Assembly: GCA_903900235.1 (NCBI GenBank)
Contig: CAIUMH010000093.1
Location: 62,001 to 126,000, forward strand
Direction of reading: 5' to 3'
Length of the DNA: 64,000 nucleotides
From: an uncultured Actinomycetes bacterium
GTDB lineage: Bacteria > Actinomycetota > Acidimicrobiia > Acidimicrobiales > RAAP-2
Every line of letters begins with the position of its first letter. Position 1 is the first letter of the stretch. The notes under the pieces were generated by a model, which searched no databases, was not told where the DNA came from, and saw only the letters and a list, made by a program, of their open reading frames with translations. Shown here piece by piece: positions 1 to 64,000 of this stretch. A program made the position numbers and the translations under genes.

Positions 1-542
1 TACGCGCCCTCGATCGCAGGCCCGGCCCCATTGCCCACTCCGGCCACAACGGTCCCGAGAGCCGCTGCCTCTCCCAGGGTCGAGACTCCCCCATGGTTCT
101 CAAAGCCGCTGAGTCGGCTGAGTCCGAGGGCGGGATCGGGATCGACCGCCACCTCACCCACGCAGCGAGGCCCGGAGCCCTTCGTGGTGGTGACGTCAAT
201 CAGACCCACGCCATCGTGCCGATTGCCAGCGGCATCTGGGAACGAGGCACCGATGATCTGGAACCCCGCACAGACTGCGAAGATCGTCGCCCCAGCCTCG
301 GTTGCCCTTCGCAGCCCACCGTCGGCGACCAGTCGCTCGGCTGCCAGGACCTGCGGTCCGTCCTCTCCTCCACCCAAGCAATAGAGGTCGGCCTCGGGCA
401 GGGGCTCCGACGAGCGAGCCATCAGCAGCTCGGCGGCGATCCCCCGCTCGGCGGCCCGCCGCTCAAGAATCACCCCATTGCCCGTGTCTCCATAGGTCCC
501 GAGGAGGTCCGGGTAGACCACGGCGATACGCAGCACACTCAT
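1..542 (-). CDS. gatD: Lipid II isoglutaminyl synthase, glutaminase subunit GatD (3' end cut off)
   Basis: Class I glutamine amidotransferase subunit. It releases ammonia from glutamine, which MurT uses to amidate the alpha-carboxylate of D-Glu in the lipid II stem peptide. About 180 residues are visible before the window edge. The N-terminus reads MSVLRIAVVYPDLLGTYGD and the nucleophile elbow FAVCAGFQ places the catalytic Cys at about residue 91; the glycine-rich CLGGGEDGPQ segment precedes it, and ENHGG lies further on. The catalytic His lies beyond or near the edge. The ATG overlaps the stop of murT (ATGA), so the two subunits are translationally coupled. The call is secure from the MurT partner. 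Confidence 0.93.
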   Translation of the reverse strand, partial: MSVLRIAVVYPDLLGTYGDTGNGVILERRAAERGIAAELLMARSSEPLPEADLYCLGGGEDGPQVLAAERLVADGGLRRATEAGATIFAVCAGFQIIGASFPDAAGNRHDGVGLIDVTTTKGSGPRCVGEVAVDPDPALGLSRLSGFENHGGVSTLGEAAALGTVVAGVGNGAGPAIEGA

Positions 543-1765
543 GAAGACTCCAGGAGGTCACGAAAGGCCGTGTAGTTACCGATGACATCGACTCGTCCTG
601 CTGCTCCTGAACCCGCCAGTGCCACCGCTGCAGTCGGGCTCGCTTCGGTCTCATGTGGCACGCCGGCATAGCGAAGACGGACCGAGAGATCCCGCCAGCG
701 ATCACCGGTGGCCACCACGGTCCGGCCCGCCAGCTTCGAAAAGTCCACGTCAAAGAGCCACGAGGGGTCGGCACCGTCTGCAGTCCGGGCATTGATCGAC
801 ACCACCACCGCAGCCTCCTCATCGGCCACCGTGTCAAGCAGCGCCGACCAGCCGGCGGGGTTTTTTGCCAGCATGAGGCGCACCGGGGTCCCAGCGACGT
901 CCCGGTCTACGAAGCGACCGGCCACATCGATCACGGACGACATCGCCGCTGCGGCTTCCTCGACGGGCACGCCCATGCTCCATGCGCCAGCCAGTGCCAT
1001 CAGGCCATTGCGCAGGTTGAATACTCCAGGGAGGCCAAGCACCATCTCGACCCGGCCGACGGGCCCTATGGCAGTGGTGCCGTCGAGCACCCAACTTGGT
1101 GTGGGCCGCGCAAATCCACAGCTCGAGCAACTCCATCCCGGGGCCTGCGCCGCGAAGCTGATGGGACCAAGGCATTGCGGACATGCGCCGGCGTCGTCGC
1201 GCCACTCGAGGCCACCTGCCACCCAGACCACCCCGGTGCTTCCTGAGGCAGCGTGCACAACCAGCGGGTCATCGGCATTGGCCACCACCGTCGTGGTGCT
1301 CTGCTCCAGCACGCCTCGCCAGCGCTCGGCCAGCATCCGGACCTCGCTCATTCGATCAAGCTGATCGCGCGAGAGATTCAGCAGCACCACGACCTCGGCA
1401 TGAGTGTCGTCGAGTACTCGACCGAGGTAGGCCTCATCGACCTCGAGACAGCCAGTCGGTGCCCCTCGGCCGCCCACCAAGGCAGCCACGTGACCGGCCG
1501 GCATGTTGGACCCCGTGGCATTGCTGGCCACCCGACGGCCCGTCGAGCCCAAGGCTGCAGACAGCAGCGCCGTGGTGGTGGTCTTGCCATTGGTGCCACT
1601 GACGAGGGCCATGTGACGCGACTGAGCCAGTTTGGCGAGGAGCCGGGGGTCGACGGCAAGTCCTGCCCGTCCCCCCGCAACTGTTCCCGAGCCCCGCCTG
1701 AACAGACGCGAGGCGGCGTTCACCAGAAGGACGACCGCGACCCCCACCATCGCCCGGACGCCCAT
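539..1765 (-). CDS. murT: Lipid II isoglutaminyl synthase, ligase subunit MurT
   Basis: Mur-ligase-like ATPase (408 aa) that activates the D-Glu carboxylate of lipid II for amidation with GatD-supplied ammonia. After an N-terminal hydrophobic segment comes the ATP-binding loop SGTNGKTTTT and the LNLSRDQLDR motif. In the middle sits the MurT-specific four-Cys zinc ribbon (CPQC...CSSC), and the C-terminus matches DUF1727. I start it at the ATG at 1765, four bases after the stop of the upstream acyltransferase fusion; longer readings would run into that gene. It forms an operon with gatD. Amidated lipid II is needed for peptidoglycan cross-linking in Gram-positive bacteria, which agrees with an actinobacterial host. 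Confidence 0.95.
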   Translation of the reverse strand: MGVRAMVGVAVVLLVNAASRLFRRGSGTVAGGRAGLAVDPRLLAKLAQSRHMALVSGTNGKTTTTALLSAALGSTGRRVASNATGSNMPAGHVAALVGGRGAPTGCLEVDEAYLGRVLDDTHAEVVVLLNLSRDQLDRMSEVRMLAERWRGVLEQSTTTVVANADDPLVVHAASGSTGVVWVAGGLEWRDDAGACPQCLGPISFAAQAPGWSCSSCGFARPTPSWVLDGTTAIGPVGRVEMVLGLPGVFNLRNGLMALAGAWSMGVPVEEAAAAMSSVIDVAGRFVDRDVAGTPVRLMLAKNPAGWSALLDTVADEEAAVVVSINARTADGADPSWLFDVDFSKLAGRTVVATGDRWRDLSVRLRYAGVPHETEASPTAAVALAGSGAAGRVDVIGNYTAFRDLLESS

Positions 1766-1769
1766 GCGC

Positions 1770-3170
1770 TCAGGCCTCCGGATCGTCAGCTGTCGGCGCT
1801 CTTCCCGAAGGGTAGGTCCGGGCCAGATCCTCGGGCGACGGCGTGGTCGCCACCCGAGCCTCATCGGGGAGCTGTTGCACGATCGCCGCCATGATCTGCT
1901 CGGTATCGGCGTGCGCGTCGATGCCATCGACCTCGAAGGCCTTCCCGATACGGATACTGATTCGCGGGGGGTCGATCAGGGTCGTCATCTGGGGAAGTTT
2001 CGACGAACGAGGCCACACGACCTCGGTGCCCCAGAGGCCGATAGGGACGATCGGTGCACCCGAGAGCGCCGCGAGCCGAGCCGCTCCGGTCTTGCCTTCT
2101 AGTACCGGGTCGAAGAAGGACGGACCTCTGGGAATCGTTCCCTCCGGCAGGACGAAGAGCGCCTCACCAGCATCGAGGGATGCCAGAGCCTCGGAGAAGG
2201 CTCGCTCTGGCGCTCCGTCTCGGTCGACGCTGATACCTCCGATGGCCCGGGCAACGTGCGACAGGCCGGGGATGGCGAAGAGTTCTTTTTTGGCGAGAAC
2301 TCGGACCGGCCGATTGATCTTGGCCGCCACCAGGGCAAGGGCGGCCACGTCGAAGTAGCTGCGATGGTTCGAGGCCAGAATCACTGGACCGGTGGCGGGA
2401 ACCTCCTCGATGCCCTCGATGTCGAACCGGGCATAGGGAAAGGCCTCGGGTCGCACGAGGGTCCGAACGAAGTGATACGGCTCGAGGCCGAGGATTGACG
2501 GCACGCCATCCGGCCGGTCCCAGTGCTCGATCGGCCACCGCCGCGCCAGCGCCACGGCCAGCAGACGGGGATCAGCATTGACGGCGTGCGGGTGGCCGAC
2601 GGTCGACAGGAGCGGGATGTCGAAGAAGCTGTCAGAGCACGCATGGCAGTCGGCGAGGTCGACCTCATGGACCTCGGCCCATTCTTGAACACTTCGCAGC
2701 TTGCCGAGACCCCAGACGAACCGACCGTCGATGCGGCCGGTGTAGCGGCCCTCGACGACCTCGTAGCGAGTGGCGATCACGTCATCGAGGCCAAGCGCTT
2801 CGGCCAGACCCACCACCAGATCGTTCGGTGTCGTCGTAGCCAACACCACCTTGAGGCCCTCCGACCGGAACGCTGCGATGCGCTGCGGGGCGAACGGTGC
2901 CACCAGATCGAGCAGCGCGGGTACGGCGAGGCGGCCCGCCGCACGAGTGGCCTCGCAATCCCATCCCTTGGCCACCCGGGCGGCCGCTCGCGCCAGACCC
3001 ATGGAGGCTGCATTCTCGCCGAACCGATCAAAGATGGTGAATAACAGCGACTCGCCCGGAAGGCTCCGCCGCTCCTTGAGGACACCCGATGTCGTTAACG
3101 CCCGATTGAGTTCGGGGCCGCTGGCCTTGCTCAACAGCGTGCGATCGAGATCGATGAAGGCCACGGACAT
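1770..3170 (-). CDS. HAD-IB phosphatase fused to 1-acylglycerol-3-phosphate acyltransferase
   Basis: Two-domain protein of about 466 aa. The first 220 residues are a SerB-like HAD-IB hydrolase: motif I is DLDRTLL (nucleophile Asp plus second acid Asp) and motif IV is CSDSFFDIPLL. Residues from about 235 on are a PlsC-type acyltransferase with the HX4D box NHRSYFD and the FVLPEGT motif. Mycobacterial Rv2483c has the same fusion, so the architecture is known. The likely role is phosphatidic acid synthesis; the HAD substrate is unknown. The ATG at 3170 is preferred over the TTG at 3179. It heads the murT-gatD operon, linking lipid and wall synthesis. Confidence 0.88.
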   Translation of the reverse strand: MSVAFIDLDRTLLSKASGPELNRALTTSGVLKERRSLPGESLLFTIFDRFGENAASMGLARAAARVAKGWDCEATRAAGRLAVPALLDLVAPFAPQRIAAFRSEGLKVVLATTTPNDLVVGLAEALGLDDVIATRYEVVEGRYTGRIDGRFVWGLGKLRSVQEWAEVHEVDLADCHACSDSFFDIPLLSTVGHPHAVNADPRLLAVALARRWPIEHWDRPDGVPSILGLEPYHFVRTLVRPEAFPYARFDIEGIEEVPATGPVILASNHRSYFDVAALALVAAKINRPVRVLAKKELFAIPGLSHVARAIGGISVDRDGAPERAFSEALASLDAGEALFVLPEGTIPRGPSFFDPVLEGKTGAARLAALSGAPIVPIGLWGTEVVWPRSSKLPQMTTLIDPPRISIRIGKAFEVDGIDAHADTEQIMAAIVQQLPDEARVATTPSPEDLARTYPSGRAPTADDPEA

Positions 3171-3229
3171 AGGCCCCAACCTACCGGCACCAGCCGGTCC
3201 AGCGCTTCGAGTGGCCTGACCAGAGAAAG

Positions 3230-3269
3230 AGCGAAGGCACCACCTGGGGGGGTAGGTGGTGCCTTCGCT
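3230..3269. terminator. Perfect 16-bp hairpin between divergent genes
   Basis: Arms 3230-3245 and 3254-3269 are perfectly complementary over 16 bp and enclose a loop of seven G and one T. On the minus strand the right-hand flank reads TCTTTCTCTGG, so the structure resembles a rho-independent terminator or attenuator placed about 60 bases before the start of the HAD-acyltransferase gene. On the plus strand no T tract follows. A bidirectional operator for the LysR regulator is another possibility. Confidence 0.6.
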
Positions 3270-3398
3270 ACATCCGCTTCAGACGGTGGAGGGGGGATCC
3301 ATCCGTCGTGCGGTATGAGACAAGTATGGGATGCTTTGCCTCATCATGCAACCTGTTTTGCGTGATAACTTGCATCACTATTTCAGATAGGACGACGG

Positions 3399-4334
3399 AT
3401 GGACCTCAAGCAGCTCGAAGCCCTTGTCGGGATCGATGATCATGGAAGCTTCTCCGCGGCGGCCAGCGCGCTCGGGACCGTGCAGTCAAACATCTCTGGA
3501 CGTATCGCCCGCCTCGAAGCCGAGCTCGCGACCACACTCATCGAGCGTTCCTCCGGCCAGCTGACCGAGGATGGGCAATTGGTGCTCATCCGCGCACGCC
3601 GGGTCCTCGCTGAGCTCGAGTCGATGATGGCCGACGTGCTCTCGGCTCACTCCGAGGTGTCAGGAACCGTTCGGGTCGGGATGATCGGCACGACGGGCCG
3701 ATGGCTCATCCCCCAGATCTTCGCCAGCGTACGTGCCCATCATCCACGCATCGTGTTGCGGGTCACCGAAGGAACCACCACCACCCTTGAGCCCCAGCTG
3801 CTCCAGGGTCAACTCGACTTCGCCGTGCTCACCCTGCCCGTTCAGGCCCCCGAGCTCGCCGCGGTCGAGTTGTTCAAGGAGAACCTCGTGCTTGTCGTTC
3901 CGGCCACCCACCCATTGGCGGCGGGCCGCGGGCACGACGCTCCGCCTCTGCCGCTCTCGGTCCTCGAGGACCTTGACATGCTCCTGCCGCTCCCGGGCAC
4001 CGCCCTTCGCGACGAGATCGACCTCGCACTTGCCCCGAGTGGACTCATCCCCCGGTCATCGATCGAGCTCGACGGCCTGCGAACCCTGGCCTCCTTGGTC
4101 TTCGACGGCTACGGTCCGGCCATCCTTCCGGCAACCGCCGTCCCCCAGCACCTGCGTGAACAATTCCGACTGCTCCCCCTCGCCGACTTTCCCCAGCGGC
4201 GAGTGGGTCTTGTGGCCCGCCGCCACGGCCTGCCGTCCGCCCCGTCTCGGGCCGTACGAGAGCTACTCATCGAGTCGGTACGCACCGAGGATGCTCTTCC
4301 TGAGGGGATCACCCTTCTGTCGGCGTCGTCGTAG
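3399..4334 (+). CDS. LysR-family transcriptional regulator
   Basis: 311 aa. Residues 1-60 form the winged HTH (MDLKQLEALVGIDDHGSFSAAA, then NISGRIARLEAEL), followed by the linker helix (RARRVLAELESMM) and a periplasmic-binding-like effector domain beginning at GTVRVGMIG, which includes the typical LDFAVLTLP strand. It is divergent from the HAD-acyltransferase/murT operon across a 228-bp gap with a perfect hairpin and TTGCATCA-like motifs, so that region may hold its operator. The effector and targets cannot be read from the sequence. The downstream glycosylase starts only 10 bases after its stop. Confidence 0.9.
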   Translation: MDLKQLEALVGIDDHGSFSAAASALGTVQSNISGRIARLEAELATTLIERSSGQLTEDGQLVLIRARRVLAELESMMADVLSAHSEVSGTVRVGMIGTTGRWLIPQIFASVRAHHPRIVLRVTEGTTTTLEPQLLQGQLDFAVLTLPVQAPELAAVELFKENLVLVVPATHPLAAGRGHDAPPLPLSVLEDLDMLLPLPGTALRDEIDLALAPSGLIPRSSIELDGLRTLASLVFDGYGPAILPATAVPQHLREQFRLLPLADFPQRRVGLVARRHGLPSAPSRAVRELLIESVRTEDALPEGITLLSASS

Positions 4335-4343
4335 CCTGCCCCC

Positions 4344-4988
4344 ATGGGTGCCCCATCGCGTTCGTTGCTTGCCGCAGAGCTTTCCGCCGCCGATCCAGCA
4401 CTGGCCCGCCTGATCGACATCATCGGCCCGCCCCCTGCCCGTCGACCTCAACGTGTCGCCGACCGCTTCGGATCTCTGGCTCGAGCCATCCTCCACCAGC
4501 AACTCGCTACGCAGGCAGCCGCCACGATCACTGGCCGTGTCAGAGATGCCATGGGGGGTTCGATCTCCTCGACTGGTCTGCTTGAGCTCGACGATGGGAT
4601 CCTGCGAAGCTGCGGTGTCTCTGGGGCGAAGCAGGCGGCCTTGATGGACTTGTCGAATCGAGTAGAGGATGGGCGACTCGATCTCCACGCGCTCGGGCGC
4701 CTTGACGATGCCGAGGTGGTCACCCAGTTGTCGGCTGTCCGAGGTATCGGTCGGTGGACCGCGGAGATGTTCTTGATGGGACCACTCGGTCGCCACAATG
4801 TCTGGCCGGTTGGCGATCTCGGCGTACGCAGCGGATGGGGCCTCCTCAGACGACTCGATGCCGCACCGACCCCCGCCGCCCTCGAGGATGCCGCCGATCA
4901 CCTGGTGCCCTGGCGATCGAGTGTGGCCTGGTGCTGCTGGCGAGCAGTCGACCTGGCGCGGGAAAACGGTGGAACCTTGCCCTACTAG
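4344..4988 (+). CDS. DNA-3-methyladenine glycosylase II-like (HhH-GPD)
   Basis: 214 aa base-excision repair enzyme of the AlkA/HhH-GPD superfamily that removes alkylated bases. The opening ILHQQLATQAA helix contains the family's typical Q-Q-L-A motif. The helix-hairpin-helix is ...LSAVRGIGRWTAEMF, and the catalytic Asp is probably the one in WPVGDLGVR (about residue 156). It has no N-terminal AlkA TATA-like domain, so it is the short form common in Actinobacteria. It lies between a LysR regulator and an M20 peptidase, all on the plus strand with gaps of about 10 bases; a shared transcript is likely but functional linkage is not evident. Confidence 0.9.
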   Translation: MGAPSRSLLAAELSAADPALARLIDIIGPPPARRPQRVADRFGSLARAILHQQLATQAAATITGRVRDAMGGSISSTGLLELDDGILRSCGVSGAKQAALMDLSNRVEDGRLDLHALGRLDDAEVVTQLSAVRGIGRWTAEMFLMGPLGRHNVWPVGDLGVRSGWGLLRRLDAAPTPAALEDAADHLVPWRSSVAWCCWRAVDLARENGGTLPY

Positions 4989-4997
4989 CGTCACGGC

Positions 4998-6422
4998 ATG
5001 GATCGCATCGTCTCGTCGCTTCGAGCCACCATCGACACCGACCTCGTCGAGCTGCTGGAGCGCTACCTCACCATTGCCTGTCTGTCTCCAGACTTTACCG
5101 ATGCGAGTTCACCGAGCGCTGAGATCGATCAAGCCATTGCCCTGTTTGCACGCTGGGCAGGTGAGCGCCAACTCGTAGGTGCCAAGATCTCGGTGCAGCG
5201 TCTAGAGGGTCGGACCCCGGCCCTCGTCATCGACATTCCCTCCACTGCCCCCGAAGCCACCGGCACGGTGCTGCTCTATGGCCACCTCGACAAGCAGCCC
5301 CCGCTCGGCGACTGGTCCGATGGCCTCGACCCATTCAGGCCGGTGCGACGCGGAGACCTGCTCTATGGCCGGGGTGCCGCCGATGATGGCTACGCCCTGC
5401 CGACTGCCCTCTTGGCCATCGAGGCGGCCGATGCCGCCGGCCTGCCACGGGGGCGCTGCGTAGTACTGATCGAGGCTTCAGAGGAGAGCGGTAGCCCTGA
5501 CCTCGCTGCCCACCTCGATATCCTGCTCCCCTCCTGCGGTGACGTCGACCTCGTCATCTGCCTCGACTCCGGAGCCCTCGACTTCGATCGGATCTGGATC
5601 ACCACCTCGCTGCGCGGCAATGTCGTGGCCACGGTGCGCGTGACGGTCCTCGACCAGGGCGTGCACTCGGGAGAGGCGAGCGGAGTGATCCCTTCGTCCT
5701 TTCGACTCATGCGTCAGCTGCTCGACCGCATCGAGGACCCCCAAACGGGTGAGCTGCTGCTCGACACGGTGAACATCGCCCCACCGGCCCACGTCATGGC
5801 CGACGCCGCGGTGGTCGATGCCGAGCTCAATGACCCCCTGGGCCGCCACTTCCCTGCCCGGCCAGGACTCGAGCTCATGGGGCGCGACGGCACCGACCGA
5901 CTGCTGCGCCAATCCTGGGCCGCCACGCTGTCGGTGGTTGGGGCCGACGGTCTGCCACCATCTGCCGTTGCCGGCAATGTGCTTCGCTCCTCGACCACCC
6001 TCAAGCTTTCGTTGCGTACCCCTCCGTCGGCCAACGTCGAGGCCGTTGCCTCAGAATTGCTTGCGGTCCTCACCGCACATCCGCCATCAGGGGCCGACGT
6101 GAGCGTCAGCCTCCAGCAACCTGCCGAGGGCTGGGTGGCTCCAGAGACGGCACCGTGGCTGCTCGACGCCCTTGACGAGGGGTCGCGCGCGGGCTTTGGT
6201 GGCCGGCCCGGGTTCCTTGGCGAAGGTGGATCAATCCCATTCCTTGCCGCCCTAGAGGAACGCCTCGGTGCGGCACAGTTCCTCGTGACAGGGGTCCTTG
6301 GTCCTGGGTCCAATGCCCATGGGCCCGACGAATCCCTCCACCTGCCCTCGGCCGCCAACGTGGCGATCACGTTGGTCTCGGTGCTTGCCGCCCATGGGCG
6401 ACGAACCCATGGGTCCCCCTAG
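4998..6422 (+). CDS. M20-family metallopeptidase (dipeptidase/deacylase)
   Basis: 474 aa di-zinc exopeptidase. The metal ligands and catalytic residues fit M20: LLYGHLDKQPP (first His and Asp), GRGAADDGYAL (bridging Asp), EASEESGSP (general-base Glu and ligand Glu), CLDSGALD, and the final His in GPGSNAHGPDESLHLP. A lid/dimerisation domain lies between roughly residues 215 and 350. The sequence fits the CNDP-like dipeptidases; the substrate (a dipeptide or an N-acyl amino acid) cannot be chosen. No signal peptide is seen, so it is cytosolic. Confidence 0.88.
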   Translation: MDRIVSSLRATIDTDLVELLERYLTIACLSPDFTDASSPSAEIDQAIALFARWAGERQLVGAKISVQRLEGRTPALVIDIPSTAPEATGTVLLYGHLDKQPPLGDWSDGLDPFRPVRRGDLLYGRGAADDGYALPTALLAIEAADAAGLPRGRCVVLIEASEESGSPDLAAHLDILLPSCGDVDLVICLDSGALDFDRIWITTSLRGNVVATVRVTVLDQGVHSGEASGVIPSSFRLMRQLLDRIEDPQTGELLLDTVNIAPPAHVMADAAVVDAELNDPLGRHFPARPGLELMGRDGTDRLLRQSWAATLSVVGADGLPPSAVAGNVLRSSTTLKLSLRTPPSANVEAVASELLAVLTAHPPSGADVSVSLQQPAEGWVAPETAPWLLDALDEGSRAGFGGRPGFLGEGGSIPFLAALEERLGAAQFLVTGVLGPGSNAHGPDESLHLPSAANVAITLVSVLAAHGRRTHGSP

Positions 6423-6462
6423 GATTCGACCAAAGCGAGTTGGCCCAAGCCCGGAGGACGCC

Positions 6463-7074
6463 ATGAGTACCGAGACCACCACCGTTGACATCTGGGTCGA
6501 CCCGCTGTGCCCGTGGGCCTGGATCACATCGCGCTGGATCCTCGAGGTTGAGCAGGTTCGTCCCATCGTCGCCCGCTTCCACACCATGTCGCTGGCCGTG
6601 CTCAATGAGGGACGCGACCTGCCTGAGCAGTACATCGAGATGATGGCCAAGGCCTGGGGTCCGGTCCGGGTCCTGATCGCCGCCGAGCAGTCCGGAGGCA
6701 GCGACGCCGTCCGGGCCCTCTATGGCGCCATGGGTCGCCGCATCCACAATGAGGGCATCAGTGACTTCGCAGAGGTCATCACTGGCGCGCTGGCCGAGGT
6801 TGGCCTCGACCCCTTGCTAGCCAACGCAGCGGACGACGCGAGTTTCGACGAGGCCCTCAAGGTCTCCCACCATGCAGGCATGGACCCGGTTGGGATGGAC
6901 GTCGGCACCCCGGTGCTCCACGTGGACGAGATCGCCTTCTTCGGACCCGTGGTGACCCCAATCCCTCGCGGCGAGGTCGCCGGACGGCTTTATGACGGCG
7001 TACTCCTCGTGGCCGGAACCCCCGGGTTCTACGAGATCAAGCGCACCCGCACCGTCGGGCCGACCTTCGACTGA
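6463..7074 (+). CDS. DsbA-family protein resembling mycothiol-dependent nitroreductase
   Basis: 203 aa thioredoxin-fold protein with the inserted helical domain of DsbA. The N-terminus (VDIWVDPLCPWAWITSRW) and the MSLAVLNEGRD segment closely resemble the Rv2466c family of mycothiol-dependent reductases. The active site here is CPWA rather than the CPWC described for Rv2466c, so only one Cys is present at the helix start, which suits a monothiol mechanism with mycothiol. The cis-Pro loop is GTPVLHVDEI. I start at the ATG at 6463 because the domain begins there and upstream sequence belongs to the peptidase. Followed by a hydrolase after one base. Confidence 0.85.
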   Translation: MSTETTTVDIWVDPLCPWAWITSRWILEVEQVRPIVARFHTMSLAVLNEGRDLPEQYIEMMAKAWGPVRVLIAAEQSGGSDAVRALYGAMGRRIHNEGISDFAEVITGALAEVGLDPLLANAADDASFDEALKVSHHAGMDPVGMDVGTPVLHVDEIAFFGPVVTPIPRGEVAGRLYDGVLLVAGTPGFYEIKRTRTVGPTFD

Positions 7075-7075
7075 C

Positions 7076-7804
7076 ATGGCCGAGTCGATCGCGATCCCGA
7101 GCCCGGCAGGACAGATCCCGGCGTTTTCCTCCTCCCCCACGGGCCGTGCTCGAGGTGCGGTCATCGTCGTCCAGGAGGCCTTCGGCCTGACCGAGCACAT
7201 CGCCGAGATCGTCGATCGCCTCGCTGCCGAGGGCTACCGGAGCATCGCCCCGGCGCTCTTTCACCGCCAAGGCTCGCCGGTGGTTGAGTACGAGGCGCTC
7301 CACGTGGCGGAGAAGACCGAACGTCTGCTCGAGATCATGGGCCAGCTCTCTGGTGAGGAGATCGCCGCCGACCTTGACGCCACCCTCGAGCACCTCGTGG
7401 CGGAGGGGTTCTCCGCCGAGTCCACCGGGATGGTCGGGTTCTGCATGGGCGGTGCCGTCGTGTGTGCTGCGTGTAGCCGACCGGGCATCGCCGCCGGAGT
7501 TACCTTCTACGGCGGTGGCGTGACGACGGGCCGCTTCGGGATGCCACCGCTTGTCGAGGTCGCCCCGGCGATCGTTCATCCCTGGCTTGGTCTCTATGGC
7601 GATGAGGATCCTTCAATCCCTGTCGAGCAGGTTGAGGCGCTTCGCGACGCCGCCGCCACGGCGACTGCTCCTACCGAGATCATCCGCTACGCCGCAGCGG
7701 GACACGGGTTCAACTGCGACGCCCGTCCTGATCACTTCAATGCTGCGGCCGCCGCCGATGGCTGGTCGAGGATGCTGGCGTTCTTCGCCGAGCATCTGGA
7801 TTAG
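7076..7804 (+). CDS. Dienelactone hydrolase family protein
   Basis: 242 aa alpha/beta hydrolase with the Cys-nucleophile elbow GFCMGGA (about residue 122), the acid Asp in YGDEDPSIP and the His in AGHGFNCD. These match the Cys-Asp-His triad of carboxymethylenebutenolidase-type enzymes. An RGAVIVVQEAFGLTEHI stretch carries the usual Glu of the oxyanion region. The ATG at 7076 sits one base after the DsbA stop, so the two are co-transcribed. Its stop overlaps that of the convergent metallo-hydrolase gene. The true substrate could be a lactone or another ester. Confidence 0.88.
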   Translation: MAESIAIPSPAGQIPAFSSSPTGRARGAVIVVQEAFGLTEHIAEIVDRLAAEGYRSIAPALFHRQGSPVVEYEALHVAEKTERLLEIMGQLSGEEIAADLDATLEHLVAEGFSAESTGMVGFCMGGAVVCAACSRPGIAAGVTFYGGGVTTGRFGMPPLVEVAPAIVHPWLGLYGDEDPSIPVEQVEALRDAAATATAPTEIIRYAAAGHGFNCDARPDHFNAAAAADGWSRMLAFFAEHLD

Positions 7805-8622
7805 ACGTCGAGGACGAGCAGGTCCTCAGCGATGACGACCGGGCCGTCATAGGCCTCGGCAACCTCGGCAATCCACTCGTGCTCGGTGCCGGGAAACGGA
7901 GCCGGGACCATGTGGGTCAGCACGACCTTGCCGACCGAGGCCCGAGCTGCGGTCTGGCCCGTTTGATGCGTGCTCGAGTGGTAGTCCATTGTGTCCAAGA
8001 AGCGCTGCATCGGGATCTGCTCGACCAAAGAACGGCGCAGGACGGTCTGGACATACATGTCGGCACCGGCGCAGAGCCGATCGAGCCCTTCGCAGGGAAC
8101 CGTGTCACCGGCCAGAACCAGACTACGGCCCTCGTGCTCGATGCGGTAGCCCACGGTCGGGTGCACGGGAGCATGGTCTGTGGGAGCGGCGATCACCCGC
8201 ACCCCATCGGCCTCGAAGACGACTCCGTCGGTGACCTCGGAAACGACGACCGGCGGAGCCCAGTTGAGGTCCTCGTGGTGGGCCAAGCGATAGGAAATAT
8301 CCTCCGACAGCATGGCCAATGTGGCATCGATGTAGCCGGCGGTGGTGACGGGACCGAAGACCTGCAGAGGATTTTGCGCTGGTGACATTACCCATCGAGT
8401 GGTGATGACATCATTCACGTCGGTGGTGTGATCGCTGTGGAGGTGGGTCAGGAAGAGGCCCGACACCAGTGCGGGACCGGTCCCGGCCGCCGCCATGCGC
8501 ATGACCACTCCCCGGCCGGCATCAAAGAGCAGGTGATGAGGCCCGGCTTTGACCAGCATCGCCGGCCCTGCTCGGTTCGGATCCGGCAGAGGGCTTCCCG
8601 TTCCCAAGAACACAATTTCCAT
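7801..8622 (-). CDS. Metallo-beta-lactamase-fold hydrolase (RNase Z/arylsulfatase-like)
   Basis: 273 aa. The start MEIVFLGTGSPLPDPNRAG and the zinc motif LTHLHSDHTTD (HxHxDH) are typical of the RNase Z/AtsA branch. Later ligands are APTDHAP, LAGDT and VLTHMVPAPFPGT. It lacks the long exosite of tRNase Z and may act on a small ester or sulfate rather than tRNA. I start at the ATG at 8622; an earlier in-frame ATG adds 11 non-homologous residues. It is convergent with the dienelactone hydrolase, the two stop codons overlapping. Confidence 0.85.
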   Translation of the reverse strand: MEIVFLGTGSPLPDPNRAGPAMLVKAGPHHLLFDAGRGVVMRMAAAGTGPALVSGLFLTHLHSDHTTDVNDVITTRWVMSPAQNPLQVFGPVTTAGYIDATLAMLSEDISYRLAHHEDLNWAPPVVVSEVTDGVVFEADGVRVIAAPTDHAPVHPTVGYRIEHEGRSLVLAGDTVPCEGLDRLCAGADMYVQTVLRRSLVEQIPMQRFLDTMDYHSSTHQTGQTAARASVGKVVLTHMVPAPFPGTEHEWIAEVAEAYDGPVVIAEDLLVLDV

Positions 8623-9101
8623 GATCACCCCTTCTCGACTGTTGAAGGGAACCATATGTCATAGAGAGCGTCAAAAGAGCGATCTCTGGGTATTTCCTTC
8701 AGCAAGATCGCTGTGCTCGCCCTTGGCGTGGCTGGATGAACCGAGCCAAGCGTCCGCCCGCCGCATGTGAGACCTCAGATGAGGGCAGTTGGCCGACCCG
8801 TTTGAGTGTGCCGAGAAGATCATCGACCTCCTCGAAGCCACTCGTCGCTTCGGTGCCCTCGGCGCGATGGCTCCCATCGACCTCAGCATGCTCCCCGTGG
8901 CACAGGTTCTCCCCTGCTCATAGTGGATCGTGCCGACCAATGTGAGGTGACTCAGCGCTTCATGTGAACGAGGCGTTCCATGGTCCGCTCTCCAAGATCG
9001 CCACGTTTCGGACTCTCTGTGATGGACGAGACCTCTGAGGTGGCATCCCGAATCGCCCGCTTCCCAACCCAACAGCCGTCAGAGGGATCACTGCTGTGCG
9101 G
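8623..9101. other. Intergenic region with a possible gene remnant
   Basis: No convincing complete gene. On the plus strand, about 8790-8926 stays open and encodes a protein-like stretch (FECAEKIIDLLEATRRFGALGAM...) that ends at a TAG and lacks a good start; upstream codons of that frame are interrupted. It may be a decayed fragment. Opposite-strand frames here look like shadows. Confidence 0.3.
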
Positions 9102-9992
9102 TCAGGACGTGGGGGAATCTGCCTCCACGGAGCGCTTCCGCACGATGACCAGTCCGACGGCGATCGAACCGCAGACAGCCCCAGCTCCCCAGACGTTCCA
9201 ATAGGTCTGGCCCCACGTGGATGAGGTGTAGGTGTGCGGGTCGACCGCATAGGGCAGACACGCCACGCCCATCAAGAATGACCCAACTATTGCAAAGCCA
9301 ACCGGTGTCAGACCAATACGGTTCCTCAGGTGAGCGATATGGGAAGCGATCCCGACGGCGACGAGGAGCATGCCAAGCACCTGCAACACCCAAGCTTCTC
9401 GGGTGGCCTCGGGCGAGCTGATCTGCTGGAAGGTGCCGAGGCCATTGAGGATGAGTCCCACCGACCCAGTGAGCAACGACAGGAACGAGGCGTGGACCGT
9501 GACGTCGTGAGGGTCTGTGTCGCCAACGTCGCCTATCTGGGCGAGGCCCCCTTCGATCTGTTTCCCCTTATGGAGAGCCACCGATGCCAACCCGAGGCCC
9601 AACACGACCATGCTGGATCCAAACACGCCGTAGTACCAGTTGAACCATGCCGCTTGAAGGAACGCAGTCGGGGCGAACACAAACGGAGCGACAGCCACCC
9701 CCTGTAGGAACGCACCGCCGATGATCAGGACCACCGCACTTCGACCGATCCGATAGGAGAGGTGGTCGATGTGAAGTGTCACGGCGATTGCTACCAGCAA
9801 CGGTCCGACGCATTGAAGAATCCACGACAATCGATGGGGGTAGGTGCTGGCGTTGGGGCCGGCCAGGATGTTTCCTAGCCCGTAGAAGAACATTCCGATG
9901 CAGGCCAACCCCAGCACACCAGAAGATATCTGGATCGCCGTGTGTCGCGATACTTCGCTAGGTAGAGCGGCCGGAGTCACACGTGACGTCAT
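9102..9992 (-). CDS. Polytopic membrane protein made of two similar four-helix halves
   Basis: 296 aa integral membrane protein, about eight hydrophobic segments. The two halves align by eye: LLVAIAVTLHIDHLSYRIG (first half) with LLVAVGIASHIAHLRNRIG (second half), and IIGGAFLQGVAVAPFVF with IVGSFLMGVACLPYAV. A His-rich H-I-x-H-L motif is conserved in both, which could bind a metal or haem, although this is inference. A charged cytosolic linker (KGKQIEGGLAQIGDVGD) joins the halves. I do not recognise the family. Good ATG start; an isolated gene. Confidence 0.8.
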   Translation of the reverse strand: MTSRVTPAALPSEVSRHTAIQISSGVLGLACIGMFFYGLGNILAGPNASTYPHRLSWILQCVGPLLVAIAVTLHIDHLSYRIGRSAVVLIIGGAFLQGVAVAPFVFAPTAFLQAAWFNWYYGVFGSSMVVLGLGLASVALHKGKQIEGGLAQIGDVGDTDPHDVTVHASFLSLLTGSVGLILNGLGTFQQISSPEATREAWVLQVLGMLLVAVGIASHIAHLRNRIGLTPVGFAIVGSFLMGVACLPYAVDPHTYTSSTWGQTYWNVWGAGAVCGSIAVGLVIVRKRSVEADSPTS

Positions 9993-10200
9993 GAGCCATC
10001 CCCTTGATCCATGTCAGACAACGTTGGGCCTACATCACGCTCGAGTTGACCAGAAACGTTCGTTCTCTCATCAGCGCAACACCGTCAGGCTACCTCGGCG
10101 CCCGATCTCGCGAGTTCGGAACACGGCAGGAACTGCCTCGATGTGAATTCGCTCGACGGCCAAGCGGAGGGTGGCGACACCCGCCAGACGTGGAAATTGA

Positions 10201-10455
10201 CTAGATGCTCATGAGCAGCTCGCGCAGCTCATCTTGACGGACCTCGAAGTCCTCGAGAGACATCCGTCCCTCCTGGAGGTCCTCGTGGATTTTCGCCAGC
10301 TCGAGAAGAACCTTGGACTCATCGACCTCGACGGCAGGCTTCTCTTCCGTCTCCTCGGTCCTACGAATCTCCTTGCGCTCAGCCTTTTCCTTGGCGCGGC
10401 CTCGCTTCTCCTGCTCACGCTGGATCTTGCCGAATGTGGACCGTGACTTGGCCAT
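10201..10455 (-). CDS. Small highly charged protein downstream of the RNA helicase
   Basis: 84 aa, with a Lys/Arg/Glu-rich N-terminal half (REQEKRGRAKEKAERKEIRR) and a C-terminal amphipathic helix (LLELAKIHEDLQEGRMSLED). No enzyme motif. It begins two bases after the helicase stop, so it is translated from the same transcript. The basic, flexible N-terminus and the link to a helicase/cold-shock fusion suggest an RNA- or ribosome-associated accessory protein, but nothing proves this. Confidence 0.75.
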   Translation of the reverse strand: MAKSRSTFGKIQREQEKRGRAKEKAERKEIRRTEETEEKPAVEVDESKVLLELAKIHEDLQEGRMSLEDFEVRQDELRELLMSI

Positions 10456-10457
10456 GC

Positions 10458-12113
10458 TCAGTTCCTTCCCTTCCGCTTGCCGGCGGCCGCCATGGGACGC
10501 CTGTCCCGACTGCCACCGCTCTTCGATCCGCTGACGATGCGCACATTGCGCGCCTCGTCGCCTCGCTTACCCTTGCCGATCTCGAATGCCACGATCTGAC
10601 CTTCTTCAAGGCGACCGTTGACCGATGCCGGTAGACCGCTGGCGTGGACGAACAGGTCGTCGTGGCCCTGACGAGCCACGAAGCCATAGCCCTTGTCGGC
10701 GTTGTAGAACTTCACGATACCAGTCGGACCTCGTGACCCCTGCGACGCCTCAGACCCTCGGTCATGGGACGAACGGTCCGACGAAGACTCCCAGCGGGGT
10801 CGCTCCGAGCGGCCCTCAGAGGCCGCTGCGCCCTTCTTGGGCCAGCGATCCTCGCGGCTCTGGCGGACGGGACGGTCCTCGCGGCCGCCACGACGGGGCT
10901 CTCGGTCCTCGCGAACCTGGTCGCGAGCGCCACGATCACGATCACGATCACGAGCCCGAGGATCACGCTTGGGCGGTGTTGGGATACGCGGTTCGACGCC
11001 GAGCTCAACCGGTGCGGTCAGCGAACGAGGGAGGCCGAGCCCCTTCTGAATGTTTGCGACGGCGCGCTTTTGGTCGCTGACGACCATCGAGATGACGATG
11101 CCATCTCGGCCGGCACGGCCCGTACGTCCTGAGCGGTGGGTGTAGTCGGTGGCATCGGCTGGGGGGTCGAAGTGAATGACACCGGGTAGCGCTTCGAGGT
11201 GAATACCTCGGGCCGCAACATCGGTGGCGACGAGGGCCTGTGCCTCACCGCGCTCGAAGGACTTCAGTGCCCGCTCACGCTGGGCCTGGGTGCGGTCGCC
11301 ATGGATGGCAACGGAGGAGATTCCCTCTGCCTCGAGCTGGCGTGCCACGCGATCGGCACCCCGGCGGGTCCGACAGAACACGATGGCCTGGCCGAGCTGA
11401 GTGATCACCGACGCACACTGCGTCATGCGCTGGTCACCGGTCACCGACCAGAAGTAGTGAGTGACGTCTCCGGAGGCTTCGTCGTCGCCAGCCACATCGA
11501 CACGGACGGGATCACGGAGGTATCTCGTGGCGAGTCCCTCGATCTCCTTGCCCATGGTGGCGCTGAACAGCAGAACCTGGCGGTCCGACTCGGTTTGGTC
11601 GAGAATACGTCGCACCACGGGCAAGAAGCCCATATCGGCCATGCGGTCGGCCTCGTCGATCACGACGAAACGCACCTCAGAGAGATCTACCATTCCCTGC
11701 TCGATCAGGTCCTCGAGCCGTCCCGGGCAGGCCACAAGGATGTCGACGCCCTTGTTGAGTGCCGCCTGGGCCGGCCCGTAGCGGGTTCCGCCGTAAATGG
11801 CGATGATCCGACGGGTACCCCCCTCCATGATCGAGCCAAGCTCATCTCGGACCTGTGCTGCAAGCTCTCGGGTGGGCTCCAAGATCAGACCACGGGGCCT
11901 TCGGGGTGAAGAGTCGCGGGTTGACTCGATGGCAGCCACGCCGAAGGCGAGGGTCTTGCCGGAACCGGTCGGCGCCTTGGCCACGATGTCGCGACCTTCC
12001 AGTGATGCCGGGATGGTGGCGGCCTGCACCGGGAAGGGGGCAGCGATGCCTCGAGACTCGAGGCGTGCGCAGATGCCCGCGTCAACGCCGAGGTCAGAGA
12101 ATGATGTGGTCAC
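10458..12113 (-). CDS. DEAD-box RNA helicase with C-terminal cold-shock domain
   Basis: 551 aa. Helicase core: Q-motif region FPVQAATIPASL, Walker A APTGSGKT, motif II IDEADRMAD, motif III FSATM, and the C-terminal domain with VATDVAARGIHLEALP and HRSGRTGRAG. After about residue 365 follows an Arg/Asp-rich unstructured linker (RDRDRDRGARDQ) and then a complete cold-shock domain with GIVKFYNADKGYGFV and DLFVHASGL. The domain order helicase-linker-CSD is unusual; together they should unwind and chaperone structured RNA. I use the GTG at 12113 because AGGAG lies 6 bases upstream and Q-motif homology begins there; an in-frame ATG further upstream has no such support. Confidence 0.93.
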   Translation of the reverse strand: MTTSFSDLGVDAGICARLESRGIAAPFPVQAATIPASLEGRDIVAKAPTGSGKTLAFGVAAIESTRDSSPRRPRGLILEPTRELAAQVRDELGSIMEGGTRRIIAIYGGTRYGPAQAALNKGVDILVACPGRLEDLIEQGMVDLSEVRFVVIDEADRMADMGFLPVVRRILDQTESDRQVLLFSATMGKEIEGLATRYLRDPVRVDVAGDDEASGDVTHYFWSVTGDQRMTQCASVITQLGQAIVFCRTRRGADRVARQLEAEGISSVAIHGDRTQAQRERALKSFERGEAQALVATDVAARGIHLEALPGVIHFDPPADATDYTHRSGRTGRAGRDGIVISMVVSDQKRAVANIQKGLGLPRSLTAPVELGVEPRIPTPPKRDPRARDRDRDRGARDQVREDREPRRGGREDRPVRQSREDRWPKKGAAASEGRSERPRWESSSDRSSHDRGSEASQGSRGPTGIVKFYNADKGYGFVARQGHDDLFVHASGLPASVNGRLEEGQIVAFEIGKGKRGDEARNVRIVSGSKSGGSRDRRPMAAAGKRKGRN

Positions 12114-12759
12114 TTGTACTCCTATTGCATGCACGGGCCAACCTCGTGCATGGAGCAGAAGTGAGCCCCGTCGCAAACACGCGACGATTCCACTGAGACT
12201 TTCGGTGGAGCACACAGGTTACCACTCACTTCTCGACGGCGTGGCGATACCAGCTCAATCTGTTCGACGTTGGGCTGAGCCACACTTTCAAAGGACCGCT
12301 GAGAGCATGATCCTTCGAGACGCCGAGACCTTCGTCTCGCGCCTTGCACCATTGCGCTGCGGGCTCGAACCTTCGATGTGCGGTCAAGACCATCGCCCAA
12401 GCAGCGCGCATCTTCGCGGCACATCGCCCCAGTCGATCAACCTTTCACCAGTGCGTGCACCGACTAGTTGATTCGAATCCCTCAAGAGCTTCCAAGGTTG
12501 AAGGGCGCGAACCGCCACGGCCGGTTCCATTCTCGCTCCCCACCTGGGTCGCCCAAGCAACCCACGAAGCGATGTGGCATGTACCGCTTCCCAATCGGCA
12601 ACTCTTCGCGGTGACTCCAGAAGTCTTCGATATCCCAGAGCTGTTCGATCCGCCGCGATTGCTGCTTGGCGAACAGCCGTTGAAGCCGACCGGCAGCCGG
12701 AACCCGGATGGAGGTAGCATTGGGTGAGCATTCGTAAGTGCGCACCGCCGGGGGGTACC
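12114..12759. other. 646-bp divergent intergenic region
   Basis: Lies between the helicase and the pentapeptide-repeat gene. No frame shows a credible gene. It should contain both divergent promoters. Base composition is lower in GC than the neighbouring genes. A long 5' leader for the helicase, as is seen for many cold-shock transcripts, is possible but I see no conserved element. Confidence 0.4.
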
Positions 12760-14424
12760 ATGAAGAAACTCATCGTTAGTGCCATCGTGGCTGCAGGGAG
12801 CATCATCTCCTTTGCTCCGTCCGCCGGAGCGAAGCCGAACTGTGCGTCCAAGGTGCCCAACTCAAATCTCGTCGGGTGTCAGATCGTCTACGTCGATCTC
12901 CATGGTCTCGACCTGCACGGCAGTAACCTCAATGGCGGCCGGGTCAGCTCGTCGAATCTCACCGACACCAACCTGTCTGGGGCCTCCATGGTCGGAACCA
13001 ACTTCGCCGGAGGTATTTGGGAAGGGGACATCATGACCTCCGTGGCGACCCTCACCCGAACGAACTTCAACGGAGCCAACCTCTCCAAGGCCGACCTCAC
13101 CGGCGCAACCCTGTCGAGCGCAAAGCTCAACCTCGCCAACCTGTCCGGGGCCGATCTGACGAATTCCAGCCTCTCCAACGGAGACTTCACCGGAACAAAC
13201 CTGACCAAGGCCACACTCACCGGAGCGAACCTCTCGGGGGCCAAACTCGCCGGGGCCACACTGACCAACGTGATCTCCGGCTTCCTCACCGGCACTCCCG
13301 CCAGCCTCCCGACTGGATGGACCATTGTGGGTGGCTACCTCAGGGGGCCAGGGTCGACCTACAAGGGTCTCGACTTCACCGGAGCGGATCTGCGCAACCA
13401 GAACTTCGTCGGCGCCAACTTGATTAACGCCAATTTCACCAACGCCGATCTTGGTGGGGCCAATCTGACGGGAGCCAAGCTCACTGGGGCAACGCTCTCG
13501 GGCACCAAGTTCTCCGAGACCACACTGCTTGAGGGTGTGAGTTCCGGCGGCATCACCGGAACCCCGGTGTCGCTCCCATCGACCTATCCGGGATCGTGCT
13601 GGGGTGGCCTCCCCCACACCCAGGCAAATTGCCGCCTTGACCAGCGCCGTTACTGGACGCTCATCAACGGCTATCTCGTCGGACCCCAAGCCAACCTCAA
13701 GAATGCCAATCTCGCGGGTGCGGACTTGCGGACCGCCGACCTCAATGACATACCAAACCTGACGGGAGCCGACCTGGTCGGCGCCAATCTGTCGGGCAAC
13801 GACCTTCGGACGGCGAACTTCACCAAGGCGGACCTCGGCAGTGCCAATCTGTCGAGCACGTGGGTGACGGGGACAAACTTCTCAAAGGCCATCCTGACCT
13901 CGGCCAACCTCGCCAGCATCTCGGCCTGCAGCGTGTCTTGGGTTTCGTCACACTACGAAGGCAGCGGCTATGGGTTCTACACCCTCGTCTATGTGCAATC
14001 CATGGACAATGGCACCATGAAGTACTTCGATGGGAGCATCGACTGCATCCAGGGCTGGTCCACCTGCGGTTGGTCCCCAGCCGCTCCCATTCCCGGAACC
14101 CCCATCCCCACCCAATGGAGTTGTGGCGTCAACTTCACCGGGGCAAACCTCGACGGGGCAACCATCAGCGGCCTCGTGCTCGGCGCCAACCTGTCGAAGA
14201 CCACCCTCCGGGGGGCCACGGTCTCGGGGAACGTTTCTGGATCGAGTTTCTACCAAGCGAACCTCACCAACGCCCACTTCACCGCTCTGCTCTATTCAGG
14301 GACGATGTTCCAGAGCGTGGTCACTGGGATCAATTTCGGGTACGGAAGCAACCTTGTCTGCACCACCAAGTCCGATGGCAGCTATGCATACTCAGCAAAT
14401 CCGGGACCCTGCCCTGGGCCGTAG
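12760..14424 (+). CDS. Secreted pentapeptide-repeat protein
   Basis: 554 aa. MKKLIVSAIVAAGSIISFAPSAGA is a clear signal peptide, so I start at the ATG at 12760 preceded by a GGGGGG-type SD. The mature protein is mostly A(D/N)LXX pentapeptide repeats that build a right-handed quadrilateral beta-helix (ANLSGADLTNSSLSNGD and similar), in three or four blocks. The blocks are separated by linkers with the pattern LPxxW...GYLxGPxxxL (LPTGWTIVGGYLRGPG; YWTLINGYLVGPQ). Two Cys-containing loops near residues 270-300 and 385-450 interrupt the helix. No anchor motif is present, so it is released. Function unknown; surface or adhesive roles are possible. Confidence 0.9.
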   Translation: MKKLIVSAIVAAGSIISFAPSAGAKPNCASKVPNSNLVGCQIVYVDLHGLDLHGSNLNGGRVSSSNLTDTNLSGASMVGTNFAGGIWEGDIMTSVATLTRTNFNGANLSKADLTGATLSSAKLNLANLSGADLTNSSLSNGDFTGTNLTKATLTGANLSGAKLAGATLTNVISGFLTGTPASLPTGWTIVGGYLRGPGSTYKGLDFTGADLRNQNFVGANLINANFTNADLGGANLTGAKLTGATLSGTKFSETTLLEGVSSGGITGTPVSLPSTYPGSCWGGLPHTQANCRLDQRRYWTLINGYLVGPQANLKNANLAGADLRTADLNDIPNLTGADLVGANLSGNDLRTANFTKADLGSANLSSTWVTGTNFSKAILTSANLASISACSVSWVSSHYEGSGYGFYTLVYVQSMDNGTMKYFDGSIDCIQGWSTCGWSPAAPIPGTPIPTQWSCGVNFTGANLDGATISGLVLGANLSKTTLRGATVSGNVSGSSFYQANLTNAHFTALLYSGTMFQSVVTGINFGYGSNLVCTTKSDGSYAYSANPGPCPGP

Positions 14425-14849
14425 CTCCTCGGCGCGGACCTAGGCCAGCAACAGACCGCCGAGGGCCAGCGACAATCCTGAGCACGGGCGCCTCCACCAG
14501 TCCTTTGGGGTTAGCTCCCTGGGTCCAGATCCTCACCCGATGCTCCCACTACTGATCGAGACGATCGGCGGGCTCGACGATCCCTGCGGAGACGATTGCA
14601 AGGTCGTCCGTCACCTGGGACCTATCTGAGTGGTCTCTTCGATGCGTGAGCGTCTCGCCATCGCCCTCGTTGAGTGCCCCTCCCTCAGCGAGGTGCTGAT
14701 CACCACGCCATGTGCGGCACCAACCCCGGCATCTTCGAATTCGACAGTGCCCGCGGCCCCTCTCGAAGAGTCCGGACACGTCATGGCATCGTCACGGCCA
14801 CGTCACCCAAACAGGGATGAATCGGCAACAGCGCACATCCCTGCTCGTC
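14425..14849. other. Gene-poor stretch after the pentapeptide gene
   Basis: No supported complete gene. A short minus-strand frame around 14620-14785 encodes a protein-like run (GTVEFEDAGVGAAHGVVIST) but has no recognised homology. It adjoins the decayed surface-protein remnant and may be part of the same decayed stretch. Confidence 0.3.
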
Positions 14850-15160
14850 CCGTGTGCGCCTTCGATTGATGACGAACGTCCTGCCGCCACCATGCTTCAG
14901 CAATGCGCCGAAGATCGCCATGCCGCCGATTTGAGTATCCGTGACGGCAAGGTGACCACTGCTGGGACTGCTGTGTTCGCTGCCGTCGTTGGGGTGGGTG
15001 CTCGCCGCGACGGTGGTCGCGGTGGTCGGATCAGGGGTGACATACGAGACCATGACGGTTCCCGTTCCACCGGGAGCCAACACCTTCGACGCGCACGACA
15101 CCAACTACCAGTCGACATACCTCTGGATTGGATGCTGCAGGCCACAACAACCGGTGCGTG
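14850..15160 (-). pseudogene. Decayed 3' end of a glycine-rich LAXTG surface protein
   Basis: A remnant paralogue of the intact gene at 27180-28457. The minus-strand frame reads VACS...stop...LAPGGTGTVMVSYVTPDPTTATT, which aligns with VACANYVSLLLGADGGSGTVVISYLTPEVTTTTT of the intact protein. It then continues LAVTDTQIGGMAIFGALLKHGGGRTFVINRRR against LAFTGAEVGGIALFGVVILFGGAAVIVMSRKR. Inactivating changes include an in-frame TAG before the conserved block, LAXTG changed to LAVTD, and loss of most of the transmembrane hydrophobicity. No signal peptide or glycine-rich body remains upstream. Confidence 0.75.
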
Positions 15161-15172
15161 ACGGACCGGGTT

Positions 15173-16873
15173 TCAGCCCGTTGGTTCCAGCATCGACTCC
15201 CCGAGCTTTCTCCGTTCGTCCTCGATCGCTCGCTCGTGCTCCTCGCGCTCCTTACGGGCGCGGGCCGGACTCCATCGACCCACCAAGAGGAAGATCGTCG
15301 GGAGGAAGAGGATCTGTCCTCCTGCGCATATCCACCACCAGCGCTGCCACTCCGCCGGAGCCGCCTTCTGCGCAGCGAGCACCTCACGCCCATGGGCCAG
15401 GAGAAATGCCTTGTCGGAGGCCGGAAGCGCCTTGAGGGCCAGCAGATTCTTCACTGCCACCGAGCTGGTTACCCCCTCTGCTTTCACAATCTCTCCAACT
15501 GCCCGAGCAAGAGCCCCGGGGACCGGTGGCGAGGTCTGGATCTCCTTGAGCGTTGTCGGATCGACCGCCTTTGCCGTCTTGAGTTCGGGGCCGTACTGGG
15601 CCTGAAGGACCTTGAGGTGGGGTCCGAAGTCGGCCACCGGTGACGTCGAGGGGACGATGCTCGGGAGGACGAGAAATGCCCCGGCCACGAAGATTCGCAG
15701 GAACCAACCCCAGATCGACATGCCGGTGGCCACCAGGGCAGGGTTCCTTGCCTCGACCGTCTCGGTGAACGACGCCATCCAGGGGGCATAGGCGAATGCC
15801 CTGGCGGCCGAGAGCACCGATACCACAACCACGATGCGGACATAGGAGGTGGTCGGATCTGTTGCCATGCTGGCGAAGAGCACGGACATGACAATGGCGA
15901 CCAGAGCGCCAACCACCATTAGAGGCTTTCGAACGCCGATCCGGTCCGAGATGATCCCGGCGACCACCACGGTCAGGGCATCGACGGCCCAGAACCAGTT
16001 CCCGATGCCATTGGCCCTGGCCTGGCTGTAGCCGAAGACGGTTGAGAAGTAGATCACGAACACGCCCACGGCGGAGAAGTAGAGGAGTAGAAAGGCGCTG
16101 ACCCCGATTGCCGGGATGATGATGTTGGGCTTGACCATCTGACGGAATGGCTTTTCAGTGGCGTGCTCGACGTCGATTCCACGGGCACGGGCCTCGAGAA
16201 TGACTCGTTCCTTGACCGAGTAAAGCAGCTGGTCTCGAAGACTCGGTGCGAGCTCGCGCAGGAAGAAAAATGCCAGGACGAACACCACTAGGCCCTCGAT
16301 GCCTGCGATGTGGAACTGGTCCTGCCAAGGATGGAGGAACCCCAGCGTTGACGAGGCCACCACGGACACAATCAGACTGGCGATGACTGGCCCCAAGGTC
16401 CAAAAACCCATGGCAGTCCCTCGCCGGGTCTGCGGAGAGAAGTCACGAACCAGAGCGGGGGTGGCAACGAGCACGACGCCCTCGAAGAATCCAAGGGCGA
16501 TCACAAAGCCGGCGTATTGAGCTTTGGACGTCGCGCTCGGTGTGCCAAATGCTGTGATGGCACTGGCGAACAGGAGGCCGCCTACGACGATGTTGGCCCG
16601 ACCGAAGCGATCACCGAGACCAGCAAGCAGCGAGGCAATGGCCCCAAAAGCGCTCGCCACCACCGTGATGGTGATGTAGGAGCGGAACGAGAAGCCGAAG
16701 TGAGCGAGGATGGATGGGGCAACCGCTCCCGCCACATACTGCTGGTAATACATCGTGATCGTGCACAGCACGATCAATGCCAGCAATCCCATCTGTCGGC
16801 GCTGGCTCGGGAAATGCGGCAACTGCCGATTCCAGAGGGATTGCGGGAACCTCGCCCCGATTTCAGTCATCAT
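15173..16873 (-). CDS. MFS transporter with large exported loop near the C-terminus
   Basis: 566 aa, 12 predicted membrane segments. The MFS signature between TM2 and TM3 is GLGDRFGRANIVVGG, and the second half has DRIGVRKPLMVVG. The segment VLVATPALVRDFSPQTRRGTAMGFWTLGP is shared almost exactly with the transporter at 56037-57896, so the two are paralogues. Between the last two helices lies an unusual loop of about 110 residues, helical and charged. The long hydrophilic C-terminal tail (KEREEHERAIEDERRKLG) is cytosolic. Substrate unknown. Isolated, with C39-like peptidase divergent upstream. Confidence 0.88.
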   Translation of the reverse strand: MMTEIGARFPQSLWNRQLPHFPSQRRQMGLLALIVLCTITMYYQQYVAGAVAPSILAHFGFSFRSYITITVVASAFGAIASLLAGLGDRFGRANIVVGGLLFASAITAFGTPSATSKAQYAGFVIALGFFEGVVLVATPALVRDFSPQTRRGTAMGFWTLGPVIASLIVSVVASSTLGFLHPWQDQFHIAGIEGLVVFVLAFFFLRELAPSLRDQLLYSVKERVILEARARGIDVEHATEKPFRQMVKPNIIIPAIGVSAFLLLYFSAVGVFVIYFSTVFGYSQARANGIGNWFWAVDALTVVVAGIISDRIGVRKPLMVVGALVAIVMSVLFASMATDPTTSYVRIVVVVSVLSAARAFAYAPWMASFTETVEARNPALVATGMSIWGWFLRIFVAGAFLVLPSIVPSTSPVADFGPHLKVLQAQYGPELKTAKAVDPTTLKEIQTSPPVPGALARAVGEIVKAEGVTSSVAVKNLLALKALPASDKAFLLAHGREVLAAQKAAPAEWQRWWWICAGGQILFLPTIFLLVGRWSPARARKEREEHERAIEDERRKLGESMLEPTG

Positions 16874-17186
16874 TCATCCCTTCGTGGCCACCAACGACCC
16901 TCTGTCCTGGCGCCTCAACCACGGATCCACGACCGGTTCGGCCGTACTTGTGAGTCCGTGCTGTGTGCGCAGCCTATGAGATGACACGCAGCATGCCAAT
17001 TGTTGGGTCCTCCGACGAGATCGGAGCCCAATTCAGATCCGCAATTCCACGACCTCCGCGCCGGGAAGCGAGATGCCAGCTCCACGCCACTCCCCCGCTC
17101 GAGATGTCACTATGGGATCAATGGAACAGCGAGACCCCGTTCGACGCTTCACTCCCTCATCGACGCGTCATCCTGCTGGGCGGACC

Positions 17187-18254
17187 ATGAGATTCGGCAT
17201 CAGCGCAACTGCCCTGCTGGTCGCAACCTCCCTGGTGGTGACAGTCGGCGGGGCAGCTCACCCAAGTGCGCGGAAGCGATCCTCCCCGACGGCGATCGCC
17301 AACAACCCGATCGCACCTCGACTGCAGTGGGATGCGAATTACGGCTACTGCGGAGAGACCTCGTTCATAGCTGCGGGACTTTTCTTTGGTGAGTATCTCT
17401 CCCAGTACGATGCGCGAGTACTCGCCAGCAATAATGCCAACCAGGCTCGCGAGAGTTCCCAGTTGCTCATCGGAGTCAACGACGTGCGAGCAGCGAGGAA
17501 GATGCACCTCGCCGCAGAACCATGGCAGCCAAGCACCCTCGCCTCGTCATCGTCGTTTCTCACCTGGATCAAGGCGCACGTGATCGAGGGCCAGCCCGTG
17601 ATCATCGGTGTCTACGCCAACAGCTCCCTCATCGATGGGAACACCTCGCCGACCGCCGGGAGCAACGAGTACGATCACATCGTCACGGTGACCGGCGTCT
17701 CGTCGCACCGTCCGCTGACCCTGCCTACCTCGGCTCGTCGAAATGACACGCTGACCTTCGACGATCACGGGTTGTGGGGCGGCGACGGAGCCACCCCGCA
17801 GTTCTCCTTCACCTACTCCTTCGGCAGTTTCCAGATGGATCGCCGACAGGCCAACGCCTCGAATGGCACCGTCTACGGCCTCTCCAACCAGACGGCTAAC
17901 TACGGCATCGCCATCACCGGCGTAGCTGATCCGGCTCACGAGACGCTCCCCGTCCATCTGACCACGGCCACCAATGCAGAGCGACCTGTCATGCGAGACG
18001 GCTCGACTGCTCGTCCTCGCTCCCGAGCCCTCACGATGACAGCAACCGTGTCGGGGCTCACTCCCGGCGAGAACTACACCCTGTATCGCTATGACGCTAT
18101 AACCAAGACACCTGAAATCGCCTTCAACGCCCATGCCGGCAATGCCGCCCAGTTGTGGACCTTCACGGCCACGACCACGACGTTCAGCGTGACACAGTCA
18201 TTCGCGTCCAGCGATCAGGTGATCTACCGGGCCGTTCCCACATCGGGAGCATGA
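17187..18254 (+). CDS. Secreted C39-like cysteine peptidase domain protein
   Basis: 355 aa. Starts MRFGISATALLVATSLVVTVGG, a signal peptide; the ATG at 17187 has a GGGCGGA SD. A papain-like core follows: Cys in NYGYCGETSF (about residue 53), His in EYDHIVTVTG, and a third polar residue in TFDDHGLWGG. This is the arrangement of peptidase C39-like domains. The C-terminal 100 residues (ALTMTATVSGLTPGENYTLYRYD...) look like a beta-sandwich. Without an ABC transporter nearby it is not a bacteriocin exporter; a secreted protease or transglutaminase-like enzyme is more likely. Substrate unknown. Confidence 0.8.
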   Translation: MRFGISATALLVATSLVVTVGGAAHPSARKRSSPTAIANNPIAPRLQWDANYGYCGETSFIAAGLFFGEYLSQYDARVLASNNANQARESSQLLIGVNDVRAARKMHLAAEPWQPSTLASSSSFLTWIKAHVIEGQPVIIGVYANSSLIDGNTSPTAGSNEYDHIVTVTGVSSHRPLTLPTSARRNDTLTFDDHGLWGGDGATPQFSFTYSFGSFQMDRRQANASNGTVYGLSNQTANYGIAITGVADPAHETLPVHLTTATNAERPVMRDGSTARPRSRALTMTATVSGLTPGENYTLYRYDAITKTPEIAFNAHAGNAAQLWTFTATTTTFSVTQSFASSDQVIYRAVPTSGA

Positions 18255-18500
18255 TCGTTTGCTGGGAGATCCGTGTCCCCGTCACTCCGCCGGTTGGCCA
18301 GCCGCCCAAGAGGAGCGCCGGGTCACATCGCTACGCTTCACGGCGGCCATGCTCCTGCATATCTCGTCGGCAGTGCCGCGAACACCAACAATCAGCCTCG
18401 GCAAGAATCCCTCCCGGATCGCGGTCGTCCCCGTCATCTTGGCGAGCACTCCGCCCGAACGCGCATCCACCGAGGTCTAGGGGCAGTGACAGGCGTCAGG
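18255..18500. other. Intergenic sequence, nothing recognised
   Basis: Part of a roughly 610-bp gap between the C39-like gene and tRNA-Val. Open frames here look like chance, with no start site or conserved motif. Confidence 0.3.
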
Positions 18501-18534
18501 CACCATGAGCACCATGAGCACCATGAGCACCATC
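18501..18534. repeat. Short tandem repeat, 9-bp unit
   Basis: The unit ACCATGAGC is repeated three times exactly and then starts a fourth copy (ACCATC). It lies in non-coding DNA and contains repeated ATG codons; slippage during replication is expected here. Confidence 0.85.
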
Positions 18535-18865
18535 AAATGATCGACTCACCCCGGCACATTGAGTGAAATGCCTCCAACCGGGACCCCCTTCTCGATCCAA
18601 GGCTGGCATGTCAACGTCCCTCACGGTGACCCGCTTGTCGCTGCGCTTCCCGGATGGCAGATCCACTCAGTGGCTCAGTGATCGGTGACCCTCTGTTCAC
18701 CACAGGAGTGTGCGGGCGAGCACGGATCAGAGGATGGCTCCCAATGTTTCGTCGAAACTGCCAACATTCGAGCCGTTTTGCGGGCTTCTCAGCCTCTGGT
18801 CAGAACGAGACCCGAAGGGAGACTTGGGGTTTGAGGATCGAGATTCTCCGAATGTTGGTGAGGAG

Positions 18866-18939
18866 TGGGCCGTACAGGACTTGAACCTGTGACCCCTTGC
18901 GTGTCATGCAAGTGCGCTACCAGACTGCGCCAACGGCCC
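18866..18939 (-). tRNA. tRNA-Val (GAC anticodon)
   Basis: The 74-nt minus-strand sequence folds as a tRNA. Acceptor stem GGGCCGT pairs with ACGGCCC, D-stem GCGC/GCGC, anticodon stem CTTGC/GCAAG around loop ATGACAC giving GAC, and T-arm ACAGG TTCAAGT CCTGT. Discriminator A is followed by CTC, so CCA is not encoded. Confidence 0.96.
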
Positions 18940-18987
18940 CAATAGCCGCCAGACTAGCACCACCAGCGGGGCAGCCTGATCCCGGAA

Positions 18988-19707
18988 TCACACCCCGAAG
19001 AGCTTCTCTCCAGCAATCGGCCAATCAAATTCGTCAGGAAGAAGACCATCTCCGAATTGCCGGAGTCGGTAGTCGTGCATCCCCTCAGCCCAACCCTGGT
19101 GCCACTCCCATTGCGCTTCGGTCATGCGGACTAGATCCGTCGCAAGCAGCCTTCTGAACTTCACCGTCTGCGCCTCAAGAACCCGAACGGAAGCAATCGC
19201 ATCACCCGAGGCGTCATGGGCCGCCTCATTGATGACGCCATAACGCTCACACACATCAGAGAGCCGCGAACGCTTTCGGTCACTGAATAGCTTTCGCTCA
19301 ATCACCAAGGGATCGAGAACGGGACCCTTCCAGCCAGCGGCCAAAAGTCCGGGTCGCCCCATCGCCTTCAGGCGAGCGTCGATCATGGTGAGGTCATACT
19401 GCAGGTTGAATCCCACCACCGGGACACCTCGGCGTGACGCGTCGAGAAGTGCGGATGCCACCTCATCGACAGCATCGCTCATTGCCATTCCCTCCGCCAT
19501 CGCTCGCTCAGTGCTGATGCCATGCACCGCTGCCGCCCCGTCGGGGATCTCTCGCTCGGGATTCACGAGCTCTGCCCGGCTTCGGATGATTTGGTGGTCC
19601 TCGAACCAGACAAGAGCGAATGACACCGGTACGTCCTCGAACTTGTCGATGCCCGTGGTCTCGAGGTCAAAGGCGAGCATCTCGCCGTCGATCCAGGTAG
19701 TGGTCAT
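18988..19707 (-). CDS. DnaQ-like 3'-5' exonuclease
   Basis: 239 aa DEDDh exonuclease. ExoI motif is LAFDLETTGID, ExoII is VVGFNLQYDLTMID, and ExoIII is AAHDASGDAIAS, giving the four acidic residues and His. It resembles stand-alone exonuclease-domain proteins of Actinobacteria (DNA polymerase III epsilon-like) more than RNase T. I start at the ATG at 19707 (MTTTW), just before the domain. It lies directly upstream of tRNA-Val on the same strand. Substrate could be DNA or RNA. Confidence 0.9.
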   Translation of the reverse strand: MTTTWIDGEMLAFDLETTGIDKFEDVPVSFALVWFEDHQIIRSRAELVNPEREIPDGAAAVHGISTERAMAEGMAMSDAVDEVASALLDASRRGVPVVGFNLQYDLTMIDARLKAMGRPGLLAAGWKGPVLDPLVIERKLFSDRKRSRLSDVCERYGVINEAAHDASGDAIASVRVLEAQTVKFRRLLATDLVRMTEAQWEWHQGWAEGMHDYRLRQFGDGLLPDEFDWPIAGEKLFGV

Positions 19708-19747
19708 GCGAGGGAGTATTCCATGGCCGTGTCGCAGCAATTCCGAA

Positions 19748-20188
19748 TCAGCCGTGATTGGCGCTGGCTTCGAGCGCAGCACGCATCTGCTCGTGAACGA
19801 CGTTGATCGCTTTGAGCGGCCGGATCATCACCTTGAACTCGATGATCTTGCCGTCTGCGTCAACGGTGATCATGTCGATCCCATTCACCAAGATCCCACT
19901 CATCGTGGTCTCAAACTCAAGCACGGCATGATCACCATCGACGATGCGCTTGACGTAGCGGAATCCCGTCGAGGACTCCCCATGTCCTCCGCCTTCATCC
20001 TTCGGTTTTCCAGCCAGCGTCATTCCTGCAGCAGCGAGGTACATCTTTGTCACTTCTCGTCCAACTTGTGGGGTGAAGACGATGGGCGACAAGAACACGC
20101 AATCTTCGTGGAGAAGCTCGTCGAGACCTCCCGGAAGATCCCCGTGCAAGTAGGACTCCCATTTCGCCATGACCTCGTCGATCAGCAT
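19748..20188 (-). CDS. SnoaL/NTF2-like protein
   Basis: 146 aa cone-shaped alpha+beta barrel family. Visible features are an N-terminal helix (EVMAKWESYLHG), the LLHEDCVFLSP segment, and the strands AVLEFETTMSGILVNGIDMITVD, which hold the Asp-Met motif typical of SnoaL-like proteins. The family covers isomerases, hydrolases and ligand-binding proteins; no catalytic role can be read here. The ATG at 20188 gives the family's usual length. Divergent to the nuclease gene at 20291. Confidence 0.82.
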   Translation of the reverse strand: MLIDEVMAKWESYLHGDLPGGLDELLHEDCVFLSPIVFTPQVGREVTKMYLAAAGMTLAGKPKDEGGGHGESSTGFRYVKRIVDGDHAVLEFETTMSGILVNGIDMITVDADGKIIEFKVMIRPLKAINVVHEQMRAALEASANHG

Positions 20189-20290
20189 GTCGACCCCTCT
20201 CGTTACTGCGATCTGCAAAGCCTAGGTCGGCACGGTCCGCCGATTCGGGCATCGACGCACCGGTCACACCCACCGACTAGGAACGGTCCC

Positions 20291-21229
20291 ATGGAAGCCA
20301 TCTCGGATCACTCCCCCACGACAGCGAAGCCACTTCGACTCTCTCCTTCAAGCGCCAAGGACTTCCTCACGTGCCCGAAGCTCTTCCACTACAAGGCCAT
20401 CGAGAAGCGGCGCACTCCTCCGACGATCGCCACCACTCGGGGCTCCTTGTCGCACGCGGTACTCGAACGTCTCTTCGACTTCTCCAACGAACAACGCCAA
20501 ACACCCGATGCCGCTCTCGCCCTGATCGACCCGTGCTGGCAGATCATGGTGGAACCCTTCGTCGAGCGAGGCACACTTGAGCCCGACTCGATCGCCGCGT
20601 TCACCCGTGATGCCGATGACGGATGGGTTGGCGATCTCGACCTCGATTCGTATGAGGCCACCCGCAAGCTCACCAGCGCCGCCGACTACAGGGAGCTTGC
20701 TCCAGCAGGGTCAGCCGAAGAGACGGAGATCTTGGAGTACGCGGCGAAGATGATCACCAACTACTTCCGAGTCGAGCGACCGTGGAACTTTGATCCCGAA
20801 GATCGAGAGTTGAAGCTCTTCGTCGAGATCGATGACGTACCTCTGATTGGCTACATCGACCGACTTGATCGCTATGTCACCGGCGACAACGAGGAGCGCT
20901 GGGTTATCAGCGACTACAAGACCGGGAAGGTCCCGAGTGAGCGGTATCTCGACGAGAACTTCTTCGCCATGCGCCTCTACGCACTCATGCTGGCCGAGCA
21001 GATCGACATCGTCCCCCACTCGCTGCGGCTGATCTTCGTGGGTGCTGAACCCAAGGATGCCATCAAGCCGAAGCTCGTCGATCAGAAGCTCCTTGATGAC
21101 ACCCGGGTGGAGATCGCCCGGATCTGGTCACAGGTGAACGCATCTGTGGCCTCCGGGGACTGGCCGACGAACAAACAGCGTCTTTGCGACTGGTGCGACT
21201 TCAAAGCCGAATGCCCCGCCTGGACCTGA
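20291..21229 (+). CDS. RecB/Cas4-like PD-(D/E)XK nuclease with Fe-S Cys motif
   Basis: 312 aa. The nuclease core has IGYIDRLDRY (Asp), then VISDYKTGKVP (D..K), and an N-terminal helix LSPSSAKDFLTCPKLFHY. One Cys near the N-terminus (TCPKLF) and three near the C-terminus (CDWCDFKAEC) fit the 4Fe-4S staple of AddB/Cas4-type nucleases. No helicase part and no cas genes are nearby, so this is the stand-alone RecB-family exonuclease common in Actinobacteria. ATG at 20291 begins just before the domain. Confidence 0.9.
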   Translation: MEAISDHSPTTAKPLRLSPSSAKDFLTCPKLFHYKAIEKRRTPPTIATTRGSLSHAVLERLFDFSNEQRQTPDAALALIDPCWQIMVEPFVERGTLEPDSIAAFTRDADDGWVGDLDLDSYEATRKLTSAADYRELAPAGSAEETEILEYAAKMITNYFRVERPWNFDPEDRELKLFVEIDDVPLIGYIDRLDRYVTGDNEERWVISDYKTGKVPSERYLDENFFAMRLYALMLAEQIDIVPHSLRLIFVGAEPKDAIKPKLVDQKLLDDTRVEIARIWSQVNASVASGDWPTNKQRLCDWCDFKAECPAWT

Positions 21230-21591
21230 TCACCGCCGACGTCGAGTGATGCCGGTGCCGATCGTTGCGTGGAGTGACGATCGAATGGAAGACCCAGACG
21301 AATGCACTCTTCGAACCGTTGAACCGAGGTCGCCCTCGGTCTCCCATCCCGGCGAAGCCTCGATGGAGGAAACCACCGCACAACGGGCGCTACCAGTCGT
21401 GATCGTGTCGGTCACGAGCTGCTGGTCGTTGGCTCGTGAGGCCCCGAGAAGCACCAGCCGACTCGGCCGACGCAAAGATCTCCTTGCAACCGGGCATCGT
21501 TCGCCCCAATGGCACTCCGGCAACCGGTTGGCGCCTTCACCGATTTTCTCGCCGTGACCATCATCTCTTCTCGCGCAGCGGCACAGCTCGG
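21230..21591. other. Intergenic region without a recognised gene
   Basis: 362 bp between the convergent nuclease and lipoprotein genes. No credible gene, RNA or repeat seen. Confidence 0.3.
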
Positions 21592-22281
21592 TCAGCCGAA
21601 GCGCACCCGTACAACGGTCGCTTCGAGGACCGATCCATCCTTCGCCGACCTGATGAAGAGCACGACTGCCCCCGCTTGGGCTGTCGGACTGCTGAACGAG
21701 AGGGATCCGCTGAACGGGCCTCGCGAGGTGCTGCCACCAGTGACGAAACCAGCCCCCAGCGGGTGTGTCACATCATCGGATCGCACCTGCGCTTGGACCG
21801 TTCCCTCAAAGGCCACCGAAGTTCCTGCGAGTACTGCTGGGGACTTGAGCGCGGCATCCCAGATCGGCTGCGCCAAGGAGATATCTGCTGCCGCAGCGCC
21901 GAGGACCCACCACGAGTTGTCTGCGCCGAGCTGGCGAACCAAGACCGTCGTCTCTGGTCCGGTCGCACTCGCTCGCACGGAGACCTCGCCAGATCGGGCA
22001 TCGCCCTGCTTGAACGGTCCGATTATCGGAGCCGTCATGTGCAGGTAGTCCGAAGCGAACCCCTTGGTGGCATCGGTGGGCGTCGAATATCGAACGTTGC
22101 TCGCCGCCCACGGCCACACGGCAGTCGAGAGGGCCGCAGCGATCGAGGTGCTCGTTGGAGCCCGAGTGGTCGAGGCCTTGGTCGAGGTCGACGAAGGGTG
22201 CGATGCCACACCCCCGCACCCCACCGACACGATTGTCACTGCCATCAGCACAACACCAACGCGGAAACTTGATGTTCGCAT
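21592..22281 (-). CDS. Lipoprotein with Gmad2-like immunoglobulin domain
   Basis: 229 aa. The N-terminus MRTSSFRVGVVLMAVTIVSVGCGG has a lipobox (VGC), so the mature protein is lipid-anchored on the outer face of the membrane; the ATG at 22281 was chosen for this. A Ser/Thr-rich linker follows. The last 90 residues (SPAVLAGTSVAFEGTV..., GPFSGSLSF, AKDGSVLEATVVRVRF) match the pattern of the Gmad2 domain found in spore-germination and secreted proteins. The middle part has a second beta-rich region. Function unknown. Confidence 0.75.
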   Translation of the reverse strand: MRTSSFRVGVVLMAVTIVSVGCGGVASHPSSTSTKASTTRAPTSTSIAAALSTAVWPWAASNVRYSTPTDATKGFASDYLHMTAPIIGPFKQGDARSGEVSVRASATGPETTVLVRQLGADNSWWVLGAAAADISLAQPIWDAALKSPAVLAGTSVAFEGTVQAQVRSDDVTHPLGAGFVTGGSTSRGPFSGSLSFSSPTAQAGAVVLFIRSAKDGSVLEATVVRVRFG

Positions 22282-22467
22282 GCTGCTGAACCTAGTGAGG
22301 AAATCACCCCATTGGGGGTCGACAACGATTGTCGGCACACGACTACCGGCATCGTCGGAGCATCTTGATCCCAGATCGGTCCGGTGATGTGAGTGAATGG
22401 CGCCGGTTTCCCGTCGTCGCCTCGGCGACGACACGACATACTCTTCGTGGGTTGTCGTGCCCAGCGA

Positions 22468-23748
22468 TTACCCGTTCGCCGGAGGAGCAGGCATACCCGG
22501 CCTGCCACCTGGACGATGCCCGCCCGGGGGGCCACCAATCTGAATCCCGCCGGTGGGGTTCTTCCAGTCAACCTTGGTGCTGGCGTTCAACGGCACCTGC
22601 CAGACCAGGCCGAGGCACATCTCATCGGACGTCCCATCGCCCCACGTCACGAAGTGCGGGGGCAACTTCCGCAGCTGTGGGAGCTCCTGAGCCAGCGTCG
22701 GGTCATAGGTGCAACTGACCTTGAGCGTGTCACCGGGGGACACTTTGATCCACGGCTTGATATTGATGGCATTTTGGTAGTTGAAGTCATAGTTCGGCAC
22801 ATCGAGGACCGTCTTGGCATGGGCAGTACCGTCATTGAGGGTGATCGACAACGCCTTCCCCAGGAGATGCATGTGCGGTGCGGCGCGCACGATGTAGCCC
22901 GCAGTCCTGACCCTCCACGTGCACGTTGTCGTGTTGCCGATCGGCGGGTTGGCTGGATTCTGGCCGCAGATCGTCTCGAGACCAGCGTCGAAGGTGGTCA
23001 TATAGGACCCGAAGCGCTTGGCCAAGTTCTTGAGCTCCACCGAGCGGTCACAGCGTGGCCCAGTGACCCCTGTCGGGCATGGGATGTTGGGCACAGCGGG
23101 GAGTGGCTGGATGGATGTTGGGCGCAAATTGGCTGACGCAGGGACGGTGTCGAGCTGCACGTGAGGAGTAACCGGAAGATCGCCAGCGAGGAGGTTGTAA
23201 TGGACCTGCATGATGATCAGGCTGCCCTTGGGCAGCGGTGTCCCTGTGGTCAGCGGCATCACGTCCTTGCCGTGGCCTGGCGCCCAGGCACTCAGCCACG
23301 GCATGGCGAGGAACTGGGCGATCCCGGTTCCGAGCACCGGAGGCTCGCCAAAGCAGGTCCAACCCTTGCCGTGGTCATCGGCCGTCTTGGCGGCACGCAC
23401 CAGCTTGGGTGGGACCAGAAACAAGATGGCGTGATGAACCTCAGCGACGGACTTGCCGGTGCCGGGGAAGAACTGACTCGACACGATGAACGAGTTCTGC
23501 TTGACCTGAGGGTTCACAAGGGTGCAGTGATAGTCGTCCGTACCACCATTGATCGCCTGAGGTGTGTAGCCGGTCGTTGATGCCATGTTCAGCGTCGTCA
23601 CCGGCGCTCCGTCAACCGTGGCGCTCGGCGTAGACGAGGAGCATGCGCTCAGCATGGTCGACCCGATGACCAGAGCGAGAACCGGTGCCATCAGTCGCAA
23701 GAGTGACGTTCCCCCTGTTGCGGCGTTCGTGCTCTGCATCTTGTTCAC
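22468..23748 (-). CDS. Lipoprotein resembling type II copper ascorbate-dependent monooxygenase (PHM-like)
   Basis: About 426 aa. A lipobox (MLSAC) follows the hydrophobic helix. All six copper ligands of the peptidylglycine-monooxygenase/DBH fold appear in order: HH in EVHHAILF (about 105-106) and His in MQVHYNLL (about 183) for CuH; HxH in APHMHLLG (about 292 and 294) and Met in SDEMCLG (about 377) for CuM. Cysteines for disulfides are present (CTYDP, CTW). The C-terminal tail is Gly/Pro-rich. Start is GTG at 23748 with AGGAGG four bases upstream; the ATG at 23739 is the alternative. It lies 132 bp downstream of a TetR regulator. Substrate unknown. Confidence 0.82.
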   Translation of the reverse strand: MNKMQSTNAATGGTSLLRLMAPVLALVIGSTMLSACSSSTPSATVDGAPVTTLNMASTTGYTPQAINGGTDDYHCTLVNPQVKQNSFIVSSQFFPGTGKSVAEVHHAILFLVPPKLVRAAKTADDHGKGWTCFGEPPVLGTGIAQFLAMPWLSAWAPGHGKDVMPLTTGTPLPKGSLIIMQVHYNLLAGDLPVTPHVQLDTVPASANLRPTSIQPLPAVPNIPCPTGVTGPRCDRSVELKNLAKRFGSYMTTFDAGLETICGQNPANPPIGNTTTCTWRVRTAGYIVRAAPHMHLLGKALSITLNDGTAHAKTVLDVPNYDFNYQNAINIKPWIKVSPGDTLKVSCTYDPTLAQELPQLRKLPPHFVTWGDGTSDEMCLGLVWQVPLNASTKVDWKNPTGGIQIGGPPGGHRPGGRPGMPAPPANG

Positions 23749-23880
23749 AAATCCTCCTCGGCGGCCGACTGCTGACGACAACACTTTCTTGCCAGCCAAC
23801 AAGAAAATAACACTGTCACTGCGCTTCGGCCAGTCACGGTGCAACTCGCCCTCCAGCAACCCAACGCGCCGAGCAACCGA

Positions 23881-24516
23881 TCAGACTGCAGGTCGAGTGA
23901 TTCCTCGCATCAAAATATCGACCACCGTAGCGACATAGGTCTCAGGATCGAGCGGTCCAACCACTGGATCGAAGGCCTCAGACAGAGCAACACGGGCGAA
24001 GGGTGCGGCGGCACCCTCTGCGAGGAAGAAGTACTCCCGAAGCGAGATCGGCCAGATCGCTCCCGCCTCAACAAGGCGATCAAGGAGCGCCTTGGTGCGA
24101 ACAAGGCCGGGCTCGAGCACCCGTGCGAAGAGCTCGTCCATCCGTTCCGACCGGTAGAGACTTTCGCTCACAAGGAGACGGCCGAGATTCTGGTGCCGTC
24201 GCGTCGTCACGATAAATGCCCGGAACGATTCTCGGAGTGCCTCAAGGTCGCCCCCCTTGGCGGTGGCTTCGGTAGCCAATTCCTCATGGAACTTGGCAAT
24301 CGCATGATCCACCGCCGCCCAGTAGAGCTGATCCTTGGATCCGAACCGCTGCCGGACTGCTTCGTGGCTGAGTCCGAGGTCCTTGTTGAGATTCCTGATG
24401 GACGTCGCTTCGAAACCCAAGCTGGCGAAGGCCTCAAGCGCGGCAGCGAGGATCTCGCCGTCTGTCCGAATCTGGGGTCGTCCTCTTGGTCGGACTGTCG
24501 CCACGTCGTCCCCCAT
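23881..24516 (-). CDS. TetR-family transcriptional regulator
   Basis: 211 aa. N-terminal HTH: ILAAALEAFASLGFEATSIRNLNKDLGLSHEAVRQRFGSKDQLYWAAVDHA is the standard TetR arrangement, and the rest is a helical ligand-binding domain (FFLAEGAAAPFARVALSEAF). The ATG at 24516 is chosen because the HTH begins 20 residues on; in-frame ATGs further upstream are possible. It sits just upstream of the copper monooxygenase gene on the same strand and may control it. Confidence 0.88.
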   Translation of the reverse strand: MGDDVATVRPRGRPQIRTDGEILAAALEAFASLGFEATSIRNLNKDLGLSHEAVRQRFGSKDQLYWAAVDHAIAKFHEELATEATAKGGDLEALRESFRAFIVTTRRHQNLGRLLVSESLYRSERMDELFARVLEPGLVRTKALLDRLVEAGAIWPISLREYFFLAEGAAAPFARVALSEAFDPVVGPLDPETYVATVVDILMRGITRPAV

Positions 24517-25083
24517 CGTCGGCTTGGTGTTCTTGATTCTAGTGACCATCAACATCACGACGATTGAGCCTGCCGGCCTGACCAATCTTCGCGCCCGAGG
24601 GTGCCGTGGGCGATAGTCACATCGGTCTCAACGCGCGATGCCGTAATAGAAGCAGCCCAAGGCGGGGGCGTGGAAGCGTGACGTCGCAGTGAAACGCCGG
24701 TTGGGTCCTTCGATTTCAGAGCACCTTCGACGTCCGACCATGACATGCGTCGAGCTGGGCATTCGAGAGCAGATTTCCGATCGCTTCGCACTCTCCGAAG
24801 ATTCCATAATCATCCAAGGCGTCGCCGACCAGGGTCGAGCGGCCCTTTGCCGCTCCGATGACCTGCGTGGGGACCGCATGATCGTGGTAGATCTCGTTAC
24901 CCTACGGATGGCCTTGTCGTTACCGGGGGGCTCGCATGTCCCCGCATCTCTTCCCTCGCCGTCGAGAGTTCCGTTGGCACCACCGAATCGTTGAGCACTC
25001 GAATGCCGGCGAGACCAGCGCCGCGGGGGTCATGGCGGGTGTCGGCCTGGTCGGGAGGACCCACGAGATGTTCGGGGCGACGA
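24517..25083. other. Gene-poor stretch
   Basis: First part of a gap of about 1 kb before the aldo-keto reductase. No credible complete gene; lower-GC composition than the neighbours. Fragments of earlier genes may be present but no homology can be named. Confidence 0.3.
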
Positions 25084-25371
25084 TCAAGTTGGGATTGCGG
25101 TCAAAGTTCGCCGCAGGTCCGCTCGGCTTTTGTAATAGATCCCAGTCGGACGGGCGATCGGGAGGTCATTCTTTGCTAGGGGCCGATAGCCAACCGCGAC
25201 GGTGAACCGGTACCTGGCTCCTACCCACCGATCGGCACTCTCGACGACGACCTTGGTCACCCAATTCCCAGTCGTGGATGAAAAATCTATCCATGTCCCT
25301 GGGCCGAATGCACCGCCGATAGTCAGGTTCGAACACTGGGTCGTGGTCACATGCGAATCGGCGAAACCCAC
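25084..25371 (-). CDS. Hypothetical small protein or gene remnant
   Basis: 95 codons open. The middle (GTWIDFSSTTGNWVTKVVVES, then RYRFTVAVGYRPL) reads like beta strands of an exported protein. No SD, signal peptide or known family. It could be the remains of a longer secreted protein or chance. Confidence 0.25.
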   Translation of the reverse strand: MGFADSHVTTTQCSNLTIGGAFGPGTWIDFSSTTGNWVTKVVVESADRWVGARYRFTVAVGYRPLAKNDLPIARPTGIYYKSRADLRRTLTAIPT

Positions 25372-25540
25372 CTAGGGCGCAGAGGAAAGATTTCCATCAC
25401 CAAGGGTAGAGCCAGGAGAGGCGCCGGACTCAGCCGCCGAGATTGATCCCACTCAACCCCCTGAGAATGCAGGCATGAGACTGTTGACGACGCCATGGTG
25501 AACCACAGGTCTGGCGATGATCACTGGTAGGGTCCGCGCC

Positions 25541-26527
25541 ATGGACATGGACCACCACACCCTTCCCGGCAGCGATCTCGCACTCCCCCTCCTTGGCGTC
25601 GGCACGTGGGCGTGGGGTGACTCGTCAACCTGGGGCATGGGCTCGTACGACACATCACTGACCGAGGAGACCATCACCGAGGCGTGGAATGCCTCGATCG
25701 ATGCCGGCGCCACGCTGTTCGACACCGCCGAGGTCTATGGATCAGGCGAGTCCGAGCGGATTATTGGCCGACTCCTTGCCGCCGACCCCGAACGAGCCTC
25801 GAAGGCAGTCTTAGCGACGAAGTTCATGCCCTCGCCGTGGAAGCTGAATGTTCGTGGCGCCCTGATGGCAGCACTCACCGCATCATTGAGCCGCCTCGGC
25901 ATCGAGAAGGTGGCGCTCTACCAAATCCACGGCCCCATCAGCCTCCGGAGCCACGCAGCACTCGCCGAAGCCCTCGCTTCCGCCCATCAGGCTGGTCTCG
26001 TCGAAGCAGTTGGCGTGTCGAACTACTCCGCCAAAGAGACGCGAAGCATCGCCAAGGAACTCGAGAAGCGGGGATTGCGTCTCGCCACCAACCAGATCGA
26101 GTTCTCACTCCTACGTCGCTCCCCTGAGACCGGCGGCCTTCTGGCAACCTGTGCTGAGCTCGGTGTGATTCCTCTCGCCTACTCCCCCATTGGCCAGGGA
26201 AGACTGACCGGCAAGTACTCGGTGGCTACCCCGCCTCCGGGAAAGCGAAATTTCAGCGACCATCCCATGGAGGTCGTGGACAAGGTTGTCGGGGAGCTCC
26301 GAGCCGTCGGCGAAAAGCACGGAGGCAAGCTTCCCAGCCAAGTTGCCCTCAACTGGATCATTGCCAAGGGTGCCATCCCGATTCCCGGAGCGAAGAACCT
26401 CCTTCAAGCACAAGAGAACGCAGGCGCACTCGGATGGAGTCTCGATGGTGACGATGTCGAACGCCTTGATGCCGCAGCGCTCGGCGGCATCAGGAGTCTC
26501 CAGAATCGGATCTGGCAGCACGGGTAA
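25541..26527 (+). CDS. Aldo/keto reductase
   Basis: 328 aa TIM-barrel NADPH-dependent oxidoreductase. Catalytic tetrad: Asp and Tyr in LFDTAEVYGSGESE, Lys in VLATKFMPSP, His in YQIHGPIS. The C-terminal cofactor motif is IPIPGAKNLLQAQENAGAL. The family reduces aldehydes and ketones; sequence resembles the plant-type AKR proteins acting on pyridoxal or small aldehydes. ATG at 25541. Stands alone between two gene-poor stretches. Confidence 0.9.
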   Translation: MDMDHHTLPGSDLALPLLGVGTWAWGDSSTWGMGSYDTSLTEETITEAWNASIDAGATLFDTAEVYGSGESERIIGRLLAADPERASKAVLATKFMPSPWKLNVRGALMAALTASLSRLGIEKVALYQIHGPISLRSHAALAEALASAHQAGLVEAVGVSNYSAKETRSIAKELEKRGLRLATNQIEFSLLRRSPETGGLLATCAELGVIPLAYSPIGQGRLTGKYSVATPPPGKRNFSDHPMEVVDKVVGELRAVGEKHGGKLPSQVALNWIIAKGAIPIPGAKNLLQAQENAGALGWSLDGDDVERLDAAALGGIRSLQNRIWQHG

Positions 26528-27115
26528 TCGCAGGTGCCATGCTTCAGATGCACGACCCCAAGGCCTGAACCCGGTCACGATACCTAGGCCGCCGTTCGGC
26601 CTTCCAGACAAGGGGGCTGAGTTCCAGGGTCGGCTCTCCCGAGCCGCTCCATCAGGCCCGAACGTGCACGATCTCCGCCGTCGAACTGGACTTCGACCCT
26701 GACCCATGGACCAACTCGACTCGCAGCCGAAGATCTAGATCGCCGGTCATGCGCCGGCCAGAATGATGCATGAATCTAGATCGGCCTTCCGCCATGTCAG
26801 CGGAGACCTCCTACGAGGCTCGACAGGGATCACTTCCAAGTCGGTCTGCAACCACTCGCGCCATCCTGCCGATGGGCTTCTGTCACCCCGCAACCGACGC
26901 ATGTGGCCACCTGGCACCATGTCCAGTGTGCGCTCCGACCTCGAGCGACCTGATCAGGGCTCGGCTCACGAAGGCTCCCCTCGGCTCCCCTTGGTCGCAT
27001 CCGTGAGGGGTGAGTGTCACGCCGACTTTCGGCCTTTGATCGTCTGCCGCCGACGGCATCATCGCCAATTCGCTCCATCAAGCAGTCCACCATGGCTTCC
27101 CCCGAAACGAGACGC
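26528..27115. other. Intergenic region, nothing recognised
   Basis: About 590 bp between the reductase and the LAXTG protein. Contains two nearby copies of ATCTAGATCG (around 26733 and 26773) but no gene that I can support. Confidence 0.35.
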
Positions 27116-27149
27116 GAGAGGACCCGGATCACCAGATCCGGGTCCTCTC
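27116..27149 (-). terminator. Terminator hairpin of the glycine-rich LAXTG gene
   Basis: Arms 27116-27129 and 27136-27149 are perfectly complementary over 14 bp with a six-base loop. It lies 31 bases after the stop of the minus-strand gene, and on that strand the hairpin is followed by GCGTCTCGTTTCGG, moderately T-rich. Rho-independent-like. Confidence 0.8.
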
Positions 27150-27179
27150 AGGTTCCGAAGGGCTCAGCGAGCCCGATCG

Positions 27180-28457
27180 TCAGCCCTCGCTGCGCTTGAG
27201 TCGCTTGCGGCTCATCACGATGACCGCAGCGCCACCGAACAGGATGACCACTCCGAAGAGCGCGATGCCACCGACCTCTGCACCCGTGAAGGCGAGCGTC
27301 GTGGGCGCCGGCGTCGTCGTCGGAGCCGGGGTCACGACGGTTGTCGTTGGGGTCGTCGTCGGCAGCGTGGTCGGCGGGGCCGTGGTCGGTGGGACCGTGG
27401 TCGTGGTCGTCACCTCAGGGGTGAGGTAGGAGATCACCACGGTGCCCGAACCACCGTCGGCACCAAGGAGCAGCGAGACGTAGTTGGCGCAGGCCACCAG
27501 GACACCCGAGGAGCCACACCCTGTGACCGATCCACCGCCACCGCCACCGCCGGTCCCCGCAACACCTGCGGTTGCCGGTGTTCCGGTGCCGTCCATCTGA
27601 GTCGAGTGACCAGCGTTGGCGCAGCCACCAAGCCCGGCAGCATCACTTTGGATGGCGGAGAGCAACGTGCCTGTGATCAGCGGGACGCCCGAGGTGTTGA
27701 AGAGCTGGCCGTAGGGCGGGAACGCGTAGGAGCCGCCCATGGTCCCGCCGCCACCGCCACCGCAGCCGTACTCGACCGAGGTGCCGCTGAGGTCGTTGAC
27801 TGTTCCTGCACCGCCATCGCCGCCGTTGGCCGCGATGTTGGGGATGTCGACGCCGTGGGAGCCGTCGGCACTGTCACCGGCTCCACCGCCAGCCCCGTCG
27901 AACGAGAAGCTGCCACCGAGATGCTTGACCGAGCTGCCGCCCGAGCCAGCTGGGTTGAATCCCTCTGGTGTCGGCGTGCCCCCGCTCCCCTGACCACCCT
28001 GGCTACCGGGTGCCTCGATGTCGACCGAGGCTGTGGCGTCCACGAACGACGAGGTGCCGCCGCTACCACCGTTGGTGTTCGGTGATCCGCCGGCCTGCCC
28101 ACCAGCGCCAACCGTGACCGCCACCGCGTCTCCCGCCGCCACTGTCACGGTCTGGGTCTCGACGGCTCCACCACCACCGCCACCACCGGCGCCATCGGGT
28201 GACGTGAGGTCGGCCCCGCCACCGGCGCCGCCGCCGCCGACCGCCAGGACGTCGATCTCGGTGACGCCGTCAGGCACGGTCCATGCGCAGTCAGCCGAGA
28301 ACGTCACGATGGTGTTGAGGCCCGACTCCACGGAGGACTCACCGCACCCAGGAGCGGCTGCCTGCACCGGAATCTGGGTGGCTAGGCCCAAGGTGAGTCC
28401 GCCACTCAACATGAGGGCGGCTCCGGCGACCGGTCGCATGATCCAACTCAATCTCAT
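27180..28457 (-). CDS. Glycine-rich surface protein with LAXTG sorting signal
   Basis: 425 aa. MRLSWIMRPVAGAALMLSGGLTLG is a signal peptide (ATG 28457, SD GGAAG). The body is glycine-rich (AVGGGGAGGGADL, GAGGGGGGGAVETQ) and alternates with valine-rich strands such as VTVAAGDAVAVTVGAGG, a glycine-rich domain arrangement found in exported actinobacterial proteins. A Thr/Pro linker follows, then LAFTGAEVGG, a hydrophobic helix and MSRKRLKR. LAFTG fits the LAXTG signal of class E sortases, so the protein is probably attached covalently to peptidoglycan. No sortase is in the window. Ends at a strong terminator. Confidence 0.88.
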   Translation of the reverse strand: MRLSWIMRPVAGAALMLSGGLTLGLATQIPVQAAAPGCGESSVESGLNTIVTFSADCAWTVPDGVTEIDVLAVGGGGAGGGADLTSPDGAGGGGGGGAVETQTVTVAAGDAVAVTVGAGGQAGGSPNTNGGSGGTSSFVDATASVDIEAPGSQGGQGSGGTPTPEGFNPAGSGGSSVKHLGGSFSFDGAGGGAGDSADGSHGVDIPNIAANGGDGGAGTVNDLSGTSVEYGCGGGGGGTMGGSYAFPPYGQLFNTSGVPLITGTLLSAIQSDAAGLGGCANAGHSTQMDGTGTPATAGVAGTGGGGGGGSVTGCGSSGVLVACANYVSLLLGADGGSGTVVISYLTPEVTTTTTVPPTTAPPTTLPTTTPTTTVVTPAPTTTPAPTTLAFTGAEVGGIALFGVVILFGGAAVIVMSRKRLKRSEG

Positions 28458-28935
28458 CTGTTCGCTCTTCCTTCCATGAAGACGTCGATCCTGTTCACAT
28501 GACAATCACGTTGGATAACGTGGCAGCCATTCCGAGATCAGTTTCTAGCACATTGCCCCAGAGCGCTCGCGGATTCGCGCACCGCCAGAATGGGCTGGCC
28601 TCGTCATCGATGCCCGACGTGGAGCAGCACAAGGTGGAAGGCGAATTGCCAGGGCGGTCGCTCGAGGGAATTGGGGATTGCCTGACGAGGATCGCTCATG
28701 TGCGGCGTGGTCTGGGCTGCGTGAGGTGGGATGAGTGGCTGATGTCCGATTGGTCAGATCCCGGCTCGCCCGGGACAACAACGAGCGGCCGTAAGCGCCA
28801 CGAGCCGGATTCCTCTCGAGGTGACTCATCCACAAAGGTGCGTTGCTTGGGTGCGCGGTAGGGGTCAGCGTCCAGCGATACGCCCGAGCCGACAGCGCTC
28901 GATCGTGTCGGTCAGGGGCTGCGGATGAGTTTCAG
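28458..28935. other. Intergenic region upstream of the LAXTG gene
   Basis: About 480 bp, should hold the promoter of the LAXTG gene (minus strand). No gene or structured RNA recognised. Confidence 0.35.
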
Positions 28936-29796
28936 TCACCCACAAACTTGGCGGCCCGCATGGTTACGCAGGACCTGCCACAGGGCTAAGGCCTTGGCAC
29001 CGATCGAAGGTTGGTCGGTGTGAGCACGCGCTTCGATCATCACACGCGGGCCAGTGACCACGATGCCGTGACCGGGCAGGAGGTGCTCCACGTCGAGAGC
29101 TCGGAGTCGGGCCTCGCTGGTTGCCGACAATTCGGGGTCGACGAACTCGGGGTTGAACCACGCCCGTCCGTCGGCCGACAGAACCGCATCGCCTGAAAGG
29201 AGGGTGCGGGTGGGTGCATGGAAGAGACAGGTTGAGTCATCGCTGTGGCCGGGAGTGTTGAGTACCTGCCAGTCGGGGAGCCCGGGGAGGTGGTCGCCGT
29301 CGGACAGCCACGAGTCCGGTTCGAACGGGAGCCGAACCCCTTTGCCGTCCCAGCCGATCAACGTCGCCGTGCCGGAGATCTCCTTGGTGGCCACCAGGTC
29401 ACGGGGCTGGCTCGCCATCACCGGGAGAATCTGCGAGACCGCCCTGATACCCGGCGGGCGGAGGGCCCGTGTCCCAGCGCGCATCTCCGCGATCGCCATT
29501 GGGAAGTACACGGCGGTTCCATGCTGGTCGCGCAGCGATGGGAGGCCACCGACGTGGTCCGCGTGTCCGTGGGTGGCCACTGCCGCCCCGAGCTCGGACA
29601 AGTCCGATCCGCGGTCGGACAACACGTCCGCCACGAACGGGATCTGCGATGGCATACCCAGGTCGACCACGAGCGGTTGCCCGTCGCCACCGTCGTGGAT
29701 GACGTAGCAGTTGTAGAGCCATTTCGAGATCACGGTGATGCCGATCTCTGGCAACTCCGTGATCACCGGTGCTGGACCAGATCGTTTGGTTCCCAT
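28936..29796 (-). CDS. Metallo-beta-lactamase-fold hydrolase
   Basis: 286 aa. Zinc motif ATHGHADHVGG (HxHxDH), then TPGHSDDSTCLF, LLSGDAVL and LLPGHGIV, all family ligands in order. Close to glyoxalase II/quorum-quenching type hydrolases by motif layout. No signal peptide. The start MGTKRSGPAP is a few residues before the fold. Isolated. Confidence 0.85.
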   Translation of the reverse strand: MGTKRSGPAPVITELPEIGITVISKWLYNCYVIHDGGDGQPLVVDLGMPSQIPFVADVLSDRGSDLSELGAAVATHGHADHVGGLPSLRDQHGTAVYFPMAIAEMRAGTRALRPPGIRAVSQILPVMASQPRDLVATKEISGTATLIGWDGKGVRLPFEPDSWLSDGDHLPGLPDWQVLNTPGHSDDSTCLFHAPTRTLLSGDAVLSADGRAWFNPEFVDPELSATSEARLRALDVEHLLPGHGIVVTGPRVMIEARAHTDQPSIGAKALALWQVLRNHAGRQVCG

Positions 29797-30500
29797 CGTC
29801 CAACACTATGGCTCCGAGCCGGCGGGGGCCCCGATCTCAGGCCGCTTCGGCCTTGGTGTGGTTGTCGTTGTTGAGGGTGATCGACTTCCCCCGACCCCTG
29901 GGTCGGCGCCGATCTCCATGACCGAGAGTCAGTGGGCCGTCCCGCTCGGGTCCGGCGATCGTCCCAGGAACTCGGTGGAGGCGTTCACCACGATCCGTTG
30001 CGCCGATTCGTGCGACGCGACCAGGAGGCGAGCCAGATTGGTGTGCGACAGGCCATTGTCGAGCTTCTTGGTCCAGCGGGTCGAGCCGTTCGGGTCGACC
30101 GCCCGCCCGTGGACGAGTGCAGGACGATGCTGATTTGGGGGTGCGCCCGGCAGGTCCTGTTATGGCCTGTCACCTCCGACTTTTCTCATGGGAGAGAGGG
30201 AGGCCGACACGCAGGCGGCACCGCAATTGCCACACGCCGGGCCGCCCACTCGAGCCGGGAGACGAGCCGCACGGCACGGGACGGAAGGCGGGGCACTGAT
30301 ACCGCATCGACTCAACCGATCCACCTCCTAACAGCGTCGCCCGATCAGCAACATCGCGATGAGCCTCCGGAAACCCGAGAGGGCAGGTCTCATCGAAATG
30401 CCGACCAACGAAATAATCAAGCTCACCGATCATGCGACTCGCGCGTTGAGCTGACACCGGGACGATGGGCAGGCTGCTTGCCCAAATCAAGGAGAGAACG
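29797..30500. other. Gene-poor stretch
   Basis: About 700 bp with no supported gene. A minus-strand frame near 29929-30155 encodes a protein-like run (TRWTKKLDNGLSHTNLARLL) but follows a TAA without an ATG, GTG or TTG start, so it is at most a remnant. Confidence 0.3.
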
Positions 30501-30532
30501 CAGAGGGAGTGGCCACAGGGCCACTCCCTCTG
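30501..30532 (-). terminator. Terminator hairpin downstream of nrdJ (second of two)
   Basis: Arms 30501-30514 and 30519-30532 pair perfectly over 14 bp with the tetraloop CTGT on the minus strand. It is followed on that strand by GCGTTCTCTCCTTGATTT-like sequence, a T-rich tail. Lies about 136 bp after the nrdJ stop. Confidence 0.8.
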
Positions 30533-30543
30533 CTCGCATTTTG

Positions 30544-30583
30544 CAACTGTCTCCCTCCAGCCGAGGCGAGAGGGCGACAGTTG
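30544..30583 (-). terminator. Hairpin downstream of nrdJ (first of two)
   Basis: Arms CAACTGTC (30544-30551) and GACAGTTG (30576-30583) extend inward through CCCTC/GAGGG with one mismatch, giving about 13 bp around a 12-base loop. No clear T tract, so termination by this stem alone is doubtful. Confidence 0.5.
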
Positions 30584-30667
30584 AGATTTCCGGTACTGCT
30601 GGGAACTACTTGATACTCACAAGCTCCTTGCTCACAAGAGAAGGAGACACTAAAAGATCCCCGTCTT

Positions 30668-33454
30668 TCAGCTACAGCCGCTGGTCGTTCCACATGAGCT
30701 GCACACGTAGCACGATCCCGCCCGCTGCATCATGTCGCCACAGCTGTAGCAGTAGGGGGCGTCGCGCTGCTCGGCCCGGGCGATCGTGGTCGGTGAGGTC
30801 GAGAGAGCGATGGGCTCGGTGGTCACCATGCCAACGGTCTGCGTACTGGCCTCCTCGACGCCAGGGAGCGTCGGCTGCGTGCGCTCGGCTGACGACAGCA
30901 CCCCGAGCTCTTCACGATCGGTGAGCGAGAGGTAGTCGAGCGCGAGTCGGCGGAAGATGTAGTCCACCAGGCTCGATGCAATCCGCAGCTCGGCATCATC
31001 GGTGATACCAGCGGGCTCGAAACGCATGTTGGCGTACTTGCGCACATAGGTAGCCAGCGGGACACCGTGCTGCAGGCCGAGGCTGATGGAGATCGAGAAT
31101 GCATCCATGATCCCGGCAAGGGTCGAGCCTTGCTTGGAAACCTTGATGAACACCTCGCCCGGCCGGCCGTCCTCGTACTCGCCGACGGTCACGTAGCCCT
31201 CGCAGTCCGCCACGCGGAACGAGAAGGTGCTTGAGCGACGACGACGAGGCAGACGCTCACGCACCGCCCCGACGACCACGCCACCGGCGGCCACCGCCGA
31301 GGCCAGCTGTGCCTCAAGCTCGGCCACTCGTGCCTTCAAGCCCTGTGGAACGCTCTCGTCCTCGCTGTCCTTCTTGGTCGTCGAGAGCGGCTGAGCCACC
31401 TTGCAGTTGTCGCGGTAGATGGCGACGGCCTTCACTCCGAGCTTCCAGGCATCGATGTGCAGCTGCTCGATGTCCTCGACCGTGACGTCTTCTGGCATGT
31501 TCACGGTCTTGGAGATCGCGCCGGAGATGAACGGCTGCACGGCGCCCATCATCTTGACGTGACCGAGGTAGTGAATGGTGTTGTCACCCATCGAGCAGGC
31601 GAACACGGGGAGGTGCTCCGCCTTGACGTGGGGTGCGCCGATGATCGACATGTTCTCGTTGATGTAGGCCACGATCTCGGTGATCTGGTCGGCTCCGTAG
31701 CCAAGCTTGTCGAGCGCTCGAGGCACCGTCTGGTTCACGATTGACATCGTGCCGCCGCCAACGAGCTTCTTGGTCTTGACGAGGCCGAGGTCGGGCTCAA
31801 TGCCAGTCGTGTCGCAGTCCATCAGCAGGCCGATGGTCCCAGTCGGTGCCAACACCGAGGCCTGGGCATTTCGCGTCCCGTGGACCTCTGCGAGATCGAC
31901 CGCTTCATCCCACGCTTCTTGGGCCGCTCCGAGCAGCTCGGCGGGCACCATGTCCTCGTCGATCTCGGCGGCCGCAGCCTGGTGCTTGCGCAGCACCCGG
32001 AGCATCGGCTCGGCATTCTCGTAGTAGCCAGCGTGCGGCCCCATGCGAGCCGCCGTGCGGGCGCTTGTGGCGTAGGAGTGCCCAGTGAGCAGTGCGGTGA
32101 TGGCTGCTGCCCACGCCCGCCCCTCATCAGAGTCATACGGGAGACCACAGGCCATCAGCAGGGCACCGAGGTTGGCATAGCCGATGCCAAGCTGACGGAA
32201 CTTGATCGAGTTCTCGCCAATAGGGCCGGTCGGGTAGTCGGCGTTGCCGACCAGAATCTCCTGGGCGGTGAACATGACCTCGATGGCCGCCTTGTAGCCC
32301 TCAACGTCGAAGACTTCGTCGTCGGAGAGGAACTTCATCAGGTTGATGCTGGCGAGGTTGCAGGCCGAGTTGTCGACGTGCATGTACTCGCTGCAGGGGT
32401 TCGACCCGTTGATCCGGTCAGTGTTCGAAGAGGTGTGCCAGTCGTTGATGGTGGTGTCGAACTGCATGCCTGGATCCGCACAGTCCCAGGCGGCCTGGGC
32501 GAACTGACGGAAGAGATCGCGAGCCCTCACGCTCCGAATGACCGACCCATCGGTGCGGGCCAGCAGGTTCCAGTCGGCGTCGTCGAGGACCGCCTGCATG
32601 AACTCGTCGGTCACTCGGACCGAGTTGTTGGCGTTCTGATACTGAACGCTGGTGATGTCCTTGCCGTCGAGGGACATGTCGAAGCCGTTGTCGCGCAGGA
32701 CTCGTGCCTTGGCCTCCTCATTGGCCTTGCACCAGATGAAGTCTTCGATGTCGGGGTGATCGGCATCCAAGATGACCATCTTGGCGGCCCGGCGGGTCTT
32801 TCCACCCGACTTGATGGTCCCGGCGGACGAGTCGGCGCCTCGCATGAAGCTGACCGGACCCGAGGCGGTCCCGCCACCGGCGAGGGGCTCGGCGGATGAG
32901 CGGATGCGCGACAGGTTGACGCCGGCACCGGAGCCGCCCTTGAAGATCACGCCCTCTTCGGTGTACCAGTTGAGCACCGAGGAAATCGAGTCGTTCACAG
33001 CCAAGATGAAGCAGGCGCTGGCCTGCTGGGGCACGCCTCGCACGCCGATGTTGAACCACACCGGCGAGTTGAAGGCCGCCTTCTGGTGGACGATGAGGTG
33101 CTTGAGTTCGGCCCGGAAGACCTCGGCCTCGTCGGTGTCGACGAAGTAGCCGTCCTTGATGCCCCAGTCGGTGATCGTGTCGGCCACGCGGTCAGACACC
33201 TGCTTGAGTGAGACTTCACGCTCGTCCGTGCCGAGGGTGCCACGAAAATACTTCTGGGCGAGGATGTTGGTGGCATTGACGCTCCAAGTCTCGGGCACCT
33301 CGACGCCGAGCTGCTCGAAGGCCACGGAGCCGTCCCGATAGTCCGTCAGACGAGAGTCACGCTGCTCCCAGGTGACCTCCTCGTAAGGGTGCACGCCCTC
33401 GGTGGTGAAGTGGCGCCGGATGCCGATCCCTGCTCGCTGCGGTGCAATTGCCAT
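30668..33454 (-). CDS. nrdJ: Adenosylcobalamin-dependent ribonucleotide reductase (class II)
   Basis: 928 aa. Reduces ribonucleotides to deoxyribonucleotides using a radical from B12, independently of oxygen. Features: FNSPVWFNIG near the start of the barrel; the substrate-site GGSGAGVNLSRIRSS; NGSNPCSEYMHVDNSACNLAS (active-site loop, with Cys and Glu); and the finger-loop region. The C-terminus has CYSCGDMM...CYVCSSC, the zinc/redox Cys cluster of long NrdJ proteins. ATG at 33454 has GAGGAG 9 bases upstream. Two NrdR-like boxes precede it. No class I nrdAB genes are in the window. Confidence 0.97.
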   Translation of the reverse strand: MAIAPQRAGIGIRRHFTTEGVHPYEEVTWEQRDSRLTDYRDGSVAFEQLGVEVPETWSVNATNILAQKYFRGTLGTDEREVSLKQVSDRVADTITDWGIKDGYFVDTDEAEVFRAELKHLIVHQKAAFNSPVWFNIGVRGVPQQASACFILAVNDSISSVLNWYTEEGVIFKGGSGAGVNLSRIRSSAEPLAGGGTASGPVSFMRGADSSAGTIKSGGKTRRAAKMVILDADHPDIEDFIWCKANEEAKARVLRDNGFDMSLDGKDITSVQYQNANNSVRVTDEFMQAVLDDADWNLLARTDGSVIRSVRARDLFRQFAQAAWDCADPGMQFDTTINDWHTSSNTDRINGSNPCSEYMHVDNSACNLASINLMKFLSDDEVFDVEGYKAAIEVMFTAQEILVGNADYPTGPIGENSIKFRQLGIGYANLGALLMACGLPYDSDEGRAWAAAITALLTGHSYATSARTAARMGPHAGYYENAEPMLRVLRKHQAAAAEIDEDMVPAELLGAAQEAWDEAVDLAEVHGTRNAQASVLAPTGTIGLLMDCDTTGIEPDLGLVKTKKLVGGGTMSIVNQTVPRALDKLGYGADQITEIVAYINENMSIIGAPHVKAEHLPVFACSMGDNTIHYLGHVKMMGAVQPFISGAISKTVNMPEDVTVEDIEQLHIDAWKLGVKAVAIYRDNCKVAQPLSTTKKDSEDESVPQGLKARVAELEAQLASAVAAGGVVVGAVRERLPRRRRSSTFSFRVADCEGYVTVGEYEDGRPGEVFIKVSKQGSTLAGIMDAFSISISLGLQHGVPLATYVRKYANMRFEPAGITDDAELRIASSLVDYIFRRLALDYLSLTDREELGVLSSAERTQPTLPGVEEASTQTVGMVTTEPIALSTSPTTIARAEQRDAPYCYSCGDMMQRAGSCYVCSSCGTTSGCS

Positions 33455-33551
33455 CGTGTTGATCTCCTCGTTGCGTTCTGATGCGGCGTCCTGATCTCCT
33501 CGACGTCGCCGCCCGACGAGGATTCCCCCTACACACCCAAATTAACCCTCA

Positions 33552-33600
33552 ACCACTACATCTTGTGGTCATCAGATCTAGTGCATCTAGATACTGTGGT
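33552..33600. promoter_or_regulatory. Probable pair of NrdR boxes upstream of nrdJ
   Basis: ACCACTACATCTTGTGGT (33552-33569) is an imperfect palindrome. A related sequence, GCATCTAGATACTGTGGT (33583-33600), matches it at 12 of 18 positions and starts 31 bp later, which is three helical turns. Paired, phased boxes of this kind upstream of ribonucleotide-reductase genes are the known layout for NrdR repression. No nrdR gene is in the window. The divergent glycerol kinase might share the region. Confidence 0.6.
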
Positions 33601-33735
33601 CATTACAGCACTGTAGTTACGTATCTGTCAACGCTATTGGACGCGCGTACCTGCAGGTCAGAGGCCGTTCGCGAAAGTTTGCGCGTGATACCTCCTCGGA
33701 GACACCCAACGGTCGAGGCGATAGCGTCTTGCCAC

Positions 33736-35226
33736 ATGCCCTTCGTGATCGCCATCGACGCCGGAACCACCGGCGTCCGCTCCCTCCTCGTTGATGCCTC
33801 TGGCGCCATCGTCGACGTCGCCTACCGCGAGCTCACCCAGTCGTACCCCTCCCCTGGATGGGTCGAGCATGACCCTGAGGAGATCTGGCGGACGGTGGCC
33901 GAGACCTTGGCCGAGGTGATGGAACGGCACGCCAATGTCGACGTGGCGGCCATCGGTATCACCAACCAGCGCGAGACCGTCGTGGCATTCGACCGGGCCG
34001 ACGGTCGCGTCCTGGCCCCTGCGCCGGTCTGGCAGGACAAGCGCACGGCGGCGGCCTGCGAGCAACTGCGTGCCGCCGGGTACCTCGACGAGGTCCGTTC
34101 AGCCACCGGCCTCGTCCTCGACCCGTACTTCAGCGCCACCAAGATGGCCTGGCTGATCGAGTCAGGATGCCTCGAGGGCGCCATCTCCCCCGCCCTCGGC
34201 ACGATCGATTCCTGGATCGCCTGGCGACTCACCGGTGGATCTTCAGCCGGACGCTTCGTCACAGACCCCTCCAATGCGTCGCGCACCTTGCTCTTCGATA
34301 TCGACACCCTGGCCTGGTCCGATCGCCTCTGTGAGATCTTCGGCGTGGACTCCGAGCTGCTGGCCGAGGTGGTGCCATCGTGCGGACGGATCGGCCTCGT
34401 CGATGGTGACGTTGTGCCGAGTCTCGCTGGTGTTCCTCTCAGCGGCATCCTCGGAGATCAGCAGTCCGCACTCTTCGGCCAGGCCTGCACCGAAGCCGGG
34501 ATGGTCAAGGCCACCTATGGAACCGGCGCCTTCGTGCTGCTCCAGGCCGGAGCTGACCGTCCGGAGACTGCCGATGGCCTGCTGACGACGGTGGCCTGGG
34601 ACCTCGGCGCTCACGGGGGTGTGTCCTATGCCCTCGAGGGTTCGGCCTTCGTGGCCGGTGCCGCCATCCAGTGGCTCCGCGATGAGCTGGGCATCATCGG
34701 CTCGGCCACGGAGACCGAAGCGCTCGCCCGCAGCGTCGAATCATCCGAAGGCCTGTCGTTCATTCCAGCCTTCGTTGGCCTCGGCAGCCCATGGTGGGAT
34801 GACTCGGCGCGCGGTGCGATCGTCGGGATCACCCGCGGCTCAGGTCGAGCCCAGCTCGCTCGGGCCGTCGTTGACTCGCTCGCCTTCGAGGTCCGGGCCA
34901 TCACCGACGCCATGGCGCTCGCCTCTGGGCGTGCCGTGGCCGAGGTCCGCGTCGACGGTGGAGCCGCCGCCATGGATCTGCTTCTTGCCACCCAGGCCGA
35001 GCAGTCCAAGGTTCCGGTCATCCGACCCACCTCGCTCGAGTCCACCGCTCTGGGTGCCGCAAAAATCGCTGGACTCGCCGAGGGTGTCTGGGCCAACCTC
35101 GACGAGCTGGCTCAGCGCTGGAGGGCGAGCGCCACCTTCTTCCCCACCGACGGCCTGGCCGAGCTGTCTGACGATACCTATCGCTCCTGGTGCGATGCCC
35201 TCGATCGGTCGAGGGGCTGGGTCTAG
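33736..35226 (+). CDS. glpK: Glycerol kinase
   Basis: 496 aa FGGY-family kinase that makes sn-glycerol 3-phosphate from glycerol and ATP. N-terminal IAIDAGTTGVRS is the phosphate-binding loop; GITNQRETVVAFD and VWQDKRTAAAC contain glycerol-contact residues; DPYFSATKMAWL, GILGDQQSALFGQ and MVKATYGTGAFVLL are signatures of GlpK; RVDGGAAAMDLLLATQAEQ is near the ATP site. ATG at 33736 is preferred, since the motif begins five residues in. Its stop is four bases from the convergent acyltransferase stop. Provides precursor for the phospholipid synthesis enzymes next to it. Confidence 0.93.
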   Translation: MPFVIAIDAGTTGVRSLLVDASGAIVDVAYRELTQSYPSPGWVEHDPEEIWRTVAETLAEVMERHANVDVAAIGITNQRETVVAFDRADGRVLAPAPVWQDKRTAAACEQLRAAGYLDEVRSATGLVLDPYFSATKMAWLIESGCLEGAISPALGTIDSWIAWRLTGGSSAGRFVTDPSNASRTLLFDIDTLAWSDRLCEIFGVDSELLAEVVPSCGRIGLVDGDVVPSLAGVPLSGILGDQQSALFGQACTEAGMVKATYGTGAFVLLQAGADRPETADGLLTTVAWDLGAHGGVSYALEGSAFVAGAAIQWLRDELGIIGSATETEALARSVESSEGLSFIPAFVGLGSPWWDDSARGAIVGITRGSGRAQLARAVVDSLAFEVRAITDAMALASGRAVAEVRVDGGAAAMDLLLATQAEQSKVPVIRPTSLESTALGAAKIAGLAEGVWANLDELAQRWRASATFFPTDGLAELSDDTYRSWCDALDRSRGWV

Positions 35227-35230
35227 CTCT

Positions 35231-35893
35231 TCAGCGCTGCTTGGCGGCGATGTACTCGTCGATATACGGGCGACCCGAGAGCATGGCGATCGCCTGCATG
35301 AGCTCGTCGGTAAAGGACCGCAAGGCTTCAAACTCTGAGCCTGCCGCCTCGACGTCGGCCACGGTGATGCGCATCGGCTCGCCGAAGCGCACCTCGACGC
35401 GCTTGAACGGGCTCATCCGATTCTGGCCCACCGGCTGGACCTCGGCGGTGCCACGGATCCCGACGGGGACCACGGGGCAGCCGCTGGCCAGCGCCATGCG
35501 GGCCACGCCGGTCTTGCCCTTGTGGACATACTCGTCGAGCGAGCGCGTTCCCTCGGGATAGAGACCGATCACCTTGCCTTGAGAGAGGACCTCGAGAGCC
35601 GTGGCCATGGCTCGCTCGGACGCGCTTCCGCCGCCTCGACGGATGGGGATCTGCCCGGCGAGGCGAAAGAACCAGGCCGAACGCCGATCATCGAAGTACT
35701 CAGCCTTGGCCAAGAACGCCACCTTGCGGCGAAACACAACAAGGGGAAGGAACAGCGAATCGCAGAACGCCTGGTGGTTCGCCGCCAGCAGGACCCCACC
35801 GTGTCGAGGGATGTGGCGGCGGTTCCTTGCCTTGACCCGCCAGACCAACCAGAGGAATGGGGAGAACAACGCCTTGACCAGCCAGTAGCCCAC
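35231..35893 (-). CDS. 1-acyl-sn-glycerol-3-phosphate acyltransferase
   Basis: 220 aa PlsC/LPLAT family. The HX4D catalytic box is ANHQAFCDSLF, the substrate-binding motif is GLYPEGTRSLDE, and VPVGIRGTAEVQP follows. An N-terminal hydrophobic segment (LVKALFSPFLWLVW) points to membrane association. Convergent with glycerol kinase, divergent from the SMP-30 protein at 35992. Probably acylates lysophosphatidate, but menaquinone- or mannoside-linked substrates cannot be excluded. Confidence 0.9.
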   Translation of the reverse strand: MGYWLVKALFSPFLWLVWRVKARNRRHIPRHGGVLLAANHQAFCDSLFLPLVVFRRKVAFLAKAEYFDDRRSAWFFRLAGQIPIRRGGGSASERAMATALEVLSQGKVIGLYPEGTRSLDEYVHKGKTGVARMALASGCPVVPVGIRGTAEVQPVGQNRMSPFKRVEVRFGEPMRITVADVEAAGSEFEALRSFTDELMQAIAMLSGRPYIDEYIAAKQR

Positions 35894-35991
35894 GGATGAA
35901 CGCTACCGCCCCCGCTTCGGCTGCGCTCAGGAGTACACGGTTCGACGGGCTGGGCCATACTCAGGACACGACGTCAGACCAGGAGGGGACC

Positions 35992-36888
35992 ATGACCACC
36001 GAGCACACCGCCACAACCCTGCGCGAGGGCCTGGCCTTCGGGGAGGCTCCACGCTGGCATGAGGGTCGGCTCTACTACTCCGACTTCTACCGGCATGGCG
36101 TCTATTCCATGGCCGAGGACGGAAGCGACGAGCAGCTGCTCGTCGAGATCCCCGGTCAACCGTCGGGACTCGGCTGGATGCCCGACGGGGGAATGCTGAT
36201 CGTCTCGATGACCGACCACAAGGTGCTGCGGCGCTCACCCGATGGCGCGATCTCCCTCCATGCCGACCTCTCCGACTACTGCGGCTACTGGGCCAACGAC
36301 ATGGTGGTGGCAGAGGATGGCACGGCGTATGTCGGCAATTTCGGCTTCGACATCGACGCGTTCCTCGCCGAGCACGGCGTCGAGGGCGTGCTGACCCCAC
36401 CCGGGCCGCCCACGACCAACCTCGTCGTCCTCTCCCCTGCCGGCGACGTGCTCCAGGTGGTCGACGACATGGCCTTCCCCAACGGCACGGTGATCACCCC
36501 GGACGGCTCGACCCTGATCGTCGGCGAGACCATGCGGATGCGGCTGACTGCCTTCGACATCTTGAGCGACGGCACACTGGCGAACCGTCGGGTCTTCGCC
36601 CAGCTCGAACTCGTCCCCGCCGATGGCATCTGCCTTGACGCCGACGGCCAGGTCTGGGTGGCCAATGCTCTCGCCCCTGAGGCACTGCGCGTGGCCGAGG
36701 GTGGAGAGATCACCGCTCGGGTGGTCACCAGCCAGACCTGCTTCGCCTGCATGCTCGGCGGCGCCGACGGGGCAACCCTCTACGCCATGACCGCCCCTAC
36801 GTCTGACCACGCCGTCGTGGGTGCTGGACCACTCCTCGCCAAGATCGAGGCCGCCCACGTGGGCATCCCTCGATCCGGCCGGCCCTAG
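35992..36888 (+). CDS. SMP-30/gluconolactonase family protein
   Basis: 298 aa six-bladed beta-propeller lactonase. Metal ligands fit SMP-30: Glu in [16 protein letters not shown], Asn in [22 protein letters not shown], and Asp in [20 protein letters not shown] at 35992 with AGGAGG seven bases ahead. The stop overlaps that of alaC in tail-to-tail orientation. Acts on aldonolactones or similar; the substrate is not defined by the sequence. Confidence 0.9.
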
Positions 36889-38093
36889 CCCAGTTTGGGC
36901 AAGGCCTTCTTGAGGCTCCGCAGCGCCTGATGGATGCGCTGCTCGTTCTCGATGAGGGCGAAGCGGACATGGCCATCGCCCCCTGGGCCGAACCCGACAC
37001 CCGGCGAGGTAGCCACATCAGCCTCTTGGACGAGGTACTTCGAGAATTCGAGGGCACCCATCTCTTGATAGGGCTCAGGGATCGGGGCCCACACGAACAT
37101 GGTGCCCTTGGGCGGCACGAGGTCCCAGCCGATTCGATTCAGGCCATCGCAGAGCACATTGCGTCGCGATTGGTAGATGGAGCAGATCTCGGCCGGATAG
37201 TCGGGCACCTCGTTCATGGCCACGATGGAGGCGATCTGAATGGGTTGGAAGGTGCCGTAGTCGAGATAGCTCTTGAGCTTGGTCAGTGCCGCCACGATCT
37301 CGGCATTGCCCACCAAGAACGCGGAGCGCCACCCGGCCATCGAGAAGGACTTCGTCAACGTGTACAGCTCGACGGCGACATCCTTGGCTCCGGGCACCTG
37401 CAGGATCGAGGGTGGCTCGTAGCCGTCGTAGCCGACGTCGGCATAGGCGAAGTCGTGGACCACGACGATCTCGTGCTCCCGGGCGAAGTCGACGAGCCGC
37501 GCCATGAAGTCGAGGTCCACGCACGCCGTGGTCGGGTTGTGCGGGAATGAGGCGATGATGACCCTCGGCTTCGGCCAGGCGTTTTCCCACGCCTCAACCA
37601 GGCCATCGAAGAATGCATCGCCCGGAGAAATGTCATTGGCCACCGCGGCGGCGGGGTCCACCATGCGCACCTGGTTGACCCTGGCCCCGGCGAAGAGCGG
37701 AGCGTAGATGTGGATCGGATACGAGGGCGACGGCACGATGGCCGAATCGTCGGGTCCGAGGAGTACCCACATCAGGTGGCTCAAGCCTTCCTTGGCACCA
37801 ATGGTGGAGACCACCTCGGTCTCGGGGTCGAGCTCGACCCCGAACTTGCGCAAGTAGAGGTCAGCTGCCGCTTTGCGCAGCTTCGGGATGCCCTTCGACG
37901 ACGAGTAACGGTGGTTGCGTGGATTCTGGGCAGCCTCAGCGAGTTTGTCGACCGCCACCTGCGGCGAAGGCAGGTCCGGATTGCCGAAACCCATGTCGAT
38001 GACGTCTCGACCCTCTTTGCGGGCTGCCGCCTTCAGGCCGTCGATGGCGGCGAAGACATAGGGCGGAAGGTCGTTGATGCGGCGGAACTCCAT
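36885..38093 (-). CDS. alaC: Alanine transaminase AlaC-like aminotransferase
   Basis: 402 aa fold-type I PLP enzyme. It follows the known E. coli AlaC sequence closely: [46 protein letters not shown]-like [34 protein letters not shown], and the Schiff-base Lys in [11 protein letters not shown], then [13 protein letters not shown] and [13 protein letters not shown]. Transfers amino groups between glutamate and pyruvate. ATG at 38093 chosen; GTG two codons upstream is possible. It follows the LLM oxidoreductase after 24 bases, so it ends a long minus-strand run of genes. Confidence 0.92.
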
Positions 38094-38117
38094 CTCCACA
38101 GGGTAGTAGCCCTCACT

Positions 38118-38807
38118 TCAACCCCCGGAGACCTCCGCCAGTCGCTCAAGGTCCACCACTCCACCGAGGACGGCCCACGTCGCACCGGCCTCGGCCAGCG
38201 CCGCGAGCAGGCCTCCCAGGTCGGGTGCGCCGTCGCCCGCTGGCATCGGTCCGGCCCACGAGACCGCCGTGTGCTTCGCCTGCTCGAAGACCTGCTCAGG
38301 CGAGGCGCCCCAGAGGTTGACGGTCGCCCCAACGGCCTCGGCCATGGCGAGGGTCTTGGCTGCCCCTCCTCCGATCCAGACCTCTCGGCCCCGACCAAGC
38401 AAGGTCCGGGCCATTGCCTCGAGATCTGCTCGACGTTCGTCGGGGGACGCCACCGGCACGCCCCAGGCGACGTTCTCCTCCGCACTCAGCCGATCCCCCG
38501 TCCCCGCGGCGCAGATCACATGACCGGGACTCAGCGCGTCGAGCGCGTCGAACTGAGCGACAAGCACTTCGGTGGCCACGAGACCAATACGCGCCACCAG
38601 CGTGCCGACGAAGAGCGCCGGATGAGCCACCGCCACCCGAGCCAAGATCGGGAAGGGTGCCAATGCCGGTCGCTCCGGGCTACCCATCGGATAGAGGTGG
38701 TCATAGGCAAAGACTCCGTCGAGGCCCAACTTGGCGGCGGTGGCCGCCGTCTCAAGTGCCTCAGCAGGGTCATCTCGGAACGTTGGGAGCACGACGCCGA
38801 TCTTCAC
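38118..38807 (-). CDS. Luciferase-like (LLM) flavin/F420-dependent oxidoreductase
   Basis: 229 aa, short TIM-barrel. MKIGVVLPTF-like N-terminus (start is GTG at 38807, read as Met), then GLDGVFAYDHLYP, LFVGTLVARIGLVATEVLVAQFDALDALSPGHVICAAGTGD, and AEAVGATVNLWG. At 229 residues it is shorter than the usual 290-340, so the C-terminal part of the barrel is reduced. The GTG overlaps the ROK stop (GTGA), indicating coupling. Cofactor could be F420 or FMN. Confidence 0.82.
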   Translation of the reverse strand: MKIGVVLPTFRDDPAEALETAATAAKLGLDGVFAYDHLYPMGSPERPALAPFPILARVAVAHPALFVGTLVARIGLVATEVLVAQFDALDALSPGHVICAAGTGDRLSAEENVAWGVPVASPDERRADLEAMARTLLGRGREVWIGGGAAKTLAMAEAVGATVNLWGASPEQVFEQAKHTAVSWAGPMPAGDGAPDLGGLLAALAEAGATWAVLGGVVDLERLAEVSGG

Positions 38808-39787
38808 GCGGCACTCCGAGCGATCAGGCTTGCACCGAGTGCGCCAGCCCGCGACCCTAAGGCCGCCGGCACCAAAACGATCGGCGGTCGATCCGCCCCG
38901 CCCTCGAGCAAATTGGGCAAGACCTGCCTGGCCGAATCGATCAGCAGCGGCGTGACCTCGCTGAGTCCTCCCCCGAGCACGACACAGGAGGGGTCGAGCA
39001 CGCAGGCCAGGTTGGCGATGCCGCGGGCCAACCACCATGCGACCTCGTCCATCAGGGCCAGCGCCTCAGAGTCCCCCTCCAGGGCGGCAGCCGTGACGTC
39101 TTCGCCTCGCACCGCTTCGGCATCGCCACCAGCCGCCGCCACGAGACCCGCCAGCCGTCCGGCATGGGCCGCCTCGCGAGCCAACCGACCCACTGCTGAT
39201 CCCGAGGCATAGCGCTCCCAGCATCCCCGTGCTCCACAAGGACATGGTGGTCCGTCGATGTCGACCACCATGTGACCGATCTCGCCGGCGAAGCCGTGTC
39301 CCCCGCGAAGCAGCTGGCCACCGAGGATGATGCCTCCACCGATTCCGGTCCCAAGCGTGACCATGATCACGTCATCATGACCACGCGCCGCGCCGAGACG
39401 CTGCTCGGCCACTACTGCGCAGTCGGCGTCGTTGGCCACCACGATGGTCACGGAACCAAGGCGCTCAGCGAGCAGCCGGGCCAGATTGGCGCCTGATGAG
39501 CTGCGCAGATTCGGAGCGAAGGCGAGCACTCCATCGAGGGTGAGCATGCCCGGCAGGCCGACGCCGATGGGGAGCATTGCAGGACCAATGCCAAGTTGCG
39601 TTGCCACGTCGTCGATAACTCGGGCCACGGCATCGGCCAGCGCCATACCACCGTCGGGGATCACTCCTTGAGGAGAGGGGACCTGGCTGCTGGCGATCTC
39701 AGAACCGCTTTGGTCGCAGGCGATGGCGAGGATCTTTGTCCCGCCGACATCAACCCCGAGGCACAGCCCCGAAGTCGCAGTCCTCAC
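38804..39787 (-). CDS. ROK-family glucokinase
   Basis: 327 aa sugar kinase. Features: phosphate loop LGVDVGGTKILAIA; catalytic Asp in VVANDADCAVVAEQ; LGTGIGGGIILGG; and the ROK zinc motif GHMVVDIDGPPCPCGARGCWERYASG. Likely phosphorylates glucose or a related hexose. The 5' end overlaps SRPBCC stop (ATGA) and its 3' end overlaps the LLM gene, so it lies inside an operon headed by envelope and redox genes. Confidence 0.9.
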   Translation of the reverse strand: MRTATSGLCLGVDVGGTKILAIACDQSGSEIASSQVPSPQGVIPDGGMALADAVARVIDDVATQLGIGPAMLPIGVGLPGMLTLDGVLAFAPNLRSSSGANLARLLAERLGSVTIVVANDADCAVVAEQRLGAARGHDDVIMVTLGTGIGGGIILGGQLLRGGHGFAGEIGHMVVDIDGPPCPCGARGCWERYASGSAVGRLAREAAHAGRLAGLVAAAGGDAEAVRGEDVTAAALEGDSEALALMDEVAWWLARGIANLACVLDPSCVVLGGGLSEVTPLLIDSARQVLPNLLEGGADRPPIVLVPAALGSRAGALGASLIARSAA

Positions 39788-40224
39788 CCGATCGACTCCA
39801 CCCTCGCCTTGAGCTCACGCAGCGCCGTGGTCTGAATTCGACCCTGAGCCCGAGTCTTGACGAACCCGGGAATCGGCACCTTGAGTTCAGCCTCGAGGTG
39901 GTAGGTGACTTCGGTTCCTCCATCTACGGCAGCGAACGCATAGCTGCCGTCAAGGACCGTCGTCAGATCACCCTTGATGAGTCTCCAGCCGAGCTCACTC
40001 GGAGCCTGGTCGTAGTCATATTCGAGTGTGTAGGTCGTCGAGCGACCGAAGGCTACCGTCCGGAAGGTCACGAGTCGTGCTCGGCCGAGGCCGTCTCGCT
40101 CATCGACCGTCACCTGCTTGATGTCGGTGACCCAGTCGGGGTAGCGCTCAATGTCGGCCGCCACCTCATAGGTGACCGCTGGCGACGATCCGACGACGAT
40201 CCTCTCTGTCGTCTGATCTGTCAT
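39784..40224 (-). CDS. SRPBCC (polyketide cyclase/START-like) family protein
   Basis: 146 aa. MTDQTTERIVVGSSPAVTYEVAADIERYPDWVTDIKQV is the standard opening of these ligand-binding proteins, followed by strands and a C-terminal helix (ALRELKARVES). GGAGGTGCTGGC precedes the ATG at 40224, a strong SD. Members carry hydrophobic ligands such as lipids or polyketides. Neighbouring PimB-like and ROK genes suggest a lipid or glycolipid link, though this is inference. Confidence 0.88.
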   Translation of the reverse strand: MTDQTTERIVVGSSPAVTYEVAADIERYPDWVTDIKQVTVDERDGLGRARLVTFRTVAFGRSTTYTLEYDYDQAPSELGWRLIKGDLTTVLDGSYAFAAVDGGTEVTYHLEAELKVPIPGFVKTRAQGRIQTTALRELKARVESIG

Positions 40225-40252
40225 GCCAGCACCTCCGTATCGTCCCAGTGTC

Positions 40253-41431
40253 TCATCGCTGTGGCGCAATGTCAGGCCACCCTGCTTCAAGCGCACTCGC
40301 CAGCCTACGGGCGAGGACGTCGTAATCGAAGGATGCCACCGCTCGTGCCCGGCCTACCTCACCCATGACCGCCCGTCGGGCCTCGTCGCCAAGGAGCTCC
40401 TCGATCGCCGCTGCGAGCTCCGCCGGATCATCGGGGCGGTCAAGGACGAGTCCCGTCTCCCCGTGGACCACCGCATTCTCGGACCCGCCCGACCTCCCCG
40501 CGATCTGCGGAATCCCGGCGGCTGCGGCTTCGAGGAACACGATGCCGAACCCCTCCTGCTCGAGCCCACCCCATCGGGTCCGACAGGCCATGACGAAGAT
40601 GTCAGCAGCGCCGACAAGGTCGGCGAGATCCTCATCGGCCACCCGGCCGAGCATCCGCACCGGAGCCCGTCGTCGCTCGATCAGCCGCTCAAGCCGGCCC
40701 TGATCTCGGCCCGTCCCACCGATGGCCACCGTCAGATCGTGCTGCTTGTGCCCGAGGAGGGCGGCTGCCTCGATGAGCGTGTCGAACCCCTTGCGCGGCA
40801 CAAGTCGGCTGATACTGACGACGAGCGGTCCCTCAGTCGGCAGGCCAAGGCGGTCCCGGGCGGCTCGCCGACTGGCGTGATCAAGAGGGACGAAGCGTGC
40901 ACAATCCACTCCGGGAGGGACCTGGAGTACCGGTGGCAGCACCCCGCTGGCCGCACGTCGTGCCTCGGCCTCGGGATAGGGGCCTGCCGCGATGACCCCG
41001 GCGGCGGATCCGAGCGCTCTCCGGATGGTGGTCGAGGCCAGGGGCAGCCGACCAGGAATGGCCACCTCGGCCCCATGAAGCAGTTGGACCGCTGGCACAC
41101 CGCATCCTCGGGCGAGCAGGCCGAGCGGCACCACCGGGTCGAAGATGACGAGGTCGGCACCCGTGCGATCGATGTGGGAGGTCACCACCCGGCGGTTGCG
41201 AGGGGTCGGAAGGTACAGAATTCTCCCCGGCACCCGAGAGATCTCCATCCCTCGAGCCATCTGTTCGGCGTCGAACTCGCTCGCACGGGGGTCCGATGTG
41301 GCAGTCAGCACGCTGAAGGTCGACGGATCGAGTCGACTCCAAAGCTCCCAGAGATAACTCTGGATACCCCCGACCTTGGGAGGGAAGTCATTGGTGACCA
41401 GGAGGTGGCGTCGACTCACGCCACGTCCCAT
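40253..41431 (-). CDS. GT4 glycosyltransferase, PimB'-like mannosyltransferase
   Basis: 392 aa GT-B enzyme. N-terminal LLVTNDFPPKVGGIQSYLWEL is the signature of the actinobacterial PimB' branch; GGTGRDQGRLERL, MLGRVADEDLADLVGAADIF, and the EX7E motif in EQEGFGIVFLEAAAAG follow. Likely adds mannose to phosphatidylinositol mannoside or a related lipid. The ATG directly abuts the stop of the small Cys-rich gene. Gene symbol not given because PimB' and MgtA branches look similar. Confidence 0.88.
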   Translation of the reverse strand: MGRGVSRRHLLVTNDFPPKVGGIQSYLWELWSRLDPSTFSVLTATSDPRASEFDAEQMARGMEISRVPGRILYLPTPRNRRVVTSHIDRTGADLVIFDPVVPLGLLARGCGVPAVQLLHGAEVAIPGRLPLASTTIRRALGSAAGVIAAGPYPEAEARRAASGVLPPVLQVPPGVDCARFVPLDHASRRAARDRLGLPTEGPLVVSISRLVPRKGFDTLIEAAALLGHKQHDLTVAIGGTGRDQGRLERLIERRRAPVRMLGRVADEDLADLVGAADIFVMACRTRWGGLEQEGFGIVFLEAAAAGIPQIAGRSGGSENAVVHGETGLVLDRPDDPAELAAAIEELLGDEARRAVMGEVGRARAVASFDYDVLARRLASALEAGWPDIAPQR

Positions 41432-41647
41432 TCAGCCGGTGGCGTCGCCAGTGGCATCGCGCTCGTAGCGCAGTGGTGGGACCAGGCCTGCGAGGCCGAG
41501 ACGTCGTACGGCCCGAGCCTCAGCGACGTCGATGATGAGAGCGTCGTCAGGGTCCCGCTCCATGATGAAGGTGACCACGCAATCCCCGCAGGCATTGAGC
41601 GCTCGTCCGGTGCACGTTCCACAGTCGATGGTGATCTGCTCATCCAT
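41432..41647 (-). CDS. Small Cys-rich protein
   Basis: 71 aa. Two pairs of Cys in CGTCTGRALNACGDC suggest a zinc or iron-binding site. The rest is an acidic, hydrophobic tail (DALIIDVAEARAVRRLGLAGLVPP). No known family recognised. It runs into the GT4 gene without a gap. Confidence 0.75.
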   Translation of the reverse strand: MDEQITIDCGTCTGRALNACGDCVVTFIMERDPDDALIIDVAEARAVRRLGLAGLVPPLRYERDATGDATG

Positions 41648-41758
41648 GGTGTTGCTCTCTCTCTGCTCGCCACACCGGCCAACTCGCCGGGCATGGATCT
41701 CAGCATGCGCGAGGCCTGTGACACACCATCGAACTTCATCATCTGATCGAGATCCACC

Positions 41759-42277
41759 TCAGGGGCCCTCAAGTCTCGGGACCTCGAGAGCGAAGTCTCC
41801 ACCGAGGGCTCGAGCCACGCTGAGGGCCACCGCCTCTGCTCCCCATGCCACCCCTTCGATGGCCACGGAAGATCGACCGGGCAGGACCAGTGAGAAGAAG
41901 GGGGGACCGCTCACCTGGTACTGCGTCCAAGCATCAGGTGACACTGCTGCCTCCGCATCGCCAATCAGATCGAAGAGAGCTGGGTCGGCCTGGCGCACGA
42001 TGACCACGACCCGGACACCCGTCTCTGCCAGCTCGCCCGACCCGGGTTGCGCTGCGGCGAAGAGATCGAGGCAGCCACCGCAGGTGGCGGAGAGAAAAAG
42101 AAGGAGTGTCGGCTCAACCACCGGGACTGAGAGCACCGAGGCCGAGCCGCCCGAGAGGCGACGACCCGTGATCGCCGACACCGGGACCGGCGAAGCTCCT
42201 CGATCAGTGGGGATGGGCTGGGACCGTCGCAGGACCTCGGCCGCCTCGGCCGGGCTGAGGCGGCCCTCGCTGCTCAC
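41759..42277 (-). CDS. Thioredoxin-like protein with CxxC
   Basis: 172 aa. The SATCGGCLDLF motif is the redox CxxC after a beta strand (LLLFL), and SGPPFFSLV carries a cis-Pro. The N-terminal extension (GRLSPAEAAEVLRRSQPIP) is polar. It overlaps the zinc-ribbon gene upstream (ATGA). Could support methylamine-utilisation-type or TlpA-like redox tasks; no signal peptide or membrane helix seen. Confidence 0.78.
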   Translation of the reverse strand: MSSEGRLSPAEAAEVLRRSQPIPTDRGASPVPVSAITGRRLSGGSASVLSVPVVEPTLLLFLSATCGGCLDLFAAAQPGSGELAETGVRVVVIVRQADPALFDLIGDAEAAVSPDAWTQYQVSGPPFFSLVLPGRSSVAIEGVAWGAEAVALSVARALGGDFALEVPRLEGP

Positions 42278-42525
42278 CCCGCTGCGTCAGACGGCGGGGT
42301 GTCGGATGCGGTGTCGAGCGAGCCGTCGACCACCTCGACGCCGCGACCGTGGCCACACCACCGACACGTCACCGCGTCGACTGACTCCGAGACGGTCTCG
42401 GTCTCCTCGATCTCAAGATCGCCGCCCACCGTGTAGTGATGGAAGGCCTTCACGGTAGAGGTGGTCACCACATCGAAGCGGGTCAGGTTCCCGCACGCTG
42501 TGCATCGATATCGGGTCTGCGTCAC
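42274..42525 (-). CDS. Zinc-ribbon protein
   Basis: 83 aa. CTAC near the start (TRYRCTACGNL) and CRWC (VTCRWCGHG) form a treble-clef/zinc-ribbon. Start is the GTG at 42525, where the conserved part begins. It is coupled to the thioredoxin-like gene by an ATGA overlap. DNA- or RNA-binding is possible; nothing more can be said. Confidence 0.75.
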   Translation of the reverse strand: MTQTRYRCTACGNLTRFDVVTTSTVKAFHHYTVGGDLEIEETETVSESVDAVTCRWCGHGRGVEVVDGSLDTASDTPPSDAAG

Positions 42526-42556
42526 GGCGCCCACGGTACTCGGCCTGCGGGGGGCG

Positions 42557-43279
42557 TCAGGCTCGTTCGCCTCTGATCTCAGCTCGGCGACGAGCGGCCT
42601 CGATCGGTTCGAGCGACCCCTCCGCCTCGAGGCGGTCAATCTCGTCGAGCCGGATCAACGAAGCGGTCGATGCAGATGCGCTCACCGACGGGGTCCCCCT
42701 CGGAGGTGTCGGATCGAACTCGGTCACCACCAGCGCTCTCGATGCACTGGGCATCCTTCTGTCACCGACACTCGCTTCTGCTCCATCACTCGCCTCAATC
42801 TGTCGCTGGAGCACCCGTTGAAAGACCTCAGGTTGGCGCAGAGCCTCGACGACCACCGCAGCCCCGTCGACAAGCTCGAGCACCACGTCGCCCCGTCGGG
42901 TGAGTCGCTGGCGAAGCCGCTGGACGACGTGCACCTCAACCACTCGAGCCAGGTGGACCTGATCGATGTTCCGGCGCAATACGCCCCGGGAGAGCACCAG
43001 ACGCGCCGACGTCACCGTCACCGTCTCCGCCCGCCACGCCGCGAATCGCCCCAGCAGCCAGATCAGTGCCACGCCAGCGAGGCCTCCCGTCAGCCAGGCA
43101 ACGATGCGCAACGTCCCGGCACCGGTCGCCGTCGGTCGGCCAGCGATCACCAGGCACGAAGCAGAGGAACCAACGGCCACGAGGACAGCGAGGGACGGGA
43201 CGACCAGCCGTCCGCGACCTCGGTGCACCTCCACCACCACCTGCTCGCCCGCTCCGAGCTGTCGCTGACTCAAGCCCAT
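42557..43279 (-). CDS. PH-domain membrane protein (bPH2-like)
   Basis: 240 aa. Two hydrophobic helices at about residues 25-75 (VVPSLAVLVAVGSSASCLVIAG; LRIVAWLTGGLAGVALIWLLG) followed by the bacterial PH domain (ETVTVTSARLVLSRGVLRRNIDQVHLARVVEVHVVQRL). C-terminal acidic tail with a SHOCT-like helix (LIRLDEIDRLEAEGSLEPIEAARRR). ATG at 43279; the divergent adhesin starts 85 bases away. The reading frame stays open upstream through the adhesin gene but that is antisense. Confidence 0.83.
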   Translation of the reverse strand: MGLSQRQLGAGEQVVVEVHRGRGRLVVPSLAVLVAVGSSASCLVIAGRPTATGAGTLRIVAWLTGGLAGVALIWLLGRFAAWRAETVTVTSARLVLSRGVLRRNIDQVHLARVVEVHVVQRLRQRLTRRGDVVLELVDGAAVVVEALRQPEVFQRVLQRQIEASDGAEASVGDRRMPSASRALVVTEFDPTPPRGTPSVSASASTASLIRLDEIDRLEAEGSLEPIEAARRRAEIRGERA

Positions 43280-43363
43280 GGTTGACCACGCTATCGGTGC
43301 ACCTTGGTTGCCCGGCGAACCAACCTCCCCCACCGCTTCGACAGCGAGTCCTATCGTGTGGAG

Positions 43364-45889
43364 ATGCGAACATGGTCGACATTCTTTCATCGCCGAATCA
43401 TCACGTGGCTCGCCGTCGTTGTGGCTGTCGTTGGACTCGCGACCATCGGAGAAGGGTCCCGCCGAGCATCGGCGGCACCCGGTGATGGCCCAGCCCCCTG
43501 CAGCGCAGGGCTCCCCCCGAGCCCCTATCGGGGCTACTGCGGTACCTACAATGGAATGAACACGTACTGGGGGTCTTATGGCCTGGGATTCCCCACCCCT
43601 GATGGCTGGGGCTTCTGCGCCGAGCGACCGGGCTCCGGCTCGGCCTATCCCTCGCCGAGTTACGCCTACCAGCTCTCGGGCCCACCGGCCGGTGCAGACG
43701 CCAGCCTCATGGGGCCACTCGGCTATGCGTACTCCACGGCCACCGTGCAGGGCTTCTGGAATGGCGCCGCCGGCCAGTTCACCGCCGACCAAGCCGCAGT
43801 CGCCGGCAAGCTGCTCTATGACGCCGCCATCTGGCACGCCGCAACCGGGACGATGGACTCCGGCGTTCAGGCCGCCTACACCCAACTGCTGACCTGGATG
43901 GTCGCCGCGTCGGGAGCAACCGGGCCACCCGGGTTGGCGGTCACACTGGTCGGCGGTGGGGTCACCTTCACCACGACCGCCACCATCCGCACCCGAGCCG
44001 TGTTTCCCGGGTCTGGCAACCCGGTGAGCGGTGTCACCGTCCTCGTTGGGCTGAGCAATGCCACCTTCGACGGAACCGGCGGTGCGACGAGCGCCCTCGG
44101 GGCCACTGACGCCAATGGTCGGCTCGACCAACCCATCACGGCCTCGGGGTCGGGTCCGGTCTCCGTGACGGTGACGTCGCTGGCGCGGGTCGGCCGACCC
44201 ACGCTCGAATTCTTCCGACCCACCGCGTATCTGACCTCCGCCCAGACCATCGCCGCGGGGAGCTCGCCGATCTATCAGGCGGCCAGTGCCACCTTCAGCT
44301 CGCAGGCGCCCCCACCGACGACCGGCACCATCTCGGTTCTCAAGAGCGGTGACGACACCGCCTACTTCGGGATCGCTGAGGCCCAGTTCCAGATCCTCTC
44401 CGGCTCGAACGTGCTGGCCACGGTGGTCACCGACGAGAAGGGCTCGGCTGGTCCTTCTGCGCCGATTCCACCCGGGACCTATACCGTGCACGAGTCGGTC
44501 GCTCCGCCGGGCTACCTGATGGCTCCGGACCAGACGGCCGTCGTGACCGCCGGTGCCGACACGCTGGTCTCGTTCACCGGCGTCAATGGCGACAACATCG
44601 AGCCGGCCACCCTCGACCTGCACAAGACCTCGACGGCCACCGGCGAAGCGCTCAGCGGTGCGGTGCTCTCTGTTCGCTATGACCAAGCGAACGACGGCAC
44701 GTTCCCCACCGACCTCGGCACCTGCACCACCGGAGCCGACGGCTCGTGCCGTCCATCGGGCAACGACGGCGTCAATCTCCTGCCCGGTCGCTACCGCATC
44801 GAGGAGATCTCGCCGCCACCCGGCTATGCCCTCGACCCATCGAGTGTGGTCATTCTCGATCTTGGGCCCGGCCAAGCAGGATCCGTGACGTTCCGAGACC
44901 CGCCGCTCGTCCCGCAGTCCTTTCTCAAGGTCGCCACCGGCAACGTGGATCCGACCCGGGCCATCCTTTCGGGAGCCACCTTTGTCGTCTCCACGCCAGC
45001 GGGGGCACCGGTCACCTCATGTGTCACCGGCACCGACGGAACCTGCACCACCGAGTCGCTTCTCATCGCCGACCGACCCTATTGCTGGGCCGAGACCATC
45101 GCCCCTGTGGGCCTCGACACCGGAGGATCGGGGTGCTTCACCGCTGCGAGCTCGGCGACACCAATCCCGATCACCGTGGAGGACCCAGGCCGGTGGGTCG
45201 AGATCCGAGCCCGAAAGGTCGATGCGGCCGCACCCACCATTGGTGTCCCCGGGGCAGTCTTCGACCTCTATCGCATGGACCACGGAACCGGTCCCGACCA
45301 TCCAACGCCACCAGTCTCGGCCCACGAGCTCTCCGGCGGCACCTGGGTCGATCGCGCCACAGGCCACCACGATGGACTCGCCACGTTCGCGCTCCAACTG
45401 CCCGACTACGCCTACTGCGTGATCGAGCACCAACCTCCCTCGGGCTACGTGGCCGACCCATCGGCCCACTGCACTGACGTTCTGACTGGAACCACGGCCT
45501 CGCCACCGACCACGGCGACCATCGAGGTGGCCGACGCAGCCCAGATGATCTCGCTCATCGTCGACAAGACCAATGCCGCCGAGCCCGGCACCGGTGTTCC
45601 CGGAGCTACCTACGACCTCTACGCCCAAGCCCCCTTCCCTGCCGCCACCCCCATTCCCGATCCCTCGGCACCCGTCCACCCTGGCCTTAGCTGGTTTGCC
45701 AGCGGGACCTCAGGGCCCGACGGCCACCTGAGCTTCGTCATCCCCGCCGGACACGCCTGGTGTCTCGCGGAGCGGAGCGCTCCGGCCGGCTTCATCCTCG
45801 ATACGGGTCTCCACTGCACCGCCGTGCTGAACACCGACACCTCGAGATCCGATCGCACGGTCGCCATGGCCGAGACGATCGACTCGTGA
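43364..45889 (+). CDS. SpaA-repeat surface protein, N-terminal part (interrupted by frameshift)
   Basis: 841 aa up to the TGA. MRTWSTFFHRRIITWLAVVVAVVGL is a signal peptide. An N-terminal module of about 230 residues has conserved Cys (YRGYCGTYNG; GWGFCAE) and an AAIW motif that resembles thioester-domain adhesins. After a beta-rich linker come five SpaA/prealbumin-like domains (starting near 323, 418, 519, 611 and 729). Each has a strand Lys and a closing Glu such as VLKSGDD...VHESVAPPGYL, which fits isopeptide-linked folds. Homology continues in the next frame from 45886, so the protein is incomplete as read. Divergent from the PH-domain gene. Confidence 0.85.
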   Translation: MRTWSTFFHRRIITWLAVVVAVVGLATIGEGSRRASAAPGDGPAPCSAGLPPSPYRGYCGTYNGMNTYWGSYGLGFPTPDGWGFCAERPGSGSAYPSPSYAYQLSGPPAGADASLMGPLGYAYSTATVQGFWNGAAGQFTADQAAVAGKLLYDAAIWHAATGTMDSGVQAAYTQLLTWMVAASGATGPPGLAVTLVGGGVTFTTTATIRTRAVFPGSGNPVSGVTVLVGLSNATFDGTGGATSALGATDANGRLDQPITASGSGPVSVTVTSLARVGRPTLEFFRPTAYLTSAQTIAAGSSPIYQAASATFSSQAPPPTTGTISVLKSGDDTAYFGIAEAQFQILSGSNVLATVVTDEKGSAGPSAPIPPGTYTVHESVAPPGYLMAPDQTAVVTAGADTLVSFTGVNGDNIEPATLDLHKTSTATGEALSGAVLSVRYDQANDGTFPTDLGTCTTGADGSCRPSGNDGVNLLPGRYRIEEISPPPGYALDPSSVVILDLGPGQAGSVTFRDPPLVPQSFLKVATGNVDPTRAILSGATFVVSTPAGAPVTSCVTGTDGTCTTESLLIADRPYCWAETIAPVGLDTGGSGCFTAASSATPIPITVEDPGRWVEIRARKVDAAAPTIGVPGAVFDLYRMDHGTGPDHPTPPVSAHELSGGTWVDRATGHHDGLATFALQLPDYAYCVIEHQPPSGYVADPSAHCTDVLTGTTASPPTTATIEVADAAQMISLIVDKTNAAEPGTGVPGATYDLYAQAPFPAATPIPDPSAPVHPGLSWFASGTSGPDGHLSFVIPAGHAWCLAERSAPAGFILDTGLHCTAVLNTDTSRSDRTVAMAETIDS

Positions 45890-46344
45890 CCGTCCAAGGG
45901 TTCAAGTTCAACGCCAGACAGCCGGGCACTGGGATCCCCGGAGCGAGCTACGCCCTCTTCGTGGTCGGCAGTCTGCCGGCCGGCTTCATCGGGCCATTGG
46001 TCCCGGACTGGCTCCGCGTGCCGGCGGACATGGCTCTCTTCGCTATCGGGATCAGTGACGAGTCCGGGCACCTGACATTCTCTGTGCCCATCGGCCACGC
46101 TTGGTGCATGGCCGAGATCAGTGCCCCACCGGGCTACATCAAGGACACCGGTCTGCACTGCACTGCGGTGCTAAATCACTCGAGCGACCCGATCGCCATC
46201 GAGATCGCCCTGCCCGAGACAGCCCAGCCCGAGCTGGCGCAGACCGGCATGCGGTTGCCTCTGGGGGCGGCACTGATACTGATCGTGACCGGTACTGGCC
46301 TTCGCCAGGCCAGCCGTCGGAGGCGTCGAACCACCGCCGGGTGA
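45886..46344 (+). CDS. SpaA surface protein, last repeat and LAQTG anchor (-1 frame)
   Basis: 152 codons. It begins VTVQGFKFNARQPGTGIPGASYALF, the sixth SpaA repeat of the same type as ISLIVDKTNAAEPGTGVPGATYDLY in the preceding part. It ends with LAQTGMRLPLGAALILIVTGTG and Arg residues, a full LAXTG sorting signal. Start codon GTG overlaps the upstream TGA (GTGA). It lacks a signal peptide, so it can act only if fused to the previous part. A single missing base near 45886 (or a -1 frameshift) would join the two into one protein of about 993 residues. Confidence 0.85.
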   Translation: MTVQGFKFNARQPGTGIPGASYALFVVGSLPAGFIGPLVPDWLRVPADMALFAIGISDESGHLTFSVPIGHAWCMAEISAPPGYIKDTGLHCTAVLNHSSDPIAIEIALPETAQPELAQTGMRLPLGAALILIVTGTGLRQASRRRRRTTAG

Positions 46345-46399
46345 GGCCCAGTGGCATGATCGGGACCATGGAGCACCTGATCCAACGAGCACGCACCTC

Positions 46400-47041
46400 G
46401 TGAGCACCAACCCACGCGGCCTCGACAAGTTGGCCCAGGGTATCGCCGAGCAGGTTGTCCGCCGGGTCGTGTCAGCCCTCGACGTGAACGCCCTCATGCG
46501 TCAGATCGATATCGACGAGCTCATGGATCGCGTCGACCTCGACGCCCTGGCCGAACGGATCGATGTCGATGCGATCGTGGCATCGGTGGATGTCGACGCC
46601 ATGATGGAGGCCGTCGACGTAGAGGCCATTGTCGAGCGCGTGGACGTCGATGCGCTCGTGGATCGGGTCGATGTGGCCAAGATCATCGAACGGGTCGACG
46701 TTCAGGCGATCGTTGACCGGATCGACGTCGATGCCCTGGTGGCTCGGATCGACCTCGACGCGCTGCTCGAGCGAGTCTCGATCGAGGACCTCATCGATCG
46801 GGTCGACGTCGATGCCCTCGTCAGCCGCACCGAGCTCGGATCGATCATCGCCCGATCCACCACCAGCGTGCTCACCGAGGGTCTCGACCTGATCCGCAGT
46901 CAGGGCGTCGGCCTCGACGACTTCACCAACCGTTGGGTCAATCGCATCCTTCGTCGCAAGGGTGAGCTTCCGGCCGGCCCGCCGCTTCTCCTTCCCGCAG
47001 CCCTCACCGCTGGACCCGCTCCCGACGAGGCCTCCCCATGA
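46400..47041 (+). CDS. Protein of 14 tandem nonapeptide repeats
   Basis: 213 aa, GTG start. Residues 27-152 consist of 14 consecutive nine-residue units of the form (V/I)D(V/L)DA(I/L)(V/M)xR, for example IDVDAIVAS, VDVDAMMEA, VDVDALVDR, IDLDALLER, each beginning with a V/I-Asp step. The regular Asp, hydrophobic and Arg positions suggest an extended solenoid or amphipathic fold. The C-terminal 60 residues contain SQGVGLDDFTNRWVNRILRRKG. No known family. Its stop overlaps the RDD gene (ATGA), so the two are expressed together. Confidence 0.88.
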   Translation: MSTNPRGLDKLAQGIAEQVVRRVVSALDVNALMRQIDIDELMDRVDLDALAERIDVDAIVASVDVDAMMEAVDVEAIVERVDVDALVDRVDVAKIIERVDVQAIVDRIDVDALVARIDLDALLERVSIEDLIDRVDVDALVSRTELGSIIARSTTSVLTEGLDLIRSQGVGLDDFTNRWVNRILRRKGELPAGPPLLLPAALTAGPAPDEASP

Positions 47042-47565
47042 CTTCCGGCATCAATGCCACGTCCCGACAGGGCAACTACGCCGGTGGGATCTCGAGACTT
47101 GCCGCATTCGCCGCCGACATCGGACTCGCCTGGGCCTCACTGCTCATCGTGCTCGGGATGGTGTCGGTGGCTCTGACCTTGATCTTGAGTCACTCAGTCA
47201 GCCTCTACCACGGGTGGCGGATCCTGACTGATGTCGCCGTCGTGGTCTGGTTCTTTCTCTACTTCACGTACCAGTGGGCCCTGGGAGGCAAGACCCTTGG
47301 CATGGCCATCTTCGGCCTGAGGGTGGTCACCACCCAGGGTGCTCCCATCAGTGGCCGGGCCGCCATCATTCGCACCATCACCCTGCCACTCTCGATCCTT
47401 CCCGCTGGCCTTGGCCTGCTCGGCATCGTCCTGCGGATTGATCACCGGGGATGGCACGACCGCTTCGCCCGCACCTGCGTGGTCTACGACTGGGACGCTC
47501 GAGCTGCCAGGCTCCTCTGGTTGGCCCGCCAGCAGGAGCACACGGGCACCCATCGGCACCACTGA
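47038..47565 (+). CDS. RDD-family membrane protein
   Basis: 175 aa. Three or four membrane helices. The RDD signature is near SRLAAFAADIGLAWASLLIVL (Arg and Asp in the first helix); YQWALGGKTLGMAIFGLRVV and RIDHRGWHDRFARTCVV complete the pattern. The family is found in Na+/H+ exchange and envelope functions but is poorly understood. Overlaps the nonapeptide-repeat gene by four bases. Confidence 0.88.
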   Translation: MTSGINATSRQGNYAGGISRLAAFAADIGLAWASLLIVLGMVSVALTLILSHSVSLYHGWRILTDVAVVVWFFLYFTYQWALGGKTLGMAIFGLRVVTTQGAPISGRAAIIRTITLPLSILPAGLGLLGIVLRIDHRGWHDRFARTCVVYDWDARAARLLWLARQQEHTGTHRHH

Positions 47566-47610
47566 ACTCCGGGGCTAGGGTCCCGTCGAGGACTTCTGAG
47601 AGGGGAACCC

Positions 47611-48414
47611 ATGTCGTTCGTCATCGTCGAACGCCCGGATGAAGCAATCGCCGTCATCAGGCTCAACCGACCTGAGCGGATGAACGCCATGGCGTTCGAC
47701 GTCATGGTTCCGCTCCGAGAGCTGATCGAGGAGCTCAGCGTCGACAACTCGGTCCGGGTCGTCATCTTGACCGGCACCGGGGCGGGCTTCTGCTCGGGTG
47801 CGGACCTCGAAGATCCCGGCACCATCCCTCACATCGACAATCTCGGTCTGCCGTCGATCGCCCGCAGGTCGATGGGCCTGCTCGAAGAGGTCACGCATGC
47901 GCTCCGGCGGATGAACCAGCCGGTGATCGCGGCCATCAACGGAGCCGCCATCGGCGGTGGCTTCTGTCTGTCGCTGTCGGCCGACATCCGAGTCGCCTCG
48001 ACCGACGCCTACTTCCGCGCCGCTGGGATCAACAACGGACTGACCGCCTCAGAGCTCGGCCTGAGCTACTTACTCCCTCGGGCCATCGGCCAGAGCCGGG
48101 CCGCCGAGATCATGCTCACCGGGCGCGACGTCGATGCCTCGGAGGCCGAACGTATCGGCCTGGTCTCGAGCGTCACCTCTCCCGAGCAGCTCATGGACAC
48201 CTGCATCGAGATGGCGATGAGGATCAAGGGGTTCAGTCACGCCGGGGTCGAGATGACGAAGCGGTCGCTGTGGACCAGCCTCAATGCTTCAAGCCTCGAA
48301 GGCCACATGGAGGCCGAAGGCTTGGGTCAGCTGTTCATCCGGCTCACCACCCAGAACTTCGAAGAAGCCATCCGAGCTCGTCGGGCCAAGCGACCCCCGG
48401 TGTTCGAGGCCTGA
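47611..48414 (+). CDS. Enoyl-CoA hydratase/isomerase family protein
   Basis: 267 aa crotonase fold. FSG-type oxyanion loop is GAGFCSGADLED, the second is INGAAIGGGFCLSLSADIRVAS, and LGLSYLLPRAIGQSRAAEIMLTGRDVDASEA follows. Glu in the loop around AASELGLSYLLPR is probably catalytic. Acts in beta-oxidation or another acyl-CoA pathway. Stop lies 15 bases from the convergent haemoglobin stop. Confidence 0.9.
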   Translation: MSFVIVERPDEAIAVIRLNRPERMNAMAFDVMVPLRELIEELSVDNSVRVVILTGTGAGFCSGADLEDPGTIPHIDNLGLPSIARRSMGLLEEVTHALRRMNQPVIAAINGAAIGGGFCLSLSADIRVASTDAYFRAAGINNGLTASELGLSYLLPRAIGQSRAAEIMLTGRDVDASEAERIGLVSSVTSPEQLMDTCIEMAMRIKGFSHAGVEMTKRSLWTSLNASSLEGHMEAEGLGQLFIRLTTQNFEEAIRARRAKRPPVFEA

Positions 48415-48429
48415 GCTGCTCCGAGGGAC

Positions 48430-48813
48430 TCAGCGGTTGCGCAGCTGGTGGGCGGCGAGATCGAGGTAGGCCACGAGGTCGGCTCGGTCCGCAGGGTCCA
48501 TCTCCATCTCGTCGACGGCACCGAGCATCAACCCCAGCCAGGCGTCCCGGGCCTTCTTGGTGATCTTGTAGGGATCGTGCCGCATCCGCAGGCGAGGGTG
48601 ACCACGCAACTCTGAATAGGTCGGCGGGCCGCCCCAGTACTGGGCGAGGAAGAGCGCCAGACGCTCGATAGCCGGGCCGTGATCCTCCTCGGGATACATC
48701 GGACCGAGGAACTCGTCGTCCGAGACTCCCTCATAGAAGCGGCTGACGAGGTCGACGAAGAACGCCAGCCCGCCGACCCGGTCGTAGAGGGTTTCTTCGG
48801 GGGCCTCGTCCAT
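48430..48813 (-). CDS. glbO: Group II truncated haemoglobin
   Basis: 127 aa TrHbO. Motif YDRVGGLAFFVDLVSRFYEGVSDDEFLGPMYP, then LALFLAQYWGGPPTYSELRGHPRLRMRHDPYKI contains the proximal-His region and the typical ending; Trp at G8 is in RDAWLGLM. Binds haem and O2, with a proposed role in lipid- or nitric-oxide-related oxidation. ATG at 48813. Confidence 0.94.
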   Translation of the reverse strand: MDEAPEETLYDRVGGLAFFVDLVSRFYEGVSDDEFLGPMYPEEDHGPAIERLALFLAQYWGGPPTYSELRGHPRLRMRHDPYKITKKARDAWLGLMLGAVDEMEMDPADRADLVAYLDLAAHQLRNR

Positions 48814-48903
48814 GCCTCTGACCGTACCGTCTCTGTCACGCCGGAGGTGACCTCTCAGAACCCGTAGACTCTTCGACTGAAGGACTTGCGCCTTCGTACC
48901 CTT

Positions 48904-48977
<74 letters not shown>

Positions 48978-48997
48978 AATCGGCCAGGGTTGGGGAG

Positions 48998-49024
48998 AAA
49001 AATCTTCGGCCCTAGCCGATTTTT
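48998..49024 (+). terminator. Terminator after tRNA-Gly
   Basis: AAAAATC (48998-49004) and GATTTTT (49018-49024) pair, with GGC/GCC inside. The T run at the right end fits a rho-independent terminator on the plus strand. Confidence 0.7.
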
Positions 49025-49285
49025 GCGTCCCGACCCTGATCTTCGAAAAAGAGTATTGGTCGCGTATTGGTTGGTGTGACGTGCCTCATGCCTATTCACG
49101 CGTAACCGCTGGAAACCCTGATGCAGGAGCGAAAACGATTCTGTTGATCACCCGCGCTCAGGTGACGCACAGGACCACAAGGGCGCCGGCCTGGGCACCG
49201 TGCGTCGTTTTTTCGCCCTGGTAGCGAATGGCGTGGTGTTGGTCTCGCACGGGGTGAAACTCTTTAGCGACCAAAAGGGATCAGC

Positions 49286-49639
49286 ATGGCAGCAGGAACC
49301 TGGCTCACGCCCTCAGAGGCAGCAGTTGCCCGTGGGGTGAACGTCAGCACCGTACGAAGGCGCCTCCGGCGCCCGGAGTTGCCCCACGCCCGTAGACGTG
49401 CTCCGGGCGAGAGCTGGTGCACGTGGGAGATCCCACTGTCGTCTCTGGTCGAGCTCGGCATGTGCACCCCAGACTCGGCGTCGCCCCGAGAGATGGCCGG
49501 CAGGGTGCATGAGGTGGAGGCGGAGCTCGCTGCGGCAAGGACTCGCCTAGAGGACCTCCAGGCTGCTCTTGACCGGATGGAAACCCTCTACGAGCGCCAG
49601 CAGCAACTGCTGGACCGCTACATGGTGGGTGCTGCCTGA
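49286..49639 (+). CDS. Excisionase-like HTH protein with coiled-coil tail
   Basis: 117 aa. LTPSEAAVARGVNVSTVRRRLRR is a MerR/excisionase-type HTH; residues 66-114 (VHEVEAELAAARTRLEDLQAALDRMETLYER) form a coiled coil. A good SD (AAGGGATC) precedes the ATG. It overlaps the truncated integrase by one base (TGATG). The pair is the common first part of an integrative element inserted at a tRNA. Confidence 0.8.
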   Translation: MAAGTWLTPSEAAVARGVNVSTVRRRLRRPELPHARRRAPGESWCTWEIPLSSLVELGMCTPDSASPREMAGRVHEVEAELAAARTRLEDLQAALDRMETLYERQQQLLDRYMVGAA

Positions 49640-50010
49640 TGGGCCGCCCCAACCAAGGGGGCGTCCACGAGGTCATAGGTGGTCGGCAGGCTCGAGCCAC
49701 GGTCTCGAAGAACCCTCCCGTGCGCCGCCGACACACGTTCGTCGAGAAGGAGGATGCAGAAGCCTGGCTTACGGCAGTGAAGGCTGCCGCCGACTCGAAG
49801 GTCCCACCACCCGAGCCCTTCGAGTTCGAAACGCTTCGTCACTCCCACGAATCGAAGCATGATGTTTTCCAGGGTTTCGTTGAGGCCGCTTGGCGGGAAT
49901 GGGAGGAGGAGTACCGGGACAACCCTCACAGTGGTGCTGACATGACCATGAAGGCTCTGTTCAACCTTCGGAGGTGGATCGTCCCCTACTTCGTGGCTGA
50001 ATCGACCTGA
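49639..50010 (+). pseudogene. Truncated tyrosine integrase (N-terminal part)
   Basis: 123 aa. Contains the arm-binding region (RRRHTFVEKEDAEAWL) and part of the core-binding domain (AWREWEEEYRDN...LFNLRRWIVPYF), then stops. The catalytic domain (R...HxxR...Y) is absent; the sequence downstream is unrelated. So the integrase cannot work and the island can no longer excise by itself. Confidence 0.75.
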
Positions 50011-50169
50011 ATTTCCCGGAGACTTCGGGGTGACCTGCCTCCGGAATAGTCCGACGATTCAATCGTCGCAGTGTGGAGGATGCTGGCGTCCAAGTGACAC
50101 CACCCGGTGGTACCTCGACGAATGTCCCTGCATCCGACTTCAAAACCGGATACCTGTTACGGTGGTGGT

Positions 50170-50940
50170 GTGCTCCTTTATCGACGGATAGAGGGGCTCC
50201 TTAGGAGAGTTCGGGCCTACTTTGCCCTTTCGACTTCGCCTGCACCACTGCGTCTACTCATATCGAGTCGTCGAAAGCCTGGAGTAGCAATCGTAAAGAT
50301 CCGTGCCACCGGTGACGAGGTTGAGGTGCGGGGCCAGTCTACCGATCGAGAAGTCCTCCTTGAGATCTTCGGCGCAGAGACTTGGGAACTTCCGTTCGAA
50401 CCAGCACGTAAACCCCGCTGGGTTATCGACGCGGGTGCGAACGTGGGATACGCCTCAATCTACTTCGCGCGTAAGTTTCCAACTGCAATGGTCATTGCCC
50501 TTGAACCTGAACCGAACAACTTCTCTCAGTTGGTGCGCAACACGAGCATCATTCCCAACATCCGACCAGTTCAAGCTGCACTCTGGAGTGCAGATTGCCT
50601 CGTAGCCCTCGAGGATCCTGGAAAAGGAGATTGGGCCTTTCGCGTTAAAGAAACTGGCCAAACCTCAGCAGGAACAATCGCTGCCCGATCCCTGAAGAGC
50701 CTCATCGATGAACACGGCATCGACCGCGTGGACATATTGAAAGTTGACATCGAAGGTGGCGAACGGCACGTCTTTGAGGATTGCGACCCTTGGATCGACA
50801 GCGTTGACCTCATCGGCATTGAACTCCACGACCGCCTCGACCCAGGAAGCAGCGAAGCTTTTTGGGAGGCATCTAGAGGCTTCCAGCAGCAGGTGAAGCG
50901 GGGTCACGAAGTTTTCTTAGTTCGAGGAAATGCCGAATAG
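50170..50940 (+). CDS. FkbM-family methyltransferase
   Basis: 256 aa from the GTG at 50170 (an ATG at 50107 would add 21 residues). SAM-binding motif I is VIDAGANVGYASIYFA, followed by IALEPEPNNFSQL, and the family hallmark VDILKVDIEGGERHVF. Methylates hydroxyl groups, often on sugars or natural products. Codon use is less GC-biased than in neighbouring genes, which fits acquisition with the island. It lies between the truncated integrase and the IS3 element. Confidence 0.85.
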   Translation: MLLYRRIEGLLRRVRAYFALSTSPAPLRLLISSRRKPGVAIVKIRATGDEVEVRGQSTDREVLLEIFGAETWELPFEPARKPRWVIDAGANVGYASIYFARKFPTAMVIALEPEPNNFSQLVRNTSIIPNIRPVQAALWSADCLVALEDPGKGDWAFRVKETGQTSAGTIAARSLKSLIDEHGIDRVDILKVDIEGGERHVFEDCDPWIDSVDLIGIELHDRLDPGSSEAFWEASRGFQQQVKRGHEVFLVRGNAE

Positions 50941-51047
50941 CTAGGGAGCGACTGAGCGCCGCCACCGCAAGTAGATCGAACTGCCTAGCAACTCAATACA
51001 GCCGGCAGGTCTGCCCCAACTTCAGTTGACTCATTCGGTTGCGTGAC

Positions 51048-51912
51048 TCACGCTGCGTTGGCAGCGCTGTCGGTGGTCTCATATTCGATCGGTGTGAGCT
51101 TGCCGAGCTATCGCTGACGGCGCCGGCGGTGGTGCGTCGTCTCGATCCAGGCCACGATCGCCAGGCGGAGCTCCTCGCTCGTTCTCCAGCGGCGTTGGTC
51201 GAGCACAGTCTTCTGCAGCTGCGAGTTGAACGACTCCATGGCGGCGCTATCACCGCAGGCTCCGACCCGCCCCACGGAACCGACCAGGCCATTGCACATA
51301 AGGGTCGAGAGAAAGGCGTTGGACCGAAATTGAGATCCTCGGTCCGAGTGAACCACCGTTCCCTTCGGCGAGCGCAGCTCGATGGCGTTCTTGAGCGCCG
51401 TAACCGCCAATGCCACTGGCATCCTCGGTCCGATTGAGTAGCCGACGATGCGCTTGGAGAAGACATCTTGGATCAGACAGGCATAGAGCTTGCCCCTAGC
51501 CGCGTGGTGTTCGGTGATGTCGGTGATCCAGAGCTCGTTAGGCCTGGTCGCCGTGAACTCCCGCTCAACGAGGTCGTCATGGTCCGGAGGTTCGGGACCA
51601 CGGTTGGGCCCCCGCTTCTTGGCGTGGTTCGACCAGAGCCGCTGGGCGGAGCAGAGCCGCCAGACCCGGTTCTCCGAGCACGACAAGCACCTCTCCTTGA
51701 GCTCATCGGTGATGAAGGACAAGCCGAAGGCGGATCGTCGGAATGGACGTCGATGGCCACGTCGTTCAGATGTGCGTCATCAACGTCACGCTGGCTCAAC
51801 GGGTCGGCCAGCCACTTGAAATAGGCGTGGCTTTGCGCAAGCCCAACACCCGACAGGTCACCGCGACGGGAACACCCTCGGCGGCGAGTTCACGGACCAG
51901 CGGGAACTTCAT
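51048..51912 (-). pseudogene. IS3 orfB (DDE transposase) relic
   Basis: Starts MKFPLVRELAAEGVPVAVTCRVLG, the conserved orfB opening, and continues with ENRVWRLCS, PNELWITDITEH (first Asp), VVHSDRGSQFRS (second Asp) and ACGDSAAMESFNSQLQKTVLD (Glu). Two frameshifts (after LGLRK, and near HSDDPP) and an in-frame TAG at 51108-51110 before the last LGKLTPIEYE segment break it. The catalytic DDE residues are still encoded. Confidence 0.85.
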
Positions 51913-51937
51913 TTTGGGAGTGCCCCCTCGAGCGAGA

Positions 51938-52196
51938 TCAAGCAGCGGCTCGGCGCAGGATTTCGATCTCCTGCTCGAGGAGCTTGTTTCGCTTGCGCAG
52001 CTCTCTCAGCTCATCTCGATCAGACGTCGAGACGCCTTCTTGGACGCCGTCGTCGATCTCGACCTAGCGGACCCATCGGTGCAGACGGGACTCGGAGATC
52101 ATGGAAGTCCTGGGCGAGCTGGCGTCTCGGCACCTCTCGCTTCCTCGCCCTGGCCACCGCGTCGGCTCGGAACTCTGCTGGAAATGCCTTCGGCAT
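51938..52196 (-). pseudogene. IS3 orfA (HTH) relic
   Basis: MPKAFPAEFRADAVARARKREV is the normal orfA start. After LAQDF the frame shifts to ISESRLHRWVR and then meets a TAG before VEIDDGVQEG; the leucine-zipper part DELRELRKRNKLLEQEIEILRRAA is still readable in that frame. So orfA is broken twice. Confidence 0.83.
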
Positions 52197-52334
52197 GGTT
52201 CCCCTTCCGCTTCCTGCGAGGCTGTACTCGCAAAGTTAGGAGTCAACCAATGCGGGTGCAGACCCCTGAGTACGATGCTTGCGAAAAATACCGACCAGGC
52301 GGATCCACCCGCAACACGTCCCCCAGGAGCATCC

Positions 52335-52565
52335 ATGAATGAGCAGCGCCCACCCTGGCCCAAGCAGGGGCCGGCCTCCTACTTCCCGTCGATCGAGAAG
52401 AAGTACGGCAGGTCCATCGCCGAGTGGCAGACCGTGATCGCCGGATGCGGCCTCGAGAAGCACATGCTGATCGTCACCTTCCTCAAGGAGGAGCACGGAC
52501 TCGGTCACGGACATGCCAACGCGCTCGTGGCGTGGACCTTGGCCGGGAACGTCGCCGCAGCCTGA
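52335..52565 (+). CDS. DUF4287 protein
   Basis: 76 aa. The core SYFPSIEKKYGRSIAEWQTVI and LKEEHGLGHGHANALVAWTL matches DUF4287, a small actinobacterial domain of unknown function. SD AGGAGC precedes the ATG. The next gene, on the opposite strand, ends 35 bases away. Located just outside the IS3 end, so it is probably native. Confidence 0.87.
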   Translation: MNEQRPPWPKQGPASYFPSIEKKYGRSIAEWQTVIAGCGLEKHMLIVTFLKEEHGLGHGHANALVAWTLAGNVAAA

Positions 52566-52600
52566 GCCTTCCGGCGCGGCGGACCAGCGATCCAATCGCG

Positions 52601-53569
52601 CTACGGGATCAGCAGCACCCGACCGAAGGCCAAGCGATCCTCGATATAGGCATGCGCCTCTGCGGCGTCGGCCAGGGCGAACCGCCTGTCGATGACGACA
52701 TCGAGCTCACCGGCCGCCACGTCGTCAATAATGCCGGCCACCATGGCGTGGGCCCTGGTTCCGAGGAAGAGCTCAGCCCCGAGGAAGTATCCCGTCAGCG
52801 ACTGGTTATTGCCCCTCAGCATCGAGATGTCGAGTGGCAACCCTCCGGCCCGACCCGCGTCGCCGAAGGTCAAGCAGCGCCCTCGGTAGGCCAGAGCATG
52901 GAGACTCTTCTGGAGCGTGGGGCCGCCCACCGAGTCGACGATCACGTCGGCACCCCGGCCGCCGGTGAGGTCACGCACCGCCTCGACGAAGTCGTCGACC
53001 ACGTAGTTGATGCCATGGTCGAGGCCGAACGCTTCGAGGCGTTCGAGGCGCTCATCGCTCGACGCAGTGGCCAGGACCGTGGCCCCTGCTCGCTTGGCCA
53101 TCTGGATCGCAGCAATCCCAACCCCGGAAGCACCAGCCTGGACGAGCACGATTTCGCCGGCCTGAAGGCGGCCGAACTCGAAGAGACAATCATGTGCCGT
53201 GCCAAAGGCCACCGGAATAGCGGCGGCCACCTCGGTGGAGAGTCCCTCGGGGATCTTCCAGCAGAATGCCTCCCCCGCCACCCGGCGCTCCGCGTGCGAT
53301 CCGTCAGTCGAGGTGCTCACCACACGGTCACCAACCACCAGGCCGACCACGCCCTCGCCGACTTCGCTGATGGTCCCCGCCGCCTGGTAGCCGACGATGT
53401 GCGGCATGGCGGTGAGTTCGCCTCCAAGGCGATTGAGCGTGTCACCGCCTTCGATGCTCACTGCCTCGACATCGATCAGGACCTCTCCTGGCCCAGCCAC
53501 CGGGTCAGCCACCTCTTCGAAGACGAAGACCTCTGGACCGCCATTCGCGTAGTACACCGCTGCCTTCAT
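52601..53569 (-). CDS. Quinone oxidoreductase-like MDR protein
   Basis: 322 aa medium-chain dehydrogenase without structural zinc Cys. MKAAVYYANGGPEVF start; NADPH loop VQAGASGVGIAAIQMAKRAGATVLATASS; VDSVGGPTLQKSLHALAYRGR. Matches the zinc-independent quinone reductase branch (QorA-like). Divergent from the alcohol dehydrogenase at 53690. The exact substrate is unknown. Confidence 0.88.
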   Translation of the reverse strand: MKAAVYYANGGPEVFVFEEVADPVAGPGEVLIDVEAVSIEGGDTLNRLGGELTAMPHIVGYQAAGTISEVGEGVVGLVVGDRVVSTSTDGSHAERRVAGEAFCWKIPEGLSTEVAAAIPVAFGTAHDCLFEFGRLQAGEIVLVQAGASGVGIAAIQMAKRAGATVLATASSDERLERLEAFGLDHGINYVVDDFVEAVRDLTGGRGADVIVDSVGGPTLQKSLHALAYRGRCLTFGDAGRAGGLPLDISMLRGNNQSLTGYFLGAELFLGTRAHAMVAGIIDDVAAGELDVVIDRRFALADAAEAHAYIEDRLAFGRVLLIP

Positions 53570-53689
53570 GATCAATCCCCTGCCTCTGGCGCCGCCGGCG
53601 TGACGACGGGACCGACACTAGTGATCGGCGCCCACCTTCGCCCCAGCCAATGCCCTTCGGTCCGTCAGGCCCGGCGGTAGGGTCAGCCA

Positions 53690-54733
53690 ATGAGAGCCGT
53701 CACCATCGCCGCCGAACGCTGTGTCGAGGTCATTGACGTCCCCGACCCGAGACTTCTCGGACCCGACGGTGCGATCATCGCTGTCGAGGCCACCGGCATC
53801 TGTGGCTCCGATCTCCATCTGTATCACGGGGCCCTCCCTCCGGGGGGACTCCACCCCGGCCATGAGGTTGTCGGGACCATCGTTGAGGTCGGCCCTGATG
53901 TTCGCGAGCGGATGGTGGGCGATCGCGTCTTGGTCTCGGCCGTGGTCGGCTGCGGACGATGTCGGGCCTGTCGCCACGGTGACCCCATCACGTGCCCCAA
54001 TGGCGGACCCGTCGCCTTCGGCACCACGGGCCAGATCGACGGCGGTCAGGCCGAATACCTCAGCGTCCCGGCCGCCGACCTGTTCACCATGACAGTGCCC
54101 GAGGGCATCAGCGTCGAGAGCGCCGTGCTGCTCACCGACATCCTTCCCACCGGCTTTCTCGGGGCACAGATGGCCGCCATCGAGCCCGGCGACACTGTCG
54201 CCATCTTCGGGATGGGTCCGGTCGGGATCATGGCGCTGGCTGCCGTTCAGCTCTACGGCCCAAGCAGGATCCTGGCAGTCGACATGGTCCCTGAGCGCCT
54301 GGCCCGGGCAGAGGCCATGGGAGCGGAACCGATCGATGCGACGGGCGGACTTGGGGCGGTCGCCGTGCTCGAGGCCACTCAGGGTGCTGGGGTGAATGCC
54401 GCCATCGAGGCGGTGGGGCTCAGAGAGACGGTCACCGACGCCATCAGCTCGGTGGCCGCGAGGGGTCGGATCTCGATGGTCGGTGTCAACATCGAGATGG
54501 ACTTCCCGTTCCCGATGGCCTCGGCCTTCTTCAAGGCACTCTCGTTCCGAGCCGCGTTTGCCGCCATCCCGTCGACATGGGCCAATCTGGTGCCGCTCGT
54601 GTCCTCAGGCGTGCTCGACCTCGGTGACGTAGTCACCCACCACCTCGGCCTCTCCGAGGCTCCTGAAGCCTATGAGCGGTTCGACCGTCGAGACGACGGG
54701 GTGTTCAAGATTCTGCTCGACCCCAGCCGCTGA
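53690..54733 (+). CDS. Zinc-dependent alcohol dehydrogenase (MDR)
   Basis: 347 aa. Catalytic zinc: Cys in ATGICGSDLHLYHG, His and Glu in LHPGHEVVG. Structural zinc: CGRCRACRHGDPITC. Rossmann loop VAIFGMGPVGIMALAAVQLYG. Oxidises an alcohol or sugar with NAD(P). Its stop (TGA at 54731-54733) meets that of the convergent esterase. Confidence 0.9.
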   Translation: MRAVTIAAERCVEVIDVPDPRLLGPDGAIIAVEATGICGSDLHLYHGALPPGGLHPGHEVVGTIVEVGPDVRERMVGDRVLVSAVVGCGRCRACRHGDPITCPNGGPVAFGTTGQIDGGQAEYLSVPAADLFTMTVPEGISVESAVLLTDILPTGFLGAQMAAIEPGDTVAIFGMGPVGIMALAAVQLYGPSRILAVDMVPERLARAEAMGAEPIDATGGLGAVAVLEATQGAGVNAAIEAVGLRETVTDAISSVAARGRISMVGVNIEMDFPFPMASAFFKALSFRAAFAAIPSTWANLVPLVSSGVLDLGDVVTHHLGLSEAPEAYERFDRRDDGVFKILLDPSR

Positions 54734-55999
54734 TCAGCGGACAGGTCCACTCACCGAGTTGGCCGTGGTGTTCTGCGCCACGATGCCGTTGAAGGCTGCC
54801 TCGAGGCCCTCGAGTCCCGCCTGCGACGTGTCAAAACCGAGTGTCCAACGCAGTTGGGCCGTCACGCTCTGTCGGATCGCTGGCCACGCCTCGGTCACCG
54901 ACATCGACGGAGCCGAGCAGCCATCAGAGCCCAGTTTCTTGAGTGCGTCGGGCACAGGGAGGCCGGCACCCTCGGCGGATCCGATCAGCCCACCGGTCTT
55001 CGGCGCCAGCTTGCAGATGTCGGAGAAGACGAGGTGGCCTGAGTTCGACAGGGCGATCAGTCGCTTCGGCTGCTTGAGGGCGTTGTAGGCGCTGGACATG
55101 CTCTTAGGCTTGACCACACCGTCCAAGGTCCCGTACTCGATCATCCCGGGAACAGAGGGCACGGCGTTGCCAGCACCACTCGACGTCTGACCGAAGGCGC
55201 CGTACGACGCACCGGCGAGGCCGATGAAGGTGTCAACCCGCTTGTCGGCCACGGCAAGCTTCTCGACCGCCGATCCACCGGCTGAGTGCCCAACCGCCCC
55301 GATGCGAGTCATGTCGATGTGCCCGTCGAAACGCGAGGAGGAGTCAGTGCCCTGCTGGCCCATGAGGGTGATCGTCTGGCCGAGGTCGGCCACGTCGTGG
55401 CTCACCATGGTGCCGCCGATGGCCGTCCCGGTGAGGAATTTGCCCAGTACGCCGTTGAGGTCACGATCGGTGTGCTCAGGGGCGGCGACGATGAAGCCCC
55501 ACGAGGCGAGGTGGGCGGTGAGGAAGGTCGACTGGACGTCGAAGCCGGTGAAGCCGTGGCTAAAGAGCACCAGCGGGTGGCGGCCGTCGGCCACGTCGAC
55601 ATTGCGGATGCCGCCCGACGGATAGGGCTCGCTGTCATTGTTTAGCTTGGGGAATGCGTCGAGGATCGACTTCGGGATGAAGTTCAGAACGTTGTAGGTC
55701 CCCTCGGTGCCGTGGTAGCTGTCCGGCGTGGCGGGGTACCAGACCTCGATGGGGGCGCCGCTCTTGAGGTGGAGCGTGGTCTCGCCCACCGGCATCGGGC
55801 CGGCCTTGGCGAACGTGGTGGGTCCCACGCTCGACATCGCCGGAACATTGTCACCAGTGCCGTTGGTGCCATTGGTGCCGTGATGAAGCAGGGCGAAGAT
55901 CGTGGCACCGCCACCGACCGTGGCCACCAGCAGCAGGATGGCGAACGGGATCAGTAGTGGTGACCTCGAATTGTCGACGTTCGTCTCGACGTGATCCAT
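54734..55999 (-). CDS. Membrane-anchored alpha/beta hydrolase (PAF-acetylhydrolase-like)
   Basis: 421 aa. N-terminal membrane helix (LLIPFAILLLVATVGGGATIFALL) and an Asn/Gly/Thr linker place the catalytic part outside the cell. Oxyanion region VLFSHGFTGFDVQ, nucleophile elbow GAVGHSAGGSAVEK, acid Asp in EYGTLDGVV and His in LSNSGHLVFS give a Ser-Asp-His triad. Resembles the platelet-activating-factor acetylhydrolase/cutinase-like esterases. AGGAGT lies 9 bases before the ATG. 37 bases downstream of the MFS transporter gene, so co-transcribed with it. Confidence 0.87.
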   Translation of the reverse strand: MDHVETNVDNSRSPLLIPFAILLLVATVGGGATIFALLHHGTNGTNGTGDNVPAMSSVGPTTFAKAGPMPVGETTLHLKSGAPIEVWYPATPDSYHGTEGTYNVLNFIPKSILDAFPKLNNDSEPYPSGGIRNVDVADGRHPLVLFSHGFTGFDVQSTFLTAHLASWGFIVAAPEHTDRDLNGVLGKFLTGTAIGGTMVSHDVADLGQTITLMGQQGTDSSSRFDGHIDMTRIGAVGHSAGGSAVEKLAVADKRVDTFIGLAGASYGAFGQTSSGAGNAVPSVPGMIEYGTLDGVVKPKSMSSAYNALKQPKRLIALSNSGHLVFSDICKLAPKTGGLIGSAEGAGLPVPDALKKLGSDGCSAPSMSVTEAWPAIRQSVTAQLRWTLGFDTSQAGLEGLEAAFNGIVAQNTTANSVSGPVR

Positions 56000-56036
56000 A
56001 GTGAACCGACTCCTAAAGATTGGGTGCTCGAAGATG

Positions 56037-57896
56037 TTAGGAGATGTCGCTGGTCGGTGTGTCAGACATCGCCGCGAGCTCCGCCGCCACCGCCGACTCG
56101 CGCTCGTCGAGGTCCTGCTTGGCCCGCTTCGGGCTCCAACGGCCCTTGGTCAAGAAGATGAAGGGCAGGAAGACGACCATGCCGGCGATGTCGATCCAGA
56201 ACCAGGTCTGCCACTGTCCTGGCGAGTCCTTGAGCCCCTTCGACGCGGCAAGCAGCGCAGTCTCATGGGCCGACAAATAGTTCAGCTGGCAGGCATAGGG
56301 AGCCACCAGTGAGTTGAACTGAGTCTTGAGCGCCAGCAGGCGGGCCGCATCGACCGGGCCGAGCACCGCAGCGGCGGCGCCCAATTGCGCGAGGGACGGG
56401 TTGGGCCCATTGGCCGCGTCGATAATCCGATAATGGGCCACGACTTTCTTGAGGAGATCGGCATTCTTCTGAGCGAAGGCCACCGAGTCAGGGTGGAGTG
56501 CCTGGAAGGTCGCAGCGCTCTGGCCGACCGGGACACTCGGTCCGGCAATGGCAGGGAGCAGGCTCGTCTTCGGAGCAAGGTCACAATTCGAGATGGCGGC
56601 GGTGGCCACGGCCTGGTTATTCACGACTGGGTTGACCGATGAGATCACGATGGGCATGAAGATGAACGAGACCGCCACCACCAGCCGCAGGATCCAGCCC
56701 CACAGGGCCAGCCCGGTGGCCACAAGGGCCGGGTTCCTCGCTTCCACCGTCTCGGTGTAGCCGGCCATCCACGGGGCGTAAACGATTGAGATGGCGGTGG
56801 CCATCAGGACACCGAGGATCACCAGGGTCGAGTACGGGGTGGACGGGTGCGAGGCCCGAGTCAAGAAGATGATGGTGAGGACGATGGCCAGCAGGGTTCC
56901 AGCGAGCATGAAGGGCTTGCGGACCCGGAGCTTGTCCGAGATCCACCCGACCACGATCAGCGCCACAATGTCGGCTCCCCAGAACCACTGATTGAGGCTA
57001 TTGGCATCGGCCGTCGAATAGGGCACGCCACTCGGGTGGACGAAGGTCACCACGTAGTAGATGGTGAAGAAGGCCGAGGCCACGAAGTAGATCAGCAGAA
57101 GCAGGGAGATCCCGAGCGAGGACCCGACCAACTCCCACGACAGGATCTGCTTCCATGGGCTCGCCGATGCGGCCGCGAGCCGCTCGGTGCTCACGCCCCG
57201 GGCCTTGGCCTCGACAAGGGCCTTATCTCGCTCCGAGACCATCAGCTGATCGCGCACCGACGGAGACAGGTCCTTCAAGAACAGCAGCGACAGAACGAAC
57301 ACAGCGAGCGAGAAGATCCCCGAGATCCAGAACTGACTTTGCCACGTGTGCAAGTGGCTCAGGGTGTGCGAGGCGATGACGGAGGTCAGCAGGCTGCCGG
57401 CCACCGGACCCACAGTCCAAAAGCCCATGGCGCTGGCCCGGCCCATCTGGGGGCTGAAGTCGCGGATGAGGGCCGGCGTGGCCACCAAGACAGCCCCTTC
57501 GACGATGCCGATAGCAGAGATCGCGATGGCGAACTCAAGTTGTGTATGGCAGTTCGTCACGCCGAAGGTCACGATCAGGCCGATGATCAAGATGCCGTAG
57601 ATCACCACATTGGACCGACCGAGGGCGTCGGTCTTCGAGGCTGGCAATGAGGCGAAGGCACCGAGGGCGTTGGACACCACCACGATGCCGACGTAGTACC
57701 CGAAGGACATGTGGAAGTAGCTCAGAATTTCAGGCGTCACGCCGGTCTGCGTGTAATACGTGTAGTACAGCGTGATGGTCGCCAGCACCGCGAGGCCGAG
57801 GTAGGCCATCCGTCGTCCACCGGTGGGATAGTCGGAGATTTCGTGATGGAGCAGGAACCTCTTCAGGCCTGAGCTCTTCGCCGCCGTGTTCGCCAT
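56037..57896 (-). CDS. MFS transporter, paralogue of the one at 15.2-16.9 kb
   Basis: 619 aa. Shares the signature VLVATPALIRDFSPQMGRASAMGFWTVGP with the 15173-16873 protein and the same unusual exported loop (here about 150 residues) before the last helix. TM1 region LAVLATITLYYTYY, SKTDALGRSNVVIYG and SDKLRVRKPFMLAG are MFS landmarks. C-terminus ends in a charged tail (KQDLDERESAVAAEL). I start at the ATG at 57896 (GGTGG SD). Followed by a secreted esterase gene, so it may move the product of that enzyme, as an inference. Confidence 0.88.
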   Translation of the reverse strand: MANTAAKSSGLKRFLLHHEISDYPTGGRRMAYLGLAVLATITLYYTYYTQTGVTPEILSYFHMSFGYYVGIVVVSNALGAFASLPASKTDALGRSNVVIYGILIIGLIVTFGVTNCHTQLEFAIAISAIGIVEGAVLVATPALIRDFSPQMGRASAMGFWTVGPVAGSLLTSVIASHTLSHLHTWQSQFWISGIFSLAVFVLSLLFLKDLSPSVRDQLMVSERDKALVEAKARGVSTERLAAASASPWKQILSWELVGSSLGISLLLLIYFVASAFFTIYYVVTFVHPSGVPYSTADANSLNQWFWGADIVALIVVGWISDKLRVRKPFMLAGTLLAIVLTIIFLTRASHPSTPYSTLVILGVLMATAISIVYAPWMAGYTETVEARNPALVATGLALWGWILRLVVAVSFIFMPIVISSVNPVVNNQAVATAAISNCDLAPKTSLLPAIAGPSVPVGQSAATFQALHPDSVAFAQKNADLLKKVVAHYRIIDAANGPNPSLAQLGAAAAVLGPVDAARLLALKTQFNSLVAPYACQLNYLSAHETALLAASKGLKDSPGQWQTWFWIDIAGMVVFLPFIFLTKGRWSPKRAKQDLDERESAVAAELAAMSDTPTSDIS

Positions 57897-57974
57897 GGTC
57901 CACCCCATCGCTTATCGCCCGGAGATCACTCCGGACTCCTGCGTCCACCCTAACCACACCCGGGAGGGGTTCTC

Positions 57975-58289
57975 CTAATCGAGATCAAGCCGCGGGGCGG
58001 CAGCAAGCGACGGGCCGCGCCCCTTCGCACCGGGGGCGAAAATCTGCTCGGGCCGGAAGCTCCAGAGCTTGCGGTCACCGCGCTTGCCACCCACCACCTC
58101 GACCCACGAGTCCCCCGACACGAGATTTTCCACCAGTGCCACGAACTCAAAGGTGGAGCGAGTGGCCCGAGGGTCATCGACCTCGACGCGATCCCCGGCG
58201 CGAAGTCCCGACCAGGTGGCGATTCGGCGCAGGCGGGCGGGCTCTCGTTGCGGTGGTAGCACGGCAACGTTCTTATCGCATCGCTGCAC
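57975..58289 (-). CDS. Conserved hypothetical protein (DUF7246-like)
   Basis: 104 aa. Core GLRAGDRVEVDDPRATRSTFEFVALVENLVSGDSWVEVVGGKRGDRKLWSFRPEQIF has the look of a small conserved actinobacterial beta-protein. GTG at 58289 is the likely start. The C-terminus is a short basic tail. No function known; divergent from the PAP2 gene at 58311. Confidence 0.7.
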   Translation of the reverse strand: MQRCDKNVAVLPPQREPARLRRIATWSGLRAGDRVEVDDPRATRSTFEFVALVENLVSGDSWVEVVGGKRGDRKLWSFRPEQIFAPGAKGRGPSLAAAPRLDLD

Positions 58290-58310
58290 CACGGCTGACA
58301 AGATCAGTCC

Positions 58311-58847
58311 ATGACCAGGTCCCGACCCTCGATGATGACGTCCGGGATCGATGCCGTGGCGATCGGTATCTCCGCCGTGGCCGACCACGGTGCTGTGGTG
58401 GCCCTGATGGTGCTGATTGAGACGCTGCGAGGTCGGCGATCCGTGCGTGTGGCTGCGGAACAACTGACCCTGGTCGGCAGTGCAGTCATCGTCGTCAACA
58501 CCATCTTGAAGCGACTCGTCGGTCGTTCCCGACCGACTCCCGCCGCAACCTCAGGGGCCCTCAGAACGGCGAGCACCATGGTGCTCCGGACACCAAGCTC
58601 GCCAAGCTTCCCGAGTGGCCATACATTGGCCACCACCGTCGCTGCAGTGGCACTGCCTGCCACCACCGCCGGGCAGATCGCCGCCCTCGCTGGCGCTGGA
58701 GCGGTCGGCTGGAGCCGACTGCGCGTTGGCGCCCATCATGGCGGCGACGTCGCCGGAGGGCTCCTGCTCGGGGCTCTGCTGGGCCTCAGCCTGCGTCGTG
58801 TGACGCAACGGCACGGGCTTGGTCGACCTGATCGGGTCCTCGTGTGA
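58311..58847 (+). CDS. PAP2-family phosphatase
   Basis: 178 aa membrane phosphatase. The three PAP2 motifs: KRLVGRSRP (KX6RP), FPSGHT (PSGH), and SRLRVGAHHGGDV (SRX5HX3D). Five or six hydrophobic segments. Removes phosphate from a lipid such as undecaprenyl pyrophosphate or phosphatidate. Its stop overlaps the start of the small membrane gene (GTGTGA). Confidence 0.92.
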   Translation: MTRSRPSMMTSGIDAVAIGISAVADHGAVVALMVLIETLRGRRSVRVAAEQLTLVGSAVIVVNTILKRLVGRSRPTPAATSGALRTASTMVLRTPSSPSFPSGHTLATTVAAVALPATTAGQIAALAGAGAVGWSRLRVGAHHGGDVAGGLLLGALLGLSLRRVTQRHGLGRPDRVLV

Positions 58848-59062
58848 ACGGCCTGTCGCTCTGGTGGCGCTCCGCCAGGATCATCGCCGTCTTCGCCATT
58901 GTGACCATCATTGGCCTCGAGATCTACGGCTGGGTGATGCTCGGTTTGTGTGCACTGATCGGACCGATCCCGTTGCTCGTGATTGCCAGCCTGCTCGGGT
59001 TCACGGTGACGGTCGCCGATGTTCGACGGCGCAGAGCGCGTCGACCTGCGCAACCTCGCTGA
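58844..59062 (+). CDS. Small membrane protein with two helices
   Basis: 72 aa from GTG. IIAVFAIVTIIGLEIYGWVML and IGPIPLLVIASLLGFTVTV are hydrophobic, and the tail (RRRRARRP) is basic, so the C-terminus is cytosolic. Unknown family. Coupled to the PAP2 phosphatase by overlap. Confidence 0.7.
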   Translation: MNGLSLWWRSARIIAVFAIVTIIGLEIYGWVMLGLCALIGPIPLLVIASLLGFTVTVADVRRRRARRPAQPR

Positions 59063-59106
59063 GAGCCATTGACGGGCACGCCAGGACCATCGACTGGCAC
59101 AATGGC

Positions 59107-59730
59107 ATGGTGACCATCGCCACCGAGACCCCGTTCGTCCTGCTCTATGACTACCGCTGTCCATTCGCCAAGAACGTCCATGACCATGTCATTGCGGCCC
59201 TGCGCTCCGGCCTCGATCTCGCGGTCACATTCACGCCCTATACATTGTCGCAGGGCCACGTGGAGGCCGGAAGCCCAGCCGTCTGGGACGACCCGACCCA
59301 GGCGTCGGCGCTCTTGGCCCTTGAGGCGTCGGTGGCCGCAAAGAGCACCGATCCCGATCGCTTCGTCGACCTGCACGAGGCGCTTTTTGCCGCCCGCCAC
59401 GAGCACAGCATCGCCCTGACCACCGTCGAGCAGATCGATGCCATCCTTGCCGCATTGGGGATCGACCCGGATCCGATCTGGGCCGAGGTGGCCACCGGCG
59501 GCCCTCGTGCGGTGATCGCCGAGGCATGGACCCACTACCACGATGATCTCGACGTGTTCGGGGTACCGACATTCATCGTCGATGATGCCGACGCCACCTT
59601 CGTTCGACTCATGGAGGGCCCCGACCGGACAGATCCGGCCGCCTCGGTTCCCATCGTGTCCAGCCTGCTCGAGCTGGTCATCTCACGAACGGACATCAAC
59701 GAGCTCAAGCACACCCGCCTCAGCCGATAG
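59107..59730 (+). CDS. DsbA-family protein with a single active-site Cys
   Basis: 207 aa. LLYDYRCPFAKNVHDHV is the thioredoxin-like start with a CPFA site (only one Cys). Helical insert (ASVAAKSTDPDRFVDLHEALFAARHEH) and cis-Pro VFGVPTFIVDDADATFV are typical of the DsbA-like/HCCA isomerase fold. Second such protein in the window (see 6463-7074), so monothiol DsbA-like enzymes are repeated here. ATG at 59107. Confidence 0.83.
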   Translation: MVTIATETPFVLLYDYRCPFAKNVHDHVIAALRSGLDLAVTFTPYTLSQGHVEAGSPAVWDDPTQASALLALEASVAAKSTDPDRFVDLHEALFAARHEHSIALTTVEQIDAILAALGIDPDPIWAEVATGGPRAVIAEAWTHYHDDLDVFGVPTFIVDDADATFVRLMEGPDRTDPAASVPIVSSLLELVISRTDINELKHTRLSR

Positions 59731-59788
59731 CGCTCCCGTCCGCAGTCCATCGGCTCGAGGCTCATCGGAGCCCGTCGCAGGGGCTCGG

Positions 59789-60697
59789 TCAGCTGGTGAG
59801 CGAGCCGAGGAACCCGAAGGTCGCTTCCTGCTCGGCCGGGGTGCCCGAGATGGCGGCGACGAGTTCGGTGCCGCCCGCCTCCTCGAGGCGGCCGATGGCG
59901 TCAGCCACCTGTTCCTCGGTCCCGACGAGCGAGATGTCAGCCGGTCGCTCCACGCCCTCCTTCTCGAGCATGGCGGCATACGAGGGCAGCGTCGGATAGA
60001 TCGAGAGGGCGGTGTTGATGTCGTCCCGAGCGCGCTCGGGCTCGTCGGTGATGCACACCGGGAGCGAGACCACGACGCGTGGCGCCGGGCGACCAGCCGC
60101 TGCCGCCGCCTCGGTGATCCTGGGGGCCACGTGCGCGGCGATGGTCGAGATCCCCGTCATCCAGGTCACCGTGCCGTCAGCTATCTCCCCGGTGATCTTG
60201 AGCATGTAGGGGGCCAAGGCGGCCACGAGGACCGGCGGTGGAGTCGTACCGGGGATGTCGAGCGGGGCGACGGTGATGGACTGGATGACCTCGCCGGCCA
60301 CCATGGCCGTCTCACCTCGCAGCATCGGCATCAGTGCCTCGAGGTACTCGCGCATGTATCGACCGGGGCGTTCGTAGGAAAAGCCCCACAGCCCTTCAAC
60401 CACCATCTGGTGCGACACGCCGATACCCAGGCAGAGGCGATCACCCGTGGCCGACTGCACCGTGAGCGCCTGCTGGGCCAGCATCTGAGGGTGCCGAGGG
60501 TGGATCGGCACCACTGCGGTGCCAAGCTCGATCTCGGGCACTTGAGCTCCGACGACCGCCAGGAGGGTCAGCGCATCGTGTCCAAAGATCTGGTTGGCCC
60601 AGGCACTATCAAATCCCGCCTCACGGATGGCGGCGGCCTGGTCGACCGCCTCGGCCACAGACTTCTCAACGTCGATAAGCGTTCCGATCCTGATCAC
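59789..60697 (-). CDS. LLM class F420-dependent oxidoreductase
   Basis: 302 aa luciferase-like TIM-barrel. MIRIGTLIDVEKSVAEAVDQAAAIREAGFDSAWANQIFGHD, then ELGTAVVPIHPRHPQMLAQQALTVQSATGDRLCLGIGVSHQ and SFYERPGRYMREYLEAL-type motif (FSYERPGRYM). Matches F420-dependent LLM families of Actinobacteria. Divergent from purK, about 180 bp apart. Substrate unknown. Confidence 0.88.
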   Translation of the reverse strand: MIRIGTLIDVEKSVAEAVDQAAAIREAGFDSAWANQIFGHDALTLLAVVGAQVPEIELGTAVVPIHPRHPQMLAQQALTVQSATGDRLCLGIGVSHQMVVEGLWGFSYERPGRYMREYLEALMPMLRGETAMVAGEVIQSITVAPLDIPGTTPPPVLVAALAPYMLKITGEIADGTVTWMTGISTIAAHVAPRITEAAAAAGRPAPRVVVSLPVCITDEPERARDDINTALSIYPTLPSYAAMLEKEGVERPADISLVGTEEQVADAIGRLEEAGGTELVAAISGTPAEQEATFGFLGSLTS

Positions 60698-60880
60698 AAC
60701 TGTCCTCCTCGACTCCGGCGGCGACTCCGCTCGGATGCACGAACGGCTTCACGCTAGCCTCGACCCCATGCATCGTTCGGGTTGCCGTCTCGGCGGGCTG
60801 TCGCCGATTCGGTCGATGCCCCGGTACCTTCGTCGTGTGACCCTTGTGCCCATGGAACCCACCGTGACCGGAATTACATC

Positions 60881-62038
60881 ATGAGGGTCGGGGTCATCGG
60901 GGCTGGCCAGCTCGCCCGCATGATGCTCGAGGATGCCAGCACCCTCGGGATCGACGTCACCGTCCTCGCCGAGTCTCCCGATGACGGTGCTGCCCAGACC
61001 TGCACTGACGTCGTCATCGCCAGCGCCACCGATGAGGCCGGCCTGCGTGTCCTCGCCAGCCGCTGCGATGTGCTTACCCTCGACCACGAACTCGTGGACC
61101 TCGACCTGCTGGCCCGACTCGAGGCCGAAGGCGTCGTGGTTCGTCCCCCGACGACCGCTCTGCGCTACGCCGTCGACAAGGCCGAGATGCGCCGTCGACT
61201 CGGAGCCGCTGACCTCCCCATGCCAGCGCACCGGATCGTGGCGCCGGGCGAGGCATTCGATACCGTCGCCCTGGGCGACGCGCTCGGCTGGCCGTTGGTG
61301 ATCAAGGCGGCTCGGGGAGGCTACGACGGTCGCGGGGTGTTTGTGGTCGACGCCGCTCCCGAGGCGCACACCACCATCGCCGAGCTGCACACGGCCGGCA
61401 TCACCGCCCTGATCGAAGAAGCAGTGGCCATCGACCATGAGCTCGCTGCCCTTGTCGTGCGCCGGCCCGACGGGCAGATGGCCTCGTGGCCGGTCGTCGA
61501 GACCGCCCAGGTCGACGGGGTGTGTCGGGAAGTTCTCCTCCCTGGCGTCCTCGATCCGACGGTGGCCGACGAGGCCGAGGCGATAGGCCGTCAGGTCGCC
61601 GAGCTCATCGGCGTCGTTGGAGTGATGGCGATCGAGCTCTTCGCCACCGCGTCGGGGCTCGTGATCAACGAACTGGCGATGCGACCCCACAACTCGGGCC
61701 ACTGGACCCAGGATGGGTCGGTGACCAGCCAATTTGAGAATCACCTTCGCGCCGTCCTCGACCTGCCACTCGGGTCCACCTCCCTCACCGCCGCCGCCGT
61801 CGCTTCGGTCAATGTCTTTGGTGGCGATGACCCGATCGACCTCGACGAGGCGCTTCGCATGGCGCTTGGAGAGGCCAACGCTCACGTCCATCTCTATGGC
61901 AAGTCCCCCCGGCCGGGCCGAAAACTCGGCCACGTGACTGTGGTGGGCGATGATGGGGACACAGTGCGCTCGGCGGCATGGTCTGCCGCCGTGGCGCTCG
62001 GGACACCCGTCCCGGCCGAGATGGAGGTGGCAACCTGA
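60881..62038 (+). CDS. purK: N5-carboxyaminoimidazole ribonucleotide synthase
   Basis: 385 aa ATP-grasp enzyme of purine synthesis. Converts AIR and bicarbonate to N5-CAIR with [19 protein letters not shown] nucleotide region; [19 protein letters not shown] glycine-rich loop; [45 protein letters not shown] is the PurK signature; C-term [23 protein letters not shown] at 60881 where the domain begins. Overlaps purE by one base (TGATG). Confidence 0.97.
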
Positions 62039-62538
62039 TGGACGAGACACCCACGGTCGGAATCGTGATGGGGTCGAGCTCGGATCTCGACACCATGCGA
62101 CCCGCAGCCACGACCCTCGAGCGCTTCGGCATTGCCCACGAGACTCACGTGGTCTCCGCTCATCGAACCCCCGAAGCCATGCTTCGCTATGGCCTAGAGG
62201 CTCAACGCCGAGGCCTCAAGGTGCTCATCGCCGGTGCCGGGGGTGCCGCACACCTGCCGGGCATGCTCGCCGCCGTCACCTCGCTCCCTGTCATCGGTGT
62301 GCCTGTGGCCCTGGCCCGCCTCGATGGCATGGACTCGCTGCTCTCGATCGTCCAGATGCCCCGGGGGGTCCCCGTAGCCACCGTTGCCATCAATGGCGCC
62401 GAGAACGCCGCCCTCCTGGCCATACGTATTCTGGCCACGAGCTCGGTCGAGCTCACCACAGCCCTCGACGAGCACCGGGCGTCACTAGCCGCAGCCGCCG
62501 CTGAGCAGGATGCCAGCCTCGACGGACGGTCGGGCTGA
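62038..62538 (+). CDS. purE: N5-carboxyaminoimidazole ribonucleotide mutase
   Basis: 166 aa. Rearranges N5-CAIR to CAIR. Signatures [52 protein letters not shown] and [24 protein letters not shown] all fit class I PurE. The catalytic His lies in SAHRT. Overlaps the downstream YdjC gene by one base (TGATG). Confidence 0.97.
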
Positions 62539-63386
62539 TGTCCGAGCTCACCAGCCGGCTCGGACTCGGTGACTCAGCCAAGGCCGTGATCATCACCGCC
62601 GACGGCTTGGGGCTGTGTCATGCCGCCAACCGCGGCGTCGAGGAGGCACTCGAGTCGGGCCTGACGTCAAGTGCTTCACTCTTGGTCCCGGGCCCCTGGG
62701 CCCGGGAGGCAGCTGCTCGTCACCGAGGTGGCGACGTCGGCGTCACTCTGGCCATCACCGCCGAGCACGAGTTACTCCGCTACGGGCCCGTCACCCAAGC
62801 TCCCTCGCTCCATGGCGGAGGCGGTGGGTTCGCCGGCAGCGTCGAAGACGCCCTCGACCACGCCGACCTCGACGAGGTTCGGCGCGAGTGCCGAGCCCAG
62901 CTCGAGCGAGCCATCCTCATGGGCTTCGATGTCACCCACATCGCCTCGCACCAGTCAGCGCTCGTGACTCGGCCCGAGTTCTTCGACATCATCCTCGAGC
63001 TCGCCGAGGAGTACCACCGACCGCTGCGCCTGCTGTCGGGGCCGGCTGCTGAGGGACTCGGCTTCCCGGCTCGTGGCCTGGCGGCGGACGCGGGCATCGT
63101 GGTCCCCGATGCCGTCATCGACACCACCAGCGTCGGACTACGAGCTGCAATGCCCGAGATCCTCGCCGGTCTCGCCGATGGGGTCACTGAGATCGTCACC
63201 CATCCAGCAACCGACACCGACGAGCTGCGAGCGTTCGCCGACGATGCCGATCTGCGCGTCGACGACCTACGGATCCTGACCCGCGAGGCCGCGCTGCCTT
63301 CGGCGCTTCGCAGTGCCGGCGCCACCGTGATCGGCTGGAGGCCGCTGATCGAGCTGGCCGGCCGCTCTACGGGTGCCTTCGACTGA
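62538..63386 (+). CDS. YdjC/ChbG-like carbohydrate deacetylase with altered metal site
   Basis: 282 aa. The fold matches YdjC ([69 protein letters not shown]). The metal-binding residues do not: the usual ADD is ADG here (residue 23), the His of GLHLxLT is Thr70, and the usual HxDSH has Ala136. The His at 134 and 138 and the late HPA His are kept. It is translationally coupled to purE. Normal deacetylase activity is doubtful; it may bind but not hydrolyse a sugar ligand, or use another chemistry. Confidence 0.85.
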
Positions 63387-63417
63387 GCTCACCTGCGCTC
63401 CACCGTGGGTTCGGTAG

Positions 63418-64000
<583 letters not shown>

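Follow-up and report, generated by a model that had tools for sequence, protein, structure and literature searches.

A one-base frame break between an actinobacterial SpaA-repeat adhesin and its LAXTG sorting signal

The gene for a large repeat adhesin in an uncultured member of the Acidimicrobiales is divided by a one-base change of frame that places its export signal and its sorting motif in different frames. We consider it probable, at roughly two chances in three, that a continuous ancestral adhesin gene was broken in this genome by a real and recent loss of one base, leaving a truncated product that is exported and unanchored. Under this reading, one uninterrupted gene would ancestrally have encoded a secreted adhesin with multiple SpaA/prealbumin-like repeats; one base would have been lost just before the last repeat, in the source genome (G000) alone, shifting the frame and bringing in an immediate TGA; and the population sampled would truly carry this shift as a recent mutation. 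The truncated product would then be exported without its anchor and be lost or loosely held, and the remainder of the gene would not be usefully translated.

The first open reading frame (ORF1, 43364–45889, forward strand) of the window, by which we mean the whole stretch of 64,000 nucleotides analyzed here, runs from an ATG at 43364 to a premature TGA at 45887–45889 and encodes the 841-residue body of the adhesin. Its product consists, in order, of an apparent signal peptide (MRTWSTFFHRRIITWLAVVVAVVGLATIGEGSRRASA, 43364–43474, forward strand, judged by eye), a conserved cysteine-containing domain, an Ig-like domain of the invasin/intimin type, and SpaA-type repeats. The second frame (ORF2, 45886–46344) lies on the same strand in the −1 frame, from a GTG at 45886 to a TGA at 46342–46344; its 152 residues comprise the last SpaA-type repeat and a sorting signal of the LAXTG type, with neither a signal peptide nor an evident start of its own. 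The LAQTG motif (46234–46248, forward strand) is followed by a hydrophobic stretch and then an arginine-rich tail. The GTG (45886–45888) overlaps the TGA of ORF1 in the string GTGA, and the two products together come to 841 + 152 = 993 residues. This layout bears out the first-pass annotation, which had described a SpaA-repeat protein stopping at this TGA, a continuation of the repeat type in the −1 frame up to LAQTG (seen again in the translation of ORF2 and in the alignment with congeners), a candidate GTG start overlapping the TGA, and a restored protein of about 993 residues.

In all five other species of the genus (G001 to G005), the orthologue is one uninterrupted frame of 582–1122 codons, counted from stop to stop. 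Residues 134–976 of the protein of the nearest relative, G005, match ORF1 (66.8% identity), and ORF2 (59.2% identity) begins at residue 977. At the junction, the protein alignment sets ORF1 residue 841 and ORF2 residue 1 against G005 residues 976 and 977, with zero residues lost, and the DNA alignment with the congeners has a one-column gap in the window sequence. The homology moves from the ORF1 frame to the −1 frame within 45874–45889 (forward strand), an interval one base short relative to the congeners. ORF1 and ORF2 are consecutive parts of one protein, separated by a one-base shift without loss of a residue; the split is not a matter of chance, because both frames align, one directly after the other, with the same congener proteins. 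The GTG at 45886 corresponds in all five congeners to a repeat-internal codon for Val or Ile and, judged from this alignment, is the homologue of that internal codon and not a start. Coupled genes often overlap by GTGA, as the two frames do at this junction; it is nonetheless highly improbable that ORF2 is a second gene whose translation begins at the GTG by coupling across the overlap, given the correspondence to an internal repeat codon in every congener, the lack of a Shine–Dalgarno-like stretch upstream of the GTG (read from the sequence), and the absence of a two-gene form from all relatives. The product of such a gene, bearing a sorting signal without a signal peptide, would also remain cytoplasmic.

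The surroundings of the adhesin are conserved in G005, where it is flanked, in the same order, by homologues of the genes lying between about 35.2 and 47.2 kb of the window. The downstream neighbor (46400–47041) encodes a protein without a Pfam match, most of which is built from copies of a short IDVDALVDRVDV-type repeat; homologues of this gene adjoin the adhesin in G005, G004, and G002.

We surveyed the junction across the family with a profile that covers the final two repeats together with the anchor, searched against 172 genomes, of which 37 match. When the source genome and G029, whose match is split over two contigs, are subtracted, the junction is read through in all 35 other genomes with a spanning match; profile positions 1–140 and 141–285 fall in different frames only in the source genome. 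Three candidates for a second break were rejected: the TGA flagged in G110 leaves the protein uninterrupted, the interruption in L034 comes from ambiguous bases in its record (consecutive N, read as X), and the match in G029 is merely spread over its two contigs. The profile search found no intact second copy of the adhesin in the source genome, and plasmid records gave no match; the named relatives of the gene come from metagenome assemblies of uncultured Acidimicrobiaceae or actinobacteria. The view of the first-pass annotation that a single protein is split here by a frame change, its second half meaningful only when fused to the first, draws strong support from these results, and the comparison of related genomes that it proposed finds the locus continuous in 35 of 35 and in the two-gene form in none. 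On this comparative evidence, we judge that the frame break is private to the lineage of the source genome and that the adhesin gene is otherwise an ordinary one with predicted LAXTG anchoring.

A break private to one genome may lie in the organism or in its record. ORF2 is still open, with a GC3 of 0.816 compared with 0.794 in ORF1; it keeps its coding character, and therefore the break is either recent or an assembly error, although the open frame and the GC3 value are equally expected under both. Private amino acid changes number 17 versus 6 in ORF2 (relative-rate test, p = 0.035) and 89 versus 70 in ORF1 (p = 0.15), and the excess in ORF2 relative to ORF1 is not significant (Fisher p = 0.12); faster change of ORF2 on the branch of the source genome is thus a hint too weak to use, and the relative-rate and codon-position tests on ORF2 are too weak for dating the break. 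An intact gene in the organism, with a single base dropped from the consensus, would fit a fragmented source, a 2.40-Mb draft of 157 contigs with the smallest at 1.5 kb, as it would the 35 of 35 comparable relatives that are intact and the ORF2 frame that is free of stop codons and retains a coding GC3. However, the junction lies outside any homopolymer, and homopolymers are where most consensus indels arise. In addition, a scan for frame breaks in a 255-kb sample of the genome, on which our estimate of the rate rests, found the adhesin to be the only genuine break, with no other in the approximately 124 kb that have congener homologues; a scan of the window alone again returned the adhesin as the sole genuine break. 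In the tested part of the assembly indels are not abundant, which favors a real mutation, though without proof and not strongly, as an error may still fall once in every few hundred kilobases. We regard an assembly error as an unlikely but serious alternative to a real, recent mutation.

Other candidate breaks in the window were set aside. Those at 33.66 and 33.71 kb fall in a conserved stretch upstream of a gene that is itself intact, and one at 35.96 kb is an antisense extension, judged by coordinates. Strong conservation with G005 marks the region at about 33590–33690, upstream of a kinase-like gene with its start near 33686, and suggests that this is a conserved regulatory region.

The closest documented split of a sortase-anchored protein that we found is in Bifidobacterium breve UCC2003, in which the sortase-dependent pilin genes bbr_0113a/b and bbr_1889a/b are each divided by a G-tract into an ORF with a Sec signal and an ORF with an LPXTG motif, and variation in the length of the tract (G11/G12 at bbr_0113) switches expression (PMC9187656). 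The adhesin shares with these pilins a signal peptide in the first ORF, a sorting signal in the second, and a change of frame between them; unlike them, it has no G-tract and its relatives are unsplit, and the frameshifted gene is itself ordinary. A contingency switch requires a repeat tract. In the 230 bp that precede the junction we found no homopolymer of at least five bases; the adhesin gene contains no tandem repeat, and the junction itself has no short repeat. Despite the shared architecture, we consider it very unlikely that an intact allele is present in part of the population and is switched by slipped-strand mispairing, given these results and the lack of the split in any relative, and very improbable that the population retains the split allele as one setting of a repeat-free switch between anchored and released adhesin.

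A programmed −1 ribosomal frameshift, which would yield secreted and anchored forms from one gene, requires a slippery site and usually a stimulatory structure. ORF2 lies in precisely the −1 frame that such a shift would use and has kept its coding character; yet no heptamer of the form X XXY YYZ occurs in frame within 45691–45895, in the overlap of the ORF1 and ORF2 frames, in line with the first-pass annotation, which had seen no classic one. The 100 nt downstream fold no better than shuffled sequences (z 0.52, pseudoknot-free folding). Because 35 of 35 relatives need no such shift, the recoding would need to have arisen in this species alone, and we give it next to no credence. Phase variation or contingency mutation and a programmed shift, two of the three causes put forward in the first-pass annotation, are therefore unsupported, as the locus shows neither a repeat tract nor a slippery site, an RNA structure, or a conserved split; assembly error, the third, remains alongside a real private mutation.

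The Pfam model PF17802 (SpaA) matches ORF1 over three stretches with a score of 116.7 bits (cut-off 23.1, E = 5.1e-34), and by this domain architecture ORF1 is classed as a SpaA-repeat surface adhesin. ORF2 on its own scores 18.1 bits, under the same cut-off of 23.1. Collagen adhesins and pilus proteins of solved structure are among the sequence matches. The prealbumin-like PF17802 repeats are shared with the LPXTG-anchored major pilins of the SpaH/EbpB family and with collagen-binding adhesins; in contrast to the SpaH/EbpB pilins, the adhesin is sub-threshold for NF033902 (43.5 vs. 95 bits), carries LAXTG in place of LPXTG, and may or may not polymerize. In a fold search with the N-terminal region only the Ig-like half was matched, the best hit being to 1cwv (Z 12.4, rmsd 2.0, 89 residues). 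The modeled Ig-like domain resembles domains of invasin and intimin, which supports a putative binding role. The domain preceding it (43475–43918) has three invariant cysteines, one in an FCA-type motif, and a layout of strands followed by three helices, and in these respects resembles the description of thioester-domain (TED) adhesins (PMC4450167). It has no Pfam match, to a thioester domain or otherwise, however, and the glutamine of the helical TQxxphiW motif is not conserved; the structure model of this domain alone, the first half of the N-terminal region, is of low confidence.

The sorting signal that the first-pass annotation reported is present; as LAQTG it belongs to the LAXTG type used by class E sortases and not to the classical LPXTG type. 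Class E sortases, which use LAXTG signals, have been described from soil and freshwater Actinobacteria, and their substrates include the chaplins of Streptomyces coelicolor, which are anchored by SrtE (PMC5148588). An LAXTG motif, a hydrophobic segment, and a basic tail, as in class E substrates, occur in ORF2, and the motif in the five congeners is LANTG, LAFTG, or LAATG. The source genome encodes one PF04203 sortase, for which the best NCBIfam model is class E, at 154.3 bits just under the cut-off of 160. The intact adhesin would be anchored to the wall through LAXTG, most likely by this class E-like sortase, with the difference from the chaplins that it is a large repeat adhesin and its anchoring is predicted. 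Export signal and sorting motif lie in one frame in the congeners and on different frames, hence not on the same polypeptide, in the source genome. A second, more divergent sortase is present in four of the five congeners (G001, G003, G004, and G005) and was not found in G000 or G002; its absence from G000 could reflect loss or the incompleteness of the draft. Our search of the literature returned no study of sortases from Acidimicrobiia.

The two adjacent predicted proteins at this locus should be read with caution, as they are one gene. If the mutation is real, the predicted product is an unanchored, secreted protein, and the locus shows cleanly, though with little reach beyond one genome, how an adhesin of an uncultured actinobacterium can lose its wall anchor through a frame break. 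Should reads reveal mixed alleles, the loss of the anchor would vary within a natural population.
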